From contig WSXZ01000035.1 of the NCBI GenBank assembly GCA_009773555.1, positions 1-64,000 on the forward strand: a DNA stretch of 64,000 bases, given 5' to 3'. Each line of letters starts with the position of its first letter. Positions within the stretch are counted from its first letter, which is position 1. A program made the translations under genes and the position numbers. This stretch comes from Methylocystaceae bacterium. Its GTDB lineage: Bacteria; Pseudomonadota; Alphaproteobacteria; Rhizobiales; Beijerinckiaceae. The notes beneath the pieces were generated by a model that did no database searches, had not been told where the DNA came from, and saw only the letters and a program-made list of their open reading frames with translations. Positions 1-64,000 of this stretch are shown piece after piece.

Positions 1-1
1 G

Positions 2-592
2 CATCGCGCGGTGCGGTCGGACGTTCCCCTGCAGGCGGTTTTGGAGCGCAACGCCTTCGACCTCGACCGAATTCTGGAGATTGAGCCGGCGTTCCTCGAC
101 GCCGAGGAGTCGAGTCACGATCATGATGATGGCCATGATCACGAATGCGCTCCAGATTGCGGCCATGATCACCACGACCATGATCATCAGCACGGTCATG
201 AGCATGGCCATGAGCATGAGCATGCGCATGAAAATCATCACGCGCCTCACGCCGGGATGAAGCATTTCCATGACGACGAGATGCATTCCGTCTCGATCCG
301 CCACGCCGGCCCGGTCGATCCTGAACGATTCGTTCCGTGGCTGAACGATCTGATTCCGGATATTCTGCGCAGCAAGGGAATCATCGCCTTCAAGGACGAG
401 CCGCGGCGGTTCGTGTTCCAAGGCGTCCATCAGATCCTGGACGGCGATTTGCAGCGAGAATGGAAAGAAGGAGAGAAGCTCGAATCGCGTCTCGTCTTCA
501 TCGGCAGGAAGCTTAAGGAGCAGGAAATCCGCGAAGGCTTCGAGAAGATTGTCCTCGGCGCGTCGGCCGCGCAGGAGACGCTTCATTCATAA
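2..592 (+). CDS. CobW/COG0523-family GTPase, C-terminal part (5' end outside window)
   Basis: This is the C-terminal part of a CobW/COG0523-type P-loop GTPase, a family that works as metal chaperones, often for zinc or cobalt. The reading frame is already open at base 2, so the gene begins upstream and the GTPase domain with its Walker motifs is not visible. What remains is a linker with an extreme histidine/aspartate cluster (about residues 35-82, runs of HDHD and HEHGHEH) that is a likely metal-binding loop, followed by the CobW C-terminal domain (about residues 90-180). A GTG at 11 is not a credible start. It overlaps the tail of the convergent DUF6101 gene by 10 bp. Family assignment is firm; the metal is not determined. 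Confidence 0.85.
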   Translation, partial: HRAVRSDVPLQAVLERNAFDLDRILEIEPAFLDAEESSHDHDDGHDHECAPDCGHDHHDHDHQHGHEHGHEHEHAHENHHAPHAGMKHFHDDEMHSVSIRHAGPVDPERFVPWLNDLIPDILRSKGIIAFKDEPRRFVFQGVHQILDGDLQREWKEGEKLESRLVFIGRKLKEQEIREGFEKIVLGASAAQETLHS

Positions 593-1113
593 GAAATGAT
601 CTCGCGCTCGTCGCCATGCACAACCTTCGAGCGGCGCGAGTCGCCAGCCTTGCGGCGAATGAGAAACCGCGGACGACGCTTGCCCAGACTGGTCTCGCAG
701 CGGCGGCGAGGCGAGGCGGCGGCGATCGCTTCGCCGGCGCCCTCAAGCGAACGCAACGCCCCATCCTCCTCGGTGACGCGCGGCAGCCCCAGCCACGCCG
801 CCCAGTGACGCCAGTCCGACGCCGCGGCGCCGCAGTCTTGAGTATCGCCGAGGAGAATGTCGAGGTCCGGGTCGCGGTGCGCCAGCGAAAGAACGTAGCG
901 CGGCGATCCGTCATCCGCGGGCTGCACCTCGAGGGCGACGCCGCAATAGGCGGTGACGGGCACAGTGATGACCATCGAGACGCCGCTGAAGCGACGCGAG
1001 ATCAAGACGTCCTCCCGGGTCACGCGGATGCGTCGCGCCCCGCCGTCGGCGCGGCGATCACGCTGAACGAAGACTCTTTCGTCGATCCTGCGCGCAGTAT
1101 TGGCCTCAACCAT
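583..1113 (-). CDS. DUF6101 family protein
   Basis: A 176-residue protein of a family I recognise as DUF6101, found in Rhizobiales and of unknown function. It has no signal peptide or clear membrane segment. The pattern matches the family: a central VPVTAYCGVAL-type stretch (about residues 50-60), a following LxHRDPxL segment, and a basic C-terminus ending in the conserved HGDEREIIS-type tail. The gene is convergent with the CobW gene and overlaps it by 10 bp. The opposite strand is also open over this stretch, but that frame gives only an arginine-rich low-complexity product. No function can be stated. Confidence 0.75.
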   Translation of the reverse strand: MVEANTARRIDERVFVQRDRRADGGARRIRVTREDVLISRRFSGVSMVITVPVTAYCGVALEVQPADDGSPRYVLSLAHRDPDLDILLGDTQDCGAAASDWRHWAAWLGLPRVTEEDGALRSLEGAGEAIAAASPRRRCETSLGKRRPRFLIRRKAGDSRRSKVVHGDEREIISYE

Positions 1114-1250
1114 CGATCGCTCCTTGCGGCTTGAATTCCGTCTCGGCGCTTATATTGCCGCAGCCTGCCCGCGAAGGCCCTAAAAAGCCTGGTGAACAGC
1201 ACGTAAATCATTGCTTCTACGCATTGTTTAGGCGATGAGGGTGAAGTCCA

Positions 1251-1337
1251 TGAAAACGAATTCGTTCAAATTGCTCCTATTCCGCGCAATGCGCCCGCTT
1301 GCGGCCCGCCGGCGCCTCGCCTACTCCTCATCATGAT
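1251..1337 (+). CDS. possible 28-residue upstream ORF ahead of cysQ
   Basis: An ATG at 1251 with a plausible ribosome site (AGGGTGA just upstream) opens a 28-codon frame whose TGA overlaps the ATGATG start of cysQ at 1333. The peptide is basic and leucine/arginine rich. cysQ itself has no good ribosome site, so translational coupling through this small frame is possible. It may equally be chance. Confidence 0.25.
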
Positions 1338-2118
1338 GGGCTCCAGCCAAGCAGAACTCGCCGCTTTTCTCCCAAAACTCGAGAGCGTCACGCGCAGGGC
1401 CGGCGACATCGCCATGGCTTATTTCCGCCTGGGCGAAGCCACGACCGCCGCAGTGTCCTACAAGGGCGGCGGCTCGCCGGTCACCGAGGCGGATTTCGCC
1501 GTCGATCGGTTCCTGTTCCATGAGATGGCGCGGATCGCGCCCGAGGCGGCATGGCTTTCTGAAGAGAGCGTCGACACGGCCGAGCGGCTGGGAACGCTGG
1601 CGTTCTCGCGCGGCGACGCGCGCTGGTCGGTTTCCATCGCGCTGGTGGTTGGCGGCCGGCCGGTCGCCGGGATCATCCACGCGCCGGCGCTGGGCGAGAC
1701 TTATGTCGGCGCGCTGGGTCTCGGCGCCTTCCTCAACGGCTCACCCCTCATCGCGCCGCAGCGCGCCGAAATCGCCGGCGCGGCGCTCGTCGCGCCTCGT
1801 ACGATGCAGGACCGGCTGGCCGCGTCGCCACGGGGATTCGTGATGGCGCCGCGAACGCCCTCGCTCGCGCTGCGTCTTGCCGATATCGCCGCCGGCCGGC
1901 ATGATATCGTGGTCGCCGGGCCTAATGCGCGCGACTGGGACATCGCCGCCGCGGATATTCTCCTCGCAGAAGCGGGCGCCATGTTGAGCGAGCCGGAGGG
2001 CGTGGCGCTCACCTATAATCGCGCGTCACTCGCCCGCGACATGCTCATCGCGGCTCCGAAATCGCTGTTCGACGATAGCCTCGCGCTGGCGCGGGAGGTC
2101 TTGGAAGGAAAATTATGA
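1333..2118 (+). CDS. cysQ: inositol monophosphatase family protein (CysQ-like) lacking the DPIDGT metal motif
   Basis: This belongs to the lithium-sensitive inositol monophosphatase superfamily, most like 3'(2'),5'-bisphosphate nucleotidase CysQ, which removes PAP made during sulfate activation. The N-terminal GSPVTEADFAVD motif, the LSEES acidic motif (about residue 75) and the C-terminal WDIAAADILLAEAG motif are intact. The central metal- and substrate-binding motif, normally WxVDPIDGTxxF between these, is missing: the chain runs from VDTAERLGT straight into LAFSRGD at about bases 1594-1599, an in-frame loss of roughly 13 residues. As written the protein should not bind its catalytic Mg2+ ions. 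It overlaps the next gene by 4 bp (ATGA). It is either inactive or misassembled. Confidence 0.8.
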   Translation: MMGSSQAELAAFLPKLESVTRRAGDIAMAYFRLGEATTAAVSYKGGGSPVTEADFAVDRFLFHEMARIAPEAAWLSEESVDTAERLGTLAFSRGDARWSVSIALVVGGRPVAGIIHAPALGETYVGALGLGAFLNGSPLIAPQRAEIAGAALVAPRTMQDRLAASPRGFVMAPRTPSLALRLADIAAGRHDIVVAGPNARDWDIAAADILLAEAGAMLSEPEGVALTYNRASLARDMLIAAPKSLFDDSLALAREVLEGKL

Positions 2119-2375
2119 ACAAGACGACGCAAGCAACCTCGGCGAAGAAAGAGAAACAACTGTTGCATCTTGTATTTGGCGGCGAGCTGGAGACGCTCGA
2201 CGGCGTCGCGTTCCGCGATCCGGGCAAGCTCGACATCGTCGGCATCTATCCGGACAACGATAGCGCGCTCGCCGCATGGAAAGCGAAGGCGCAATCCACG
2301 GTGGACAATGCGCATATGCGTTATTTCGTGGTTCACCTTTATCGGCTGCTCGATCCGGATGTGGAAGAGCTATAG
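2115..2375 (+). CDS. DUF4170 domain-containing protein
   Basis: An 86-residue soluble protein of the DUF4170 family, which in alphaproteobacteria usually follows the inositol-phosphatase gene at the head of the lipid A/Kdo cluster. The body (residues 16-86) carries the family pattern LHLVFGGEL, then FRDPGKLDIVGIYPD, then MRYFVVHLYRLLDP. Its start overlaps the cysQ stop (ATGA), so the two are translationally coupled. Function is unknown. From memory, related genomes often have a lysophospholipid acyltransferase gene between this gene and waaA; here only about 120 bp lie between them. Confidence 0.85.
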   Translation: MNKTTQATSAKKEKQLLHLVFGGELETLDGVAFRDPGKLDIVGIYPDNDSALAAWKAKAQSTVDNAHMRYFVVHLYRLLDPDVEEL

Positions 2376-2497
2376 GCGGCCTTCCTAAATTCGCCGGTTT
2401 TGCCAGGCATAGAAGCGCCATCCCGGTTGGCCCGACGCGCGCGGAGAAGACGCCGTCAGATGGCGAATGTGGACCGGATTCTTAATAGATTGGAAAC

Positions 2498-3775
2498 ATG
2501 TCGCTTCTGACAGTGTACCGGCTGGCGACGATCGCGGCGACGCCCTTCGCCAGCGCCGCGCTCAATTGGCGTGCGAATCACGGCAAGGAAGATCCCGCGC
2601 GATTGGCCGAACGCATGGGCGAGTCGAATCGTCCCCGACCGCGCGGACGACTCGTCTGGCTGCACGGCGCGAGCGTGGGCGAAAGCCTGTCGCTGCTGCC
2701 GCTCATCGACCGCTTCATTCAGCGCGGACTCGACGTGCTCGTGACAAGCGGCACCGTCTCGTCTGCACGCGTTCTCAGCGCGCGCTTGCCCGCGGGCGCC
2801 TTTCATCAATATGCGCCCATCGACGCCCCGAAATTCGTCGAGCGCTTCCTCGATCATTGGCGTCCCGACATCGCGGTCTTCGCCGAGTCGGAGCTTTGGC
2901 CCAATATCGTCGCGGCCGTGCGCGCCCGCGGCGCGCCGCTGGTTCTCGCCAACGCCCGCATCTCCCGCAGATCCGCCGAGCGCTGGCGCGCCGTTCCCGG
3001 CGCGGCGAAATCCGTCTTCGGCGCCGTCGATCTTTGCCTCGCGCAGGATTCGGATAATGCGGCCCGCTTTCTGGCGCTCGGCGCGCGTTGCGTGCGCATC
3101 GCCGGCAATCTCAAATTCGACGTGCCGCCGCCGCCGGCCGACTCTGCAAAGCTTGCCGAGTTCAATGGCGCGATCGGCGCGCGACCAGCTTGGGCGGCGG
3201 TCTCCACCCATCCCGGCGAAGAGGACCTCGTGCTCGACGCGCATGTCGACATGGCCGCGCAAACCCCGTCGCTGCTAACGATTATCGCGCCGCGTCATCG
3301 GGAGCGCGGCGCCGAGATCGTCGAAGCCGCGCGCGCCAGAGGATTGGCGGCGGCCTTGCGTTCGCAGGAAAGCGAACCGCGACGCGACGTCGACGTCTAC
3401 GTTGTCGACAGCATCGGCGAGCTTGGCCTCGTTTTTCGAAGCGTCGGGGTCGTCCTGATGGGCAAGTCGCTGTTGCCCGGCGGCGGACAAAATCCAATCG
3501 AGCCGGCGAAGCTTGGCTGCGCCATCCTGCATGGCCCCTATGTTGAAAACTTCACGGAAGTTTACGGCGAGCTCGCGGCCGTAAAAGCCGCCGCGCGCGT
3601 TACAGACGCCGCGTCGCTGGCGCGCGCCGCGCATTATCTCCTCTCCGAACCATCGCGCATGCGCAAGATGGGACGCGCGGCCGCCGAGACTGTCGAGAGA
3701 TTGGGCGGCGCCTCGCGCGGCATCATGACCGCCGTCGAACCCTATCTCGCGCAGATGGCGGTGGCCCAGCAATGA
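2498..3775 (+). CDS. waaA: 3-deoxy-D-manno-octulosonic acid (Kdo) transferase
   Basis: WaaA/KdtA transfers Kdo from CMP-Kdo onto lipid IVA at the inner face of the inner membrane. The 425-residue length is usual. The N-terminal GT-B domain shows the WLHGASVGE motif (about residues 54-62), which holds the catalytic Glu, and the AESELWPNI stretch (about 129-137). The C-terminal nucleotide-binding half carries IGELGLVFR and the GGQNPIEPAKLG signature (about 333-344). The first 15 or so residues are hydrophobic and consistent with membrane association. It sits 27 bp ahead of lpxK, so the two lipid A genes are likely one transcript with cysQ and DUF4170. Confidence 0.95.
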   Translation: MSLLTVYRLATIAATPFASAALNWRANHGKEDPARLAERMGESNRPRPRGRLVWLHGASVGESLSLLPLIDRFIQRGLDVLVTSGTVSSARVLSARLPAGAFHQYAPIDAPKFVERFLDHWRPDIAVFAESELWPNIVAAVRARGAPLVLANARISRRSAERWRAVPGAAKSVFGAVDLCLAQDSDNAARFLALGARCVRIAGNLKFDVPPPPADSAKLAEFNGAIGARPAWAAVSTHPGEEDLVLDAHVDMAAQTPSLLTIIAPRHRERGAEIVEAARARGLAAALRSQESEPRRDVDVYVVDSIGELGLVFRSVGVVLMGKSLLPGGGQNPIEPAKLGCAILHGPYVENFTEVYGELAAVKAAARVTDAASLARAAHYLLSEPSRMRKMGRAAAETVERLGGASRGIMTAVEPYLAQMAVAQQ

Positions 3776-3802
3776 CCGTCACGCGCGCCGCCGCTGTTTG
3801 AG

Positions 3803-4807
3803 ATGCGCGCGCCGGCCTTCTGGCGTGAAGACGGCGCGGCGGCGCGGCTGCTATCTCCGCTCGGCGCGCTCTACGGCGGCATTGCGCGCAAGCGGCTCGC
3901 GCGAGAGGCGCCGCGCGCCAATTTACCGACGATTGTCATTGGCGGACTGACCGCTGGCGGCGACGGCAAGACGCCGCTCGCCATCGCGATCGCGCAGCGT
4001 CTCAAGGCGGCGGGCGAGCGCCCCGCGCTTCTCACCCGGGGCTATTCCCGCAGGCGCGGCGGAACCTCCTCCTTCATCGTGGACCTGACGCGTCACGGCC
4101 CCGACGACGTCGGCGACGAAGCGCGGCTGCTTGCGCGCGTCGCGCCGACGATCGTCGGCGCGGACCGAATGGCGAGCGCAGCTCTGGCGCAGCGCCTCGG
4201 CGCCACCGTCGTCATTCTCGACGACGGCTTCCACAGCCGCCGCATCGCGCCCGACCTGACGCTCATCGCGATCGACACGGACTATGGCGCGGGCAATGGC
4301 CGCTGCATGCCGGCCGGACCTTTGCGCGCGCCGCTCGATGCGCAGCTTGCGGCGGCGGATATTCTGGTCGTCATCGGCGACGGCCTGCCCGGGCGCGACA
4401 TCGCCGCGCGCGCGAACAAACCTATCCTCGCCGCGCGTTTGGCGCCCGCTGCGAACGCCGCCGACGCGATGCAAGGCGCGCGCCTCGTCGCCTTCGCCGG
4501 CATCGGAAGGCCGGAGAAATTCTTCCGCTTGTTGGAGGCGTCCGGCGCCGAAGTCGCGGCGCGGGTCTCCTTCGGCGATCACCGCCGATTCACGCAAAGA
4601 GATTACGCGACGCTATCGAAGTTACGGCAGGAACAGGGCGCGCGGCTCGTCACGACGGAAAAGGATGCGGCGCGAATGGGCGGTCAGCTTGCGACGCTCG
4701 GCGTCGATACGCTACCCGTCACCTTGGTTTTCGATGACGCGGTCATTCTGGACGAGGCGCTTCGCGAACTGCGTAAGGCGGATGAACCGCGCCTTTCCGA
4801 TCCTTAA
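3803..4807 (+). CDS. lpxK: tetraacyldisaccharide 4'-kinase
   Basis: LpxK phosphorylates the 4' position of the lipid A disaccharide using ATP at the inner membrane. At 334 residues it has the usual length. The Walker A loop GGLTAGGDGKTP is at about residues 47-58 and the hydrophobic N-terminus precedes it. The LTRGYSRR stretch follows, then the LDDGFHSRRI motif (about 145-155), and near the C-terminus the TTEKDAARM motif. It follows waaA closely and overlaps the convergent DUF2093 gene by 4 bp. The assignment is firm. Confidence 0.95.
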   Translation: MRAPAFWREDGAAARLLSPLGALYGGIARKRLAREAPRANLPTIVIGGLTAGGDGKTPLAIAIAQRLKAAGERPALLTRGYSRRRGGTSSFIVDLTRHGPDDVGDEARLLARVAPTIVGADRMASAALAQRLGATVVILDDGFHSRRIAPDLTLIAIDTDYGAGNGRCMPAGPLRAPLDAQLAAADILVVIGDGLPGRDIAARANKPILAARLAPAANAADAMQGARLVAFAGIGRPEKFFRLLEASGAEVAARVSFGDHRRFTQRDYATLSKLRQEQGARLVTTEKDAARMGGQLATLGVDTLPVTLVFDDAVILDEALRELRKADEPRLSDP

Positions 4808-5025
4808 TCGGGCTTCTTGACGCCAAGACGCATCAGCTTGGCGTGCGGCCCGCTGTAAGGCTCCTGCAGATCGACGTTCCAATAACGCAGATCCTCGAGC
4901 GGGATCGGCTCGCCCGTCACCGCGCAGCGCACATAGGCGCCGGGCTTGCGCACGCGATATTCGCCGTCGAGATATTCGACGACAGCCTCTTCAGCGGGCT
5001 GAGGCTGGCGGTCATAGCGGTTCAT
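4804..5025 (-). CDS. DUF2093 domain-containing protein
   Basis: A 73-residue protein of the DUF2093 family, a small alphaproteobacterial protein commonly found beside lpxK. I chose the ATG at 5025 (MNRYDRQ) because family members begin this way; a longer frame reaches 5067. The core reads EYLDGEYRV, then GAYVRCAVTGEPIPL, then LRYWNVDLQEPY. Function is unknown. It is convergent with lpxK. Confidence 0.85.
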   Translation of the reverse strand: MNRYDRQPQPAEEAVVEYLDGEYRVRKPGAYVRCAVTGEPIPLEDLRYWNVDLQEPYSGPHAKLMRLGVKKPD

Positions 5026-5151
5026 GCGCGTTCTCAACCCGTAGCGCCGCGGGAATGGACGCCCCACCAGGCGCCTGAGCGTCTCATCGGTGAAGCCGAA
5101 CGCTCCCTATCGGCGGATTAACTTCAACGAGATATAGCATCCGAAGGCATA

Positions 5152-5874
5152 CTAGGAAACTGCGCAGATAGAGGGAGCGTTCCCGCGTAGCTCAGTCGCA
5201 GTTCTTGAACTTCGATTCCTTGCAGCGCGCGACCATGGCTTGAGCCTTGGCGACGTCTTCCGGCGACAATGACTTTGCCGACATGTCCCGCACCGCCTTC
5301 TTTTCGGTCTCGCCCATCGAAAGCGACCGCGCAGCAGATCGCGCTCGACGCCCTGTCCGGCGACATACATGTTGCCGAGATTCAACTGCGCGTCGGCGTC
5401 GCCCTGCTCCGCCGCGAGCCGCAGCCATTTGGCCGCTTCCTTGTAATCCTGCGCGACCCCGACGCCGTCATAATACATCGAGGCGATGTTCACTTGCGCC
5501 GCGGCCAATCCCTGGCCTGCGGCGAGCAAATTCCACTTCATCGCCTCCTTGTAATCTCTCATGACCACTTGTCCTTCGAGATACATGGTGCCGAGATTGA
5601 ACTGTGCGGAGGCATTCCCGTGATCTGCGGCCAAGCGAAGCCATTTCAACGCTTCCTTGGGATTGGCGGCGACTCCCTTGCCCGTCAAATACATCGCGCC
5701 GACGTCCGCTTGCGCGCGCGCGTCGCCCTTTTCGGCCAGCGGCTTGAGTAATTTGAACGCGCCAGCGAACTCTCCGCGTCGCGTTGCACTGACGGCGTTC
5801 TCATAGTCTTCAGCAAGCGCTGACCCTGCCAACGCCAACATGAAGGACAAGGCAATCGTCGCGATCAGCTTCAT
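5152..5874 (-). CDS. Sel1-repeat periplasmic protein with a C-terminal frameshift
   Basis: A secreted tetratricopeptide-like Sel1 protein. Starting at 5874 gives a clean signal peptide (about 21 residues ending ALAGSALA). Four Sel1 repeats follow, each with AEKGDARAQ or AAEQGDADAQ and GxMY cores. Just after GQGVERDLL (about base 5330) the frame turns into an arginine-rich tail that is not Sel1-like. The expected C-terminus (SMGETEKKAVRDMSAK then LSPEDVAKAQAM) is present in another frame and stops at 5192. The true gene therefore probably spans 5192-5874 with a small deletion near 5318-5330. Sel1 proteins act as protein-protein scaffolds; no partner is evident. Confidence 0.75.
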   Translation of the reverse strand: MKLIATIALSFMLALAGSALAEDYENAVSATRRGEFAGAFKLLKPLAEKGDARAQADVGAMYLTGKGVAANPKEALKWLRLAADHGNASAQFNLGTMYLEGQVVMRDYKEAMKWNLLAAGQGLAAAQVNIASMYYDGVGVAQDYKEAAKWLRLAAEQGDADAQLNLGNMYVAGQGVERDLLRGRFRWARPKRRRCGTCRQSHCRRKTSPRLKPWSRAARNRSSRTATELRGNAPSICAVS

Positions 5875-5948
5875 CTTTCGAGTCCCCGCACCAAACCCAA
5901 CCAAGGTCATTTCGTTATCAGACGAGCAAACGAAAGTCCCGAAATCGC

Positions 5949-5978
5949 AAACGCCCCCGGCGCGAACCGGAGGCGTTT
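5949..5978 (-). terminator. hairpin downstream of the porin gene
   Basis: An inverted repeat of 12 bp arms with one mismatch (AAACGCCCCCGG against CCGGAGGCGTTT, 6-nt loop) lies 26 bp past the porin stop. There is no strong T-run, so it is a probable rather than certain terminator. Confidence 0.45.
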
Positions 5979-6003
5979 GACAAGAGCTAGTCTGACCAGA
6001 TGA

Positions 6004-7629
6004 TCAGTAGTTCCACTGCAGCTGCATTCTCAACAGATCCGCCTGGAACTGCCGATAGGGCGCCGCAACCGTATTGGTGCGGTCCATGTGAGAATAAATC
6101 GCGGTGAATTCGAGTTCCGGCAAGGGCTGGTACTCGACGCCGACGTCCCATTCGTTCACGCGGCCCTGCGGCGCGTTGTTATCGAATTTGAACCCGCCAT
6201 TGTAGTATTGCCATTTGACGAAGGGGAAATACACGCCAGTGCCGAAGTCCTTGTCCTCATATTTATAGCTGGCTTCGACATAGCCGCCATTCAGCCGTTT
6301 CGCCTCGATGGCGGTCTGCGTCGCATTGAGCTGCGGCCCGACGCCCCAGTTCCATTCGGCGCGAAAACCGAAGGGCTGAGGATAGATCACGGCGGTGACG
6401 GCGACGCGAGAGTCGCGAATGCCCTCGCCGCCATTGGCCACGGCCGGTCCCCAAGTGTTGACGGCGCCGTATTGAGAAAAGTTAAAGTTGCCAAGGCTGC
6501 TCCATCCCGGGCCATTTACATAAGGGACAAAGCCCGATCCGATGGTAGCGTACGGGCTGTTCAAGGGAATGAAGCCCGCCCAGTTCGTCGCCATGCCCAA
6601 AGAGGGCCTGATCGCCTGCGTATAAGGCACGAATCGTCCTGTGTAACCCTGGACGCTCGCTTCGACCACCTGACCATTTTCGAAAACGTAAGGATAGGTG
6701 AAGCGCGCGACAAGATGCGTGCCCTTGTTGAGTTCGATGCGGTTCGCGCCCTGGCCGTTGTAGACGCCGAAAGCGAACATGCCGTAATCGCCCGAGCCTT
6801 TCAGATTGTTCTTCACGAGATCGCGAAAGAGATGCCGCATTTCCTTGGGCGTGTACATGAAGAAGAGACCGAGATCGCGTTCGTCCTTACAGCAGGTATT
6901 GATCGCATCGGCGCGATCGAGCGCCAGACGATTCTGCGACGACTGCATATTCTCGAAGCCGTAGGGAATCTTCGACTGGCCGGCGCGGACGCGGAATTCC
7001 TTGTCCTTGTCGAAGTAGATGTCGGCGTAAAGGTCGCGAATCTGCGCGAAATTGCCGGGCGCGTTAGAGTAACTGCCGACCTGGTTGTAGCCCGGAAAGG
7101 CGAAGACGGGATTGTAGAAATAATAGACGGCCTGACCGGCGGCGTTCGTCGGCGCTGCGAAGGTCGCCGAAGTCGAATTTGCATTCGGAGGAGAGCTCGC
7201 GAAGTCGTTTTGGAAATAAAGGTAGAGATGATCGGAGACGTCGCCGCTCAGAATGATGCGCGCGCGGCGAATGAAGAAGTTCTGGCGGTCGCCGACCGAA
7301 CGGTCGTTTGTCGTTCTGATGTCGTACCAGTTGGGTCCGCCGCTCAGAATGTCGTTGTAGCGCATCTGCGTGTAGCCGCGCAGGCTCAGCCTTTCGTACC
7401 AGTGCAGCGGCGGCGGCGGCGGAGGCGGCCCCTTGTCGGCCGGGAGCGACGCGTGCACGACCCTGGCCTCGCGCCTCGCGCGGGCTTCGTCGGCTTCAAG
7501 CTTGGAGAGCCGCGCCTTGAGCGCGCGGATTTCGGACGCAGTGTCGGCTGCGGCCGGAGCGGCCGAAGCCATCGCATATAAGCCGAACGCAGCGATGGCG
7601 AGCGCGCGTTGTCCAACTCCAGGTTTCAT
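6004..7629 (-). CDS. outer-membrane porin, OprO/OprP (phosphate-selective porin) type
   Basis: A porin of about 541 residues that should form a beta-barrel in the outer membrane. The start at 7629 is preferred because GGGGGA lies about 9 nt upstream; the ATG at 7638 is too close to it. A signal peptide (about residues 1-29, ending SAAPAAAD) is followed by a coiled-coil (EIRALKARLSKLEADEARA), a proline run, and a barrel opening with LSLRGYTQMRYN and the RRARIILSGDVSDHLYLYFQ pattern typical of OprP/OprO-like porins. It ends MQLQWNY, with the terminal aromatic residue expected for BAM recognition. A Pho-box-like sequence lies about 50 bp upstream, which fits phosphate control. Substrate selectivity is inferred from family and promoter only. 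Confidence 0.85.
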   Translation of the reverse strand: MKPGVGQRALAIAAFGLYAMASAAPAAADTASEIRALKARLSKLEADEARARREARVVHASLPADKGPPPPPPPLHWYERLSLRGYTQMRYNDILSGGPNWYDIRTTNDRSVGDRQNFFIRRARIILSGDVSDHLYLYFQNDFASSPPNANSTSATFAAPTNAAGQAVYYFYNPVFAFPGYNQVGSYSNAPGNFAQIRDLYADIYFDKDKEFRVRAGQSKIPYGFENMQSSQNRLALDRADAINTCCKDERDLGLFFMYTPKEMRHLFRDLVKNNLKGSGDYGMFAFGVYNGQGANRIELNKGTHLVARFTYPYVFENGQVVEASVQGYTGRFVPYTQAIRPSLGMATNWAGFIPLNSPYATIGSGFVPYVNGPGWSSLGNFNFSQYGAVNTWGPAVANGGEGIRDSRVAVTAVIYPQPFGFRAEWNWGVGPQLNATQTAIEAKRLNGGYVEASYKYEDKDFGTGVYFPFVKWQYYNGGFKFDNNAPQGRVNEWDVGVEYQPLPELEFTAIYSHMDRTNTVAAPYRQFQADLLRMQLQWNY

Positions 7630-7678
7630 TGGTTCCATTCCCCCGTTAACTTTCGAGCGACAGTGAAGCCGGCGCTGG

Positions 7679-7696
7679 ATGACAGACCCGTGACAA
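7679..7696 (-). promoter_or_regulatory. Pho-box-like direct repeat upstream of the porin
   Basis: Read on the minus strand, this is TTGTCAC-GGGT-CTGTCAT: two 7-bp half-sites in direct repeat spaced 11 bp apart, as in the PhoB consensus CTGTCAT-N4-CTGTCAC. It lies about 50 bp upstream of the porin start, a suitable place for an activator overlapping the -35 region. The spacer is less AT-rich than in the consensus. Confidence 0.5.
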
Positions 7697-7738
7697 ACTT
7701 TGCCCTAGCTGTAATGTGACGTTGCAAGGCACAAGAGG

Positions 7739-7756
7739 TGTGGCGCCGGCGCCACA
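7739..7756. promoter_or_regulatory. palindromic operator candidate 1, TGTGGC-N6-GCCACA
   Basis: A perfect inverted repeat with 6-bp arms, 6-bp spacer (itself palindromic here), about 110 bp upstream of the porin start. An identical-architecture copy lies 43 bp further upstream. The binding protein is unknown. Confidence 0.45.
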
Positions 7757-7781
7757 GTCCAGGCGGCTGATCGTTGTTTTT

Positions 7782-7799
7782 TGTGGCCTTACTGCCACA
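7782..7799. promoter_or_regulatory. palindromic operator candidate 2, TGTGGC-N6-GCCACA
   Basis: The second copy of the same 6-6-6 inverted repeat, with an unrelated spacer (CTTACT). Centre-to-centre distance to copy 1 is 43 bp, about four helical turns, as expected for cooperative dimers on one DNA face. No other clear feature was seen in the 285 bp between the porin and sbcC. Confidence 0.45.
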
Positions 7800-7914
7800 G
7801 CACAGGTTTTTTTCCGGGAGCGTTGTCGCGAATTTGCGGCTTTTTCGACGCGAGTTCTCCTCCGAATAGAATCGATTGGAGGGTTGTTTAAGGGTCGGCT
7901 AGTGGCATCACGCG

Positions 7915-10900
7915 TCACGCGTAACCTGGCGCACGTAGTCGGACCACGCTAATCCCGCCGCCCCGTCGCTCGACGCAGATTTTCGTGGCGATGCGCTGCT
8001 GGAGCGAATCGACATGGCTGATCACACCAACCCGCCTGCCCTGCCCCTGCAGCGTCTCCAACGCGTCTATGACGACGTCGAGGGTCGCGGAATCGAGCGC
8101 GCCGAATCCTTCATCGATGAACAGCGTGTCGACGAATGAATCGCGCCCCTCGAGTCCGGCAAGCGCTAAAGCAAGCGCCAGCGACGCGAGGAAGCGCTCC
8201 CCGCCGGAAAGCGAACGCGTCGAACGGCGCTCGTCGCCAAGATCGCGGTCGATGATCTGAAGGCCCAGCGCGCCGGCCTCGCCCGAGCGCTCGAGGGCAT
8301 AGCGCGGCGCGAGCAGCGCCAGGCGCTGATTGGCGAGCCCGACGAGATGCTGCAGCGTCGCGGCCTGCGCGAAACGGCGGAACTTGTCGCCGCTCGCCGA
8401 TCCGATGGCTTCACTGATCTCGCTCCAGAGTTTGCCGTTTGTGCGCGCGCGCTCGAGTTCCTCGCCGAGCGCTGCCGCGCGTTCCCGCGCCTCATCGTCC
8501 TTCGCGCCACGCTCGCGCAGCGCGCCGAGCCGCGCCGACAAATCGTCGAGGCGACCAGCGATGTCTTTCTCCTCCCCGGCGAGCTGCTCACGCGAAACCT
8601 CCGCCGGGGCGACGGCCTTGGCTTCATCGTAATCAACCTGCCGCGCCCTGACGGCGGCCTCGGCGGCGGCGCGCCCGGCTTCCGCCGCCTCCACGACGCG
8701 ACGCAGCTCCGCCTGCTCTTCGCGCGACATCGCAAGAAGCGGCGCCGCAGTCGCCTCGTCGAAGCCAGCGCCCGCGAGCGCCATTGCAAAGGCCGCGCGC
8801 GCTTGCTCGGCGCGGACCGCGGCGCTTTCCGCGGCGCCTGCACAATGGGCGTGACGCGTCTCGCAGGCGGTTTTCGACTTCTGGGCTTCAGCGAGCCGCC
8901 GGCGCGCCTGGTCGCGCGCCGCAATCACCGCCCTGTGGCGCGCCTCGATACGGGACCGATGCGCGGCTGTCGCCTCTCCCTCCAGAAGCAGCGCGCGCGC
9001 ATCGCACGCCTCAGCAAGGCTCTTCGCGCGCGCCTGATGATCGCCTTTCGCTTCGGCCTCGCGGGCGCTTGCGCTGTCTGCCTCCGCCACAACGCGCTCC
9101 GCCTTCAGAGCGATCGCGGCGAGGATTGCGGCGACCTCAACCGACTGCGCCAGCGCCTCCCGGTAATTTGCGCCCGCCGCCTCGAGCCGGCGGCGCGCCG
9201 AAGCGGCGTCGCGATCGAAATCCGCGGCCGAGAGGTCGCAAAGCCGCAGATAAGGCGCAAGCGATCGATCGAGTGATTCGAGACGCTCAACCAGTCCGGC
9301 GCCTTCCGCCCTGGACCGCGCGCGCGCTTCGCGCAAAGCTTCCAGCGATATGGCGAGCGCCGCACGCTCCTCCTGACGGACATCGAGCGCCAGTCGAACC
9401 GCGTCGCGCTCAGCGCGCAGCCGATCGCGCTCCTCACGCAGCCGACGCGCGGCGAGGAGCTTTTGCGCGACGCCATCGCGCGCGGTCGCAAGCTCCTTCG
9501 TCAATGCTTGCAGCCGCGGCGAGGCTGACAGAATCGATGTCGGCGGCGCGAGCTCCGGCGCCATATCTCGCGCGCGGTCGGCGCGCAGCAACGACGCATA
9601 TTCGGCCTCGGCGCGCCCGCGAGCCGCCTGTGCTTGTGCCGCGCGACGCGATGCATCGTCGGAGCGCGCTTGCGCCTGCGCGGCCCCCGCGCGCAAGGAG
9701 ACAATCTCCTCGTCCAATTTGCTAAGCGATCGCCGCGACTCATCGCGCCGCGCACGCAGCGCTTCGATCAACGCGCTCGCGGCGTCATGCGTCTTAGAGA
9801 AAGGATGTTCGCGCGCGCCGCATACGGGGCACGGCGCCTCGTCGTTCAACGCCGCGCGCAATCGCAGCGCATGGGGATCCGCCGCGGCGTCCGCCAACTC
9901 GCCGAAGCGTTCGGCCTCGGCGCTTTGCGCGGCCTGTCGCGCGCGCTCCGAGCGTATTCCCTCAAGCTTCTGTCGAACCGCCGCTTCGTCCTGCGCGTAG
10001 CGGGCGATGTCCTGATGCGCGGAAGCCGCCGCGACGTCCGCCTCGTCAAATGTGCGCGCGCATCTGCGCAAAGCGTCGATCAGCTCGACGGCGCGCGCGA
10101 GGTCGTCGGCGCGCGCGAGCGCGGCCGGTTCGTCGAGGGCGAGGAGCGCGCCGTCGCGGTCCGCGATTTGCGCGGCAAGCTTTTCACAGGCGGCTCTGTC
10201 TTGCGCGTCGCGCGCGTTAAAATCCGCAAGCGTGGCGTCGCCGCGATCGATGTCGGCGAAGGCCGCTGCGAGCGCGCCATCACAGGCGCGCTTGGCTTGC
10301 GAGATTTCGGCACGCTTCGTCAGCCAATCGTCGATGTCTCGCCAGCGTTCGCTGAGCGCCCGCGCCGGCTCGAGGCGCGCAAGATCGGCGAGCGCCGTCT
10401 CCTTCTCGCGTTCAATTTCGGCGCGCCGTTCCATTGTTTCGGCGCGTTCGGCGCGCTTCTCCGCAGCGCGCAATGCGGCGCCCTCGGCGACGCTTCGCGC
10501 TTTCGCTTCCTCCTGCGCCAAATTGGCGATGCGCGCGTCGAGCGCCGCCGCTTCGCTCCAGATCGGCGAAAAACGGGTCATCTCCGCTTCCGAGGCGGCG
10601 ACCGACTCTACAGCCGAGAGCGCTTGCGCCTCCTGCGCGGCGAAAGCTTGTTGAGCGGCGCCCGCTTTCACTTTGGCGTCGGCGGCCTCATCGAGCGCCG
10701 CCTTTTGTATTTCCTCGGCGCGCCGCATGTCCTCCCGCGGCGCGCGCAACGGCTCGACCTGCGCCAGCGCCGAGAGCGTTTCGCGCCGGGGCGCCATTTC
10801 GTCAAACGCCCGCAAGGCGCCCTCACGCGCCGACATCGCCTGCGCGAGCTTTGCTTGCGCCTGAGCCAAGGCGTCGAACCGACGCAACGCATCAGCCATC

Positions 10901-11688
10901 GCGCTGCGCTTTTCGGCGACTTGCGCGCGTTCGGCTGCGGTCGCTGCGACGTCTGCATCGATCGCGGCGCGCTCAGCTTCCGACATCACGCCGATTTCGG
11001 CGCGACGGCGTTCGACAAGCGTCGTCGCCTGCTGCGCTTCGCGAGCGCGCTCAAAGGCCCGCTGCGACAGAACGCCATAGATTTCGGCGCCGGTGATTTT
11101 TTCGAGAAGTTCGGCGCGCTCCTTTGCGTCGGCGCGCAGAAAGGCGTCGAATTCACCCTGCGCCAAAAGCGCCGTGCGACGAAACTGATCGAAGGTGAGA
11201 TCGGTCAATTCGACGACGCGGGCGTTGACGGGCTCTATGCCGCTCTCGACCGGCGCGACAATTTCCCCGGCCTCGTCGATTCGCCACAGCGACCTGACGC
11301 GCTTTTGCAACGCGCCCGAGGCTCTGCCACGCGCGCGCTGCAGGTCGCAGCGCGCCCGATAGCGCAGCCCGTCCTTGCCAATAAAATCGACCTCGGCGAA
11401 ACCGCGTCCGGCGCCGCGGCGAAGAATTGTGCGCGGGTCGCCGGCGCCGAGCGTCTCTCCGGACGGATCTGGCGCGCCTTCGCTCGCGCCGGCAGCGACG
11501 ACGCGCGGGAATTTGTCGTAAAGCGCGAGACAGATCGAGTCGAGAATCGTCGACTTGCCCGCGCCGGTTTCGCCGGTGATGGCGAAGAGCCCCGCCGAGC
11601 GCAACGGCTCGCTGTCGAAGTCGAGGGCGAAGCCTTCGGCGAGACTGGCGAGATTAGCGCCTCTGATCGCCAGAATGCGCAAAGTCAC
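7915..11688 (-). CDS. sbcC: exonuclease subunit SbcC (Rad50-like AAA ATPase)
   Basis: SbcC is the ATPase/coiled-coil subunit of the SbcCD nuclease that opens hairpins and trims DNA ends. The 1257-residue chain has the N-terminal ATPase half with Walker A GETGAGKST (residues 39-47), long alanine/arginine/glutamate-rich coiled coils, a zinc hook CPVC near residue 619 (bases about 9820-9835), and the C-terminal half with the LSGGERFLASLALALAL signature, Walker B FIDEGFGALD and the switch H in VISHVDSL. It starts with GTG overlapping the sbcD stop (GTGA), so the two are translationally coupled. Confidence 0.95.
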   Translation of the reverse strand: MTLRILAIRGANLASLAEGFALDFDSEPLRSAGLFAITGETGAGKSTILDSICLALYDKFPRVVAAGASEGAPDPSGETLGAGDPRTILRRGAGRGFAEVDFIGKDGLRYRARCDLQRARGRASGALQKRVRSLWRIDEAGEIVAPVESGIEPVNARVVELTDLTFDQFRRTALLAQGEFDAFLRADAKERAELLEKITGAEIYGVLSQRAFERAREAQQATTLVERRRAEIGVMSEAERAAIDADVAATAAERAQVAEKRSAMADALRRFDALAQAQAKLAQAMSAREGALRAFDEMAPRRETLSALAQVEPLRAPREDMRRAEEIQKAALDEAADAKVKAGAAQQAFAAQEAQALSAVESVAASEAEMTRFSPIWSEAAALDARIANLAQEEAKARSVAEGAALRAAEKRAERAETMERRAEIEREKETALADLARLEPARALSERWRDIDDWLTKRAEISQAKRACDGALAAAFADIDRGDATLADFNARDAQDRAACEKLAAQIADRDGALLALDEPAALARADDLARAVELIDALRRCARTFDEADVAAASAHQDIARYAQDEAAVRQKLEGIRSERARQAAQSAEAERFGELADAAADPHALRLRAALNDEAPCPVCGAREHPFSKTHDAASALIEALRARRDESRRSLSKLDEEIVSLRAGAAQAQARSDDASRRAAQAQAARGRAEAEYASLLRADRARDMAPELAPPTSILSASPRLQALTKELATARDGVAQKLLAARRLREERDRLRAERDAVRLALDVRQEERAALAISLEALREARARSRAEGAGLVERLESLDRSLAPYLRLCDLSAADFDRDAASARRRLEAAGANYREALAQSVEVAAILAAIALKAERVVAEADSASAREAEAKGDHQARAKSLAEACDARALLLEGEATAAHRSRIEARHRAVIAARDQARRRLAEAQKSKTACETRHAHCAGAAESAAVRAEQARAAFAMALAGAGFDEATAAPLLAMSREEQAELRRVVEAAEAGRAAAEAAVRARQVDYDEAKAVAPAEVSREQLAGEEKDIAGRLDDLSARLGALRERGAKDDEARERAAALGEELERARTNGKLWSEISEAIGSASGDKFRRFAQAATLQHLVGLANQRLALLAPRYALERSGEAGALGLQIIDRDLGDERRSTRSLSGGERFLASLALALALAGLEGRDSFVDTLFIDEGFGALDSATLDVVIDALETLQGQGRRVGVISHVDSLQQRIATKICVERRGGGISVVRLRAPGYA

Positions 11689-12890
11689 GCCTCCTGCAGA
11701 AGACGCTCGAAACAGTCGAAATGATTGTCCGTGGGGGTAACGCCGTGCGCCTGTTCGAAGGCTTCGCGAAACAAATCCATCGGTTTGCGCTCGGCGAGGC
11801 GCAGCGGCGTCGGGGCCGCCGCCGGCGCTTGCGGCCGCTCGACGCTGGTCGAAACGACCCGCAGCGGAAATTTCTCGCAGATGGCGTCGAGCTCGGCCTT
11901 CAACCCAACGGCGGGGCCGTCGACTCTGATCGCGAGATGCGCGAAGGGCCAGGCGTCCATCGGCGCCGAGGCGTCCAAATCGAGCGCCGCAAGCGCAGCC
12001 TCAAGTTCGGTTACGGACAGAGCGCCTGTCGCCGGCGCGCGTAAATGACGGACGGGGCGGATGATCGGCGCATGTTGGACGACAACGGCGCCGCTGTCAT
12101 CGACATCAACAATGCTGACGCCATGCGCATAGCCGATTTCGGTCTTCGACATGGGAATGAGCGAACCGGAGTAGCGGATCGTCTCGCGGTCGACGGACTG
12201 CGGGCGATGCAGATGGCCAAGCGCAACATAAGCGATATCCGGCGAAAACATGTCGGACGGAAGGGCGTGTTCGCCGCCGACGAGAATCCGTCGTTCGGAC
12301 CCTTCCGATTCGAGCGCGCCTGCGACATGAAGATGGCCGGTGACGATGAGCGGCGCCGCGCCGATTTCGCGCCGCGCGCTTTCGACCGCCTCGCGATAGG
12401 CCTCGCGCACGGCGCTGGCGGCGCCGCCGACGCTCGGCACGGGCAGATCCACGGCGCGCGGATAAGGCAGCGCGAGCAAATGTGCGCCAATTTTGCCGCT
12501 GGCGTCGCGGATGGGCGAAAGATGCGCGCGGGCGTCGAAGGCGCCGTCGCGACGCGCAAAGGCGCCGATCGAAACGACGTCCGCCATCTCGAACAAGGCG
12601 CGCGGCGCTTCGAGTCGCGCCGCCGGATCATGATTGCCGGCGACGAGCGCGATGCGCGCATGCGGACAGGCGACGCGCAAGTCACGCAATGTGTCGTAGA
12701 GCAGCCGCTGGGCGTCGGCGGACGGATTGAGGCTGTCAAAAATGTCGCCCGCCACGATGACGGCGTCGACCGCCCGCTCCCGGGCGATGGCGACAAGCTG
12801 CGCCAGCGCGTCGCGGTGCTCGGCTTCGCGCGACCAGCCTTGCAGCGTCGCGCCAAGATGCCAATCGGCCGTATGAAGAAGGCGAATCAC
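11685..12890 (-). CDS. sbcD: exonuclease subunit SbcD (Mre11-like phosphoesterase)
   Basis: SbcD is the Mn2+-dependent nuclease subunit paired with SbcC. I place the start at the GTG at 12890, giving VIRLLHTADWHLG; an in-frame extension to 12926 adds a non-conserved leader. Calcineurin-like metallophosphatase motifs are intact: HTADWHLG, IVAGDIFDS, LVAGNHDP, VTGHLHVAG and ALGHLHRPQ. The C-terminal capping domain follows from about residue 270. It overlaps sbcC by 4 bp and precedes it on the minus strand. Confidence 0.94.
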   Translation of the reverse strand: MIRLLHTADWHLGATLQGWSREAEHRDALAQLVAIARERAVDAVIVAGDIFDSLNPSADAQRLLYDTLRDLRVACPHARIALVAGNHDPAARLEAPRALFEMADVVSIGAFARRDGAFDARAHLSPIRDASGKIGAHLLALPYPRAVDLPVPSVGGAASAVREAYREAVESARREIGAAPLIVTGHLHVAGALESEGSERRILVGGEHALPSDMFSPDIAYVALGHLHRPQSVDRETIRYSGSLIPMSKTEIGYAHGVSIVDVDDSGAVVVQHAPIIRPVRHLRAPATGALSVTELEAALAALDLDASAPMDAWPFAHLAIRVDGPAVGLKAELDAICEKFPLRVVSTSVERPQAPAAAPTPLRLAERKPMDLFREAFEQAHGVTPTDNHFDCFERLLQEA

Positions 12891-13265
12891 TCCGGCAGTA
12901 GGCGCCAGGCCGCCGGGCGTGGGCAAGGGCCACGCTTGGGCGCGTCAGGCCTCCGGACGAATAATTCGCCGTTTTTTTCCGATCCGACAGCAAAGGACGA
13001 GCTGCTGATCGGCGCGTCGCGACAGTTCTGCGGAGAAATCATCGAAACAAAGACATGCCAATTACTTCTGTATATGGGCCGTTTCTTGTAGCTTACTGTT
13101 TCGCCGGCGTTTATCTTTTTCTAGAGCCGAAGCGCGCCTCAGCGTCGGAAGTCATGTCGCAGGCCTTCACAACCCTGTCGTGGTGCCTGTAAAATATGCG
13201 GCATCGCAAAGGGCTGGACCTTGGCGCGGTCCGTCAGGCCCCTCCGCAATCCGAGAGGAAGCAGG
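12891..13265. other. 375-bp intergenic region between sbcD and the HNH nuclease gene
   Basis: The two genes diverge from this stretch, so it must hold both promoters. It is less GC-rich than its surroundings in the middle (13040-13130). A purine-rich AGAGGAAGCAGG just before 13266 serves as ribosome site for the HNH gene. I see no RNA gene or repeat in it. Confidence 0.5.
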
Positions 13266-13838
13266 GTGACTGCACACTTTCGTCAACAGACCGTCTCGCC
13301 GCAGGCGTGCCCCGCGCTTGTGCTCAACGCCGACTACAGGCCGTTGAGCTACTATCCGCTGTCGCTGTGGGGCTGGCAGGACGCCATCAAGGCGGTGTTT
13401 CTTGATCGCGTGAACATCGTCTCGGAATACGACAAGACCGTCAAAAGCCCGAGCTTCGAGATGCGTCTGCCCTCCGTCGTGTCGCTCAAGGAGTATGTGC
13501 GGCCGACCCGTCACCCGGCGTTCACGCGGTTCAACGTGTTCCTGCGTGATCGCTTCACCTGCCAATATTGCGGAGAGCATGAGGAATTGACGTTCGATCA
13601 CGTCATTCCTCGATCGAAGGGAGGCGCGACGACGTGGGAAAATGTCGTCGCGGCATGTTCGCCGTGCAATCTGCGCAAGGGCGACAGACTTCCGAAAGAG
13701 GCGCATATGTCGCCGGCGCAGGCGCCCTTTCAGCCCAGCGTCGCCGACCTGCATCGCAACGGCCGGCTGTTTCCGCCCAATTACCTGCACGAAAGCTGGA
13801 TGGACTATCTCTATTGGGATTCGGTGCTCGAACCATAG
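13266..13838 (+). CDS. HNH endonuclease family protein
   Basis: A 190-residue HNH nuclease of a type conserved as a single-copy chromosomal gene in alphaproteobacteria. I chose the GTG at 13266 because AGAGGAAGCAGG precedes it and homologs begin near this point; a longer frame reaches 13221. The HNH/zinc core is CQYCGEH, then TFDHVIPRSKGG, then WENVVAACSPCNLRKGD, with two CxxC pairs and the catalytic His. The N-terminal LVLNADYRPLSYYPLS block is typical of this subfamily. The cellular role is not known; nothing nearby suggests restriction or mobile DNA. Confidence 0.88.
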   Translation: MTAHFRQQTVSPQACPALVLNADYRPLSYYPLSLWGWQDAIKAVFLDRVNIVSEYDKTVKSPSFEMRLPSVVSLKEYVRPTRHPAFTRFNVFLRDRFTCQYCGEHEELTFDHVIPRSKGGATTWENVVAACSPCNLRKGDRLPKEAHMSPAQAPFQPSVADLHRNGRLFPPNYLHESWMDYLYWDSVLEP

Positions 13839-13866
13839 CTTGGCGCGCCAGGAGAAACGGCTCCCA

Positions 13867-14379
13867 ATGATGCGCCGAATCGTGGTCATGGTTTTCGGCT
13901 TCATCCTCGCTGTCGGCGCGGGCGCTATTTTTCTTATCGTCTCGGCGCTCCTTGATCCGGCGACGCGGGAGGCGGGATTCGCCGCCGCGACGTCCGGCCT
14001 ATTCGCCTTCGTCGAAGAAGACGTTGGCGCCGGCGGATGGAGCTTTCCTCTGGCGACATTCGGATTCATCATTTGGTCGACGATCATCGCCACCTGCGTC
14101 GCGCCCCTCGCGGTCGCGGCGTTGATCGGCGAGCTCGCCGGCGTACGCTCTCTCCTCTGGTATTCGGGCGCGAGCGCGACGCTCGCCGGCGCGTCGCCTT
14201 GGATCGCCCGCGCTGCAATGGGACTAGATCGCGCCCGCGACGCGAGTCCGCTCGAATTAAGAATCGCGCTGTTGTTTTTTCTGACCGGCGCGCTGGCCGG
14301 GACGATCTACTGGTTGATCGCCGCGCCGCCGCCCGCGCGTCAGATGGCGCGCCCCAAACCGCCGCTTGGCGAAGTTTAA
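13867..14379 (+). CDS. small integral membrane protein, unknown function
   Basis: A 170-residue hydrophobic protein with about four predicted membrane segments (roughly residues 4-26, 57-85, 92-112, 133-153). The start is ATGATG at 13867/13870, 29 bp after the HNH gene. An open frame extends further upstream but overlaps the HNH gene and is not hydrophobic. The C-terminus is short, proline-rich and basic. I do not recognise the family. Confidence 0.65.
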   Translation: MMRRIVVMVFGFILAVGAGAIFLIVSALLDPATREAGFAAATSGLFAFVEEDVGAGGWSFPLATFGFIIWSTIIATCVAPLAVAALIGELAGVRSLLWYSGASATLAGASPWIARAAMGLDRARDASPLELRIALLFFLTGALAGTIYWLIAAPPPARQMARPKPPLGEV

Positions 14380-14729
14380 CGCACAGCCTTCAAGGGGGTG
14401 AGGCGCGCCCGTCGCAATATTTTTGCGCGAGACATCCCGCAAATTGCCGGCCATCAGAACGACGTCCGCGCCAGCGCCGACTCGCAAGAATCCTTCATGC
14501 TCGACCTCTTATCCATACTCACACGCGCGCAGGCGGGGGAATGAAGCAGAATGAGCGCTGAAAGCGATCAACAGCGCCAAGAGTGCTTGATCTCCATTTT
14601 GGCGACACCTCGAGTGAACTGAGGCGCAGATGAGATCATGAGGCGCCCACGTCGCGAAATCCCCGGGTTTTCTTGGACTCTGGCGGCGTCAGGATTGACG
14701 TCAAAAGCCGGAAGTGCTCTTAACCGACC
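14380..14729. other. 350-bp intergenic region
   Basis: It lies between two plus-strand genes. It contains short partial open frames on both strands that look non-coding, and no clear hairpin terminator, RNA or repeat. The stretch just before 14730 should hold the promoter of the next gene. Confidence 0.4.
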
Positions 14730-15920
14730 ATGGCAGACTACCATTCTCTGATCGCGAGAGCGGTCGCCGCTCTGCCGCAGTCCACGCCGGACACGCGCCA
14801 AGCGGTCTATGAACGCGCCCGCAAGGCGCTGTTCAATCAGTTGCGCGGCATCCAGCCGCCGGTCGCAGAGGCCGACATTGCCGCCGAAGGCCGCGCGCTC
14901 GACGACGCGATCCAGCGAGTCGAAGCGGAGCTCGCCGCAAACGAGGCGCAAGCGACACAATCTCGCGATGGGACGTCTGCGCCGCAACGCAAGCCGCATC
15001 CGAACAAACCTGTCGAGCGCGCGCCGAGCGATGACGCGGATTCGTCTTGGCGCGAGCCGCCTCACACATCCATCACGGGCGAAGACGATGTCCCAGTGCG
15101 TGAAGCACAGAGGCCGCCAGCGCCGCTGCCGCCCGCGCCAAGGCCGCAGCGCTCGAAGCGTCTCATTCTGTCCGTCGCTGGCGTTGTCGTAGCGCTCGTG
15201 GCGGTTGTTGGAACGCTCGCCTGGCAGCTTCGCGAGCAGCCTGAGGATCTGGCCAAACTGAAACCGGAGAAGTCCGCCTCCAATGGGCCCGAAGGCGGCA
15301 AGATCAACGATCGCGTCGCCGGCGACGGGCAAGCGGCCAGAGCGGCCAAAGCGCCCACGCCGCGCAGCCCCGCCGTGCCGGTGGCGCAAAAGGCGGAGAT
15401 GTGGGTGGGCTCGCTCGCCGAGCCCACAAAAGTCGACAAAATCTACAATGGCTCCGCCGTCTGGCGCCTGGAGAACGTCGGCGGGCCTGGCGAACCCGTG
15501 GGATCGGCCATTCGCGGCGACATCGAGGTTCCCGACGCGAAGCTGAAAATGACTCTGCTGTTTCGCAAGAACACCGACGCCACTCTTTCGGCCTCGCACA
15601 CCATCAACGTGTCGTTCACAGTCGCGCCCGGCAGTCCCATCGGCGGCGTCAAGGCCATCGGCCCCATCCAGATGCGCCGCTCCGATGCACAGTCGGGAGA
15701 AAAAGTCGCCGGCATTCCCGTGCCGATCACCGAGAACAATTTTCTCATCGGCCTGATGCGGGGCGACCCTGAGGCGCGCAACATTCTCCTGTTGCGGTCG
15801 CTCGCGGCGTTAGACTTGCCGATGCAACTCGCCGACGGCCGCGCGGCGACGATCAACATGGAAAAAGGCCCGTCTGGCGAGCGCGTCTTCGCTGACGCCA
15901 TCGACGCCTGGGGAAAATAA
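14730..15920 (+). CDS. conserved hypothetical single-pass membrane protein
   Basis: A 396-residue protein of a type often seen in Rhizobiales without an assigned function. The N-terminal 75 residues are helical and charged (YHSLIARAVAALPQ then RARKALFNQLRGIQPP). A proline-rich linker leads to one membrane segment at about residues 145-167 (ILSVAGVVVALVAVVGTLAW). The C-terminal ~200 residues form a probable periplasmic domain (VWRLENVGGPGEP, then KNTDATLSASHTINVSF). The topology suggests an anchored envelope protein with a cytoplasmic helical head. No catalytic motif is visible. Confidence 0.7.
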   Translation: MADYHSLIARAVAALPQSTPDTRQAVYERARKALFNQLRGIQPPVAEADIAAEGRALDDAIQRVEAELAANEAQATQSRDGTSAPQRKPHPNKPVERAPSDDADSSWREPPHTSITGEDDVPVREAQRPPAPLPPAPRPQRSKRLILSVAGVVVALVAVVGTLAWQLREQPEDLAKLKPEKSASNGPEGGKINDRVAGDGQAARAAKAPTPRSPAVPVAQKAEMWVGSLAEPTKVDKIYNGSAVWRLENVGGPGEPVGSAIRGDIEVPDAKLKMTLLFRKNTDATLSASHTINVSFTVAPGSPIGGVKAIGPIQMRRSDAQSGEKVAGIPVPITENNFLIGLMRGDPEARNILLLRSLAALDLPMQLADGRAATINMEKGPSGERVFADAIDAWGK

Positions 15921-15958
15921 CTCTCAGCTTCGCTGCAACGCCGCCCGGGCTTCGTTCT

Positions 15959-16997
15959 TCACATGACGAGCGTCAGCTTTTTCGCCGCGCGCGTCACGCC
16001 CGTGTAGAGCCAGCGCGCCCGATGTTCGCGGAAGGCGAAGGACTCATCGAAAAGCGTCACGTCGTCCCATTGCGAACCCTGGGCCTTGTGGACGGTGAGC
16101 GCATAACCGAAATCGAATTCGTCCGAGTCCTTGCGAAGCGCATAAGGAATGTCGGTTTCCGCGCCGAACAGTTGCGGTACGACGGCCACGCGCTGAAATT
16201 TAGCGGCTTCGCCATCTTCGGGCGTCACCAGCATTCTCACCTTGCCGCGGCGCAGGGCGCCGGCGCTCTTTACTGTAAACAGCGCGCCGTTCAGAAGTCC
16301 CTTCTTGCGATTGTTGCGCAAGCAGACAAGCTTCTCGCCCGACTGCGGCAAGTCGCCTGTGAACCCGCGTAGCTGGCGAAGGCGTCCGTTATAGGCGCGC
16401 CGCGTTTTGTTCAGGCCGACGAGCACCTGATCGGCGCCGGTCACGAGCGCGGGATCGAGCGAATCGCGGCTAATGACGCGCGTATCGCCGAAAACGCCGC
16501 GCTCGACGCTCTCGCCTGCGCGGATCGCCATCGACAGGCGGATGATCGGATTGTCCGCCGCCTGCCGATGCACCTCTTTCAGCATCACGTCGGGCTCGGC
16601 GTCGGTGAAGAAGCCGCCGCCTTTCACCGGCGGCAATTGCGCCGGATCGCCGAGCACCAGCACCTTCTTGCCGAAGGAGAGAAGATCGCGGCCAAGTTCC
16701 TCGTCGACCATCGAGCATTCATCGACCACGATGAGTTTCGCACGCGCCGCGGCGCTGTCGTCGTTGAGAACGAAGGACGGCTCTTCGGTCTCTGGAGCGC
16801 ATGACGAGCGCCGCCTTGCCGGTGAAGGCGGCGAAGGCGACGTCGCCCTCGACATGTTCGGCGAGATGCCGCGCGAGCGTCGATTTGCCCGTTCCGGCGT
16901 ATCCGAAGAGCCGAAACACCTGCCGCGCGCCCGGCGTTTCAAGCCAGCGCGCGACGGCGGTCAACGCTTGATCCTGTTCGGGCGTCCAGATGGGCAT
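15959..16997 (-). pseudogene. ATP-dependent RecD-like DNA helicase, broken by a small deletion/frameshift
   Basis: This is a RecD-like SF1 helicase in two frames. The first piece, from MPIWTPEQDQ at 16997, carries Walker A FGYAGTGKSTLA and FAAFTGKAALVMRS. The second resumes with ETEEPSFVLND and continues through IVVDECSMVDEEL (motif II), VLVLGDPAQLPPV (motif III) and the C-terminal ALTVHKAQGSQWDDV and YTGVTRA motifs. At about 16790-16797 the expected linking segment, normally a GxxGAxTIHxxIY-type stretch, is absent and the frame changes. Loss of about 50 bp explains both. The rest of the gene is well conserved, so the damage is recent or an assembly fault. Confidence 0.8.
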
Positions 16998-17069
16998 GGC
17001 TACGGTGTCGGATCCAGGCGTCACGATGGCGGAGCCGACGCCGGCGAACAAGCGCCAATATGAATCTTG

Positions 17070-17459
17070 TCAGGCGCTGAAGCCCGCGATCAGCAGCGCG
17101 ACGCCGAGCGCGAAGGAGACGAGCGCAAACACGGGATAGCGCTTTTCATAGGCCATTCGGGCGAAAATGTCGCGCACCGTTTGCGGCGGCAGAAACAGCG
17201 TCAGCAAACCGCTGATCAGCGTGATCCAGCCGACAAGCGAGACGAGCGCCGCGGCCGTGTCGCTCCAGATGTCATGGCCGATCACAATGGCGAGACCGAT
17301 CGAGATGCGAATCATGCCGATGAAGGCGATGGCGACGGGCTCACGAGAAATGCGCTCGATCATCTGCAGCGCCACGTCCCTGCGCACCAGCATCCAGGCG
17401 GACGTGATCAGCGCGTAAGCGCCGATCAGCTTTGCGAGAAAAAGCGTCAGCGGCGTCAT
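17070..17459 (-). CDS. small four-helix membrane protein
   Basis: A 129-residue integral membrane protein with about four hydrophobic helices (roughly residues 4-22, 41-60, 66-90, 104-126). The start at 17459 has an excellent ribosome site, GGGAGGCGTTC directly before the ATG; a longer frame to 17549 is arginine/cysteine rich and overlaps hemN. It lies 26 bp downstream of hemN on the same strand and may be co-transcribed. Function is unknown. Confidence 0.7.
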   Translation of the reverse strand: MTPLTLFLAKLIGAYALITSAWMLVRRDVALQMIERISREPVAIAFIGMIRISIGLAIVIGHDIWSDTAAALVSLVGWITLISGLLTLFLPPQTVRDIFARMAYEKRYPVFALVSFALGVALLIAGFSA

Positions 17460-17484
17460 GAACGCCTCCCTGCCGAATCGCCCT

Positions 17485-18831
17485 TCACACCGCCGAGGAA
17501 TGGCGGGCTGGCGCAGACTGCAGGTAGGCGTCAAAGGCGGCTGCGACAAGGCGAACGAAGGGCTTTCCGCGTTCGGTCACGGCGAGTCGCCGGCCCTGTA
17601 CGTCGATGACGCCGTCGTCCGCAAGAGTCTCGAGTGACGCCTGCGCAGCGTCGAAGGCGTCTTCCGCAAAGCCGTGACGCGCAGCCACCGCGCCGTAATC
17701 AACATCGAAATCGCACATGAGGCGTTCGATCAGATCGGCGCGGGCGATATCCTCGCGCGTGAATGCGACGCCGCGCGTGGTTGCAAAACGTCCTGATTCG
17801 ATCGCGCGTCGCCATCCCGCAAGATCGGTGGCGTTCCCGACATAGCCCTCCGGAAGCCGCCCGATGGACGAAACGCCAAACGGCAGCAGCGCGTCAGCGG
17901 CGTCGATCGTGTATCCTTGGAAATTGCGGCGCATGCGCCTTTCGCGCGCGGCGACCGCCAGCGGGTCCTCGGGACGCGCAAAATGATCGAGTCCGATCGC
18001 CTCGAATCCCGCGCCTTCAAGGGTCGCCCGCACGGCCGCCGCCTGCGCCAGACGCTCACCGGCCCCCGGCAGCGCCGCGGCGTCGATCAGCTTCTGGTGC
18101 GACTTGAACCAGGGCACATGCGCATAGCCGAAGACGGCGAGCCTTTGCGGCGCGAGCGACGCCGCGAGCGAGGCGGTGCGCGCGGCGTCTTCGATGCTCT
18201 GCCTGGGCAGGCCATACATCAGATCGAGATTGATGGCGGTAATGCCTGCGCCGTGCAGCAACTCCACGGCGCGCGCCACCGTTTCATAGGGCTGGATGCG
18301 GCCGGACGCCTCCTGCACATGCGCGTTCAAATCCTGCACGCCAAGCGAGGCTCGGGTAATTCCGGCGGCGGCAAGCGCCTCGACGAGATCGGCGTCAAGA
18401 ATGCGCGGATCGAGTTCGATCGCGTGTTCAGTTTCGGCGGAAAGATCGAAATGATCGCGCAGAACTGCAACGATGGCGCTGAACCGCGAAGGGCCGAGAA
18501 TGCCCGGGGTGCCGCCGCCCCAATGGATGCTCGCCACGCGCCGCGCGCGCGTCGCCGCTGAGGCGAGCGCAATTTCGCTCTTTAGCGTCTGCGCATAAGA
18601 CTGGAGCGGCGCATCCTGGCGCACCGCCTTCGTGTGACAGCCGCAATAGGCGCAAATGGCTGTGCAAAATGGAACGTGGAAATAGAGCGAGAGCGACGCG
18701 GAAGGATCGAGGTTCGCGAGCCAGGCGCGCGCCTCGCCGTCGCCGATCGACTTGGAGAAATGAGGCGCCGTGGGATAGCTCGTGTAGCGCGGCGCGGATT
18801 TTTCGGCCAAGGCCAGGGACGCTGGGTCCAT
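17485..18831 (-). CDS. hemN: oxygen-independent coproporphyrinogen III dehydrogenase
   Basis: A radical-SAM enzyme that decarboxylates coproporphyrinogen III to protoporphyrinogen IX without oxygen. The 448-residue length is right for HemN proper. Its 4Fe-4S/SAM motif is C56-TAI-C60-AY-C63-GC, the form with the extra trailing Cys that marks true HemN rather than HemW. The GGGTP motif (about residue 110) and YPTAPHF near the N-terminus also match. The family is often controlled by FNR/FixK in alphaproteobacteria, but the upstream region shows only a single TTGAT half-site. Confidence 0.93.
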   Translation of the reverse strand: MDPASLALAEKSAPRYTSYPTAPHFSKSIGDGEARAWLANLDPSASLSLYFHVPFCTAICAYCGCHTKAVRQDAPLQSYAQTLKSEIALASAATRARRVASIHWGGGTPGILGPSRFSAIVAVLRDHFDLSAETEHAIELDPRILDADLVEALAAAGITRASLGVQDLNAHVQEASGRIQPYETVARAVELLHGAGITAINLDLMYGLPRQSIEDAARTASLAASLAPQRLAVFGYAHVPWFKSHQKLIDAAALPGAGERLAQAAAVRATLEGAGFEAIGLDHFARPEDPLAVAARERRMRRNFQGYTIDAADALLPFGVSSIGRLPEGYVGNATDLAGWRRAIESGRFATTRGVAFTREDIARADLIERLMCDFDVDYGAVAARHGFAEDAFDAAQASLETLADDGVIDVQGRRLAVTERGKPFVRLVAAAFDAYLQSAPARHSSAV

Positions 18832-18999
18832 CCTACTGACTCCTTCGCCGCCGCGCGGCGCCGCTTAAATTGATAGCGCGCCACGGCCCGGCGCGCAAAA
18901 GCGACGACCTGCCGCACTTTGACGCGGGCGCGTTGTGAATCGGCTTGGACGCAGGCATGGAAAAAAGGCAAAGTGTGGCGATTTCACGCGGGCGGGAGC

Positions 19000-19395
19000 A
19001 TGGCGCAAATGGCGATATTTTCTGGGCGACGACGGCAATTACTGGGGTTCTGCCTTGTCGCCGCCGCGAGCGTCTCGGCGCCGCTCGCGCATGCCGCCGG
19101 ACCGACGGAGGCCTCTGGCCGCTACTCGATTCTCCGCGAGGGAGACAAGGATACGGGCTGCATGCTGACGCTGGATGCGCGCACGCGCGGCGGCGCCGGC
19201 TTGAAGGCGCAGCTTGCCCCGGCCTGCCGCGACAATGGCGTCGTAATATTTGATCCCATCGGCTGGGGGCTCGACAAGGGGCGGCTCGTGCTCACCGCCC
19301 GCAAGGGGCACAAGGCGCATTTTGAGAAGGGCGCCGACGGCGTGTGGCGGCGCGACGCCAAGGAAGGCAAGGCGCTCGGCCTGCGCCCCCTCTAA
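19000..19395 (+). CDS. AprI/Inh-family metalloprotease inhibitor domain protein
   Basis: A 131-residue exported protein with the protease inhibitor Inh (AprI/Omp19-like) fold. I start it at 19000 (MAQMAIFSGRR); frames open to 18919 but add no conserved sequence. A signal peptide (about residues 10-35, ending AHAAG) precedes the domain: SGRYSILREGDKDTGCMLTL, then AQLAPACRDNGVVIFDP, then GRLVLTARKGHKAHFEK. The two Cys residues likely form a disulfide. Inh proteins protect the periplasm from secreted metalloproteases; no such protease is encoded here. Confidence 0.8.
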   Translation: MAQMAIFSGRRRQLLGFCLVAAASVSAPLAHAAGPTEASGRYSILREGDKDTGCMLTLDARTRGGAGLKAQLAPACRDNGVVIFDPIGWGLDKGRLVLTARKGHKAHFEKGADGVWRRDAKEGKALGLRPL

Positions 19396-19428
19396 CAAGC
19401 CTTAGCTCTTCATCCGCCAAACATTTCC

Positions 19429-19461
19429 GAAAAAGAAGCCTCCCGGATTTCTCCGGGAGGC
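19429..19461 (-). terminator. rho-independent terminator
   Basis: Perfect 9-bp stem GCCTCCCGG/CCGGGAGGC with a 6-nt loop. On the minus strand it is followed by TTCTTTTT, so it ends the minus-strand gene that stops at 19526. Confidence 0.75.
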
Positions 19462-19525
19462 TCTCCACCGTCGCCGCGCGAGAGGGGCGGGGTGCCGGCG
19501 ACGGATCGTGTGGCGCGGCCGCCGG

Positions 19526-19897
19526 CTAATCGCAAACTCGTACCCGGCGATAGTCGACGATCTCGCCCCACGGACCAAGAACGGGCTTCCGGAGAAAATG
19601 ACACTCTCCGTATCCGTAATAGGCATCGGCGTGGTCCGCCCAGGAGCCACGATAGGGTTCCGGCGCAAACCAGGCTTCCCGACCGTCATCATAGGGATCG
19701 TAGCCATGACCAAAGCTGTCGCTTTGGTGGCGGCCATGTCCAAAGCTCTCGCTTTGGTAGGGAGCGTGACCAAAGCTCTCGCTTTGGTAGGGAGCATGGT
19801 GTTCAGAGGAATCGTCGCCCAGATCCTGCGCGACAACCGGGGTAGCTGCGAGCGCCAGTGTGACAGCGAGGATGAGGATGAAAGGCTGGCGCGACAT
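19526..19897 (-). CDS. small secreted protein with tandem HAPYQSESFG repeats
   Basis: A 123-residue protein with a signal peptide (about residues 1-23, ending TPVVAQD). The mature part has three near-identical 10-residue repeats (HAPYQSESFG twice, then HGRHQSDSFG), a DPYDDGREAWFAPEPYRG stretch, and a C-terminal domain with two Cys (ECHFLRKPVLGPWGEIVDYRRVRVC). The C-terminal pattern resembles other short exported proteins of Rhizobiales that end in a YRRVRVC-type tail. A terminator lies 65 bp downstream. The function is unknown; His/Tyr/Asp richness would allow metal binding, but that is only inference. Confidence 0.7.
   Translation of the reverse strand: MSRQPFILILAVTLALAATPVVAQDLGDDSSEHHAPYQSESFGHAPYQSESFGHGRHQSDSFGHGYDPYDDGREAWFAPEPYRGSWADHADAYYGYGECHFLRKPVLGPWGEIVDYRRVRVCD
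19710..19799. repeat. three tandem 30-bp repeats, each with a CCAAAGC/GCTTTGG hairpin
   Basis: Three head-to-tail 30-bp units inside the secreted-protein gene. Units 2 and 3 differ at three bases; unit 1 is more divergent. Every unit keeps CCAAAGC-N4-GCTTTGG, a 7-bp stem with a 4-nt loop. Confidence 0.85.
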
Positions 19898-20454
19898 GCT
19901 CGGCTCCGGTCACTAGGGAGAACAGGCGCGGGAAGAAGATCGCCAAGATCGCCTGCCCATACGCACACTCTGACGCACTTCAGCTGAACCGGAAATGGCC
20001 GCGCCGTTCATCCGGCAGTCAGCTTGCACGGCGCGGCTGCAGAGATCTGCTGGCGTCTATGGCGCGACGCCGAAGCGTATCATTTTCGTCCAGGCTGACC
20101 ATTTTCGTACCTGTGCCGTTTCAAAATCGAACACTTTTAGGCGTCTCGTCACCGGCGACGACAGTTAATTTTCCATGAAATCGCTGTGCGTCCAGTGTCC
20201 AGCGAAGGAACGGCTCAAGCGCCGCGCGTTAGCACGCAATCTGCAGAATAACGAGATATTGCGCCAAGTTGCGTCAAATTGGAACGTGCGGCGGCTGCTT
20301 GTCGATGCCTGAGATGCGCATTGAGAAGAGAGTCATTCGGCAATGTGACCTGCCGCACTGCTGAGCAATCAGTTTCCGACGCAAGTTGAGCGCAATCGGT
20401 CGGCCAAGCGGAAAGGAAAACTCCGCAGGCCCAAAACTGGGGATTAGTGCGCTG
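19898..20454. other. 557-bp intergenic region, possible decayed repeat at 20080-20120
   Basis: The flanking genes diverge from this stretch. Around 20085-20120 the 9-mer CATTTTCGT occurs twice, 21 bp apart, each followed by a CCTG/CAGG-like word. This is faintly like the multiple terminal repeats of IS21-type elements, but no transposase is present. A purine-rich GGAAAGGAAAA lies about 45 bp ahead of the IHF/HU gene. I see no RNA gene. Confidence 0.3.
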
Positions 20455-20871
20455 ATGTCGATCGCGAATCCAAAAGAGATGCTGAAGCCATTCGTCGCGC
20501 GCGCCAATGGGGAAGACGTCGAACATGAATCGGCGTCGCATGAAGACGGCGCACGCGGCACGCTCACGCGCGAGGACATTGCGCTGGCGATCCATCGCCG
20601 GATCGAAGGCATGTCCCGCCGCGAAGCCAAGCGCCTGACCGACCTGGTGATCGAGGAAATGGCCGCGACTCTCGCGTCCGGCGAGTCGCTCAAGCTGCAC
20701 GACTTCGGCTCGTTCATCGTGCGCACGAAACGCGAGCGCGCGGGCCGCAATCCGCGCACCGGCGCGACCATTAACGGCGAGATTCCTTTGGTGAAGGTCA
20801 AGAAGCGGGCCCGTGGCCGCGTCGCGCGGCAGAACGGCGGGGCCGAAGTGGTGAGAATCTTCGCCCCGTGA
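20455..20871 (+). CDS. HU/IHF-family DNA-binding protein, divergent
   Basis: A 138-residue member of the HU/IHF family, closest in the core to IHF alpha. The family core runs from LTREDIALAIHRRIEGMS (about residue 37) through LVIEEMAATLASGESLKLHDFGSF to the DNA-binding arm RTKRERAGRNPRTG. Two things are unusual: an acidic/polar N-terminal extension of about 35 residues, and a basic C-terminal end (VKVKKRARGRVARQNGG) in place of the usual FxPSxxLK segment. I found no frameshift that would restore it. I start at the ATG at 20455; an upstream TTG at 20386 is less likely. It probably shapes DNA locally; whether it pairs with an IHF beta cannot be told. Confidence 0.8.
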   Translation: MSIANPKEMLKPFVARANGEDVEHESASHEDGARGTLTREDIALAIHRRIEGMSRREAKRLTDLVIEEMAATLASGESLKLHDFGSFIVRTKRERAGRNPRTGATINGEIPLVKVKKRARGRVARQNGGAEVVRIFAP

Positions 20872-20959
20872 ACTTCCGGTAGTCCGCGCTCCTCCCTGTG
20901 AGCGGACCTGGGGCCCGATCGTTTGCCGCTCGCCCCGGCGAACCTTCGGGCCTCTCTAT

Positions 20960-22468
20960 TTAGGGCAAGGCCGCGCGATTGAGCTTGCCATTGGCGTTGC
21001 GCGGCAGCGCGTCGAGAAACATGACCGCGCGCGGACATTTGTAGGCGGCGAGATGCGCGCGGCAGTATTCGAGGATGGCCGCTTCGTCCCGCGCCGCGCC
21101 GTCGCGCGTCACAACATAGGCCTTGATGATCGTCGCGGTTGCGTCGCGCCCCGGCCGTTCCGCCGCCGCCGCTTCGACGACGCCGTTGATCTCGAGCAGC
21201 CTTTTCTCGACTTCCGCCGGCGAGACCCGGTAGCCTCCCGCATTCATGACTTCGTCGACGCGGCCGTGGCGCCACATGTAGCCGTCGGCGTCGAATTCGA
21301 CGAGATCGCCAGAGACGAACCACTCGCCGCGAAACGCCTCCCGCTCCTCTTCTTCACGGTTCCAATAGCCGAGCATCATGCCCGGATCGTCCCGGCGCAC
21401 GGCGAGGAGGCCTGTTTCACCTGGCCGAAGCGGAGTCTCGCCGCCCTCTTGCGGCAGCGCCGCGACCACCCTGCCCGGCTGCGGCCTGCCGGGCGAGTCC
21501 GGACGCACCGGCGCCGTCGGCCCGCTGGAGACGAAGGTCGAAATCTCGCTCATGCCGAACGCTTCGAAAATCTCTATGCCCGTACGGGCGCGCCAATCGG
21601 CGAGCAGGCTCGACGGCAGCGCCGCGCCTGCCGAGAGCGCATGGCGCAGGCTCGATAGATTGGCGCTCTCCGGCGCGCCATATTTGAGGATCTGCCGAAA
21701 GACGCCTGGCACAGCGGCGAAGATCGTCGCGCGATAGGTTTCGATGAGACGCGGCCATACCGCAGGATCTGGATGCCCGTTGTAAAGCACCGCGCTGGCT
21801 CCGGCCGACAGTGGATCGACGACGCCAACGCCAAGCGTATAGGTCCAGTTGATAGCGCCGGCGTGCAACATCACGTCGCCGGGACCAAGCCCCGTCCAAT
21901 GCTCTCGCATCGGCCGTCGGCCCCAAGCGGCGCGATGCGCATGCACCACGCCTTTCGGCCGGCTCGTCGTGCCTGAGGTGTAAACGAGATAAGCGGGATC
22001 GTCGGCGCCGGTGTCGACATAGTCCGGGATGGGCGCGCTTTCGGCGAGCCGCGCCAGATCAGCGCCGCGCAAGATGTGAAAGTCTCCGCCATGCGGCTCG
22101 TTCTCGAAGGATGCGCCCAACGCGAGCGCGGACGCGCCGCAATCGCGCGCCATGAACTCTGCTTCCTCGAAGGTGAGTTGAGAGGACGCGAGCAGCGCCA
22201 CATAGCCGGCGGCGATCGCCGCGAAATAGGCGAGCGCGGCGTTGGCCTCATTGCCCATCCGGATCATGACGCGCGCGCCTGCCGGAAGGCCGAGGGAGCG
22301 CAAACCGGCGGCCAGACGCCGCACCTTCAGATCGAGCTCAGCGTGGGTCCACCGCTGCGCGCCGGCGTCGCCGACGACGGTGAGCGCCGTCGTGTCGGGC
22401 CGCAGCCGCGCATTTTCGGCGAGGCAATAGCGCGCGAGATTGAAGCGGGCCGGAACGAGGTCGAGCAT
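20960..22468 (-). CDS. AMP-forming acyl-CoA synthetase (acetyl/benzoate-CoA ligase-like)
   Basis: A 502-residue ANL-superfamily ligase that should adenylate a carboxylic acid and transfer it to CoA. I start at MLDLVPARFNLARYC (22468), since upstream residues are not conserved. The P-loop YLVYTSGTTSRPKGVVH (about residues 155-171), the FEAFGMSE motif, the GEWFVSGDLVEFDADGY hinge region and the catalytic lysine region near the end (PRNANGKLNR) are all intact. The overall layout resembles benzoate- or medium-chain acyl-CoA ligases. The substrate cannot be told from sequence. It is convergent with the IHF/HU gene. Confidence 0.85.
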   Translation of the reverse strand: MLDLVPARFNLARYCLAENARLRPDTTALTVVGDAGAQRWTHAELDLKVRRLAAGLRSLGLPAGARVMIRMGNEANAALAYFAAIAAGYVALLASSQLTFEEAEFMARDCGASALALGASFENEPHGGDFHILRGADLARLAESAPIPDYVDTGADDPAYLVYTSGTTSRPKGVVHAHRAAWGRRPMREHWTGLGPGDVMLHAGAINWTYTLGVGVVDPLSAGASAVLYNGHPDPAVWPRLIETYRATIFAAVPGVFRQILKYGAPESANLSSLRHALSAGAALPSSLLADWRARTGIEIFEAFGMSEISTFVSSGPTAPVRPDSPGRPQPGRVVAALPQEGGETPLRPGETGLLAVRRDDPGMMLGYWNREEEEREAFRGEWFVSGDLVEFDADGYMWRHGRVDEVMNAGGYRVSPAEVEKRLLEINGVVEAAAAERPGRDATATIIKAYVVTRDGAARDEAAILEYCRAHLAAYKCPRAVMFLDALPRNANGKLNRAALP

Positions 22469-22635
22469 GAGAGAAATCTTCGCTGTCACACGGCCTTCTG
22501 GCATTCGGCGCCAGCTTGGGCAAGAGCGCGCCGTCATTTGACAGATGTCGAGTCGAATGGCCACGCAATTGGATCGCAGCGGCATCGTGTCGATTTGAGA
22601 TTGACGCGCGCCAAGTCGATATGCTCGGCTTTGGC

Positions 22636-23148
22636 ATGACCCGTTATGTCGCGCTGTTACGCGCCGTGAATGTCGGGGGAACCAGCAAACTCGCCATGAC
22701 CGAACTCAAGGCGATGTGCGTCGACGCTGGTTTCGATCATGTCCAAACTTATATCGCGAGCGGAAACGTCGTCTTTGAAAGCAAAGCCTCTTTAAGACGC
22801 GTAAAGTCGGAGCTGGAAGCGAGACTGCTCGCCTCTGCCGGAAAACCCGTCGTGGTTTTTGTGCGCACCGCCAATGAAATGCAGGCGGTTCTCAACGGAA
22901 ATCCCTTCCCGGAAAAGCCCGCCAATTTCACCGTGGCGATTTTTCTCGATGCCCCGCCGCCGCCCGACGCGCTAGATCGCGCCACAGGCAAAGCAGACGA
23001 GGAAATGCGTTTGGGATCGCGCGAGATTTATGTTCACTACGGCGCAGGGATGGGCCGCTCGAAACTCAAAATTCCCGCTGCGATGCATGGCACGGCTCGC
23101 AATATGCGCACGATCGCAAAACTCGTCGACATGACGCTCGAAATTTGA
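22636..23148 (+). CDS. DUF1697 domain-containing protein
   Basis: A 170-residue protein of the DUF1697 family. The start at 22636 gives the family's usual opening MTRYVALLRAVNVGG. Further family motifs are FDHVQTYIASGNVVFES (about residues 35-51), the NPFPEKP stretch, and the C-terminal YGAGMGRSKL and GTARNMRTI segments. No signal peptide or membrane segment is present. The function is unknown. It converges with the AraC-type regulator. Confidence 0.85.
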   Translation: MTRYVALLRAVNVGGTSKLAMTELKAMCVDAGFDHVQTYIASGNVVFESKASLRRVKSELEARLLASAGKPVVVFVRTANEMQAVLNGNPFPEKPANFTVAIFLDAPPPPDALDRATGKADEEMRLGSREIYVHYGAGMGRSKLKIPAAMHGTARNMRTIAKLVDMTLEI

Positions 23149-23186
23149 GATGGCGCGCCGAGGCGGAGGCAAAGGCGAACGCAGGG

Positions 23187-24131
23187 TTATTTGTTACCTG
23201 CACGCGCCGCACGCGCGGATTGTCCGAACCGCCGACGGAACGCGCGGCTGAAATGCGAGAGATCGCTGAACCCCCAGCGGTAGGCGATCTCGCCGATCGG
23301 CGCGCAAACGTCGGCGCAGAGGTCGCGGCGACAATTCTCGAGACGCCTCGCCCACACATAGCGCATCAGCGATAGTCCCTCGGCTTCGAACAGCGCATTG
23401 AGATAGCGCGACGAGAGACCCAGCGCCTGAGCCGCCATCGCCGGATCAAGCCGCGGATCGCCGAGGCGGCTCTCGATGAACCGCTTCACCCGGCGCAGCG
23501 TGGCGTCGCGACCGCGGGCGGTCGCGGGAATTTGTTGCGAATCGGCGACGGAAAGGGCGATGAGGTCGGCGCAATGGTCCGTCGCCGCCGCAAACGACTC
23601 ATCGGCGATTTCGGCGGCATTCGCGGCGATTGAACGGATATGCGCGGCGGCGATCGCGCCAAGTCCGCGCGCGCCGGCGATCGGTGCGGCCAAGCGACGG
23701 TCGATATTGGGCAAACGCATTCGCATGGCGGTGCGCGGCAGAGATACGATCAGTTTCGAGAATGAGCCAGGACAATAGATTTTGTGCGGCCGGGTGGCGT
23801 CGTAGATCGTCAAGTCGCCAGGACGCAACGCCGCTCGGCGCTCGCCTTGCTCAAGAAAATATTCGCCCGAGAGCAGCACAACGGCGAGATACACGTCGTG
23901 ACTGTCGGGCAACGAAGGCCGCTTCGGTCTTTCGATGAGGATGGCGTTTGAGCGGATCGCCGAGATTCGCACGTCACTTTCGCCATAGATCGTCGTTTCA
24001 TTGAACAGCGGCTGCGTCGGCAGGGCGTCGGCGTCTGCGCGGGCGTATTCGCGTCCGATCACCTCGCAGAGCCACTCACGGCGCTGGGCATGCGGCACGG
24101 CTTCGGTCGAAAGGAATTGCGCTTTCGTCAT
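23187..24131 (-). CDS. AraC-family transcriptional regulator (AraC-binding-like N-terminal domain)
   Basis: A 314-residue regulator. The start at 24131 has a strong ribosome site (GAGGAGGG, 5 nt spacing). The N-terminal half resembles the AraC_binding_2 sensory domain (LLSGEYFLEQGERRAALRPG, then TIYDATRPHKIYC). The C-terminal ~100 residues hold the two-helix-turn-helix AraC domain, with AAQALGLSSRYLNALFEAEG and IGEIAYRWGFSDLSHFSRAF. It is divergent from the membrane protein at 24263, with about 130 bp between them, so that gene is a candidate target. The effector is unknown. Confidence 0.88.
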   Translation of the reverse strand: MTKAQFLSTEAVPHAQRREWLCEVIGREYARADADALPTQPLFNETTIYGESDVRISAIRSNAILIERPKRPSLPDSHDVYLAVVLLSGEYFLEQGERRAALRPGDLTIYDATRPHKIYCPGSFSKLIVSLPRTAMRMRLPNIDRRLAAPIAGARGLGAIAAAHIRSIAANAAEIADESFAAATDHCADLIALSVADSQQIPATARGRDATLRRVKRFIESRLGDPRLDPAMAAQALGLSSRYLNALFEAEGLSLMRYVWARRLENCRRDLCADVCAPIGEIAYRWGFSDLSHFSRAFRRRFGQSARAARAGNK

Positions 24132-24262
24132 CGACACCCTCCTCACGCCCGGCAGATCCGTTTCAGACAAGTTTTTCAGCCGTCCCGGTCAAGCGCTTTC
24201 CTGCTGAACGCGGCATGTATCGAGCTTCCGGCGATCGGCCGAGAAGAACCGAGGATGTCGTG

Positions 24263-24724
24263 ATGACGGACAACGCGCGATCGGCCGAGACCACAAACAT
24301 TATCCTATTGAGGGGCGCCGCCCTATGGATTCTCGTCGCGCTCGTTCTGGCGTGGTGTCTCGTGTCGCTCAAAATGGAAGCGCCGCTCATGCTGGCGATT
24401 TTCCCGGGGAAATTTTCACGCATCTTGCAGGCGCATATCGATTTTCTGCTGATGAGCGCGCTCTTGCTGGGCTTCTACGGAACGCGCATTCCCTTGGTCT
24501 GGCCCGTGCGCTGGGCGATGGTGATCGGCGCATTCACCAATTCGAGCCTGTTTATCTTGCAGGCGGCGTTTCCAATCCTCGACGGCCCGCCGGCCGAAGG
24601 ATGGGGCCCGGCTCTATTCGGCGTCTATCTTAAGGCGAGCATCGTGACGACGACGCTCGGCTTCGCCGGCGCTTGCCTCACCGTCCTGCGCATCAGTTTC
24701 CGTCCGAACCCTCGTGACCCATAG
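24263..24724 (+). CDS. four-helix membrane protein divergent from an AraC regulator
   Basis: A 153-residue integral membrane protein with about four hydrophobic helices (roughly residues 17-36, 55-76, 85-108, 120-143). The ATG at 24263 follows GAGGATG. Sequence such as LQAHIDFLLMSALLLGFYG and FTNSSLFILQAAFP is loosely like small four-helix isomerase-type membrane proteins (styrene-oxide isomerase/hydroxylaminobenzene mutase), but I would not assign that function. The divergent AraC regulator is a likely controller. Confidence 0.65.
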   Translation: MTDNARSAETTNIILLRGAALWILVALVLAWCLVSLKMEAPLMLAIFPGKFSRILQAHIDFLLMSALLLGFYGTRIPLVWPVRWAMVIGAFTNSSLFILQAAFPILDGPPAEGWGPALFGVYLKASIVTTTLGFAGACLTVLRISFRPNPRDP

Positions 24725-24751
24725 ATCCACTGACGTAGCTTCGCGGAACAT

Positions 24752-25693
24752 CTAGTCGAACAGGCTCGAGACGCTTTCCTCCCGCGCCGTCCGCGCGATC
24801 GCCTCGCCGATCAGATGGCCGATCGGAATGACGCGGATGTTGGGGGCGGATTCGACCGCGGCCGTCGCGCGGATCGTGTCGGTGACGACAAGCTGCTTCA
24901 GCTTTGAGTTGGCGATGCGCTCCGCCGCCGCGCCCGACAGCACGCCATGGGTAATGAAGGCGTAGACGGAGCCGGCGCCCGCCGCGAGCAGGGCTTCGGC
25001 GGCGTTGCACAGGGTTCCGCCCGAATCGACGATATCGTCGATGAGGATGCAATTGTGGCCGTTCACGTCGCCGATGATGTTCATGACCTCGGAGTCGCCG
25101 GCGCGCTCGCGGCGCTTGTCGACGATGGCGAGCGGCGCGTCGATGCGCTTCGCCAGCGCCCGCGCGCGCACCACGCCGCCGACGTCCGGCGACACGACCA
25201 TGACATTCTTGAGCTCAAGGTGGGACTTAATGTCCGCCACAATGACCGGCGCGGCGAAGAGATTGTCCGTTGGAATATCAAAGAAGCCCTGAACCTGGCC
25301 GGCGTGTAGATCCACGGTCAGAACGCGGTCCGCGCCCGCCCGCGTGATCAGATTGCTGACAAGCTTGGCCGAGATCGGCGTGCGGGGTCCCTGTTTGCGG
25401 TCCTGTCGGGCGTAGCCGAAATAGGGAATGACCGCCGTGATGCGACGCGCCGAGGCGCGGCGCAGCGCGTCGATCATGATCAGGAGCTCCATCAGGTGAT
25501 CGTTGGCCGGGGCGGATGTGGACTGGATCACGAACGTGTCCTGCCCGCGCACATTCTCCAGGATTTCCACCCAGATTTCCTGGTCGGCGAAGCGGCGAAC
25601 CTGGGCGCGACAGAGCTGAACGCCCAGGTGGGCGGCGATCGCCTCCGCCAGCGGCCTGTTGGAGTTGCCCGCCAGGAGTTTCATCGCCGCCAT
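24752..25693 (-). CDS. prs: ribose-phosphate pyrophosphokinase
   Basis: Prs makes PRPP from ribose 5-phosphate and ATP for nucleotide, histidine and tryptophan synthesis. The 313-residue length is standard. Conserved pieces include [16 protein letters not shown] at the start, [18 protein letters not shown], the [11 protein letters not shown] flexible loop, [13 protein letters not shown] and the PRPP-binding [13 protein letters not shown] motif near residue 220. An alternative ATG lies three codons in (25684). Upstream is about 230 bp shared with the divergent mnmA, holding both promoters. Confidence 0.96.
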
Positions 25694-25924
25694 TTAAATC
25701 CATCCCCGCGCCTTAAACGCCGCGGCGTCATAGCAGCGATGGCGGCTGCGAACAATATGACGCAGGAATGTCGGATCTGCGAAAAACTTCGACAGGATTG
25801 CCTCTTGGACGGGTAATGCTCTAAATGGTGACAGCGGCCTCACCGATGCGCGGCAGGCCGAGGCTTTTGCGCCTTCACCCTTCTCGCCCCACTTTCCGTA
25901 TAAAAACAGGCGTCGCTTCCGAAA

Positions 25925-27157
25925 ATGACGAATAGCGTATCGGATCATGCGCCGCAGCCTTCCTCGCCGCGCGAGACGCGCGTCGTCGTCGCCATGTCGG
26001 GCGGCGTCGACTCCAGCGTCGTCGCCGCTCTGCTGCAGGAGCAGGGCTACGACGTCGTGGGCGTCACGATGCAGCTTTATGATCACGGGGAAGCCACGCA
26101 CCGCAAGGGCGCCTGCTGCGCGGGGCGCGACATCCACGATGCGCGAAATGTTGCGGCGCGACTGGGCATTCCGCACTTCGTTCTCGATTACGAGAGCAAG
26201 TTTCGCGAGAAGGTGATTGACGAATTCGCCGCGAGCTACGCCAGCGGCGAAACTCCCGTGCCCTGCGTCGCCTGCAACCAGTTCATCAAATTCGCCGATC
26301 TCATGGAGACGGCGAAGGACCTCGGCGCGCACGCGCTCGCGACCGGCCATTACATTTCCGCCCGCGACGACGGACGCGGCGGCCGTGCGCTCTACCGCGC
26401 CAAGGATGCGGCGCGCGACCAGAGCTATTTCCTTTTCGCGACGACCCGCGAGCAGCTGCGGATGCTGCGCTTTCCGCTGGGCGACTATACGAAGGCCGAA
26501 GTTCGCGACATGGCCCGCCGCTTCGGACTCGAGGTCGCCGATAAGCCGGACAGCCAAGACATCTGCTTCGTGCCGACAGGGCGCTATACAGACGTCGTCG
26601 AGAAGCTTGCGCCAGCTTCGGTGGTGCCCGGCGAGATCGTGCACCTCGACGGCCGTGTGCTGGGACGCCACGCCGGCGTCATCCACTACACCATCGGGCA
26701 GCGCCGCGGGCTGGGGCTGGGCGCAAAAGTCGCCGGCCGCGACGCGGAGCCGCTTTACGTCTTGCGTCTTGACGCCGCGAAGGCTCAGGTCGTGGTCGGC
26801 CCTCGCGAAGCGCTGGACACTCGCGCGGTGCAGCTACGCGACGTGAACTGGATTGGCGACGGCGCGCTCTCTTCCCTGCCGCCCGAGGGCCTCGACATCA
26901 TGGCGCGCGTGCGTTCGACGCGGCCGCCAGTCCCCGCGCGATTGATCCCGGGCGGGGAAGGCGGCGCTATGGTCGTCTTCGCGGCAAGCGAATTCGGCGT
27001 CTCGCCTGGGCAGGCGTGCGTCTTCTACGACGCAGACGAAAATGAAGCGCGCGTGCTCGGCGGCGGATTTATCGCCGGGATCGAGCCTGCAGCGATGACG
27101 ATGGCATTAAAGGCGCCGCCGCTGCGCGCCGCAGAAGTGCGAAGGGCGCCTCGATGA
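25925..27157 (+). CDS. mnmA: tRNA-specific 2-thiouridylase
   Basis: MnmA thiolates U34 of tRNA-Lys, -Glu and -Gln using sulfur relayed from cysteine desulfurase. At 410 residues it is slightly longer than the E. coli enzyme. The PP-loop AMSGGVDSS is at about residues 23-31. The two catalytic cysteines lie in PVPCVACN (about residue 115) and DSQDICFVP (about 217), and the tRNA-binding [13 protein letters not shown] motif follows. Its stop overlaps the start of the methyltransferase gene (ATGA). Confidence 0.96.
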
Positions 27158-27876
27158 GCGAAGCAAGGAATTTTTTGCCCGAAGTCGAAACGCTCGACAA
27201 CAGTAATGTCGAGGCCGCCTATGCGCGCTGGGCGCCGATATATGATCTGACGTTCGACATTCTGTTGAAGCCAGGCCGTCGCGCCGCCGCCGCGGCCGCG
27301 TCCAATACGCGCGGACCGATCCTCGACGTCGGCGTCGGCACGGGACTCGAACTGCCGATGTTTTCGTCCAATGCGCAGGTCATCGGCGTCGATCTGTCGG
27401 AGCCGATGCTGCGCCGCGCGGCGCAGCGCGTGCGCCGTGAGCGTCTCGGCAATGTCGCCGGCCTCGTGAAAATGGATGCGACGCGCATGGCGTTCTCCGA
27501 CGCGAGCTTCGCCTGCGTCGTCGCGCCTTACGTCCTGACGGTCGTGCCGGAGCCACAAGCCATGCTCGACGAACTGGCGCGCGTGCTGCGCCCGGGCGGC
27601 GAGATCGTGCTCGTCAATCATGTGAGCGGCAAGGACGACGCCATCGCGCTGTTCGAGGCGTGGCTCGACCGCCACATGGCCCCCAAGCTCGGCTGGCGTC
27701 CGCAATTTCCCTGGTCGATCATCGGCGACTGGATCGATCAGAACCCGCAAATGAAGCTCGTCGAACGTCGCCCGCTGGCGCCCTTCGGTCTGTTTACGCT
27801 GACGCGGATCGAGCGTCTCCCAGTAGAGAGAAAAGAACGCGAAAGGCCCGCGCCAAAGGAGTTGGCGCTCGCCTAG
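27154..27876 (+). CDS. pmtA: class I SAM methyltransferase, PmtA-like phospholipid N-methyltransferase
   Basis: A 240-residue methyltransferase of the Rhodobacter/Agrobacterium PmtA type, which methylates phosphatidylethanolamine stepwise to phosphatidylcholine. The [15 protein letters not shown] opening, motif [16 protein letters not shown] (about residues 51-65), [11 protein letters not shown], and the [20 protein letters not shown] stretch match that family. The basic C-terminus could contact the membrane. It is translationally coupled to mnmA. The PmtA assignment rests on overall pattern; a ubiquinone-type methyltransferase is the main alternative. Confidence 0.75.
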
Positions 27877-27878
27877 GG

Positions 27879-27988
27879 CGTTTCCCGATCACATGGACTC
27901 ATGTGATCGAAAAGAAATCGCTCAAATCAAAATGCTGGAGCAGGTTCTGATCGAAAAAGCCCGTCAACTTTCTCGGAACCTGCTCTGG
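27879..27988. repeat. candidate palindromic intergenic repeat (two hairpins)
   Basis: Just after pmtA, a perfect 10-bp stem CGATCACATG/CATGTGATCG with loop GACT (27886-27909) is followed by GAGCAGGTTC (27938-27947) and its reverse complement GAACCTGCTC (27976-27985). The composite looks like a short dispersed intergenic element. It appears once in this window, so repetitiveness is inference. The first hairpin could also end the pmtA transcript. Confidence 0.45.
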
Positions 27989-28045
27989 CGAAACTCGCAG
28001 ACGCCACTGGCGCCCGGCCGCGCATAGCGCTACATTCATTGGGCG

Positions 28046-28205
28046 GCGCTGCGGGGTGCGTGCAGGACTATTATTCCCCGGGGCCTTATCGATCCTTATG
28101 GGAGCTGTCCCTGGCCTCGCCCGTGGGCTTGGTCATATGGCGCCCACCTACGTTGTAGGTTCCCGGGATCGATGTCCCACGGCTCTTGTGGCCCGCACTC
28201 TTCTT
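28046..28205 (+). ncRNA. ssrS: 6S RNA (alphaproteobacterial type)
   Basis: This gene-free stretch directly before the 5-formyltetrahydrofolate cyclo-ligase gene has the layout and words of 6S RNA, which binds the sigma-70 RNA polymerase holoenzyme. Visible parts are a GC-rich 5' strand (GCGGGGTGCGTGCAGG) facing a GCCCGCACTC 3' strand, the GGGAGCTGTCCCTGGC segment, an apical GTGGGC/GCCCAC hairpin, and the CCACCTACGTTGTAGGTTCC stretch that I associate with alphaproteobacterial 6S. Linkage to this gene is the classical one. The ends are approximate. Confidence 0.7.
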
Positions 28206-28223
28206 CCCTGTTATTGCTCTCGC

Positions 28224-28826
28224 ATGAGCGATTTGAAAGCCGAGCTGCGGCGCCGTTCCCTGGCGCGCCGCGATCTCATCGCGCCGCACGAAGCGCATGA
28301 GGCCGCCGCTTCCGTCGCGCGCCGGGGCGTCGCGCTCGTCGCCGGCATTGCGCGCGATGCGAAACTGAGCGCCCCGCCCGTCGTTTCCGTCTATTGGCCG
28401 ATCCGCAGCGAGCTGAACACGCGTCCGCTCATCGACGCCCTCACAGCCGCAGGTTTTTGCGTGACGCTGCCGGTCATGCACAAGGTGCGTCATCCCTTGG
28501 TCTTTCGCGCCTTCGCGCCCGGCGACGACCTCGTCAAAGGGCCGTTCGGCCTATCGGAGCCTTCGGACGACAAGCCTGCATACGAGCCCGATATTGTGTT
28601 TTCGCCGCTCGCCGCCTTCGATCGGCGCGGTTTTCGGCTCGGCTATGGCGGCGGCATCTATGACGCCACGCTCTCTACCCTTCGCGCCAAGAAGCCGGTC
28701 ATCGCCGTCGGCGTCGCCTATTCCTGCCAGGAAGCCGACGTCGTGCCGATCGAACCGCATGACCAGCGGCTCGACGCCCTCATGACCGAGCAGGAGACGC
28801 TGCGGTTCGCAACCGCCGCCGCCTAG
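28224..28826 (+). CDS. fau: 5-formyltetrahydrofolate cyclo-ligase
   Basis: This enzyme (YgfA/Fau, MTHFS) converts 5-formyl-THF to 5,10-methenyl-THF with ATP. I start at MSDLKAELRRR (28224), after the 6S RNA; an in-frame extension to 28056 runs through the RNA and is not real. The family motifs are PVVSVYWPIRSELNTRPL (about residues 52-69), DIVFSPLAAFDRRGFRLGYG and the nucleotide-binding GYGGGIYDATL (about 148-158), where the usual YYD is IYD. It may be co-transcribed with, and processed from, the 6S RNA transcript. Confidence 0.93.
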   Translation: MSDLKAELRRRSLARRDLIAPHEAHEAAASVARRGVALVAGIARDAKLSAPPVVSVYWPIRSELNTRPLIDALTAAGFCVTLPVMHKVRHPLVFRAFAPGDDLVKGPFGLSEPSDDKPAYEPDIVFSPLAAFDRRGFRLGYGGGIYDATLSTLRAKKPVIAVGVAYSCQEADVVPIEPHDQRLDALMTEQETLRFATAAA

Positions 28827-28847
28827 AGCGCGGAACCAATTAGAACG

Positions 28848-28865
28848 CAGCACGTTAACGTGCTG
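28848..28865. promoter_or_regulatory. perfect 18-bp palindrome
   Basis: CAGCACGTTAACGTGCTG is a perfect 18-bp palindrome, 22 bp after fau and about 40 bp before the crystallin-like gene. It has no loop and no T-run, so an operator for the downstream gene is more likely than a terminator. Confidence 0.45.
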
Positions 28866-28903
28866 ATGCGGACTATTTAAATTTCTTTTTCGGAGAGTTT
28901 GAG

Positions 28904-29284
28904 ATGAAGGCTTGCTCTACAGCGGCCGCCCTCACGGCGGCCCTCTTGTTTTTTCCGGCCAGCGCGCAGGCGACCTGCCGGATTTTCCAGCATCGAGACT
29001 ATGGCGGCTCCGGCTACACGCTCCACAATTTCGAGCGGATGAAGATGGTGCGCGGCGAAAGTCTCGGATGCACGACGAACGGCCACGGCGGCGGGTGCGA
29101 AAGCACGATCTACAATCCGTCGTGGAACGATCATGTTTCATCGTTCCGCGTGAAGGACGGCTGCACGCTCACATTATGGCAGCACGTCAATCAGGGCGGC
29201 TCGAGATTTCGCTCAAACAGAAGCTACCGTTACGTCGGCGACCGCTGGAACGATCAGGCGTCCGAAGCGCTCTGCATGTGCTGA
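28904..29284 (+). CDS. secreted beta/gamma-crystallin-like protein
   Basis: A 126-residue exported protein. The signal peptide (about residues 1-23, ending SAQAT) has a good ribosome site (GGAGAGTTTGAG). The mature part resembles a single beta/gamma-crystallin or peptidase-inhibitor-I36-like fold: CRIFQHRDYGGSGYTL, then SSFRVKDGCTLTLWQHVNQGG, the paired Greek-key openings (HRDYGG and HVNQGG). It has six Cys, suggesting disulfides, and ends ALCMC. Such folds bind Ca2+ or inhibit proteases; neither is shown here. Confidence 0.65.
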   Translation: MKACSTAAALTAALLFFPASAQATCRIFQHRDYGGSGYTLHNFERMKMVRGESLGCTTNGHGGGCESTIYNPSWNDHVSSFRVKDGCTLTLWQHVNQGGSRFRSNRSYRYVGDRWNDQASEALCMC

Positions 29285-29310
29285 ATTCGGCGCGGAGTCG
29301 ATCATAGGCG

Positions 29311-29339
29311 TCTCGGCGGTTCGACAAGAGCCGCCGAGA
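29311..29339. terminator. hairpin between convergent genes
   Basis: Perfect 9-bp stem TCTCGGCGG/CCGCCGAGA with an 11-nt loop, 27 bp past the crystallin-like gene. There is no clear T-run. It may serve both the plus-strand gene and the minus-strand LysM gene ending at 29361. Confidence 0.45.
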
Positions 29340-29360
29340 ATTCACGCTATCTCCCTCACC

Positions 29361-30320
29361 TCATCGCGTCGGCGCTGACGGCAGATTGACGAGCTGACCG
29401 GCGCGCAGCTTTTTCGACTTTAGATCGGGATTGCGCTCGGCGATCTCGCGCCATTTGCTGGTTGCGCCATAGAGCCGCCTGGCGATGGATTTAAACGTGT
29501 CCCCCGCGCGCGCCGTATAAACTCCAGGGTCCTTCGCCGCGGTCGGCGGGGGCTCGACGGGCGCATTTCCGGCCACTTGCGGGGCGGCTTCAGCCGGTTC
29601 GCTTTCTTGGCTCCCTGTCTTCGGCTCTGCATTGGTCGCAGACGGATTCGCCTCCGGGGCGGGCTCCTCGCTGTTCGTCGTCTCGCCGATCGCGGCGGTC
29701 TGCTCGATTTCCGACTGCTGCTGCTGCGCCGAGTCTGGCTCCGACGCCTCATGCGCCGCTTGCGGCCCCGCGACGAGCAGAAAGGCGACGGCGAAGCCCG
29801 CGATCGCCAGGGAAGCTTCTGCGAGACCGCGACGGCGTTTTGGCGTGAAGAGCGGCGGCCGCTCGCGATCGTTGGCTCCAACAGACGGCGCGAGCTCCTG
29901 CGCTTCCCGGCCGCGCAGCCAGATGAGCGCCTCGAATATGAAATACAGGAACAGCGCCGCCGTCACCGGCGGCTTTCGGAATGAGTCCGGCGCAAACATG
30001 TAGGCGACGACGCCGAGCTGGATCAGCGCCGAAAGCCAGGGCAGCCCAATCGCGCCAAGCATCATGCGCCGACGCGCCGCAATGCCAGCCGCGAGAAGGA
30101 AAAAAACGAGGTAGACCCAAAGCAGGGCGCCTTGTCCGTAGAACGTCCAGCCGAAGGCGGTCGCGCCCAGCAGATAAAACAGCCCTAGGGCGGCTGCGGC
30201 ATAGGCGGCATGAAGCAGCCGCTGCGGACCCAAAATCCGACTGAGATGAAAAAGCAGCGCCGCCGCAAGCACCGCCATAAAGACCACGGCCACGTAGGCG
30301 GATGAAATATTGGAGTTCAT
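29361..30320 (-). CDS. multi-pass membrane protein with C-terminal LysM domain
   Basis: A 319-residue protein starting MNSNISSAYVAVV at 30320. About five to six hydrophobic helices lie in the first 135 residues, another at about 170-190. A glutamate/alanine/proline-rich linker (about 195-265) then leads to a LysM domain: VYTARAGDTFKSIARRLYG, then KWREIAERNPDLKSKKLRAGQ. LysM binds peptidoglycan N-acetylglucosamine, so the C-terminus should face the periplasm. The combination suggests an envelope anchor. I do not recognise a named family. Confidence 0.75.
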   Translation of the reverse strand: MNSNISSAYVAVVFMAVLAAALLFHLSRILGPQRLLHAAYAAAALGLFYLLGATAFGWTFYGQGALLWVYLVFFLLAAGIAARRRMMLGAIGLPWLSALIQLGVVAYMFAPDSFRKPPVTAALFLYFIFEALIWLRGREAQELAPSVGANDRERPPLFTPKRRRGLAEASLAIAGFAVAFLLVAGPQAAHEASEPDSAQQQQSEIEQTAAIGETTNSEEPAPEANPSATNAEPKTGSQESEPAEAAPQVAGNAPVEPPPTAAKDPGVYTARAGDTFKSIARRLYGATSKWREIAERNPDLKSKKLRAGQLVNLPSAPTR

Positions 30321-30404
30321 GTAACCGCGCTCCTCAGGGGTCGGTTTTGAATTCAATGCGCTGCGGATGTGACAGTTTCTTGAGAGCAAGCCGCCCTCCG
30401 TGAA

Positions 30405-31427
30405 TCATTCCGATTTTTCCGATACGCCCGCGCTATCGAAGGTGGCCATGTCGCTGTGACACGCAAGCGCCGCTTTGATCAGGCCGATAGCCAGCGCCGC
30501 GCCCGAGCCTTCGCCCAGCCGCATGTCGAGATCGAGCAGCGGGCGCTTGCCAAGCCGCGTCAGAATGTCGCGATGCGCCCCCTCCGCTGAAACGTGGCCC
30601 GCTATGCAATGGGCGATCGACTCGGGCGCGATCGCATGGAGCAGCGCCGCGGCGGCGCAGGCGACATAGCCGTCCAGCACCACGGGAATGCGGTTGAGAC
30701 GCGCGGCGGCGATTGCGCCCATCATCGCCGCGATCTCCCGCCCGCCAAGCCGGCGCAGGATTTCCAAAGGATCGGCGAGATGCGGCGCATGCAGCGTCAG
30801 CGCGGCGCCGATCGCGGCGTTCTTGCGCGAAAGCCCGGCGTCGTCTACGCCCGTGCCGCGTCCGGTCCAGCGCGAGGCCGGACCGCCGAAAAGCGCCGCA
30901 TAGATCGCCGCCGCGCTCGTCGTATTGCCAATGCCCATCTCGCCTGGGGCAAGGAGATCGATATCGCCCTGGATCGCCTCCATCCCATAGGCGAAGGTCG
31001 CCGCCGCTTCGCGCTCGTCCATGGCCGGCGCCACAGTAAAGTCGGCCGTCGGCCGTTCGAGCGCCAGCTCATAGACCTTCAGGCCGACGCCATAGGACTT
31101 GCAGATCTGATTGATCGCCGCGCCGCCGGCGAGAAAATTCGCCACCATCTGCTGCGTGACGCTCGCCGGGAAAGCCGAAACGCCCTGCGCCACGACGCCG
31201 TGATTGGCGGCGAAAACGGCGACGAGCGGGCGCTCGATCGAGGGCTCCGCCCTGCCCTGCCAGGCTGCGAGCCATTCGACGATCTCTTCCAGACGACCGA
31301 GCGCGCCGGGCGGTTTGGTGAGCCGGCCGTCGCGCGCACGGACCACCTCCGCGGCTTGCAGATCGGGGCCGGGCAGAGCCGCCAGCAGGATACGGATTTC
31401 TTCGAAGGGATGAACGGCATGAGACAT
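30405..31427 (-). CDS. cobT: nicotinate-nucleotide--dimethylbenzimidazole phosphoribosyltransferase
   Basis: CobT activates 5,6-dimethylbenzimidazole to alpha-ribazole phosphate for the lower ligand of cobalamin. The start at 31427 (MSHAVHPFEEI) is chosen over an upstream ATG at 31457. Motifs include LTKPPGALGRLE (about residues 36-47), VFAANHGVVAQGVSAFP, the GEMGIGNTTSAAA stretch, and the catalytic-Glu region LDLDMRLGEGSGAALA near the C-terminus. The partner cobS lies 22 kb away. No cobalamin riboswitch is visible in the 63 bp upstream. Confidence 0.94.
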   Translation of the reverse strand: MSHAVHPFEEIRILLAALPGPDLQAAEVVRARDGRLTKPPGALGRLEEIVEWLAAWQGRAEPSIERPLVAVFAANHGVVAQGVSAFPASVTQQMVANFLAGGAAINQICKSYGVGLKVYELALERPTADFTVAPAMDEREAAATFAYGMEAIQGDIDLLAPGEMGIGNTTSAAAIYAALFGGPASRWTGRGTGVDDAGLSRKNAAIGAALTLHAPHLADPLEILRRLGGREIAAMMGAIAAARLNRIPVVLDGYVACAAAALLHAIAPESIAHCIAGHVSAEGAHRDILTRLGKRPLLDLDMRLGEGSGAALAIGLIKAALACHSDMATFDSAGVSEKSE

Positions 31428-31490
31428 GCCGCCGGCTTTACCGGGTCGCGGCGACATTGGCGAGCGCTTCAGCGTGGCTTCGCAGTGCCG

Positions 31491-32933
31491 CTACGCTTCC
31501 CGCAACGACGGCTGGGCCCGCACGGCCTCGAAGGCTGCGAGGGCGCGCTCCCGCGCCTCGGCATGGTCAACGATCGGATGGGGATAGGTGACGCCAAGCA
31601 CGACGCCGGCCGCGCGCAAGACGTCGTCTGGCGCCGCCCATGGACGATGGATGTAGCGGACGTCGAGCCCCGCGAGCTCCGGCACGTAACGGCGCACATA
31701 AGCGCCGTCCGGATCAAATTTTTCGCCCTGAAGCGAGGGATTGAAGATGCGGAAGTAAGGCGCGGCGTCAGCGCCGCAGCCCGCCACCCACTGCCAATTG
31801 GCGCTGTTGTTGGCGAGATCGGCGTCGACCAGCGTGTCCCAGAACCAGCGCTCCCCCTTCCGCCAGTCAATGAGCAGGTGCTTGATCAGGAAGCTTGCCG
31901 AAACCAGACGCGCGCGATTGTGCATCCAGCCCGTGATCCACAATTCGCGCATCGCCGCGTCGACGAGCGGATAGCCGGTCTGACCGTTCCTCCAAGCGTC
32001 GAGCGAGGTCTCGTCGTCGCGATAGGGAAAGCGCTCGAAGGTCCCGTCCAAAGGGCGGTCCGGCAGGTCCGAGTTGGAGATCAGCAAGTGATGGCAGAAC
32101 TCCCGCCAGCCAAGTTCCCTCAGATAGGCTTCGCCGCCGATGCTCCCAGGCTCGCTGATCGCGTGCCAGACTTCGCGCGGCGACAATTCACCAAAGTGCA
32201 GATGCGGGGAAAGCCTGGAGACGCCGACGCGGCCCATGAAGTCGCGTTCAACCTTGTAGTCGACGACATGGTGGCGCGCGAAATCTGCAAGCTCGGCGCG
32301 CGCGGCCGTCTCGCCGACGAGCCAGACCTTGCGCATGCCGATCGCCCAATCGGGGTTCTGGGGCAGCAGCCGCCACGCGTCGAGATCGTCGCTGTCTGGC
32401 GGAAGCGGCGCGGCGTGCAGGATTTCGGGCGCCGGAAGGGGCCGCTCCGGCGGCGGCGCCGCAAGGCAGGCCCGCCAAAAAGGCGTGAACATGCGGAAGC
32501 TCTCGCCCTGTTTGGTGCGAAGCGTCTCCGGCTCAAAGAGCACCGACTCATGGAAACAATGGGCTTCTACTGCATCGTCGGCCAGCTGCGCCTCGAGTTC
32601 GGCGTCTCGCCGGATCGCCCAAGGCTCGTAAAGCTTGTTCCAGAAGACGGCGCCGGCGCCGGTTTCGGCGATGATCTGCTCAAAGACGTAGGGAGCGCGC
32701 CCGCGGCGCAGTGTCAGCGTCAGGCCCCTGCCGGCGAGGCTCTCGGACAGCGCTCTGAGAGAATGGTGCAGCCACCAGCGCGCCGCGGCGCCAGTGCGCC
32801 ATTCTCCGGGGCTTTCATCGTCCAGGATGTAAAGGGCGACGAGCGGCGCTCCCGATCGTGCGGCCGCCAAAAGCGCCGGATTGTCAGAGATGCGCAAATC
32901 ATTGCGAAACCAGACGATCGCCGGCGCATTCAT
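31491..32933 (-). CDS. phrB: deoxyribodipyrimidine photo-lyase (class I cryptochrome/photolyase)
   Basis: A 480-residue photolyase that repairs cyclobutane pyrimidine dimers with light and FADH-. The start at 32933 gives MNAPAIVWFRNDLRISDNPAL, the usual N-terminus. The FAD-binding C-terminal half shows SRLSPHLHFGELSP, ELGWREFCHHLL, TGYPLVDAAMREL, TGWMHNRARLVSASFL and WQWVAGCGADAAPYFRIFNP, all standard for CPD photolyases. The N-terminal antenna domain fits the usual Rossmann type. Only 63 bp separate it from cobT downstream. Confidence 0.94.
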   Translation of the reverse strand: MNAPAIVWFRNDLRISDNPALLAAARSGAPLVALYILDDESPGEWRTGAAARWWLHHSLRALSESLAGRGLTLTLRRGRAPYVFEQIIAETGAGAVFWNKLYEPWAIRRDAELEAQLADDAVEAHCFHESVLFEPETLRTKQGESFRMFTPFWRACLAAPPPERPLPAPEILHAAPLPPDSDDLDAWRLLPQNPDWAIGMRKVWLVGETAARAELADFARHHVVDYKVERDFMGRVGVSRLSPHLHFGELSPREVWHAISEPGSIGGEAYLRELGWREFCHHLLISNSDLPDRPLDGTFERFPYRDDETSLDAWRNGQTGYPLVDAAMRELWITGWMHNRARLVSASFLIKHLLIDWRKGERWFWDTLVDADLANNSANWQWVAGCGADAAPYFRIFNPSLQGEKFDPDGAYVRRYVPELAGLDVRYIHRPWAAPDDVLRAAGVVLGVTYPHPIVDHAEARERALAAFEAVRAQPSLREA

Positions 32934-33080
32934 ATCGCGAGAACCCCGTTCGACATTCCGAAAGGTCACGCCCCGATCCTCTCGCTGCGTCGAAGGATCG
33001 GGACTAAGTCGTAACCTCGCCGGCCGCCAAGGGTTCCCCCGTCCGCGCTTTCAGGACGTCAATCTCGTCGCGCCAGCCGC

Positions 33081-34541
33081 CTAATGGAGGCGTTTGGCGT
33101 GTTTGAACCCATAAAAGACGTAGATGGCGACGCCGATGACGGTCCAGATCAGCAGCCGGAGCCAGGTGTCGAGCGGAAGCGCGACCATCAGCGCGAAACA
33201 GGACAAAATGCCGGCGACCGGCAACCATGGGATCCCCGGAGCGCGAAACGGGCGCCGGATTTCCGGGTGCATTCGACGCAGGCGCAGCACCGCCAAGCAG
33301 ACGAGCGCGAAAGCCGCCAGCGTCCCGATGCTCACCATTTCGCCGAGTATATCGAGCGGCAACAGACCCGCCGCGAGCGCCACGACCACGCCGACGAGGA
33401 TCTGGCTGACGGCGGGCGTGCGAAAAGTCGGGTGCAGTCTCGCGAAGATCGGCGGCAACAGGCCGTCATGCGCCATCGCGAAGAAAATACGCGTCTGCCC
33501 GTAGAGCAGCACCAGAATCGCCGTCGTCAGTCCGGCCAGCGCGCCGAGCTTCACCGCCCAGGCGAGCCACGAGACGCCGGTGCGATCCATGACCAGCGCC
33601 ATCGGGTCCGGAACGCCCAGCTCCTTGTAGTTGACGACGCCGGTCGCCACGGCCGCCACGGCGATGTAGAGAATCGTGCAGATGATGAGCGAGCCGACAA
33701 TGCCGATCGGCACGTCCCGTTGTGGATTATGCGCCTCCTGCGCAGCAGTCGAGACGGAGTCGAATCCGATATAGGCGAAGAACACCACCGAAGCGCCGCG
33801 CACGACGCCGCTCCAGCCGTACGTGCCGAACTCGCCGGCGTTCTCCGGAATGAGCGGCGACCAATTGGCTTGGTCGATATGCGCAGCGCCAAAAACAATC
33901 ACCATCAGCACGACAGTGACCTTGATGGCGACGATGACGTTATTGAACAGCGTCGACTCGGACGTGCCGCGCACGAGCAGCGCGGTGAGCAGCAGGACGA
34001 TTCCGGCGGCGGGAACGTTAAACAACCCATGCACGGCGCCGGGCGGCGCCCCGTGCGCGGTGGGATCCGCGAAATAGGCAGTCGTCAGTTCGGGCGGCAC
34101 ATGAACGCCAAACCCTTGCATCACGCGGTTGAAGTAGCCGGCCCAGCCGACGGCGACGGTCGCCGCGCCGGCTGCGTATTCGAGCACCAGATTCCACCCG
34201 ATGATCCAGGCGAAAATTTCGCCGAGCGTCACATAAGTGTAAGTGTAGGTGCTCCCGGAGACAGGAATGAGCGACGCAAGCTCCGCATAGCAGAGCGCGA
34301 CAAAGGCGCAGGCGAGCCCCGACAGCATGAAGGAGATCATGACGCCGGGCCCGGCGTAATTCGCCGCCGCCGTGCCGGTCAGCACGAAGATGCCGGCGCC
34401 GATAATTCCGCCGACGCCAAGCGACATCAGCGACGCCCAGCCCATCGCGCGCTTGAGGCCGTCTCCTTCGGCGGCGTGATCGGCGATGATCTTGTGGACG
34501 GATTTGCGGTTCAGATAGCTTTTGCTGGCGCCCTCGAACAA
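33081..34541 (-). CDS. APC-family amino acid permease (cationic amino acid transporter type)
   Basis: A 486-residue transporter with 12 or more hydrophobic segments across its length. The first helix holds GVGGIIGAGIFVLTG (about residues 41-55), the APC substrate/ion-site signature, followed by PGVMISFMLSGLACAFVALCYAEL. The GFDSVSTAAQEAHNPQRD loop (about residue 260) is characteristic of the YhdG/CAT-like subgroup. The N-terminal ~35 residues (SYLNRKSV then DGLKRAMG) also match this group. Substrate is probably an amino acid, perhaps cationic; this is not certain. Confidence 0.9.
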   Translation of the reverse strand: MFEGASKSYLNRKSVHKIIADHAAEGDGLKRAMGWASLMSLGVGGIIGAGIFVLTGTAAANYAGPGVMISFMLSGLACAFVALCYAELASLIPVSGSTYTYTYVTLGEIFAWIIGWNLVLEYAAGAATVAVGWAGYFNRVMQGFGVHVPPELTTAYFADPTAHGAPPGAVHGLFNVPAAGIVLLLTALLVRGTSESTLFNNVIVAIKVTVVLMVIVFGAAHIDQANWSPLIPENAGEFGTYGWSGVVRGASVVFFAYIGFDSVSTAAQEAHNPQRDVPIGIVGSLIICTILYIAVAAVATGVVNYKELGVPDPMALVMDRTGVSWLAWAVKLGALAGLTTAILVLLYGQTRIFFAMAHDGLLPPIFARLHPTFRTPAVSQILVGVVVALAAGLLPLDILGEMVSIGTLAAFALVCLAVLRLRRMHPEIRRPFRAPGIPWLPVAGILSCFALMVALPLDTWLRLLIWTVIGVAIYVFYGFKHAKRLH

Positions 34542-34813
34542 GCGTCCCCCTTTCGAATTCGCGACGTGGCGAGCGCGCCGCGCCTTCGGCGGCGCCGATT
34601 ATCGTTGCGGCGCCAAAACATACAAGCGGAAAGACTGCGAGAAGCGGCGCGCAATCGCGGCGCGCGTCAATTCGCGTTCCAGATCCATGACTTCGCGCTC
34701 ATCTGCGCAACGCGGCGCGGTCCGTCCGGCTTGCCTTGCAGCAGCCTTTGCTATAGCACGACGCGAGCGCGGCGTCGGCCGCCTGTTAAGGGGTCGAGCT
34801 CGAGAATGACGTC

Positions 34814-35047
34814 ATGAGCCAGAAGCCCATCAATTATCTGCGCCTGTCGACGCTCGTCGCCGTGGCGATCTTGGTTGGCACCGAGCTGGTCGGCGCATCC
34901 TGGGCCGCGGGCTGGGCGCTGGGCGGGCTTTTTCAGCTTGATCCCCTCATCAGCCGCGCGCTCGAAATCATCTTCTCCCTCGCCGGCCTGATCGGACTCT
35001 ATTTCTTCATGCGGACCGCCATCCGCAATGAGCCGATTCGCGGCTAA
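34814..35047 (+). CDS. small two-helix membrane protein
   Basis: A 77-residue protein with two hydrophobic helices (about residues 12-37 and 48-67) and short polar ends. The frame and a GAGCTCGAGAATGACGTC leader with a weak ribosome site support it. It lies about 100 bp ahead of opgD on the same strand. Function is unknown. The 272 bp before it, shared with the divergent permease, show no other feature. Confidence 0.65.
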   Translation: MSQKPINYLRLSTLVAVAILVGTELVGASWAAGWALGGLFQLDPLISRALEIIFSLAGLIGLYFFMRTAIRNEPIRG

Positions 35048-35146
35048 TTAGGGTCTCGCGCCTTAATGTCTCGCGCCCCCCGAAAGGCTCGCGGCGGCAG
35101 TAGCCCCAGGCGCGCATCTCCCAAACTTCGCAACAAGGACGCCGAG

Positions 35147-36697
35147 ATGGTCGAGAAGCAAGATCGCCGCTCGTTTATCAAAGCGGCGGCGGCGACGAGC
35201 GCCATGGGCGCCGTCGGCGCGCCTCGCAGCGAGGCGGCGACGAGCGTCTCCAATCTTCGGCTCGGCGAAGCGCGGCCATTCTCCTTCGAGACGCTCAAGC
35301 AGACGGCGCAGCGCCTCATCAAACAGCCTTACCGCAAGCCGAATATCCCTGCCCCCGAGATCACCTCGCAGATCGACTACGAGAAGTGGGGACAGATCAC
35401 CTACAACACCGATCACGCGCTTTTCGCCGACACCAAGGAGCGCTTCCCCGTAGAGTTCTTCCACCTTGGGATGTTCTTCAAGAAGGCCGTGCGCATGAAT
35501 GTCGTGGAAAACGGCGAGGCGCGCGAGGTTCTTTACGATACGAGCTACTTCAATATGCCGGCGGATTCGATCGCCCGCCAATTGCCGCCCGGCGCCGGCT
35601 TCGCGGGATTTCGCATTCAGGAGGCCAAGGACGGCGCGCTCGACTGGAAGAAGAACGACTGGGTGGCGTTTCTCGGCGCGTCATATTTCCGCGCGATCGG
35701 CGAATTGCGGCAATATGGCATGTCGGCGCGCGGCGTCGCGCTCGATACCTGGCAAGCAGGATCGAACGAAGAATTCCCTGATTTCACTGAAATTTACATC
35801 GGCCCGGAGACCGCCGACGGCGTCGTCCTGCATGCGCTGCTTGAAGGCCCCTCGATCGTCGGCGCCTATCGCTTCCTGATGACGCGCGGCAAGGGCGTCG
35901 TCATGGACATCGACTGCTCGCTGGCGCCCCTCACCTCGATGTTCTGGTTCTCGGAGACCGCAAAGCCGACGGCCATCGATTGGCGGCCTGAAGTGCATGA
36001 TTCCGACGGGTTGAGCATGTGGACCGGCGCGGGCGAGCGCTTGTGGCGGCCATTGAACAATCCGAATCGGGTCATGGCGTCGGCGTTTGGCGACAAGAAT
36101 CCTAAGGGCTTCGGCCTGATGCAGCGCGACCGCAATTACGATCACTATCTCGACAACGTGTTCTACGATCGCCGCCCGAGCGTGTGGATCGAGCCCAAGG
36201 GCGATTGGGGCAAGGGCGCGATTCAACTCATCGAAATCCCGACGGATGACGAGATCCACGACAATATCGTCGTCATCTGGGCGCCCGAGAAGCCGGCCGT
36301 TCCCGGCGCCTCCTTCGAATATTCCTACCGGCTGCATTGGCTTGCGGACGAGCCCTATCCGACCAAGCTCGCGCGCTGCGTCGCGACGAGGCTCGGCAAC
36401 GGCGGCCAGCCCGGCAGGCCGCGGCCCAAGGGCGTGCGCAAATTCATGGTGGAGTTCCTGGGCGAGCCCCTCGCCAAGCTCCCCTTTGGGGTGAAGCCCG
36501 AACCGGTGTTATGGGCTTCGCGCGGAACATTCTCCTACGTGTTCACCGAAGCGGTTTTTGACAATGTGCCGGGCCATTGGCGGGCGCAATTCGACCTGAC
36601 CGTGGAAGGCTCTGAGCCTGTGGAGATGCGCCTGTTCCTCAAGAACGGCGATGAGGTGCTTTCGGAAAATTGGCTGTATCAATATCACCCGCTCTAA
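35147..36697 (+). CDS. opgD: periplasmic glucan biosynthesis protein OpgG/OpgD
   Basis: Works on osmoregulated periplasmic glucan backbones in the periplasm. I start at 35147 (MVEKQDRRSFIK), which gives a short Tat signal (DRRSFIKAAAATSAMGAV) and has AAGGAC upstream; an upstream ATG at 35066 adds a basic, non-conserved stretch. The Tat signal favours OpgD over Sec-exported OpgG. The MdoG domain follows, with FFHLGMFFKKAVRMNVV, FRAIGELRQYGMSARGVALD and the GLMQRDRNYDHYLD motif near residue 320. About 516 residues is the usual length. No glucosyltransferase opgH lies nearby. Confidence 0.9.
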   Translation: MVEKQDRRSFIKAAAATSAMGAVGAPRSEAATSVSNLRLGEARPFSFETLKQTAQRLIKQPYRKPNIPAPEITSQIDYEKWGQITYNTDHALFADTKERFPVEFFHLGMFFKKAVRMNVVENGEAREVLYDTSYFNMPADSIARQLPPGAGFAGFRIQEAKDGALDWKKNDWVAFLGASYFRAIGELRQYGMSARGVALDTWQAGSNEEFPDFTEIYIGPETADGVVLHALLEGPSIVGAYRFLMTRGKGVVMDIDCSLAPLTSMFWFSETAKPTAIDWRPEVHDSDGLSMWTGAGERLWRPLNNPNRVMASAFGDKNPKGFGLMQRDRNYDHYLDNVFYDRRPSVWIEPKGDWGKGAIQLIEIPTDDEIHDNIVVIWAPEKPAVPGASFEYSYRLHWLADEPYPTKLARCVATRLGNGGQPGRPRPKGVRKFMVEFLGEPLAKLPFGVKPEPVLWASRGTFSYVFTEAVFDNVPGHWRAQFDLTVEGSEPVEMRLFLKNGDEVLSENWLYQYHPL

Positions 36698-36841
36698 CGG
36701 GGGCGATTGACACTCCCGCCGTCTTCGGGCCAAGACTTCGGTGAGTTGCTAAGAGGCATATACGGAAAGGCTTCCTCGCCTCGTTCGCAGCGCCTCTAAG
36801 GCTGCGGACGTTCATTCGCGAATGCGCCAGGAAATTGGAAA

Positions 36842-38071
36842 ATGACGAAGCGAATTACCAAGTGTCGCGTTAGCGGCTCCACCAATCTCGTCTCGGTTCT
36901 GGCGCTCGGCGACCAGGCGCTCACGGGCGTTTTTCCGAGCTCCCGCGAGACGCCTGTCACGGTCGGCCCTCTGGAACTCGTCTGGTGCCCTGATTCAGGC
37001 CTTCTGCAGCTCGCGCACAGCTATGAAGCAAGCGAGATGTATGGCGAGAACTACGGGTATCGCTCAGGCCTCAATCAGTCGATGGTGCGACACCTGACCC
37101 AGAAGATCGCCCATCTCGAGCGATTCGCCGATCTCAAGCCCGGCGACGCGGTGCTCGACATCGGCTCAAACGACGCGACGTCTCTCAAGGCCTATACGAC
37201 GTCGAGCTTGACGCGCATCGGCATCGATCCCACCGGCGCCAAGTTCCGACAATATTATCCAGACGATATCAAGCTTGCGCCGGAGTTCTTCTCTTCGCAG
37301 GCGTTTGAAAAGCTCTCGCCGAAGCGGGCGAAGATCGTCACGTCGATCGCGATGTTCTACGATCTCGACGATCCCGTCTGGTTCGCCCGCGAAGTCGCAA
37401 AGGCGCTTGCGCCCGACGGAGTATGGCATTTCGAGCAGAGCTATATGCCGTCGATGCTGCGGCTCACCTCCTACGACACGATCTGCCACGAACACATCGA
37501 ATATTACTCGCTGGGGGTCATCGAGAAAATTCTCGATGCGGCCGATCTTGAGATTCTCGACGTGCAGATGAATGCGGTCAACGGCGGCAGTTTCGCCGTC
37601 ACCGCCGGCCACAAGAACGCGCAGCGCAAGCGCAATCTCGCGGTGATCGACTGGCTGTTGGCGCAAGAGGAGCGGATGGGGCTGAACACGCCTCGCCCCT
37701 ACCGCGATTTCGAAGATCGCGTATTCCGCCATCGCGAGGACCTGCGCCGCTTGCTGCGCGCGCTCAAGGACGACAACAAGCGCATCCTCGGCTACGGCGC
37801 CTCGACCAAGGGCAACGTGGTGCTGCAATTCTGCGACATCGGCCCTGACCTCGTCGAGGCGATCGCCGAAGTCAATCCAGACAAATTCGGATGCTTCACG
37901 CCCGGCTCACATATCCCGATCGTCTCGGAAGCCGAGGCGCGGGCCATGAAGCCGGATTATTTCCTCGTGCTGCCCTGGCATTTCAAGGACGGGATATTGG
38001 CGCGGGAGCAGGAATATCTCGCCAGCGGCGGCAAGATGATCTTCCCCTTTCCGGAGATCGAGATCGTCTGA
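36842..38071 (+). CDS. SAM-dependent C-methyltransferase (nucleotide-sugar type, Methyltransf_13/14 layout)
   Basis: A 409-residue protein with the three-part layout of sugar C-methyltransferases such as TylC3/NovU: a small N-terminal zinc domain, a SAM domain and a C-terminal domain. Motif I is AVLDIGSNDATSL (about residues 100-112). The family's ICHEHIEYYS stretch (about 215) and the C-terminal GYGASTKGNVVLQF nucleotide-like loop (about 318-331) are intact. In the zinc domain only one Cys of each usual CxxC pair is seen: CRVS near residue 8 and CPDS near 49. It opens the glycan cluster, so it probably methylates a deoxysugar precursor of a surface glycan. Confidence 0.82.
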   Translation: MTKRITKCRVSGSTNLVSVLALGDQALTGVFPSSRETPVTVGPLELVWCPDSGLLQLAHSYEASEMYGENYGYRSGLNQSMVRHLTQKIAHLERFADLKPGDAVLDIGSNDATSLKAYTTSSLTRIGIDPTGAKFRQYYPDDIKLAPEFFSSQAFEKLSPKRAKIVTSIAMFYDLDDPVWFAREVAKALAPDGVWHFEQSYMPSMLRLTSYDTICHEHIEYYSLGVIEKILDAADLEILDVQMNAVNGGSFAVTAGHKNAQRKRNLAVIDWLLAQEERMGLNTPRPYRDFEDRVFRHREDLRRLLRALKDDNKRILGYGASTKGNVVLQFCDIGPDLVEAIAEVNPDKFGCFTPGSHIPIVSEAEARAMKPDYFLVLPWHFKDGILAREQEYLASGGKMIFPFPEIEIV

Positions 38072-38104
38072 TCAACTCAACGCACCCATTTTGGAGTTGA
38101 AGCA

Positions 38105-39850
38105 ATGCTAGCGGGCCTCATTGTCTCACACAAAGGCGAACATTGCGGCGTCTATCAATATGGCCGGAACTTGTATGACGTCTTGACGAAAGATCAGACG
38201 ATCAACTGGTCCTATGTAGAATGCGCGGGCTTTGAGGAATTGAAGACCGCCGTTTACGACGCGAAACCGGACGTCATTCTCTTCAATCATCATCCGAGCA
38301 CGATGAATTGGCTTACGACGGCGCCGACGACGGAACTCGGCGCGACGCTCTTTGGCCTCCTCCATCAGGTGACCCAGGAAATCGCCGATCGTGCGAGTGT
38401 CGCACCGTTCGATTTCCTCATTTGCCTCGATCCGACGCTCGTTCCCCGCAATCCCGCACTCCTGCGCGCGCCGCGGTTTCTTCCGGCCCCTCCAGCAAAG
38501 GCGCCGCAGCCGCCCGAGGTCTTCACGATCGGCTCCTTCGGCTTCGCGACGCCGGGCAAAGGCTTCGATCGGCTCTGCGAACTGGTGAACGACCAATTCG
38601 ACCGCGCCGTGATTCGAATCAACCTCCCCCCGCATGATGACCCCAGCATCGTCCCTGAGTCCCGGTTCGCAGAAACAGTCGAGAAATGCAGTAAAGCAAT
38701 CACCAAATCTGGTATTGAGTTGCAGGCGACGAGCCATTTTTTTGACAATGCGCAGATCGTTGAATTTCTTGCTGCGAATACGATGAATGCTTTCGTCTAT
38801 GACGACATGTCGTCAGGCATATCAAGTTGCGTCGACTTTGCTTTAGCGTCGGGACGACCTTTCGCATTGACGCGCTCGGCGATGTTTCGCCACATGTTTC
38901 ACGTTAATCCTTCGATCTTCATCGAAGATCGCGACCTGATCGATATCGCCGAAGGCGACACGTCCATGCTCGAAGCGCTGCGCAACGCCGCTGCGCCGGA
39001 GAAGGTGGCCGCCGAGTTGAACCGGTCCATGATCCACGCGATGAGAGCGCGAGAGGCGAGCCGCGCCACGCCCGATGGACGCGGCTTCAACAAGATTCTC
39101 GACGATCGCTCGCGGACCGCTTATAGCGACGCGATCAACGATCTCGCTCAACATGTCCCAGACATGCTCGCCCGTAAGATCGAACGCGCGAACATTCAGC
39201 AAGGCTTTGCGCTCGACACCGCTCAGCGCTTTCTCGCCGAATGCCCTAACGCCCGCATCTTGGCGGCAGGCTCCTTTGAAGATACGGCCGTCGCTTCGCT
39301 CTGTGAGCTAGGCTTCCAGATCGATGAGATCGACCCGAACGTCAATGGAATGACGTTGCTCGATTTCTATCGCGCTCCTGAGGCCCGGCTAGGCTCCTAT
39401 GACCTATGCCTCAGCGTATCGGTTCTTGAACATGTGGCGGATGACGAGCAATTCGTCCGCATTATCAGCGAATTCCTCCGGCCCGGCGGCCTCGCGGTGC
39501 TGACCGTGGATTTCAAGGAAAGCTGGCGACCGGGACAAATCAAGCCGATCGTCGATCATCGGCTCTACACGACTCATGATCTGCGTGACAGGTTGATCAA
39601 CGCGATGGGAGAATGCGCGCTTGTCGATCCGCCAATCTGGTCCGAAGGGGTCGAAGATTTTGAATATGAGGGCAGCGAATACGGCTTCGCGGGCTTCGTG
39701 TTCAGAAAGCTCGACGCCGAGTTCGTTCGCATGGCGAACGTGCAGCCTGTCTGGCGGGAATTGCTTGCGCAGTCGCAATCGCAAGGGTCGAGCATACCGC
39801 GAGAGGACAAGATGACGGCCATCAAACGCATTTTTGGCGTCGGGCGGTAA
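38105..39850 (+). CDS. fusion protein: glycosyltransferase-like N-terminus and SAM methyltransferase C-terminus
   Basis: A 581-residue protein made of two parts. Residues 1-330 look like a GT-B glycosyltransferase: SHKGEHCGVYQYGRNL near the start, an IGSFGFATPGKGFDRL segment (about 142-157) typical of the linker into the C-terminal GT-B domain, and YDDMSSGISSCVDFALASGRP. Residues about 365-530 are a class I methyltransferase: RILAAGSFEDTAVASL in place of motif I, then YDLCLSVSVLEHVADDEQFV and FLRPGGLAVLTVDF. The methyltransferase motif I lacks the usual GxGxG. It sits 33 bp after the C-methyltransferase gene. Substrates are unknown; a coupled glycosylation-methylation step is inference. Confidence 0.7.
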   Translation: MLAGLIVSHKGEHCGVYQYGRNLYDVLTKDQTINWSYVECAGFEELKTAVYDAKPDVILFNHHPSTMNWLTTAPTTELGATLFGLLHQVTQEIADRASVAPFDFLICLDPTLVPRNPALLRAPRFLPAPPAKAPQPPEVFTIGSFGFATPGKGFDRLCELVNDQFDRAVIRINLPPHDDPSIVPESRFAETVEKCSKAITKSGIELQATSHFFDNAQIVEFLAANTMNAFVYDDMSSGISSCVDFALASGRPFALTRSAMFRHMFHVNPSIFIEDRDLIDIAEGDTSMLEALRNAAAPEKVAAELNRSMIHAMRAREASRATPDGRGFNKILDDRSRTAYSDAINDLAQHVPDMLARKIERANIQQGFALDTAQRFLAECPNARILAAGSFEDTAVASLCELGFQIDEIDPNVNGMTLLDFYRAPEARLGSYDLCLSVSVLEHVADDEQFVRIISEFLRPGGLAVLTVDFKESWRPGQIKPIVDHRLYTTHDLRDRLINAMGECALVDPPIWSEGVEDFEYEGSEYGFAGFVFRKLDAEFVRMANVQPVWRELLAQSQSQGSSIPREDKMTAIKRIFGVGR

Positions 39851-39880
39851 ATTGACCATCAAACCACAGGGCAGGACTCC

Positions 39881-40555
39881 ATGACGGCCGAAAAAGACGT
39901 GGACATCCTGGTCCACGATAAATTCTTCAAAGATAAGAGCGAGCCGGGCGTATTTGTCGAGGTTGGCGCCGCCCTTCCCGACTATTTGTCAATCAGCGCG
40001 AGGTTTCGCGACCTTGGATGGAAAATCGTCGCGATCGAGCCAAATCCAGAATTTTGCGCGGCCCATCGAAGCCGTGGACACCAAATCTACGAATACGCTT
40101 GCAGCGACGTCGACGCCGACGACATGGATTTCTTCGTCGTCGATTCACAGGGCGCCGATTACCTAGGCGGGACGGTTTCTTTCGAGTCTTTCTCCTCTCT
40201 CGGCATAAAAGACGAGTTTGCCGAGCTTCACGAGACGGTCAAGAACAACACGCTCGTAAAGACCGTGCCGGTCAAAGTGAGGCGATTGGACACCATTTTG
40301 AAGGAACATGAGCCCGAAATCGATCATATCGACATCCTCGCGATCGACGTCGAAGGCTGGGAGCTGAACGTGTTGCGAGGGCTGTCGCTGGAAAAGTATA
40401 ATCCCAGCGTCGTCATCCTCGAAAACCTCTTTAATAAGGAGGAGTACGTCGAGTTCATGAAAAAAGCCGGCTACGCCATGTGGAGTCGCCTTGAGCCAAA
40501 TGACGTCTATGTCGCGACTCGCCTGCTAGACTTTATGGCGAAGCTTAAAAAGTAA
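39881..40555 (+). CDS. FkbM-family methyltransferase
   Basis: A 224-residue SAM methyltransferase with the FkbM pattern: VFVEVGAALPDYLSISARF (motif I region, residues about 24-42), KIVAIEPNPEFCAAH, VPVKVRRLDTILKEH and the IDILAIDVEGWELNVLRGL stretch (about 145-170) that marks the family. FkbM enzymes O-methylate sugars or other hydroxyls. A CAGGGCAGGA ribosome site precedes the ATG. It follows the fusion gene by 30 bp and should be in the same transcript. Confidence 0.88.
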   Translation: MTAEKDVDILVHDKFFKDKSEPGVFVEVGAALPDYLSISARFRDLGWKIVAIEPNPEFCAAHRSRGHQIYEYACSDVDADDMDFFVVDSQGADYLGGTVSFESFSSLGIKDEFAELHETVKNNTLVKTVPVKVRRLDTILKEHEPEIDHIDILAIDVEGWELNVLRGLSLEKYNPSVVILENLFNKEEYVEFMKKAGYAMWSRLEPNDVYVATRLLDFMAKLKK

Positions 40556-40846
40556 CGGCTCGCGATTAACGTCCAGCGCCGGTTTACAGCACAGCCCACA
40601 CAGCCAAAATCCCGAGCGCCCTATTCCACCCTTTTCATAGGCGGCCCAAAGCCGATCGCCCAACCGCTTTAGAGACCTGGCCTTTGAGTATTTTCCGAGC
40701 GTCGATAGAGTTTCTGCGGATTTTTTAAGGACGGGGGCTGGGACGTAACGCTTGACGACTGCGGGTAGCTCTTCTTGCGCACGTGTGGTTTCGCTCGACT
40801 CAAAAAACCTTCTGCTCGCGTGAACTGGTTATCTCGCGTGAACTGG

Positions 40847-41896
40847 CTATCCTGCGTGCCGCTCGTCCATCTTTCCGTTCCGCAATCTCTGTTTCTCGTG
40901 GTGCGCGCTGAGTTCGGGCTGTTGCCGTCTGAAGCGCTCAGCCGACATCATCGCATAGGCGAATTTCGCGCGCAGATTGCCGAATGAAAAATCGCAATAG
41001 ACCTTTTTCATCAGGCTATCCATCAGCGTCCGGCTTTCGCCCGCCGGATTGACGAAGCACATGAATTTGCCAAGCTGCATCGCGAGCGGATGGAACTCAT
41101 GTTTGATCACGCGCCTCACGTGGAAGGCCTCGATGCTGTCGTGGCCGAAGAAGCGGTCGGCGATATTGTGGAATCCGTCGATGGCGATGCGATAGCGATT
41201 GACCATGCCGCCGCCTGCGAAGGAGTCATTGTCGGGGCGCCGGTCCAGCAGCGCGCCAGAGAGGACTTTGATGCTCAAGCCGCCAGGCATCAGTTCGAAA
41301 AAGCGCGCCACATGCCCCCAGCAGCTGCCGACGAATTCTTCATTGAGCGGCACGCGATTCCAGGTCGAACGCTTCACGATGATTCCGCCGATGAAGCTGA
41401 AGAACGCTTCGGTGTTGACCGCTTTGCTGAAATAGTCGCGGCGGCTGCGCGAATCTGAAAGTTCGTAGACAGCGCCGTCCTCACACGCGACGGTCGGATA
41501 TTCGGTCCAGCTGTCGTGGTAAAAATAATACTCCATGTGCTTGCACAAATAGAGATCATAGCCGCTTTGAATTTCGCTCAGCGCGCGACGCAGCGCGCCC
41601 GGCCGCATGATGTCGTCGCCGCTGAACAGCCAGCAATAGTCGCCGGTTGCGGGCTCAACGGACTTCGCCATGTCGCGGTCGATGCCGCCTTTCTGAGGTT
41701 GACGCACATATTTGATATTGGGATGCTTGCGCTCGTAGCCTGCGACAATTTCCGCCGTGTTGTCGGTCGAAGCGCCGTCGAGGATGACGATTTGCACTTC
41801 ATCCCCACCGTCCTGACCAAGGATTGAGTCGAGAGTCTCAGGAATGAATTTCGCGAAATTATAGATGGGAATGCAGATGGAAAGGCTGGCGGTCAT
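40847..41896 (-). CDS. glycosyltransferase family 2
   Basis: A 349-residue GT-A type glycosyltransferase starting MTASLSICIPIYNFAKFI at 41896. The nucleotide-sugar motif IVILDGASTDNTAEIV (about residues 37-52) and the DxD-like SGDDI (about 98-102) are present. The C-terminal half has no membrane helices. It is convergent with the three methyltransferase genes and shares strand with the next glycosyltransferase, 45 bp away. Two near-identical 18-bp direct repeats (GCGTGAACTGG...) lie at 40818-40853, across its stop. The donor sugar cannot be told. The 290 bp between this gene and the FkbM gene show nothing else. Confidence 0.85.
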   Translation of the reverse strand: MTASLSICIPIYNFAKFIPETLDSILGQDGGDEVQIVILDGASTDNTAEIVAGYERKHPNIKYVRQPQKGGIDRDMAKSVEPATGDYCWLFSGDDIMRPGALRRALSEIQSGYDLYLCKHMEYYFYHDSWTEYPTVACEDGAVYELSDSRSRRDYFSKAVNTEAFFSFIGGIIVKRSTWNRVPLNEEFVGSCWGHVARFFELMPGGLSIKVLSGALLDRRPDNDSFAGGGMVNRYRIAIDGFHNIADRFFGHDSIEAFHVRRVIKHEFHPLAMQLGKFMCFVNPAGESRTLMDSLMKKVYCDFSFGNLRAKFAYAMMSAERFRRQQPELSAHHEKQRLRNGKMDERHAG

Positions 41897-41940
41897 CGAC
41901 GCAAGATCCCTACGCGAGAGGTGAGAGCCCTCGCTGCGCT

Positions 41941-43413
41941 TCAATCGGCCGGAAGATAGGCGGAAGCGGCAGTTGAGGCAACGCGGCGATCCGCGACTTC
42001 GTTCGGCGGCTCAAGAACCTTGGCCAGTTCGACGGCGTCGATCTGATAGCGATCTCCCCGCATCATTGAGACAAGCCGTGCGGCCGATTGTCGCCAGGTC
42101 GTTACCGTCGGGGCCTTGATCTCTCTTGCTTCAAAGAGCGCTTCGCGCACGCGTTCGGCGAGCGCCTGCGTATCGAGAACATCGAAATAGACAGCGTCGT
42201 CGCCGCCGACTTCGCGGAAAACCGGGATATCGCTAGCGATCACCCGCGCGCCGTGATGCGCGGCTTCGATCAGCGGCATGCCGAAGCCCTCGACGAAGGA
42301 TGGAAAGATCAAGCCCCGCGCGCGCGGATATAGATACGAAAGATCGGCGTCGCTCGCATTGTCGAGCCAGAACAGCCGGCGTCCGTATTCGCTGTGCTGT
42401 CTGATACGGCGTTGCAACGCCCGCGTGTTCCAACCCGGCCGGCCGACGATCACGTAACGCGTCTCGCACCCTTCCGACCAAAGACGTTCAAACGCGTCCA
42501 AAGCGATGGGATAGGCCTTGCGCGGCTCGAGCGTGCCGACGCTCATGAAGAACGGCGCCGGCGCTGAAGCGATACGCTCGACGGCCTTTGAGGGCGCTTC
42601 CTGAGCGCCAGCGCGAAAATCGGCGCCAAGCGGCCACCAGCCGATCCGCATAGTCGCGGGCGTCGCGAGACCTTGTTCCCGCACGTAGTCCACGAGGTCC
42701 CTTGCGACGCTCTGCGAGATGCAGACGATCGCGTCGCATTGCAGCAGCACCTTCTCGAACCAGGGCTTGAAGGGCGCGCTGTTCTTTAAGGCGGTCGCGG
42801 CAGGATAACGCAAGGGGATGAGATCATAGAGGCAGCCGACGACTTCGGCGCCAACCTCATGCGCTGCGCTTAAGAGCGGCGGATATTCCTCGACGAAGCC
42901 CCATCCGGAATCGAGCAAAAGCAGCGTGTCGCCCGATTGCAGTTCAACCGCGTCGGGCAAATTGTCGTGCTGAAAATGGCCATACAACCGGCCCGCTTCG
43001 AGATAGACCGGAAGCGCTTCGCCGCTTTCGACGCAGGCGCGCGCGATTTCGCGCACGACCCGTTGGACGCCCGTATGGCCGCGAAAGCGATGCGTCGCCG
43101 TCATATCGATGAGCAGACGATTATGCGCCGCCGGCGGTGGGATGGCGACTTGGAGGCGCGTGCGCAGGGCCTGCGCCTTCGCGGCGTCCGGCGCGCGCCA
43201 GCGCCCGTCGTGCAGGCGGCTTAGGCCAAGCACGCGAGAGAGCGTCCAATAGAGCTCCAACGCCTTGGCGTAGACGAACCGAACGCGCGGATCGACGTCA
43301 TACTGCTCGATATCGCTCAACTCGCGATGCAACTCCTTGAGCAGATACGCGCCGCCTTTCGCCGTGCCACCCGTTCGGACGGATCTCGCAAGAAAGCTAA
43401 AGCGTGCGGCCAA
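41941..43413 (-). CDS. glycosyltransferase family 4 (GT-B)
   Basis: A 490-residue GT-B enzyme. The N-terminal ~90 residues are a helical extension, followed by DMTATHRFRGHTGVQRVVRE (about 103-122), where the HTGVQR is a family-typical acceptor-side loop. The donor-side domain shows FFMSVGTLEPRKAYPIALDAF (about 290-310), IVGRPGWNTRAL, DLSYLYPRARGLIFPSFVEGFGMPLIEA with the catalytic EGFG. The layout resembles mannosyltransferases of O-antigen/exopolysaccharide loci. The initiator appears to be TTG, overlapping the preceding small gene by 17 bp, so coupling between them is likely. Confidence 0.85.
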   Translation of the reverse strand: MAARFSFLARSVRTGGTAKGGAYLLKELHRELSDIEQYDVDPRVRFVYAKALELYWTLSRVLGLSRLHDGRWRAPDAAKAQALRTRLQVAIPPPAAHNRLLIDMTATHRFRGHTGVQRVVREIARACVESGEALPVYLEAGRLYGHFQHDNLPDAVELQSGDTLLLLDSGWGFVEEYPPLLSAAHEVGAEVVGCLYDLIPLRYPAATALKNSAPFKPWFEKVLLQCDAIVCISQSVARDLVDYVREQGLATPATMRIGWWPLGADFRAGAQEAPSKAVERIASAPAPFFMSVGTLEPRKAYPIALDAFERLWSEGCETRYVIVGRPGWNTRALQRRIRQHSEYGRRLFWLDNASDADLSYLYPRARGLIFPSFVEGFGMPLIEAAHHGARVIASDIPVFREVGGDDAVYFDVLDTQALAERVREALFEAREIKAPTVTTWRQSAARLVSMMRGDRYQIDAVELAKVLEPPNEVADRRVASTAASAYLPAD

Positions 43414-43798
43414 CGGCCATTCTGCTGGAAGGCATCGGAAAAATCACGATATTTCCGCCCTGCCCCGATGCGGCGATCACCGCCGCCGCGATGTCCGCCG
43501 CTGCTTCGCTCACGCAGCGCCGCAAAAACGAATGGGCGGCGCCTTCGAAATTCATGCTCAGCAAGTCATGGGCGCATTGTTCCGCCCGTACGAGTGAGAT
43601 TTCCGCCAAAGGCGGCACAGGATCAGCGCTCGACAAATTGGAGAGTGCGTTTAACTCCCTTTCGAGCGCGCGACGCGCGAAATCCGGCAGCGCGGCAAGC
43701 ACTTGGCGCTCGAAATAGGTTCGAAGCTTATTCGCGGCGTCTTCAAATAATGCACAAGCTTGGCCGTCCGTCGAAAGCTTAGCGTTAGTCGCGTTCAT
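43397..43798 (-). CDS. hypothetical protein at the head of the glycosyltransferase pair
   Basis: A 133-residue soluble, mostly helical protein starting MNATNAKLST at 43798 with a GGAAGGTGTGGG ribosome site. It has no signal peptide or membrane segment. Distinct words are FEDAANKLRTYFERQVLAA (about 18-36) and LVRAEQCAHDLLSMNFEGAA. Its stop lies inside the start of the GT4 gene. I do not recognise the family. The 246 bp upstream, up to the broken arsA, are relatively AT-rich and hold no gene I can support. Confidence 0.6.
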   Translation of the reverse strand: MNATNAKLSTDGQACALFEDAANKLRTYFERQVLAALPDFARRALERELNALSNLSSADPVPPLAEISLVRAEQCAHDLLSMNFEGAAHSFLRRCVSEAAADIAAAVIAASGQGGNIVIFPMPSSRMAVGRTL

Positions 43799-44044
43799 CC
43801 CACACCTTCCGACAGCCAAGATCTAAGCTTTACGACGCAAGCAAGACAGAAGCTTTTTTGCTCCGGCATCTACCTCAATACACAATTACGGCAAACAAAA
43901 GGAGACGCCAAAATCATCGAGCCAGCCTCCGCTTAGGCGCTGCCCTCCGGTTATGGGACGTGTGGGCAACAAGCGAGAGGCGTCTACCGGTTGCACGAAA
44001 CTGAGATGTGAACTGGATATATTAGGTTAGCCGGCGACGACGTC

Positions 44045-45748
44045 TTACGCGGGTTCGGTCTCACGGCCAGCTAACTCGAGAAGACGCGACACACCGACCG
44101 GCTCTTCGCTCAGCAGCGGCACGACGGCGTAGCGGCGCGCGTGGCTTGTTGCGACTCTCTCGACCTCGCGCAGTTCATTTTTGGCGCGCTGACGCAGCAA
44201 GGGAGAATGCCCAAGGCTCGATGCCCGCGCGGCGCAAATCTGCTTGCAGATTGGCCGCTTCAAGCACGGGCGTGGTTTCCGCCAAGGTGACGAGAAGGAC
44301 CTTCGTCCGCTTCGGGTCCTGTAGCTGCATCATCGGCGTGGTGTAATGCGCGCCCTTGGCGTCCAGCATCCGCGCGACCTCGCGATGATAAGCGCCCGTC
44401 GCATCCAGGAGCAGCAGCGTGTGGCCGGTCGGCGCGGTGTCCATGACGACGAACTTCTCGCCCGCTTCGCGGATGACGCGCGAGAACGCCTGAAAGACGG
44501 CGATTTCTTCCGTGCAAGGAGAGCGCAAATCCTCTTCGAGCAAAGCCCGTCCTTGCGCGTCGAGCGCCGCGCCTTTCGTTCTCAGCACCTCTTGCCGGTA
44601 GCGTTCGGTTTCGGCGTGCGGATCGATGCGGCTCACCGTCAGATTGTCGAGCGAACCATGCAGCGTTTCGGCGAGATGCGCGGCAGGGTCGGAGGTGGTG
44701 AGATGGACGGGCAGTCCGCGATGCGCCAACTCGACGGCGACCGCCGCCGCCAGCGTCGTCTTGCCAACGCCGCCCTTACCCATCAGCATGACGAGGCCAT
44801 GACCCTCGGCGGCGACGCCATCCACCAGTTCCGAAAGGCTGGGCGCGTGCAGTTCAACCGGTTCGCCGACCGCCGTTTCGATGTGCGGCGGCGTCGCAAC
44901 GAGGAGCTGACGCAACGCATCGAGTCCGACGAGATTGAACGGCTTCAAAGGCACATAGTCGCAGGGCAAGGCGCGCAGCGCATCGGGCGTCGCCGCCAAA
45001 GCAGCCTGCTCGCGCGCGTAAAGGGCGGCGGCGAGCGCATCGAGCGCCGCCTCTTCCTTTGGCAGCAGACCATTCACAACGAGGAATTGCTGATTGAGGC
45101 CGATCGCCGCCAGTTCCTCATGCGTGCGCGCGGCTTCGCGCAGCGCGGAGTTTTGCGCACGGGCGACGAGGATCAGGCGGGTGCGCTGACCATCGGCCAA
45201 AGCGGCGACCGCGGCGCTGTATTGGGCGCGCTGCTTTTCCAATCCGGCAAGCGGACCGAAGCAGGAGGCGTCGCCTTTCCCTGCCTCAAGGAAGCCGCTC
45301 CAGGCGACAGGGAGCTGCAGCAGGCGGATGGTGTGTCCGGTCGGCGCCGTATCGAAAATAATATGATCGTATGCCGATGTAATGGCGGCGTCCGTCAACA
45401 GCGCGGTGAATTCGTCGAAAGCGGCGATTTCCGTCGTGCAGGCTCCGGAAAGCTGCTCTTCGATGCCCTTCACCACGGATTCCGGCAGCTTGCCGCGCAC
45501 GGGGCCGACGATGCGGTCGCGATAGGCTTGCGCGGCGGCCTGCGGGTCGATTTCCAGCGCGAACAGGTTCGGCACGGCGTCAATCGCCGTGATTTTATCG
45601 CCGATGCCGACCCCAAACACCTGCCCGACAGCACGCGGCGTCCGGCTTCAGCGAACTCTATCGCCGTCGCGCAGGCAATCGAAGTTTTGCCGACGCCGCC
45701 TTTGCCCGTGAAGAAAAGGAATCGCGGAGCCTGTTCAAGAAACTTCAT
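44045..45748 (-). pseudogene. arsA: arsenical pump-driving ATPase ArsA, broken by two small deletions
   Basis: ArsA is the two-domain ATPase that energises the ArsB arsenite pump. The gene is spread over three frames. Frame 1 starts at 45748 with the first P-loop FTGKGGVGKTS and runs to GRRVL. Near 45628-45631 the expected LVSTDPASN switch I segment is missing (about 28 bp) and frame 2 continues at QVFGVGIGDKI, since the bases GGGCAGGTG of the VGQ words are still present. Frame 2 holds the FDTAPTGHT motif twice and the second P-loop MLMGKGGVGKTT. Near 44205-44210 the VINNSLAAA segment is lost and frame 3 carries the true C-terminus (SPLLRQRAKNELREV). Neither ATP site would be complete. No ArsB or Acr3 permease is in the window. 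Confidence 0.85.
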
Positions 45749-45757
45749 TTCGACCTT

Positions 45758-46114
45758 TCAGCAGCAGGAGGAGCCGCTGCAACAAGCGCCTGGTTTCGCG
45801 TCCTCGACATCTTTGACGCCCGCCCAGCGCGCAAGTTCCTCGCGGTTCGGATAGCGTCCGGCGAGCGCGATCTCGCCATCAACGAGGATCAGCGGCAGAG
45901 CTTCCTGCCCCGAGCGTTCCAGGAAACGCTTAACGGTCGCATTTTCCGCAAAGACCATGGGCTCCTGAGCGAGATTGAAGCGCTCGATGTGCGCGCCGTT
46001 CTGCTTCGCCCAATCAACGTCGGCAGAGAAGGTGACAAGCGCCTGATCGGTCTCGACGCCACAGACGCCGGTGCTGCAACACAGGGCGGGATCAAAAACT
46101 TGAATGGTCGTCAT
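45758..46114 (-). CDS. arsD: arsenite metallochaperone ArsD
   Basis: ArsD carries As(III) to ArsA and weakly represses ars operons. Starting at 46114 (MTTIQVFDPALCC) gives 118 residues, the family's usual size. The As(III)-binding triad Cys12, Cys13, Cys18 (LCCSTGVC) is intact. Additional vicinal pairs near the C-terminus (ACCSGSSCC) match longer ArsD proteins. The thioredoxin-like fold words LPLILVDGEIALAGRYP also fit. It lies directly before arsA on the minus strand. Confidence 0.93.
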   Translation of the reverse strand: MTTIQVFDPALCCSTGVCGVETDQALVTFSADVDWAKQNGAHIERFNLAQEPMVFAENATVKRFLERSGQEALPLILVDGEIALAGRYPNREELARWAGVKDVEDAKPGACCSGSSCC

Positions 46115-46124
46115 ATTCGTCCTT

Positions 46125-46513
46125 TCAGGATTGAGTTTGAGCGGCCCTGCCGATGACGACTTCGCCATCTTCCTTGGTGAATTCGCCAATGGCAGGATTT
46201 GGGAGGATGTCGAGCACGGCTTCCGAGGGACGGCACAGCCGTGCGCCTTTCGGCGTCACGACGATCGGACGATTGATGAGGATCGGATGTTCGAGCATGA
46301 AGCCGATCAATTCCTCTTCCGTCCACTTTGGATCGCCAAGTCCGAGCGCGTCATAGGGCGTGCCTTTCTGGCGCAGCAGCTCGCGCGCTGAAATGCCCAT
46401 GGCTTTGAGCAGAGATATTCGATGACGACCGGCTCTTCGCCGCTTTGGCAGATCATCGCCAGCGTGTTGCGCGACGTTCCGCAGGCGGGGTTGTGATAGA
46501 TGGTGATGGTCAT
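46125..46513 (-). pseudogene. arsC: glutaredoxin-dependent arsenate reductase ArsC, frameshifted
   Basis: This is the Grx-coupled ArsC family (ArsC/YffB fold), reducing arsenate to arsenite. The N-terminus MTITIYHNPACGTSRNTLAM with the catalytic CGTSR is intact up to VVIEYL. Near 46409-46413 the segment that normally reads KNPPTRxxLxxL is missing and the frame changes; AMGISARELLRQKGTPYDAL then resumes and runs to the normal end with RPIVVTPKGARLCRPSE. About 35-40 bp have gone. The start ATG follows the stop of an arsC(LMWP) remnant by 3 bp. Confidence 0.85.
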
Positions 46514-46516
46514 CGC

Positions 46517-46650
46517 TCAGGCGTCCATTTTGTGGCCATGGCTTGCACCTTCGAGTTCCCCGATTTCACGCAAACAACTCTCAAGCGCCAACATATCGAG
46601 GCGCTATCGCCGGTAAAGACAAAGAGGACGTTGTAAATGTGATCAGTCAT
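46517..46650 (-). pseudogene. gutted second copy of the thioredoxin/LMWP-type arsC
   Basis: A 134-bp remnant that joins the first ~15 codons of the intact LMWP arsC at 49906-50433 (MTDHIYNVLFVFTGDSAS against MTDQVYNVLFLCTGNTARS) to its last ~25 codons (DRLREIGELEGASHGHK-type end, same stop and same flank). About 390 bp of the centre are missing, and the catalytic Cys is Phe. The stop is followed by the arsC(Grx) ATG in the same TGAgcgATGACCATC arrangement seen after the intact copy. Confidence 0.85.
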
Positions 46651-46775
46651 CGATTTTTCCCTTTAGGCAAGAGGACACGGGGTCGGATAAGCGACGGCGC
46701 GCAGATATTTCTGAACGCCCACAGCAGCGCTCGTCGAGCAGCAAGATCAGCAGCTAGCAGCGTCTTCGTCTTGCG

Positions 46776-49253
46776 CTACGTCACGTCTCCGTCAGGCCCA
46801 GCATATTCCATCGATTTGAATGTGAGATGCCGCACCCCTTCCGGCGCCTCGGCAATTTTTCGAACCGCGCCCCATGTCTGTTTGAAGTTCGGTATGAGGA
46901 GCTCATTCACGCCGGGCGACACCACGTTGCCCTGCACGCCACTGGGATAGCCGAACAGCATGAACGTTTGCCTGCGCTTGGCAGTGGGCGTCGGATAGGC
47001 GATTGCTTGGGTCGAACCGTTATCGTTATAGACTTCGACGAGATCGCCGGCTTCGAGCTTCAACTCCGCCATGTCTTGCGGATTCATTTCGATGAAGGGG
47101 TAAGGCCAGCGATCCATGACAAAGTCATTCTGCTGATCGAGATAGGCGCTCTGCCAGATGTGATTGGTGCGGCCGCTATTGATGAGGAACGGCCATTTCT
47201 TACGTTCGGCCCGCTTATCTGCAAGCTGCAAGCCGCGCCATTTGGTTGGCATAAAGACGGCCTTGCCATCCTCGGTGTCGAATTTGCCGTCAGCGTAAAG
47301 GCGCTTCGACCCGATGATCTTGCCGTCCTCGAAAGCGACGGCGGGCTCTTGGAAGCCATTCGTGCCCATCCCGCGCAGCCGCTCATGTGTGACGAACCGT
47401 CCGCCCTTGTTTTGCTGATGGTACCCGTCCAAGAAGGCGTCTTCCTCGTTTTTCCAGTCGAACCCCTTGAATCGGTCGGCGTATTTACGCTTGCCCTTCT
47501 CACGCAGCACACGCTCCATATGCGTGGCGATGCGAGCGGCGATCAGGCAGTCCGGCAAGGCCTGGCCCGGCGGGTCCATGTAGCGCTCGGTGAGCCGCAT
47601 ACGCCGCTCGCCGTTCATCGATGTAAGATTCATTTCGCCCGACGTGGCCGCAGGCAGCCAGACGTGACAGGCCTGACCGATTTGGCTCGGTACGATGTCG
47701 ACGTCGACGGCGAAGAGGCCGCCCTTCTTGATCGCCGCCATGATCGTCTTCGCCATGCGCGCGCGATCGCCGTAAGGTGCAGACATCATCGCATCCTTCA
47801 CGATGTCCGTACGTTTCTTGTATGCCTGCTTGAACTTGAACGCATTCAACGTCGTCTTATAGTGATCACAGCCCCAGATGTGGTGCACGCCGCCCTTGCC
47901 CGCGATGAGAAGCTTGTCGACGTAAGGGGCTGGCCGCGGTCCCGGATAATCGGGCCGCGCATAGCCTTCCTGATGGCCGCCCATGCGCACGCAGCCGCCG
48001 CCCGGCCGGCCAATGTTTCCCGTCGCGAGCGCGAGATTCACGAGCGCGCCGTTGGTGCGGTAGTTGTCGTTGCCGAAGATCAAGCCTTTCTCATAGGCGA
48101 ACATCGCACGGCGTCGTGCGCCGCCGGCTTTAGGTTCGGCGATCCACGCCGCCGATCGGCGAATCTGGTCGACCGTCAGCCCTGTGATTTGCGCGGCTTC
48201 CTCGAGGCTCATTTTGTTGGCGGCGAGCGCCTCGTCGAAATTCTTGGTCGAGGCGGCGATGAACTCTTTATCGATCCAACCTTTTTGGGCGATGTAGGTG
48301 AACCAGGCGTTGAGCAGCGCGAGGTCCGTTCCTGAGTTGATCGCGAGATGCATCGCGCGGTCCTTGCCTGCCTCAACCTCGCAGGCGTTCGCCGTTACTG
48401 TTCGCCGTGGATCGACGATTATGATGCGCGCAGGATCGTCTGGCGCCGATCCGAATTCGGCTTTCTTTCTTTCCACGGTCGCGCCGCGCAGATTCGGAAG
48501 CCAATGATTGAGAAAATAATTGGTCTGCGTCTCGAGCGGGTTCGTGCCGACGGCGACAATCGTTTCCGCAAGCTCCGCGTCTTCATAACAATTATTAAGC
48601 TCATCCACGCCCATGTCGCGGCTCGCATGGACTTCGGAATTGTAGGCAGGGCGATTGTGAATGCGGATATTCTTGACCTTCAGCGCGCCGAAATACAATT
48701 TGCCGACGCCCCAGTTGTTTTCGTAGCCGCCGCCAGCGCCGCCGTGATCGTAAGCCGAGACGAACAGGCCGTCCTCGCCCATTTCACTGATGACGTCCAC
48801 GGTCACGCGGGCGACGAGATCGAGCGCATCGTCCCAGCTCGTCGGCTGCATCTGACCGTAACGCCATACCATCGGATCCGTTAGACGCTGCAACTGAGTA
48901 TTGCGCGCGCGCGAATAGCTCGTCTCCGCCATACGCGCGCCACGTATCGAGGCCAAACCAGAATTGACGACGCAATCCTCGTCGGGCTTGATGACGAGGT
49001 GCACGTCTTCGCCATTCTGGCGCACGATATTATACATCGATGGCGCGTACCACGCCGTAGCCTCGGCCTGCTGCTGCTTGGAGAGATTTGCGCCGAACTT
49101 GTTCTTGTCGGGCGCGGCGCCGCCTTGCTTGTTGATCGGCCATGTGTAGGCCTTGTAACCGCACCCGACGATGCAATAGTGGCAGACGACGTTGAACTCC
49201 TTTGCATCCCTTGGAACGATGGGGAGTCGATCGATCTGACGCTTGTAAGCCAT
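46776..49253 (-). CDS. aioA: arsenite oxidase large (molybdopterin) subunit AioA
   Basis: AioA oxidises arsenite to arsenate at a Mo-bis(pyranopterin) site. The 825-residue length is standard. The N-terminal 3Fe-4S motif is C24-HY-C27-IVG-C31. The DMSO-reductase-family body includes YDHGGAGGGYENNWGVGKLYF, IRIHNRPAYNSEVHASRDMG, the KGLIFGNDNYRTNGALVNLALATGNIGRPG region and a C-terminal cofactor domain with WPFLINSGRTNHIWQSAYLD. No Tat signal is present; AioA is co-exported with the Tat-targeted AioB. It follows aioB by 11 bp. No aioX, aioS or aioR regulator and no cytochrome c gene is beside it. Confidence 0.96.
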   Translation of the reverse strand: MAYKRQIDRLPIVPRDAKEFNVVCHYCIVGCGYKAYTWPINKQGGAAPDKNKFGANLSKQQQAEATAWYAPSMYNIVRQNGEDVHLVIKPDEDCVVNSGLASIRGARMAETSYSRARNTQLQRLTDPMVWRYGQMQPTSWDDALDLVARVTVDVISEMGEDGLFVSAYDHGGAGGGYENNWGVGKLYFGALKVKNIRIHNRPAYNSEVHASRDMGVDELNNCYEDAELAETIVAVGTNPLETQTNYFLNHWLPNLRGATVERKKAEFGSAPDDPARIIIVDPRRTVTANACEVEAGKDRAMHLAINSGTDLALLNAWFTYIAQKGWIDKEFIAASTKNFDEALAANKMSLEEAAQITGLTVDQIRRSAAWIAEPKAGGARRRAMFAYEKGLIFGNDNYRTNGALVNLALATGNIGRPGGGCVRMGGHQEGYARPDYPGPRPAPYVDKLLIAGKGGVHHIWGCDHYKTTLNAFKFKQAYKKRTDIVKDAMMSAPYGDRARMAKTIMAAIKKGGLFAVDVDIVPSQIGQACHVWLPAATSGEMNLTSMNGERRMRLTERYMDPPGQALPDCLIAARIATHMERVLREKGKRKYADRFKGFDWKNEEDAFLDGYHQQNKGGRFVTHERLRGMGTNGFQEPAVAFEDGKIIGSKRLYADGKFDTEDGKAVFMPTKWRGLQLADKRAERKKWPFLINSGRTNHIWQSAYLDQQNDFVMDRWPYPFIEMNPQDMAELKLEAGDLVEVYNDNGSTQAIAYPTPTAKRRQTFMLFGYPSGVQGNVVSPGVNELLIPNFKQTWGAVRKIAEAPEGVRHLTFKSMEYAGPDGDVT

Positions 49254-49264
49254 CGCCTTACCCC

Positions 49265-49780
49265 TCAGAGCACGTTGGACAGCCGGCCATAGAGAAGCTC
49301 ATCGACGCCTTCCGCATAGATGTCGCCCTTGGCGTCAAGGCGCAGGAAGTATTGCGGCAGATTTTGGGTCGCATGGCCCCAGATCTGCTGGCCGCCCGCC
49401 TCGCAATCGAAGCGTGAATAATGCGCCGGGCAGTTGAACGTGCGATCGCCAATGTTATAGCTGAGCGGAAACCCCCGGTGCGGGCAGATCGTAGAGAAAC
49501 CAACGATGTCGGCGTCGGGACCGACGCCATTTGGCGTGGACCTGCCGAGCTTGACCAAAACGCCCGGCGCGTCGTCGTCAGGATAAGCCACGCTCAACGG
49601 CTCGTTGACCTTGAGATCGCGAATATTCGCAAGCCGATTGGACGGGTATTCGACCCGGGCCTGCGCTTGGGCCGCTCGGGCGACGCCCGCGGAAGGAGCC
49701 GCCGCGGCGGCGCCGGCCACAGCGATGCTTTCAAGAAACCTGCGGCGACCGACGCGGAATGATATGTTCTGTCTCTTCAT
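49265..49780 (-). CDS. aioB: arsenite oxidase small (Rieske) subunit AioB
   Basis: AioB is the Rieske 2Fe-2S subunit that takes electrons from AioA and exports the complex to the periplasm. The Tat signal is visible (GRRRFLESIAVAGAAAAAPS, about residues 11-30). The cluster ligands are CPHRG and CPAHYSRFD (about residues 106 and 122). The extra Cys pair that forms a disulfide in some AioB proteins is absent, as reported for some alphaproteobacterial enzymes. The GHATQNLPQYFLRLDAKGDIYAEG end is typical. It is the first aio gene, upstream of aioA. Confidence 0.95.
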   Translation of the reverse strand: MKRQNISFRVGRRRFLESIAVAGAAAAAPSAGVARAAQAQARVEYPSNRLANIRDLKVNEPLSVAYPDDDAPGVLVKLGRSTPNGVGPDADIVGFSTICPHRGFPLSYNIGDRTFNCPAHYSRFDCEAGGQQIWGHATQNLPQYFLRLDAKGDIYAEGVDELLYGRLSNVL

Positions 49781-49905
49781 GCGCTTTTTGTTTGTGTAGA
49801 CCGCGACAGATCATCTGTACATGTCACGTCAGACAGCGCGCTCAGTGCAAGCCTAGCAAGGCTGGATTCGCGAACGGCCTGCAATCAACCGGCGATGGTC
49901 ATCGC

Positions 49906-50433
49906 TCAGGCGTCCGTTTTGTGGCCATGGCTTGCGCCTTCGAGTTCCCCGATTTCACGCAAACGATCCCTGAGCGCCAATTTATCGAGTCGCTTGATCG
50001 GCGTTGCGAGCAGGTAAGAAATCCGGAGCCTGAGGTAGCGGAATGCATCATTGAACGCTTTTAATTTTTCGATCTCTGTTCCCTCAACAGCCGCCGGATC
50101 CTCGACGCCCCAATGGGCGGTCATCGGCTGACCGGGCCAGATCGGACAGGCTTCGCCCGCGGCGTTGTCACAGACGGTGAAAACGAAATCCATTTTCGGC
50201 GCGTCAGGACCAGCGAATTCCTCCCAATTCTTCGATCGGAAACCTTCTGTCGGATAGCCATATTCCTCGAGCGTTTTGATTGCGTAAGGATTGACCAGGC
50301 CTTTTGGGTGGCTGCCCGCCGAGAATGCATTGAAACGGCCAGCGCCATCCCGGCGGAGGATGCTTTCCGCAATGATCGATCGCGCCGTGTTGCCGGTGCA
50401 GAGAAAGAGGACGTTGTAAACCTGGTCAGTCAT
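49906..50433 (-). CDS. arsC: arsenate reductase ArsC, thioredoxin/LMW-phosphatase type
   Basis: A 175-residue arsenate reductase of the low-molecular-weight phosphatase fold. The P-loop LCTGNTARS (residues 11-19) holds the catalytic Cys. FVFTVCDNAAGEACPIWPG (about 83-101) carries the resolving Cys pair and the catalytic Asp region. The C-terminal extension (KLALRDRLREIGEL) is usual for rhizobial members. It overlaps the arsI stop by 4 bp. Just past its stop, ATGACCATCGCC then a stop codon (49902 leftwards) is a 5-codon relic of the arsC(Grx) start that follows the other copy. Confidence 0.94.
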   Translation of the reverse strand: MTDQVYNVLFLCTGNTARSIIAESILRRDGAGRFNAFSAGSHPKGLVNPYAIKTLEEYGYPTEGFRSKNWEEFAGPDAPKMDFVFTVCDNAAGEACPIWPGQPMTAHWGVEDPAAVEGTEIEKLKAFNDAFRYLRLRISYLLATPIKRLDKLALRDRLREIGELEGASHGHKTDA

Positions 50434-50927
50434 TGGCTGGCTCCCGCTTCAGAACAACACGCGGCTTCAATCACAGGCGCTGGCTTCGCGCCGCAGCACG
50501 CGGAGGACTCCCCCTTAACGGCGCTCGCGCGAAATCCCGCAAGCGCTACGTCGCCGCCGTAAATCGTGCTTTCACCGGTCGTCAGGAAGGACTCCCATAA
50601 AAGCCCTTGCGGGTCGGAGGTCCACGCTTTCTCGGACTTTGCGTAGCAGCAGGTCGTTGCGCCTTCTTCCAACACAGGCCGTTCGGCCTGTTGCAGACGG
50701 CCATAGACTTCTTTCAGCTCTTCGGGAGTCTCGACCTCGATCCCGAGATGATCGACGCCCGCCTGTCCGCCCCGCGCCGAAATGGCGAAGTTCACGCGCG
50801 GATCGTCGAGCATCCATTTCGCATAATCGGGTTTGACGGCCGTCGGCTCCGCTTCAAAAAGCGCGCTGTAAAACCTAATCGACTCTGTAAGGTCATCCAC
50901 GGACACGTGCACGTGCAGGCGTTTCAT
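50430..50927 (-). CDS. arsI: ArsI/CadI-family metalloenzyme (C-As lyase type glyoxalase)
   Basis: A 165-residue vicinal-oxygen-chelate protein of the ArsI/CadI family. ArsI cleaves the C-As bond of trivalent methyl- or aryl-arsenicals using Fe(II) and O2. The N-terminal MKRLHVHVSVDDLTES, the metal His in VDHLGIEVETP (about residue 60), the vicinal Cys pair in TTCCYAKSEKAW (about 92-103) and the metal Glu in LLWESFLT match ArsI. A Cys-rich tail (ACCGAKP then AACCSEAG) adds further As(III) sites. It overlaps arsR and arsC, so it is in the same operon. C-As lyase activity is inferred. Confidence 0.88.
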   Translation of the reverse strand: MKRLHVHVSVDDLTESIRFYSALFEAEPTAVKPDYAKWMLDDPRVNFAISARGGQAGVDHLGIEVETPEELKEVYGRLQQAERPVLEEGATTCCYAKSEKAWTSDPQGLLWESFLTTGESTIYGGDVALAGFRASAVKGESSACCGAKPAPVIEAACCSEAGASQ

Positions 50928-51264
50928 GACGTTCCTCTGGTTGGCAAGTTGAAGGAGCAGCGGCCTCGCATGAGGCAGCAGCGCCTTGGCAGCAATTCTC
51001 GGTCATGTAGGCAAGCAGCGCGTTCATAACCGGATAGGCCGCCGAGTAGATCAGCGATCGGCTTTCGCGCCGGAAGGTCACAAGGTCCGCGTGTTTGAGC
51101 TGGCTCAGGTGGAAAGACAGCGTCGCCGGCGGGAGCGCGAGCCGCTCGCCGATTTGCCCCGCCGCAAGCCCCTTAGGTCCGGCTTGCATGAGCAGCCTGA
51201 AAATATCGAGCCGCGTCTCATGACCGAGCGCGACAAGGGCGGCTAGGGCTTCCTGCTTTTCCAT
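50893..51264 (-). CDS. arsR: ArsR-family transcriptional repressor
   Basis: A 123-residue winged-helix repressor. The HTH region reads LALPPATLSFHLSQLKHADLVTFRRESRSLIY (split over about residues 42-73). Candidate As(III) ligands are C-terminal: the ENCC pair and later single Cys residues (SC, STC), unlike the classical ELCVCDL motif, placing it among ArsR types with C-terminal sites. Its last 35 bp overlap arsI. Its start codon lies inside the arm of an inverted repeat, and the promoter suggests a leaderless transcript. Confidence 0.92.
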   Translation of the reverse strand: MEKQEALAALVALGHETRLDIFRLLMQAGPKGLAAGQIGERLALPPATLSFHLSQLKHADLVTFRRESRSLIYSAAYPVMNALLAYMTENCCQGAAASCEAAAPSTCQPEERHETPARARVRG

Positions 51265-51286
51265 ATTTCTAATATGATGGAAATAT
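51263..51286. promoter_or_regulatory. ArsR operator and promoter overlapping the arsR start codon
   Basis: A perfect inverted repeat ATATTTC-N10-GAAATAT whose inner end covers the arsR ATG (51264-51262). On the minus strand TTGACG (-35) is followed after 17 bp by ATATTA (-10), placing transcription start at or next to the ATG. The repressor site therefore covers the -10 and start. Binding by ArsR is inferred. Confidence 0.65.
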
Positions 51287-51454
51287 TGATCGCGTCAATA
51301 CCGTCGAGACGTCGATTCCCCGTTGCGCCAGTCGACAGAGTTCCGGCGCGTTAACGCGCCGTCGCACTGAGTCGAAAACGAAGGAAAAGTGTCGTATCGA
51401 GACGTTGAATGGAGCGTGCATGACGCGACCTACGCCGTTGAGACTAAGTCTCCG

Positions 51455-52495
51455 ATGCTGACACATCAGCATATTAGATTCTCCGTAGCGCCGATGATGG
51501 ATTGGACGGATCGGCACTGCCGATACTTCCATCGCCTGTTGTCGCGGCGCGCGCGCCTTTATACGGAAATGCTCACGACGGGCGCGATCATCCACGGCGA
51601 CCGCGCGCGGCTGATGGCGTTCGATCCGTTTGAGCAGCCTGTCGCCATGCAGCTCGGCGGCGCCGAGCCGGCTGCGCTGGCGACGGCCGCGCGCACGGTC
51701 GAAAAATTCGGCTATGCGGAGGTCAATCTCAACGTCGGCTGTCCGTCGGATCGCGTGCAAGACGGCGCGTTCGGCGCCTGTCTCATGCGCGAGCCTGACC
51801 GCGTCGGCGATTGCATCAAAGCGATGAAAGACGCCGTCGCCATCCCCGTCACGGTGAAATGCCGCATCGGCGTCGACGATCAGGAGCCGGAACAGGCCCT
51901 CTTCACACTCGCCGAGGCCTGCGTCGAGAGCGGCGCCGACGCGCTCTTCGTCCATGCGCGAAAGGCCTGGCTCAAGGGGCTCTCGCCCAAGGAAAACCGT
52001 GACGTGCCGCCCTTGGACTATGCGCTCGTGCATCGTCTCAAGCAGGCGATGCCGGACGTTCCGATCGCCATCAATGGCGGGCTGACGCGGATCGCCGAAA
52101 TGCAGGAGCAGCTGCAATTCGTCGACGGCGTGATGATCGGGCGCGCCGCCTATCATGATCCCGCGTTGCTTCTGGAGGTCGACCCACAATTGTTTGGACA
52201 GCCGGCGCCGGTCGCCAACCTCTTCGACGCCCTGGACGCGTTCCTTCCCTATGTCGAGCGCGAACGCGCGAATGGCGAGCGGCTCTCAGCGATGACGCGT
52301 CATCTGCTCGGGCTTTTCGCTGGAATGCCGGGCGCACGGTCGTTCCGTCGCCGGCTGGCGCTCGAGGCGGTCAAGCCAGGGGCGGGAGTCGAAACGCTGC
52401 TCGGGGCCGTCAATGAAGTGCGCACGGCCATTGCGCGCCTCGCCGAAGTGGAAGCCGGGAAACCCGCCAACGCCGAACCTGCCGAGATCGCCTGA
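51455..52495 (+). CDS. dusA: tRNA-dihydrouridine synthase DusA
   Basis: A flavoenzyme that reduces U20/U20a in tRNA to dihydrouridine. I start at 51455 (MLTHQHIRFSVAPMMDWTD), which matches family N-termini; an upstream GTG at 51389 is possible. Motifs are SVAPMMDWTDRHCRYFHR, the LGGAEPAALATAAR stretch, the active-site Cys in NLNVGCPSDRVQDGAFGACLM (about 92-112), VTVKCRIGVDDQ and the FMN-phosphate loop INGGLTR. It is divergent from arsR, with about 190 bp between them. dusA genes are known integration sites for mobile DNA, which may be relevant beside the arsenic island. Confidence 0.93.
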   Translation: MLTHQHIRFSVAPMMDWTDRHCRYFHRLLSRRARLYTEMLTTGAIIHGDRARLMAFDPFEQPVAMQLGGAEPAALATAARTVEKFGYAEVNLNVGCPSDRVQDGAFGACLMREPDRVGDCIKAMKDAVAIPVTVKCRIGVDDQEPEQALFTLAEACVESGADALFVHARKAWLKGLSPKENRDVPPLDYALVHRLKQAMPDVPIAINGGLTRIAEMQEQLQFVDGVMIGRAAYHDPALLLEVDPQLFGQPAPVANLFDALDAFLPYVERERANGERLSAMTRHLLGLFAGMPGARSFRRRLALEAVKPGAGVETLLGAVNEVRTAIARLAEVEAGKPANAEPAEIA

Positions 52496-52497
52496 GA

Positions 52498-53265
52498 TCA
52501 AACCGCCGATAGCGTGGCCAGAATAGCGATCTCCGCGAGTTGCTGCGCGGCGCCAAGCACATCGCCCGTGTAGCCGCCAATCTGCTTTTTTGAAAGGTTG
52601 GTAATAAGCGCAGCGATGACGAAGGCGGCGAAGATCGCGACTGCGATCTGGATTAAGCCGGCGCCGGCCAGCCACGGCGCGAGACCAAAGCCGGCGGCGA
52701 CGAGCCAGGCGCGAGTCCAGATCTCGCGCGAGGGCGCCGAGACGGTCGCGCCCAGCCCATCGGCGCGCGCCGTCGGAAGCCGCATTATCGGCGTCAATCC
52801 GGCGACGCGCGACAAGGCGCCCGCGAAGATGAGGGCGCCGGCCGCGAGCACGACGCTTCGCTCAAAGAGTGACGCGAGCGCCGCGACGCGCAACAGGATC
52901 GAGAAACACAGGGCCAAGGCGCCATAGGTCCCAACGCGGCTGTCGCGCATAATGGCGAGCTTCGACTCGCGCATCGCGCCGCCGCCGAACCCGTCCGCGA
53001 CATCCGCGAGTCCGTCCTCGTGCAGCGCGCCCGTGGCCAGCACGAGGACCGCGACCGCGACGAGCGCGCAGACAAGCGCAGGAAAATGGCAGATGCGCGC
53101 CACGAACAGACCCGCCGCGCCTGTGGCGCCGATCACGGCGCCGGCGATCGGCAGCGCCGGCGCCATGCGCGCGAAATCAAGCGGCGCATGCGCGCCGTCG
53201 CCGATCGGAAGACGCGTATAGAAACGCAAAAAGCTCAGGACGTCGGCGAGGAGCGCGCGCTGCAT
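52498..53265 (-). CDS. cobS: adenosylcobinamide-GDP ribazoletransferase
   Basis: CobS joins adenosylcobinamide-GDP and alpha-ribazole in the last cobalamin step, in the inner membrane. The 255-residue length is normal. About six hydrophobic helices are present. The conserved acidic motif ATGALHEDGLADVADGFGGG (about residues 76-95), MRDSRVGTYGALAL and the C-terminal QIGGYTGDVLGAAQQ are intact. It is convergent with dusA (2 bp apart) and 57 bp from the phosphohexomutase gene. Together with cobT it indicates lower-ligand assembly. Confidence 0.94.
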   Translation of the reverse strand: MQRALLADVLSFLRFYTRLPIGDGAHAPLDFARMAPALPIAGAVIGATGAAGLFVARICHFPALVCALVAVAVLVLATGALHEDGLADVADGFGGGAMRESKLAIMRDSRVGTYGALALCFSILLRVAALASLFERSVVLAAGALIFAGALSRVAGLTPIMRLPTARADGLGATVSAPSREIWTRAWLVAAGFGLAPWLAGAGLIQIAVAIFAAFVIAALITNLSKKQIGGYTGDVLGAAQQLAEIAILATLSAV

Positions 53266-53322
53266 CGGTTCTATTTTCGGCGCCGCGTCGGATTTGTCGA
53301 GACCCCGACGCCTCCGAGCGGC

Positions 53323-54825
53323 CTATATGGTCTGGTTGTAGGCGCCGACTTCGGGATTTTCGCGCAGCACGCCGTCGATCGCCGTAAACATTTCCTTCAT
53401 GCGCGACTGCGAGACGGGGCTTTCGACCACGACCACGAGTTCCGGCTTGTTGGACGATGCGCGCACGAGGCCCCATGTGCCGTCGGCGACCGTTACGCGC
53501 ACCCCATTGATGGTGACAATGTCGCGGATCGGCTGCCCGATGATCGGTTCGCCCTGCGCCCGCATCGCCTCGATGCGCGCCGTGACCTTGTCGATCACGC
53601 CATATTTCTTTTCGTCGTCGCAATGCGGCGACATGGTCGGCGAGCCCCAGGTCTTTGGCAGTTCCGCGTAGAGTTCGGCCATCGATTTCGTCGGATTGCG
53701 ATCGAGCATTTCGAGGACATGGACCGCGGTGAGCAGCCCGTCATCATAGCCGCGTCCGATCGGCTCGTTGAAAAAGAAGTGCCCCGACTTTTCGAATCCG
53801 GCGAGCGCCTTGCGCTCGCTGACGCGGCGCTTGATGTAGGAATGCCCGGTCTTCCAATATTCCGTGACGACGCCGCGCGCGACGAGCTCGGGGTCCGTCG
53901 CGAAAAGCCCGGTCGACTTCACGTCGACCACGAATGACGCGTTCCGATGGACCTTGGAGAGATCGCGCGCGAGCATGACGCCGATCTTGTCGGCGAAGAT
54001 CTCGTCGCCATTATTGTCGACAACGCCGCAGCGATCTCCGTCGCCGTCAAAACCGAGGCCGACGCAAGCGCCGGTCTCGCGCACCTTGTCGGCGATGGCG
54101 TGCAGCATGTGCAAATCTTCGGGATTGGGATTGTAGCGCGGGAAAGTGTAGTCCGGCGAGACGTCAAGCGGGATCACGTCGCAGCCAAGGCGCTCCAGCA
54201 TCCGCGGCGCGAAGGCGCCGGCGGTGCCATTGCCGCAGGCGGCGACGACCTTCATCTTGCGGGTGAAGGGCGGCCGGCGGGTGAGATCGTCGATGTAGCG
54301 CGCGCCGAAATTTTCGATGTAGCGATAGGAGCCGCCTTCCGCCTCGTGAAATTCGCCGGCGAGAACGATCTCCTTCAGGCGGCCCATCTCCTCCGGCCCG
54401 AAGGTCACGGGCCGCCGCGCGCCCATCTTCACGCCCGTCCAGCCGTTGTCATTGTGCGAGGCCGTCACCATCGCCACCGCGGCGACATCGAGATCGAACT
54501 GCGCAAAATAGGCCATCGGCGACAGTGCGAGACCGATATCGCGCACACGCACGCCGGCCGCCATGAGGCCGCTCACCAGCGCCAGTTTAATCGATGAAGA
54601 ATAGCTGCGGTAATCATGGCCGACGACGATTTCCGGCGCGACGCCCAATTCGCGCAGCAGCGCGCCAAGGCCCATGCCGAGCGCCTGCACGCCCATCAAA
54701 TTGAGGTCGGCGCCAAACAGCCAGCGCGCGTCATATTCGCGAAAGCCGGTCGACTTGATGAGCGGCGCCTCTTCATATTCGAATGTATTCGGGCGCAGAT
54801 TCGGGACGGGCTTGGGAAACATCAA
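53323..54825 (-). CDS. phosphomannomutase/phosphoglucomutase
   Basis: A 500-residue alpha-D-phosphohexomutase interconverting hexose 6- and 1-phosphates. The phosphoserine loop MVTASHNDNGWTGVKMG (about residues 118-134), the Mg2+ loop GFDGDGDRCGVVDN (about 260-273), the sugar-binding GFEKSGHFFFNEP and the phosphate-binding RASSNKPELVVVVES near the end are present. It is of the ManB/AlgC type and could feed GDP-mannose or UDP-glucose routes, including the glycan cluster. A second ATG is the next codon. Confidence 0.9.
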   Translation of the reverse strand: MMFPKPVPNLRPNTFEYEEAPLIKSTGFREYDARWLFGADLNLMGVQALGMGLGALLRELGVAPEIVVGHDYRSYSSSIKLALVSGLMAAGVRVRDIGLALSPMAYFAQFDLDVAAVAMVTASHNDNGWTGVKMGARRPVTFGPEEMGRLKEIVLAGEFHEAEGGSYRYIENFGARYIDDLTRRPPFTRKMKVVAACGNGTAGAFAPRMLERLGCDVIPLDVSPDYTFPRYNPNPEDLHMLHAIADKVRETGACVGLGFDGDGDRCGVVDNNGDEIFADKIGVMLARDLSKVHRNASFVVDVKSTGLFATDPELVARGVVTEYWKTGHSYIKRRVSERKALAGFEKSGHFFFNEPIGRGYDDGLLTAVHVLEMLDRNPTKSMAELYAELPKTWGSPTMSPHCDDEKKYGVIDKVTARIEAMRAQGEPIIGQPIRDIVTINGVRVTVADGTWGLVRASSNKPELVVVVESPVSQSRMKEMFTAIDGVLRENPEVGAYNQTI

Positions 54826-54988
54826 TGGTCCTTCACGAGTGTCTTAACCCTGGCATAGGCGAAATCGCATAAACCGCCAACTTTCCTCTCGCAAAAAAGT
54901 CAGTCGATCACAACTTGCCGAACGGGCAAAACGCTCGTAGCATTTGCGGTTACGGCGATTGATTTTTCTTTATTTTGAGGCGCTCATT

Positions 54989-57733
54989 ATGTCCAAGAAA
55001 ATCGTTCTTCTCGCGGATGGCACGGGAAATGGGCTGCTCGTCCAAGTTTCCAATATTTGCCGACTTTGGCAAGCGCTCGACACCTCCACGAATGGTCAAA
55101 TTGTTCTCTACATCCCGGGCGTGGGAACCCAGGGCTTCAAGCCGATCGCCATGCTCGACGGCGCGACGGGATTGGGCGTGCCGTCGAACGTGCGCAAGCT
55201 TTATCGTTTCTTGTGCGCCAACTGGGAGTTTGACGATGAAATCTACATGTTCGGCTTCAGCCGCGGCGCCTTTACGATCCGCACGCTGATCGATCTCATC
55301 AGGATCGAAGGGCTGTTGCCGAACGACGTCACGCGCGTTGAAATGCACCGCCTTTCGATGGCCGCATGGCGCTCCTATCGCAAACATGACGCACGCTGGG
55401 ATTGGTCGAAGCCGTGGAAAATTTCGCCAACCTTTCCCATTTTCCGCGCGTTCCGCGACGTGCTCCTGTTTGTCTGGCGCCGCGCTTGGGGACATCGCAG
55501 CTACGCGAGCGTTAAGGCGACAAGGCCCGGCGAGCGGAGCGGCGAGCAGGTCAAAATCAAATTTGTCGGCCTCTTCGATACTGTCGAAGCATATGGCGTT
55601 CCGGTCGAGGAGCTGCGCGCCGCGATCAACTGGGTCTGGCCCATTTCCTTTGGCGGCAACCACCGAGTTTCGGAGAAAGTCGAATGCATTCGCCATGCGC
55701 TGTCGCTGGACGATGAGCGAACGACTTTTCATCCAATTCGCATCGATCAAAAGTCCAACGCCCAATGTCCAGACCGCATCAAGGAATTTTGGTTCGCCGG
55801 GGTCCATTCGGATGTTGGCGGCGGCTATCCCGACTCCTCGCAGGCGCTTGTGCCATTTGTCTGGATTTTGGACGAGGCCGTTAAGGCGGGCCTTGTCTTG
55901 CGGAACGGAGAGATCGAAGAATTTCGCGCTCATTCCTCGCCATTTGGACCGGTACATGATTCAAGAGCGGGAATGGCTGTTCTCTATCGCTACCATCCGC
56001 GCGTGATCGCGCGAAGCGATGAAGAGGGCAATTCCTACGGTCCCACGCTCGTGCATCATTCGGTGATCGAGCGAATTGTCCACGGTTCGGACAATTACGC
56101 GCCCATTTCCCTGCCCGACGATATCCAGATATCGCTGCCCGACGGATCCGAATTCGAGGACACGCTCAACGCTGGTTTCCGACAAATCGCCGGACGGGAT
56201 GACGCGATCTCTTCATCGAGCGCGGCGTTGAACACACATCGCATGCGGCGCGCATGCGACGCGATCGAAAATCTGCAGAAGCCGAACCGAACCGACATTG
56301 ATCTGGCGCTCGACCTCGTTTGGCTGCGCCGCGTGAATTACTTCGCGACGATCACTCTGCTGGCGCTGTTGGTTCTGCTGCCCTGGCTGGGCGATTCTAT
56401 CGAGCGCTGTTTAAGATGGCTTGCGTCATTGATCGGCTCGTCGCGCGTAAACTCGGAAGTCGACGCCATCGGCGGCGGCGCGGCGAATTTCTTCCGCGGA
56501 ATTGTTGATTCGCTGCAAGCCGTGACCCCCAGCTATGTGGCGCCCTATTGGCAATCATTGCGTTCCCATCCGTTGATCGCCGGCGTGCTTATCGCCCTAT
56601 CAGCGATGCTGTTGTGGGGAGGCGCGAATCTGGGCGTGAAAATCAACGATCATGCTCGGCGCGCCTGGAGATCAAGATCCATCGCAGCCGGGCAAGGGGC
56701 TGGGCCGCGACCGGGCCCTCTCATGATGGTGGCGAGGAAGATGCGTCTCAGTCCGGCCGCCGCCGCGATTCATCGCGTCGCTTCCGGATATCTGCTGCCA
56801 ATCATCTGGGGCGTCGCCTTGGCGATCGCCGTGCTGCCGCCGTTGGCTGGCTTGGTCAGCCGCTGGATATTTGATTATCAAGTCGGCGCCGGCAAAGTCT
56901 GCTACGGAACCGACAATCGGGAAAAATGGCCCGCCCAGTCGCCCCTAAGGGCGAAAACGCCGCAGCTCCTTAGCGTCGGCGCGAACGAAACCCTGTCGAA
57001 GCGAGGCTGGTCGCGGGGCCGAGAGGAGGAAAACGGCTTCAGGACAAGCGACCCTTGCTGGGCGAGCGGCTTCCAGGTGGAGCGCGGCGTGGCATATCGT
57101 TTGTTCATAAACATCGATACGGCCGCGGGCGACCAGCCCTGGTTCGATCAGCTGATAATGACCGACGTTGGGGGCTTCGAGAGCGACAGCTTCGTTCGAA
57201 AATTGTTCTTGGCCTGGTTTCTGAGATGGCCCTCGGCGGGCTGGTTCCAACCAGTCGCCCGGATCGGCGAGCAAGGCGACGCTGAGTGGCCGCTCGCGTC
57301 GCTCGACAAGAGCGGGCCGATCGCAATGAACGGCGATAAGTGCACGCAGCTTCCCATCCGTTACGATCAGACGTCTGAACGGCAAGCGTTTTGCCATACC
57401 GCAAATGCCCCAAAGACATGCGCGCAGGATCGACTGGACCTTCCCTGGGACGCCCAATTGCCAAAGGACGAGCAAGAGGCCGCCAACGCCGCATGGGAGC
57501 GTAGAGTTTTCCATTCGGGAGAGAATGGCGCCGCCTGCATGTCAGCCTATCCCCGCAAGACCTTCGTTTCCGACTTCGTCGCGTCAAAATCGGGAGAGCT
57601 TTTCCTTTTCGTCAACGACGCCGTCGGATTTCCATTTAGCCGCCAGCCACAAACTCCATATCGAAACAATTTGGGAACCGCGACAATCACATTGCAGCGC
57701 GTGTCGCCCCCGCCAGACGCCGCCCCAGAGTGA
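54989..57733 (+). CDS. DUF2235 (Tle1-like alpha/beta hydrolase) multi-domain membrane protein
   Basis: A 914-residue protein starting MSKKIVLLADGTGN at 54989 with GAGG upstream. Residues 1-400 are a DUF2235 domain, the fold of T6SS phospholipase Tle1: VLLADGTGN, the nucleophile motif GFSRG (Ser91), VGLFDTVEAYG and FAGVHSDVGGGYPD with the catalytic Asp/His region. Hydrophobic segments follow at about residues 443-465, 533-552 and 600-625, then a C-terminal ~280-residue region with Cys/Trp-rich, probably extracytoplasmic sequence. No T6SS genes, VgrG, PAAR or immunity gene is nearby. It is probably an orphan membrane-bound lipase/esterase; the substrate is unknown. Confidence 0.78.
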   Translation: MSKKIVLLADGTGNGLLVQVSNICRLWQALDTSTNGQIVLYIPGVGTQGFKPIAMLDGATGLGVPSNVRKLYRFLCANWEFDDEIYMFGFSRGAFTIRTLIDLIRIEGLLPNDVTRVEMHRLSMAAWRSYRKHDARWDWSKPWKISPTFPIFRAFRDVLLFVWRRAWGHRSYASVKATRPGERSGEQVKIKFVGLFDTVEAYGVPVEELRAAINWVWPISFGGNHRVSEKVECIRHALSLDDERTTFHPIRIDQKSNAQCPDRIKEFWFAGVHSDVGGGYPDSSQALVPFVWILDEAVKAGLVLRNGEIEEFRAHSSPFGPVHDSRAGMAVLYRYHPRVIARSDEEGNSYGPTLVHHSVIERIVHGSDNYAPISLPDDIQISLPDGSEFEDTLNAGFRQIAGRDDAISSSSAALNTHRMRRACDAIENLQKPNRTDIDLALDLVWLRRVNYFATITLLALLVLLPWLGDSIERCLRWLASLIGSSRVNSEVDAIGGGAANFFRGIVDSLQAVTPSYVAPYWQSLRSHPLIAGVLIALSAMLLWGGANLGVKINDHARRAWRSRSIAAGQGAGPRPGPLMMVARKMRLSPAAAAIHRVASGYLLPIIWGVALAIAVLPPLAGLVSRWIFDYQVGAGKVCYGTDNREKWPAQSPLRAKTPQLLSVGANETLSKRGWSRGREEENGFRTSDPCWASGFQVERGVAYRLFINIDTAAGDQPWFDQLIMTDVGGFESDSFVRKLFLAWFLRWPSAGWFQPVARIGEQGDAEWPLASLDKSGPIAMNGDKCTQLPIRYDQTSERQAFCHTANAPKTCAQDRLDLPWDAQLPKDEQEAANAAWERRVFHSGENGAACMSAYPRKTFVSDFVASKSGELFLFVNDAVGFPFSRQPQTPYRNNLGTATITLQRVSPPPDAAPE

Positions 57734-57870
57734 GAGATGCAGTGATGCGAGATCCATTGATTTCGGCGTCGCGGACCTGCCAAAGGTTGCGCGATCATCG
57801 CCCCGCCAAAAGCTTGACTGGCGCTTTTCCCGTCCGACAAAGTCAATCGCAGTTCAACTATCCGCGTCGC

Positions 57871-60453
57871 TCACGAGCCCCGCGGCTTGGCGCGCGTCGT
57901 CGGCTGCGCAGCCGCCGGATCGTCCGGCCAGAGATGGCGCGGGTAGCGCCCTCTCATCTCCTTCTTCACCTCGCTCCATGAGCCTTTCCAGAAGCTCGGG
58001 AGATCGCGCGTCGTCTGTATCGGCCGATGCGCGGGCGACAGCAGTTCGAGCGTTAAGGGCGCGCGTCCGCGCGCAAGAGTCGGGTGAGTTGAAAGGCCGT
58101 AAAGCTCCTGCACGCGCACCGAAAGGATCGGTCCGTTTTCGGCCGCATAATCGAGCGCATGGCGCGATCCGGCCGGCGTCTCGAAATGGGCCGGCGCTTC
58201 GACATCGAGCCTGCGCGACAACTCATAGGGGAGAAGCTGAGCGAGCGCGGCCTCGAGGTCGTCGGCCGTCATCTCCGCAAGCGACGAGCGCCCCTCAATG
58301 AACGGCGTAAGCCAGTCTTCGGCGCTTGCCGCCAGAGCGGCGTCGGAGAGGTCCGGCCACTCGTCGCCCTCGGCGCGGCGCAAAAAGGCGACCCGGTCGC
58401 GCCGTTGCATCTGCGACTTCGTCCATGGCAGCCGCGCCACGCCAAGCGCCGCGACGCCGCGCGCGAGCGTCCTTGCATTTTCCTCGGACGCCTCGACCGG
58501 AAGATTGCGCTCGGAGAGCCGTATCGCCCCGAGACGTCGGAAGGCGCGCCGCCGCAGGCTGGCGCTCGCCGCGTCGAAGACGGTTTCATCGCGAGTCTCG
58601 ATGCGCTCGCCCGCGATCGTCTCGACCTCCTCGGCGGTGAGCGCGCAAGCGGCGAGAATGCGCGCCTGCGCCGCCCGGCCGGTGAGTTCGGCGACGGCGA
58701 GGAAAGGCGCGCGTGACAGAGGATCTTCGACCGGCAACATCGCGGCGCGGCCGTTCGCCATCAGGAACTCGCCGCGCGCGCCCCGCGACTTGGCGATGCG
58801 ATCGGGAAAAGCGAGCGCGATCAGCGCGCCGTCGGAGAAAGGCCCCCTCCCTGGCCCTCCCCCGCTGCGCGGGAGAGGGGACGCCAGCGATCGGCGATTC
58901 GCAACAGGAAGCGCCGGGTCCTCTCCCGCTCCCGCGGAAGCGGGGGAGGGCTGGGGTGGGAAAGTTCGATCAGCCGCCGCCGTCGCCTGCCGCGCCCATT
59001 GCGCGGCGAGGCGCAGCGCGTCGCGCGCGCGTCTGGAGTTTTCGCCGTGCACGCGCTCGAGCCGATGCGAAAGGTCGGCGTCGGCGCCGCCGATTCCGCG
59101 CTCCGAGAGCAGCATGGCGAGTTCGGCGGCGCGCTTCGCCTCGCCGTGACTCGCCGCCTCGACCACCATTCGCGCCAATCTGGGCGCAAGCGGCAGCGCC
59201 CGCATGGCGCGACCCATGTCGGTAAGCCGACCGTCGTCGTCGAGCGCCCCGAGTTCGCGATCAAGCGCGACCGCCTCCTTCCAGGCGGGCGCCGGCGGCG
59301 GATCGAGCCATTTGAGTCGCCCCGGATCGCTCACCCCCCAGGCCGCGAGATCAAGCGCAAGCCCGGACAGATCAGCGTCGAGAATTTCTGGAGCGGCGAA
59401 GGCCGGGAGCGCCGCCGTCTGCGGCTCGTCCCATAAGCGATAGCAGACGCCGGGCTCGGTGCGGCCGGCTCGGCCGCGGCGCTGATCGACGCTGGCGCGA
59501 GAAGCGCGCACCGTTTCGAGCCGCGACAATCCGAGATCCGGCTCGAAGCGCTGCACACGCGCCAGCCCGCTGTCGACGACAATGCGCACGCCTTCGATCG
59601 TGAGCGAGGTTTCCGCGATCGACGTGGCGAGCACGATTTTTCGGCGTCCCGGCCGCGCCGGCGCGATGGCCAAGTCCTGCTCGCCGCGATCGAGCGCGCC
59701 ATAGAGCGGGGCGACGTCGACGTCGTCCGGCAGGCGCGACTCGGCGAGGCGTGAGGCGACGCGCGCGATCTCCCCCTGCCCCGGCAGAAATGCGAGAATC
59801 GAACCCCGCTCTTCGCGCAGCGCCAGCATGATCGCGCGCGTCATCGCCTCTTCGATGCGCGCATTGGCGTCGCGGCCGAGATAACGCGTCTCGACGCCAA
59901 ATGCGCGCCCCTGGCTCTCGATCGTCTTGGCGCCAATCAGCGCGGCGACGCGGGCGCCGTCGAGCGTCGCGGACATGGCGATGAGCCGCAGATCCTCGCG
60001 CAGTCCTGCCTGGGCGTCGAGCGCCAACGCGAGGCCGAGATCCGCGTCGAGCGAGCGCTCGTGATATTCATCGAACAGCACGCCGGCCACGCCCTCGAGC
60101 GCCGGATCGTCGAGAATCATCCGCGCGAACACGCCCTCGGTCACGACCTCGATGCGCGTTCGCGCCGAGATTTTCGATTCGAGGCGCATCCGCAGGCCGA
60201 TCGTTTCGCCGACGGTCTCGCCGAGCGTCGCCGCCATGCGGCTCGCCGCTGCGCGGGCGGCGAGACGTCGCGGCTCCAGCAAAATGAGCTTGCCGCCCTT
60301 CGCCCAGTCGGCGTCGAGCAGCGCCAGCGGCGCGCGCGTGGTTTTACCGGCGCCGGGCGGGGCGACGACGACAAGGTTGCTCGACGCCTCAAGCGCCGCG
60401 CGGATCGCCGGCAGCACATCGTCGATCGGCAGCGCAGAAAGATCATGCAGCAT
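57871..60453 (-). CDS. hrpB: ATP-dependent helicase HrpB
   Basis: An 860-residue DEAH-box helicase. Walker A is VVAPPGAGKTTRAPLAL (about residues 33-49), motif II DEYH (about 129), and motif VI QRRGRAGRTEPG (about 329-340). The helicase-associated domain and the HrpB-specific C-terminal domain follow (YAAENGPILSVRVQELYG and the ending SWSEVKKEMRGRYPRHLWPDDP). Residues about 498-536 are a proline/glycine-rich insertion encoded by a palindromic repeat element. HrpB is common in bacteria with a poorly defined role in RNA or DNA metabolism. The 137 bp between it and the DUF2235 gene show nothing notable. Confidence 0.92.
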   Translation of the reverse strand: MLHDLSALPIDDVLPAIRAALEASSNLVVVAPPGAGKTTRAPLALLDADWAKGGKLILLEPRRLAARAAASRMAATLGETVGETIGLRMRLESKISARTRIEVVTEGVFARMILDDPALEGVAGVLFDEYHERSLDADLGLALALDAQAGLREDLRLIAMSATLDGARVAALIGAKTIESQGRAFGVETRYLGRDANARIEEAMTRAIMLALREERGSILAFLPGQGEIARVASRLAESRLPDDVDVAPLYGALDRGEQDLAIAPARPGRRKIVLATSIAETSLTIEGVRIVVDSGLARVQRFEPDLGLSRLETVRASRASVDQRRGRAGRTEPGVCYRLWDEPQTAALPAFAAPEILDADLSGLALDLAAWGVSDPGRLKWLDPPPAPAWKEAVALDRELGALDDDGRLTDMGRAMRALPLAPRLARMVVEAASHGEAKRAAELAMLLSERGIGGADADLSHRLERVHGENSRRARDALRLAAQWARQATAAADRTFPPQPSPASAGAGEDPALPVANRRSLASPLPRSGGGPGRGPFSDGALIALAFPDRIAKSRGARGEFLMANGRAAMLPVEDPLSRAPFLAVAELTGRAAQARILAACALTAEEVETIAGERIETRDETVFDAASASLRRRAFRRLGAIRLSERNLPVEASEENARTLARGVAALGVARLPWTKSQMQRRDRVAFLRRAEGDEWPDLSDAALAASAEDWLTPFIEGRSSLAEMTADDLEAALAQLLPYELSRRLDVEAPAHFETPAGSRHALDYAAENGPILSVRVQELYGLSTHPTLARGRAPLTLELLSPAHRPIQTTRDLPSFWKGSWSEVKKEMRGRYPRHLWPDDPAAAQPTTRAKPRGS
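58843..58960. repeat. palindromic repeat pair inserted in frame in hrpB
   Basis: A 118-bp composite whose ends are inverted copies: CCCTGGCCCTCCCCCGCT on the left and AGCGGGGGAGGGCTGGGG on the right. Each end also folds locally (CCCGCTGCGCGGG; CCGCTCCCGCGGAAGCGG). This is the form of a common REP/BIME-type intergenic element. It is read through in frame, adding about 39 residues between the helicase core and the C-terminal domain. Confidence 0.75.
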
Positions 60454-60543
60454 CGGAGGCGCGCTTCAAAAGGTCCATATTCTACGGCCCGACGCATTGC
60501 GGACGTCGGTCCAAGGGTCAAGACGCTGGTCGCGTCGGACCGG

Positions 60544-60575
60544 AAATAAAAAAGCCCCTCCCTTGCGGGAGGGGC
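60544..60575 (-). terminator. rho-independent terminator of the Tim44-like gene
   Basis: Perfect 9-bp stem GCCCCTCCC/GGGAGGGGC with a TTGC loop; on the minus strand a TTTTTTATTT run follows. It lies 26 bp past the Tim44-like gene's stop. Confidence 0.85.
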
Positions 60576-60600
60576 AAAAGATTGCAGCCCAATGCTGAAC

Positions 60601-61596
60601 TTACGCGGCCTGCTGAATCGCCGAGAGCTTCCACTCCTGCGGTCCGGCGCCCGCCGGCCGGCGGAAGGTCCAGGCCTCGGACGTCTCCGTTGGCCCGGGC
60701 GAACCGGGCGCTGGCTTGCCGGTGGCGCGATCCTCGATCACGTCATTGAGCGCGAAGCGCATGGCGACGGTGGCGTATTCATCGACGCCTTCGCGCCACG
60801 CCTCCGACAGATCGCCTTGCAGCAACTTCACGTCCGAGACGCGGTTGATGACGCCCTTGCGGCGGTTCTCCTCCAATTCGTCGTCGAAATAGGAGGCCAT
60901 TTCCGGCGTCGACATGCCGCGCAGCGCGCCAAGATCCTCGCGGCTATAGGCGGCCTGCGATTCGCCGAGCAGGCGTTCGAAGGCGTTGAAGTCCTCGGGC
61001 GCAATCTTGATCGGCGTCGCCATCGCCGCTTCCGGAGAAGCGCCGGAGCCGAAGCCCGCCGCGCCGAAAGGCGCGCGCGCCGTGAAGGGCGAGGTGAAGC
61101 CGGGGCTCGGACGATGTCCGGCGCCGGCCATCGCGTTGGCGTTGGCGTTGCGACGCGTCCACCAATTGAAAGCCATGCGGGCCAGGAAGACGATCAGCCC
61201 GATCTGTAGCAGCAGACCGATGATCGACATGAAGCCGCCCATGCCGCCGAAGAGGCCATGGCCCGTCAACAGGCCGAAGAGGCCGGCGCCGAGCAGGCCG
61301 CCGGCGAGGCCGCCCAGAAGGCCGCGACCTAAGGAGCCGCCAAAGAGGCCGCCAGGCTGTGACATCGGACCGGCCATCCCGGGCGCGGGACGCGGCGCGA
61401 CGCTGCGTTCGAAGGGCGAGGCCTGGCCCGGCATGGTGCGGGTCGAAGGCGGCGCGGACCAAGAGCGACCCCCCCGGCTGCCAAAGCTGCCGCCGCCGCC
61501 CATACGCGCTTCGGCGATGGCGGGCGCAAGCGCCAGCAGCGTCGCAAGCGCAAGGGAAATCAGCGATCCACGCTTAAGGGCGAAGAAACGCGACAT
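60601..61596 (-). CDS. Tim44-like domain membrane protein
   Basis: A 331-residue protein starting MSRFFALKRGSLISLALATLL at 61596, with a signal peptide ending AEARMGGGG. A glycine/serine/proline-rich stretch is followed by a GGLFGG-rich hydrophobic region and a membrane helix (about 125-150, IIGLLLQIGLIVFLARMAF). The C-terminal ~150 residues are a Tim44-like domain: IAPEDFNAFERLLGESQAAYSREDLGALRG, then EMASYFDDELEENRRKGVINRVSDVKLLQGDL. Bacterial Tim44-like proteins are thought to be membrane-associated adaptor or binding proteins. The ending EAWTFRR ... WKLSAIQQ is typical. Confidence 0.88.
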   Translation of the reverse strand: MSRFFALKRGSLISLALATLLALAPAIAEARMGGGGSFGSRGGRSWSAPPSTRTMPGQASPFERSVAPRPAPGMAGPMSQPGGLFGGSLGRGLLGGLAGGLLGAGLFGLLTGHGLFGGMGGFMSIIGLLLQIGLIVFLARMAFNWWTRRNANANAMAGAGHRPSPGFTSPFTARAPFGAAGFGSGASPEAAMATPIKIAPEDFNAFERLLGESQAAYSREDLGALRGMSTPEMASYFDDELEENRRKGVINRVSDVKLLQGDLSEAWREGVDEYATVAMRFALNDVIEDRATGKPAPGSPGPTETSEAWTFRRPAGAGPQEWKLSAIQQAA

Positions 61597-61725
61597 GTTT
61601 GTATCCTCGAAATTGCGGGGAAACAGTCTCCCCTCACCGCGCATATATAGGAACCCCGGGATGCGCGCGCAAAGGCTTGGCCGCGAGATCGTCGTCCGCA
61701 CCTTGCGCAGCCGTCCCATCACGCT

Positions 61726-61748
61726 AATCTAGTCAGCATGACTAGATT
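61726..61748. promoter_or_regulatory. toxin-antitoxin operator overlapping the antitoxin start codon
   Basis: A perfect 10-bp inverted repeat AATCTAGTCA-GCA-TGACTAGATT. The antitoxin ATG (61738) sits at its centre. TTGCGC (61703-61708) and TAATCT (61725-61730), 16 bp apart, form a promoter whose start point would fall at the ATG, suggesting a leaderless mRNA repressed by the antitoxin. Confidence 0.65.
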
Positions 61749-62034
61749 TTCGAAATCAACCCAAAAGGAGCCGACTGCACGGGGTCGGTGGGTCCTTCAA
61801 GACGCCAAGGCGCGCTTCAGCGAACTGGTGCGGCGCGTCCGCAGCGAAGGGCCTCAGCATGTGACTGTGCACGGACGCGACGCCGTGGTCGTCGTATCGG
61901 CGGAGGAATTTCGTCGGCTCGAGGGAGAGCGTACGGGGGACGCGTTGATCGCCGCGATGCAAGCGTCGCCCGCGCGCGACATCGACATTGAGCCCAAACG
62001 AGAAGCGATGCCCGTACGCGAGATCGAATTGTGA
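61738..62034 (+). CDS. Phd/YefM-family antitoxin
   Basis: A 98-residue type II antitoxin. The Phd/YefM DNA-binding domain is WVLQDAKARFSELVRRVRSEGPQHVTVHGRDAVVVVSAEEFRRLE (spanning about residues 18-62), a standard pattern. The remaining ~35 residues are the toxin-wrapping tail. Its stop overlaps the toxin start (GTGA). The operator over its start codon supports both the start choice and autoregulation. Confidence 0.92.
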   Translation: MTRFSKSTQKEPTARGRWVLQDAKARFSELVRRVRSEGPQHVTVHGRDAVVVVSAEEFRRLEGERTGDALIAAMQASPARDIDIEPKREAMPVREIEL

Positions 62035-62453
62035 GCGGATGGCTGCTCGAAACCAATGTGCTTTCGGAACTGCGTCGTCCGAGGCCCAATGCAAAGGTCG
62101 TCGCATTCGTAGCGGCGCAGCCGCTCGATCGGCTCTATGTCAGCGTGGTCACTTTTGCGGAAATCCGCTTTGGAATTGAGCTTATCGCCGACCCTTCGAG
62201 ACGGGCCGAATTGCACGACTGGCTCACGCTCAAAGTGCGGCCGCTGTTTACACAAAGGACGCTGCCGGTCAGCGAGGACGTCATGTTGAAATGGCGCATG
62301 CTGGTCGAAGAAGGGCGCAAGACGCGATACACTTTCTCCCAGCCGGACCTCATCATCGCCGCCACAGCGCTTCTCCATGGCTTGACGGTCGTGACCCGAG
62401 ACACTGGCGATTTCGAGAAAGCGCGCGCGCCAGTTATCAATCCGTGGCAATGA
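62031..62453 (+). CDS. VapC-like PIN-domain toxin
   Basis: A 140-residue PIN-domain RNase toxin of the FitB/VapC type. It starts with GTG overlapping the antitoxin stop. The PIN acidic residues are near E7 (LLETNVLSELRRP), E44 in FAEIRFGIEL, D106 in SQPDLIIAATALLHG and D124 in VVTRDTGDFE. The first acidic position, normally Asp in LLDTNVxSEL, is Glu, which may lower activity. The ending INPW is typical of the family. Confidence 0.9.
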   Translation: MSGWLLETNVLSELRRPRPNAKVVAFVAAQPLDRLYVSVVTFAEIRFGIELIADPSRRAELHDWLTLKVRPLFTQRTLPVSEDVMLKWRMLVEEGRKTRYTFSQPDLIIAATALLHGLTVVTRDTGDFEKARAPVINPWQ

Positions 62454-62542
62454 ACGCCGCACGCTCTTTGGTTGGAATGGAGCGTAGGGAGTATGGGTTG
62501 AGCGTCGCAACCTTCGGCCAAAAAAGAGATTGAACCGGCGAC

Positions 62543-63349
62543 ATGCGTCAATATCTCGACCTTTTGGATAAAATCCTGCGCGAAGGCGTGCGCAAGGACG
62601 ATCGCACCGGAGTCGGCACGCTGTCGCTCTTCGGCCACCAGATGCGCTTCGACCTTTCGCAAGGCTTTCCGCTGGTCACGACCAAGCGCGTGCATCTGAA
62701 ATCTGTCATTCACGAACTGCTGTGGTTTTTGCTGGGCGACACCAACGTCAAATATCTGCGCGACAATGGCGTCACCATCTGGGACGAATGGGCGAATGAA
62801 GAGGGCGACCTTGGTCCGATCTACGGCATGCAATGGCGGCGCTGGCCCGACGGCGACAGGGACATCGACCAGCTCGCCCATGTCGTCGAGGAGATCAAGC
62901 GCAATCCCTTCTCGCGCCGGCTGATCGTCTCCGCGTGGAATCCAGCCCAGGTCGACGACATGGCGCTGCCGCCCTGCCACTGCCTGTTCCAGTTTCATGT
63001 CGCTGAGGTCGGCGGCGAAAAGCGGCTTTCCTGCCAGCTCTACCAGCGTTCGGCCGACGTCTTCCTCGGCGTGCCCTTTAACATCGCCAGCTATGCGCTG
63101 CTGACGCATATGGTCGCGCAGGTCACGGACTGCGCTCCTGGCGATTTTGTGCACAGTTTCGGCGACGTGCATCTCTATTTGAATCATGTCGAGCAGGCGC
63201 GGCTTCAGCTCTCACGCGAGCCAAAGCCCCTGCCGCGCCTGAAACTCAATCCGTCGGTGCGCTCGCTCTTCGACTTCAGATACGAAGACGTGAACGTCGA
63301 GAACTATGAAAAATCGTCGCCGTCGTGGCGCGCGGACGCAATGGCGTGA
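62543..63349 (+). CDS. thyA: thymidylate synthase, with an abnormal C-terminus
   Basis: ThyA makes dTMP from dUMP and 5,10-methylene-THF. Residues 1-255 are a normal enzyme: [19 protein letters not shown], the [13 protein letters not shown] stretch, [12 protein letters not shown], the nucleophile Cys in [12 protein letters not shown] and [20 protein letters not shown]. The chain should finish with a DPHPxIKAPVAV-type end, whose last residues close the active site. Instead it runs [22 protein letters not shown], reading into the folA coding sequence in a wrong frame. About 63305-63309 marks a junction where the thyA end and the thyA-folA gap seem to be missing. Confidence 0.85.
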
Positions 63350-63816
63350 TCGGCGTCGCCAATGGCCTCCCCTGGCGGCTCTCGAGCGATCTCAAGCGCT
63401 ACAAGGCGCGCACCTGGGGCAAGCCGATGATCATGGGACGGCGCACCTTCGAATCGATCGGACGGCCGCTGCCGGGACGCGAAAGCGTCGTGCTCACCCG
63501 CGATCCCCATTTCAAGGCCGAGGGCGTCCATGTCGCGGCGAATCCCCAGGAGGCCTTGGCGACGGCGCGTCGGCTGGCCGGTTTGCTCGGCGTCGACGAG
63601 ATCATCATCGCGGGCGGCGAGGAAATCTATCGCGCCTTTCTCGATCTCACCGACGTGATCGAACTCACCGAAGTCGCGCTCGATATCACCGGCGACGCGC
63701 ATTTTCCCCCGCTCGATCCCCGAGGCTGGCGCGAAATCGCGCGCGAAGCGCCGCCCCGCGGCCCGAAGGACGAGGCGGACTTCGCTTTTGTCACGCTTGA
63801 GCGGGTCCGCATCTGA
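63325..63816 (+). CDS. folA: dihydrofolate reductase, start lost or displaced
   Basis: FolA reduces dihydrofolate to THF, and normally regenerates the folate that ThyA oxidises. Family motifs are [39 protein letters not shown], the [18 protein letters not shown] segment and the [15 protein letters not shown] end. The expected start [12 protein letters not shown] is visible in bases as AAAATCGTCGCC from 63310, but the in-frame codon before it is a stop and the nearby ATG (63306) is one base out of frame. The listed start is a GTG at 63325, six codons inside. The defect coincides with the abnormal thyA end. Confidence 0.85.
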
Positions 63817-63890
63817 AGCAGTTGAAACCAGTTGCGGCGCAATCCTGCTGTGTCTATAAAACGGCCCGAAGCGGCTTCGGCCATTTCTGT

Positions 63891-63967
63891 CGGAGTGTAG
63901 CGCAGCCTGGTAGCGCACCTCGTTCGGGACGAGGGGGTCGGAGGTTCGAATCCTCTCACTCCGACCA
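63891..63967 (+). tRNA. tRNA-Pro (anticodon CGG)
   Basis: A complete 77-nt tRNA with a 7-bp acceptor stem CGGAGTG/CACTCCG, D-arm GCGCAGCCTGGTAGCGC, anticodon arm CCTCG-TTCGGGA-CGAGG (anticodon CGG), TTCGAAT T-loop and an encoded CCA end. Confidence 0.95.
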
Positions 63968-64000
63968 TCTGGCGGTGAAATGGCCACGGGAAGGCGCGGT

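Follow-up and report, generated by a model that had tools for sequence, protein, structure and literature searches.

Arsenite oxidase genes inside an ars operon of Methylocystis: duplication scars and probable exchange between species

Arsenic islands in which the arsenite oxidase genes aioBA lie near ars genes have been described, with signs of horizontal transfer and in some cases without aioXSR (Li et al. 2013, PMC3834237). In the available text of that study aioBA and ars form neighbouring operons, whereas at the Methylocystis locus described here aioBA sits inside a single run of ars genes bearing duplication scars. The aioA gene is known from Methylocystis sp. SC2 and six Methylocystaceae groundwater genomes (PMC6730927, PMC7716213); the accessible portions of these accounts present it without operon context, regulator, scar or exchange, whereas the present locus shows context and scars. 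In Agrobacterium tumefaciens 5A, ArsR proteins affect aioB expression, an effect that the accessible text gives as partial and activating, with aioBA under AioXSR (PMC7965956); the Methylocystis operon, in contrast, is headed by arsR and comes from genomes in which AioX was not found. In Thiomonas, AioF is an ArsR/SmtB regulator of aioBA that is encoded with aioBA and, according to the available part of the report, binds DNA when arsenic is present (PMC7533571). An ArsR-family link is thus common to both, but in Methylocystis it is the ars repressor gene that heads the operon. Our literature search found aioA in Methylocystis already published and turned up no description of this arrangement or of its exchange.

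We analysed a 64,000-nucleotide stretch (hereafter the window) of contig WSXZ01000035.1 from a Methylocystaceae draft genome (GCA_009773555.1; G000). The gene order, coordinates and uniform minus-strand orientation of the original prediction were all confirmed in the window sequence (Table 1): arsR is the first gene, an operator-like repeat precedes it, and the ars genes all lie on one strand. Both AioBA subunits exceed the curated family cut-offs; the best PDB chain for AioA is 4aay_A, and AioB carries an RR-type signal, as judged by eye. ArsI scores 130.5 bits against NF041414 (cut-off 116) and aligns with 5d4f_A (E 3.5e-20), including the vicinal Cys pair. The arsC1 product is above the PF01451 gathering score, as expected of an LMWP-type ArsC, and below the cut-off of the NCBIfam thioredoxin-type arsenate reductase TIGR02691 (70.7 versus 174.3 bits). 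The efflux gene acr3 sits at a separate locus, on contig C21. Methane monooxygenase (PF02461) was not found in the window genome and is present in 31 of 39 genus genomes; pmo operons are often missing from short-read drafts.

Table 1. Features of the aioBA-containing ars operon and its upstream repeat in the window.
Feature	Position	Strand	Assignment
Inverted repeat ATATTTC-N10-GAAATAT	51263-51286	-	spans arsR start codon; candidate ArsR operator
arsR	50893-51264	-	ArsR/SmtB-family repressor; NF033788 62.1 bits (cut-off 55); PF12840, PF01022
arsI	50430-50927	-	ArsI/CadI-family VOC metalloenzyme; likely organoarsenical C-As lyase
arsC1, arsC(LMWP), intact	49906-50433	-	LMWP-type arsenate reductase; PF01451 60.8 bits
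arsC(Grx) start relic	49885-49902	-	5 codons, with second junction copy
aioB	49265-49780	-	arsenite oxidase Rieske subunit; TIGR02694 198.5 bits (cut-off 95.65); PF00355
aioA	46776-49253	-	arsenite oxidase molybdopterin subunit; TIGR02693 1256.8 bits (cut-off 359.05)
Remnant of second arsC1	46517-46650	-	42 nt of gene start + 89 nt of gene end
arsC2, arsC(Grx)	46125-46513	-	Grx-type arsenate reductase; frame-broken, 34-bp gap at ~46412
arsD	45758-46114	-	metallochaperone; NF033727 137.3 bits (cut-off 90)
arsA	44045-45748	-	pump-driving ATPase; frame-broken, gaps of 28 bp (~45630) and 38 bp (~44210)

The block had been proposed to join three arsenic functions, a proposal that should rest on arsC1, arsI and aioBA, for the Grx-type reductase, which has no open frame in the window, and ArsA are broken as assembled. 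The bases that arsC2 and arsA lack relative to G204 (34 bp, and 28 and 38 bp) are missing from the window alone in a comparison of it with G204, G203 and G215. In all, four gaps of 28-42 bp are private to the window, the fourth lying outside ars, in a stretch where the other three genomes have no gap as long as 10 bp. Open copies of both genes occur in G204 and G201, arsA is also open in G017a, and full-length matches to arsA occur in G190, G203 and G215; the intact arsC2 and arsA of G201 pass TIGR00014 and TIGR04291, respectively. The frame breaks may be assembly errors. Decay of arsC2 and arsA after the entry of aioBA was considered and not retained, since four private gaps, one outside ars, fit assembly loss equally. 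Aligned to G204 alone, the window shows nine gaps and one insertion of 28 bp or more; one of these, at 35925, falls in an MdoG gene that the window has at full length, which makes G204 the likelier site of the change.

A junction between arsC1 and arsC2, TGAGCGATGACCATC, had been noted on both sides of aioBA, and we found it at 49894-49908 and 46505-46519. These are the only two occurrences of the 15-mer in the window; with one mismatch allowed, the shuffle mean was 0.02 and none of 100 shuffles reached two. The remnant matches intact arsC1 at 36 of 42 nt at the gene start and at 92 of 104 nt at the end, junction included (E 5e-36), with 88% identity in the end piece. Thus the two arsC1 sequences are alignable copies rather than unrelated genes, and their junctions are identical. 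Both carry TGAGCGATG where G017a has TGAGGGTGACG, and positions common to the two copies are not present in G017a, G114a or G017b. The double scar recurs in G204, G201 and G190, and is thus found in four genomes including the window. In those three the arsC2 start relic is longer (~36-45 nt), so the five-codon relic originally described is present but is a trimmed form; this short form also occurs in G221, which aligns to the window ungapped over 1663 bp. G204, G201 and G190 have homologous sequence across the join of relic to gap upstream of aioB (E 9e-54), which points to a single origin. An internal deletion in the second arsC1 likewise seems common to the carriers; its alignment is gapless over 40 nt, although 23 of 1000 shuffles reach the score, so that support for a shared deletion is modest. 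The duplication could not be extended significantly into arsI, where the lenient score was reached by 44 to 168 of 300 shuffles and the strict score by 75 to 176, nor could the upstream relic past ~45 nt of arsC2 (69 and 137 of 300 shuffles). A blastn search for a donor of the aioB-upstream and aioA-downstream gaps matched only genus genomes among the fetched loci.

The order arsR-arsI-arsC1-arsC2-arsD-arsA occurs without aio at six Methylocystis loci (G017a, G114a, G213, G211 and two in G200), and the ancestral arsC1-arsC2 adjacency that had been postulated is thus seen, immediately after arsI. In G213 (Methylocystis sp. MJC1) the ars genes are on a named plasmid; among plasmid records, none matches as much as 80% of the operon at a single location. 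At the locus occupied by the window operon (dus - ars - glycosyltransferase), G203 and G215 have no aioBA, and five genomes without aio have a scar from an arsC1 deletion in which the TGAGCGATGACCATC junction recurs; the aio-less relatives either lost aioBA or never had it. G223 has aioBA, with arsR, arsI and arsC1 unmatched in the 12 kb fetched upstream. The idea that aioBA entry duplicated this region and that one side was then trimmed is supported, with the qualification that both sides are trimmed, arsC2 on one side of aioBA and arsC1 on the other. We infer that the duplication coincided with the entry of aioBA.

Several lines of evidence suggest that aioBA has a history distinct from its flanks. 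Between the window and G204, fourfold-site divergence is 24/497 (4.8%) in aioBA versus 79/483 (16.4%) in arsR, arsI, arsD and arsA combined (p 2.5e-9). Such a contrast is absent from the control pair G201-G190 (86/458, 18.8%, versus 115/551, 20.9%; p 0.43), and aioBA is therefore not inherently slow. The best two-break tract for the window and G204 spans 46635-50203 (lnL gain 62.6 versus at most 10.7 in 20 shuffles), so that its edges, with an estimated uncertainty of tens to ~100 bp, fall inside the arsC copies, at ~50203 in intact arsC1 and ~46635 in the remnant. Window-G221 differences amount to 0.9% within 49824-50493 and 8.8% outside; the best window-G201 tract (44325-50411) is broader than the cassette. 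AU tests on flanking genes reject a single clade of aio-bearing operons (p-AU 5e-16 for arsC2+arsA, with G223 left out, and 3e-5 for arsR+arsI). Among three relatives, G215 is nearest to the window in the flanks, yet it has no aioBA at the locus. The exception is arsI, whose fourfold divergence from the window is 15% for G204 versus 21% for G215, and the tree of arsR+arsI places the window beside G204 rather than G215 (90/74). The dus tree, with four rows only, decides nothing. The breaks in the window-G204 and window-G221 pairs, together with the AU conflict, are the pattern of a cassette moved by homologous recombination. This pattern was not seen between the window and G190, where aioBA divergence is not reduced (20.1% versus 21.0%), so recent exchange is visible in some pairs only.

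AioA groups with loci L004-L007, L009 and L010 (SH-aLRT 99), Bradyrhizobium rows among them, at which aioX, aioS and aioR were not seen and a divergent arsR precedes aioB. Nitrobacter hamburgensis X14 plasmid 2, whose AioA is 80.3% identical (outside the AioA tree), and Bradyrhizobium L005-L007, L009 and L010 resemble the window in that AioXSR was not seen and an arsR-family gene lies by aioB. In these Nitrobacteraceae loci, however, arsR is divergent, whereas in Methylocystis the operon has an arsR of its own, upstream and in the same orientation; moreover, the palindrome in the arsR-aioB gap of five Bradyrhizobium loci and L004 (L006 by eye) was not found in the Methylocystis gap. AioX was found in none of six genus genomes (G000, G204, G201, G190, G223, G200), whereas G228, the genome that supplied the query, and G230, both used as controls, gave matches. 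G229 gave only a weak match and G231 none, so the absence is not peculiar to Methylocystis. By comparison, aioX is present at 60 of 80 other aio loci, and of 80 scanned, L080 alone has an ars gene in the same orientation as aioB and no more than 600 nt upstream of it.

We consider it probable that aioBA entered a Methylocystis ars operon, that the resulting unit was then exchanged by recombination, and that it is read through from the ArsR promoter. The entry of aioBA, most likely a single event, would have been between arsC1 and arsC2. The second arsC1 copy and arsC2 start, whose scars are visible, would have arrived with it, although the order of events is reconstructed. The unit running from arsC1 through aioBA to the arsC1 remnant would later have been exchanged among species into resident ars operons, as the divergence breaks and topology conflict suggest. 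We propose homologous recombination as the mechanism, with arms provided by the arsC copies and the neighbouring ars genes. The source would have been, or shared an ancestor with, a Bradyrhizobium-type branch already lacking AioXSR at its loci. Cytoplasmic As(III) would lift ArsR and give one transcript spanning the operon. Judging by family membership, this transcript would encode an oxidase that turns As(III) into As(V) in the periplasm, an arsenate reductase of the cytoplasm and a lyase for organoarsenicals, with efflux predicted to run through Acr3.

Other histories could be imagined for the arrangement. That the two arsC1 sequences were gained independently and are merely alike draws on the frequency of arsC(LMWP) genes near aio in Alphaproteobacteria, but is contradicted by the alignment (end-piece identity, identical junction, and joint positions foreign to G017a, G114a and G017b) and seems to us highly improbable. 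Equally little credence attaches to a chimera in this 144-contig draft: the private gaps would fit one and could make the arsC2 and arsA breaks assembly errors, but the same order and scars lie within one contig each, of 3.6-3.8 Mb, in G204, G201 and G190, and G221 independently has the short relic, which contradicts a chimera for the arrangement itself. Less easily dismissed, though still unlikely, is one insertion followed by plain vertical descent, with deletions in the aio-less relatives and no recent exchange. The apparent single origin of the upstream scar, the junction-bearing deletion scars in five aio-less genomes and the even window-G190 divergence all agree with it; vertical descent alone would not, however, produce the window-G204 contrast beside a flat control pair, and the tract ends and AU results would be unexpected.

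How aioBA is controlled is a separate matter. A sigma-70-like match at 51271-51298 overlaps the candidate operator and is the sole match in 49700-51420, weak evidence given 0.5 expected in shuffles; a 29-nt stretch at this operator is identical in G017a. Transcription of aioBA from an ArsR-controlled promoter before arsR is the most likely arrangement. An internal promoter or another regulator such as PhoB, with the position within ars incidental, is a lesser but appreciable possibility: PhoBR control is reported, in the accessible text, for the AioXSR-less oxidiser Halomonas HAL1 (PMC4563254), and the gap before aioB holds a 13-nt palindrome. On the other hand, that palindrome is degraded in G190 and no sigma-70-like match was found in the 125-nt gap, where a promoter is nonetheless possible.

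On the preferred reading of entry followed by exchange, we lean slightly towards regarding arsenite oxidation in Methylocystis as an allelic cassette, in which a repeat-flanked aioBA block enters and leaves resident ars operons at their arsC1-arsC2 junction by homologous recombination, trading dedicated AioXSR control, already missing in the nearest Bradyrhizobium-type loci, for an ArsR switch. Comparing carriers and non-carriers of aioBA at one orthologous ars locus, where the scars can still be read, offers a rare view of an enzyme of energy metabolism or detoxification being wired into a resistance operon. The locus also points to a possible form of aioBA control in the absence of AioXSR, a matter that the available text of Li et al. 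2013 calls unknown (PMC3834237). Finally, it bears on the methanotrophs of arsenic-bearing groundwater, in which Methylocystaceae aioA has been reported and, in the accessible part of that account, its function little explored (PMC6730927).

The arsenite oxidase genes aioB and aioA lie inside an ars operon of the window, which covers bases 1-64000 of contig C29 (75,359 bases) in a 4.0-Mb genome of 144 contigs. The window proteins ArsR, ArsI/CadI, AioB, AioA and ArsD pass their curated family cut-offs, as do the intact copies of ArsC2 (Grx; TIGR00014) and ArsA in genome G201; ArsC1 (LMWP) passes Pfam LMWPc and does not reach the NCBIfam thioredoxin-type cut-off. The remnant of a second arsC1 aligns to arsC1 at both of its ends, and the junction 15-mer occurs exactly twice within the window. 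As assembled, arsC2 is interrupted by a 34-bp gap and arsA by gaps of 28 and 38 bp. Relative to G204, G203 and G215, the window has four private gaps of 28-42 bp (at 43347, 44210, 45630 and 46412), one of them outside ars, and across the stretch shared with the window none of those three genomes has a deletion of its own of 10 bp or longer; the four gaps are possibly assembly losses. Further gaps relative to G204, of ambiguous polarity, occur elsewhere in the window.

Features of the window, with the operon listed in order leftwards from 51264
Feature	Coordinates	Strand
arsR	50893-51264	-
arsI		-
arsC1 (LMWP)	49906-50433	-
arsC2-start relic		-
aioB	49265-49780	-
aioA	46776-49253	-
second-arsC1 remnant	46517-46650	-
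arsC2 (Grx)		-
arsD		-
arsA		-
929-aa protein with a T6SS Tle1-like phospholipase domain (PF09994)	54944-57733	

Strong AioA matches were found in six of 39 genomes of the genus, taken to be Methylocystis (the window's own, G204, G201, G190, G223 and G200), most of the others giving weak matches, to related molybdoenzymes; an AioB search brings in one further genome, G221. The complete arrangement is present in four (the window, G204, G201 and G190), with both arsC1 copies shrunk to scraps in G190, and the chromosomal place of the operon differs between window/G204 and G201/G190. The G221 sequence stops within aioB, and the G223 locus is spread over several contigs, the 12 kb retrieved upstream of its aioB containing no match to arsR, arsI or arsC1. 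In G200, AioA is left as a lone 310-residue end (L163/L216, contig C5), apparently the remnant of a lost cassette; the surrounding 19 kb contains no ars match.

ArsI is encoded in 22 of the 39 genomes, at 26 loci. The adjacency of arsC1 and arsC2 that the original prediction took as ancestral occurs without aio, in the order arsR-arsI-arsC1-arsC2-arsD-arsA, at six loci (G017a, G114a, G213, G211 and two in G200, the second with an arsR match of just 34%), with acr3 following arsA, fragmented in G114a. The arsI of G213 lies at 24620-25108; the ArsI gene on plasmid NZ_CP107560.1 of Methylocystis sp. MJC1 occupies 24620-25114. Other aio-less loci have a gutted arsC1 (G017b), no arsC2 (G114b), no arsC1 (G151, G177), or arsC1 and acr3 without arsC2 (G089, G208). 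Near-identical stretches of G151 (L119, contig C14) and G177 (L120, contig C1) carry a PF02461 gene separated by about 2.7 kb from the operon's arsA end; this methane or ammonia monooxygenase family is present in 31 of the 39 genomes and gives no match in the window's genome. Five aio-less genomes (G203, G215, G216, G205 and G227; loci L217, L249, L250, L251 and L252) share one arsC1 deletion scar, with the junction TGAGCGATGACCATC, between arsR-arsI and arsC2-arsD-arsA. Only G203 and G215 among them carry the operon beside dus, at the window's own locus, with a glycosyltransferase on the other side.

With regard to how the scar flanking aioBA arose, the arsC2-start relic upstream of aioB measures about 36-45 nt in G204, G201 and G190 and is shorter in the window and G221. 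Because the sequence following the relic is homologous among G204, G201 and G190, the relic join appears to reflect a single event. In the second arsC1, downstream of aioA, 40 nt align without gaps between window/G204 and G201/G223, a score reached by 23 of 1000 shuffles, which lends modest support to what seems to be a common internal deletion. The duplication covers roughly arsC1 together with the beginning of arsC2, and may have come from single-crossover integration of an arsC1-carrying molecule or from a duplicative repair event.

Divergence between the window and G204 is 2.0% over 46776-50433, against 6.4% in the flanking ars genes. At fourfold sites this corresponds to 24/497 differences in aioBA versus 79/483 in flanking ars (p 2.5e-9), and the best tract, 46635 to 50203, ends inside the arsC1 remnant and inside arsC1. 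The same comparison gives like values for G201-G190 (18.8% in aioBA, 20.9% in the flanks) and window-G190 (20.1% and 21.0%), with window-G201 intermediate (11.7% versus 19.7%, p 8.6e-4). Against G221, the window diverges by 0.9% in 49824-50493, by 8.8% elsewhere within the operon and by 9-15% around dus. Beside the operon, the window diverges by 5.2% and 5.6% from G215, 7.2% and 6.6% from G204, and 6.6% and 6.5% from G203; arsI, unlike this neighbouring DNA, is nearer to G204 than to G215. Trees of arsC2+arsA and of arsR+arsI intermingle aio-bearing and aio-less operons, and AU tests on both reject the aio-bearing operons as one clade. At the gene for the Tle1-like protein, alignment breaks against G204 and against the dus regions of G216, G205, G201, G190 and G221, and G203 aligns throughout.

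Earlier reports describe aioA in Methylocystis (PMC6730927, PMC7716213), an effect of ArsR on aioB in Agrobacterium (PMC7965956), and arsRCCB and arsRCB operons from a metagenome bin of Methylocystis (PMC6333641), the last without the word "oxidase". Among the titles and abstract openings returned by our searches of open-licence papers, none described aioBA placed within an ars operon of Methylocystis, nor a cassette exchange.

In an 84-row AioA tree (quick method; 80 loci and four rows from the genus), the four Methylocystis rows cluster with Bradyrhizobium loci L005, L006, L007, L009 and L010 and the MAG locus L004 (SH-aLRT 99). No aioX, aioS or aioR turned up at these six loci, and an AioX search of the whole L004 genome, the only one of the six covered genome-wide, was also negative. 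Each has a divergent arsR before aioB, a layout shared with plasmid 2 of Nitrobacter hamburgensis X14, and the arsR-aioB gap of each holds a palindrome around TGTCGAGACGTCTCGACA (in L006 by eye), a candidate bidirectional ArsR operator. Across the 80 loci, some of them truncated at contig ends, 60 have AioX; the six genus genomes searched (the window's own, G204, G201, G190, G223 and G200) gave none. In the window, 49700-51420 holds a single sigma-70-like match, against 0.5 expected, and it overlaps an inverted repeat that lies at the start of arsR; the simplest reading is that aioBA would be transcribed by read-through from this promoter-like match. An uncultured alphaproteobacterium (L080, 7144-15708) carries arsR-arsC-acr3-aioB-aioA, one further frame and then arsA on one strand. 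L080 is distant from Methylocystis in the AioA tree, which suggests at least two separate entries of aioBA into ars operons.
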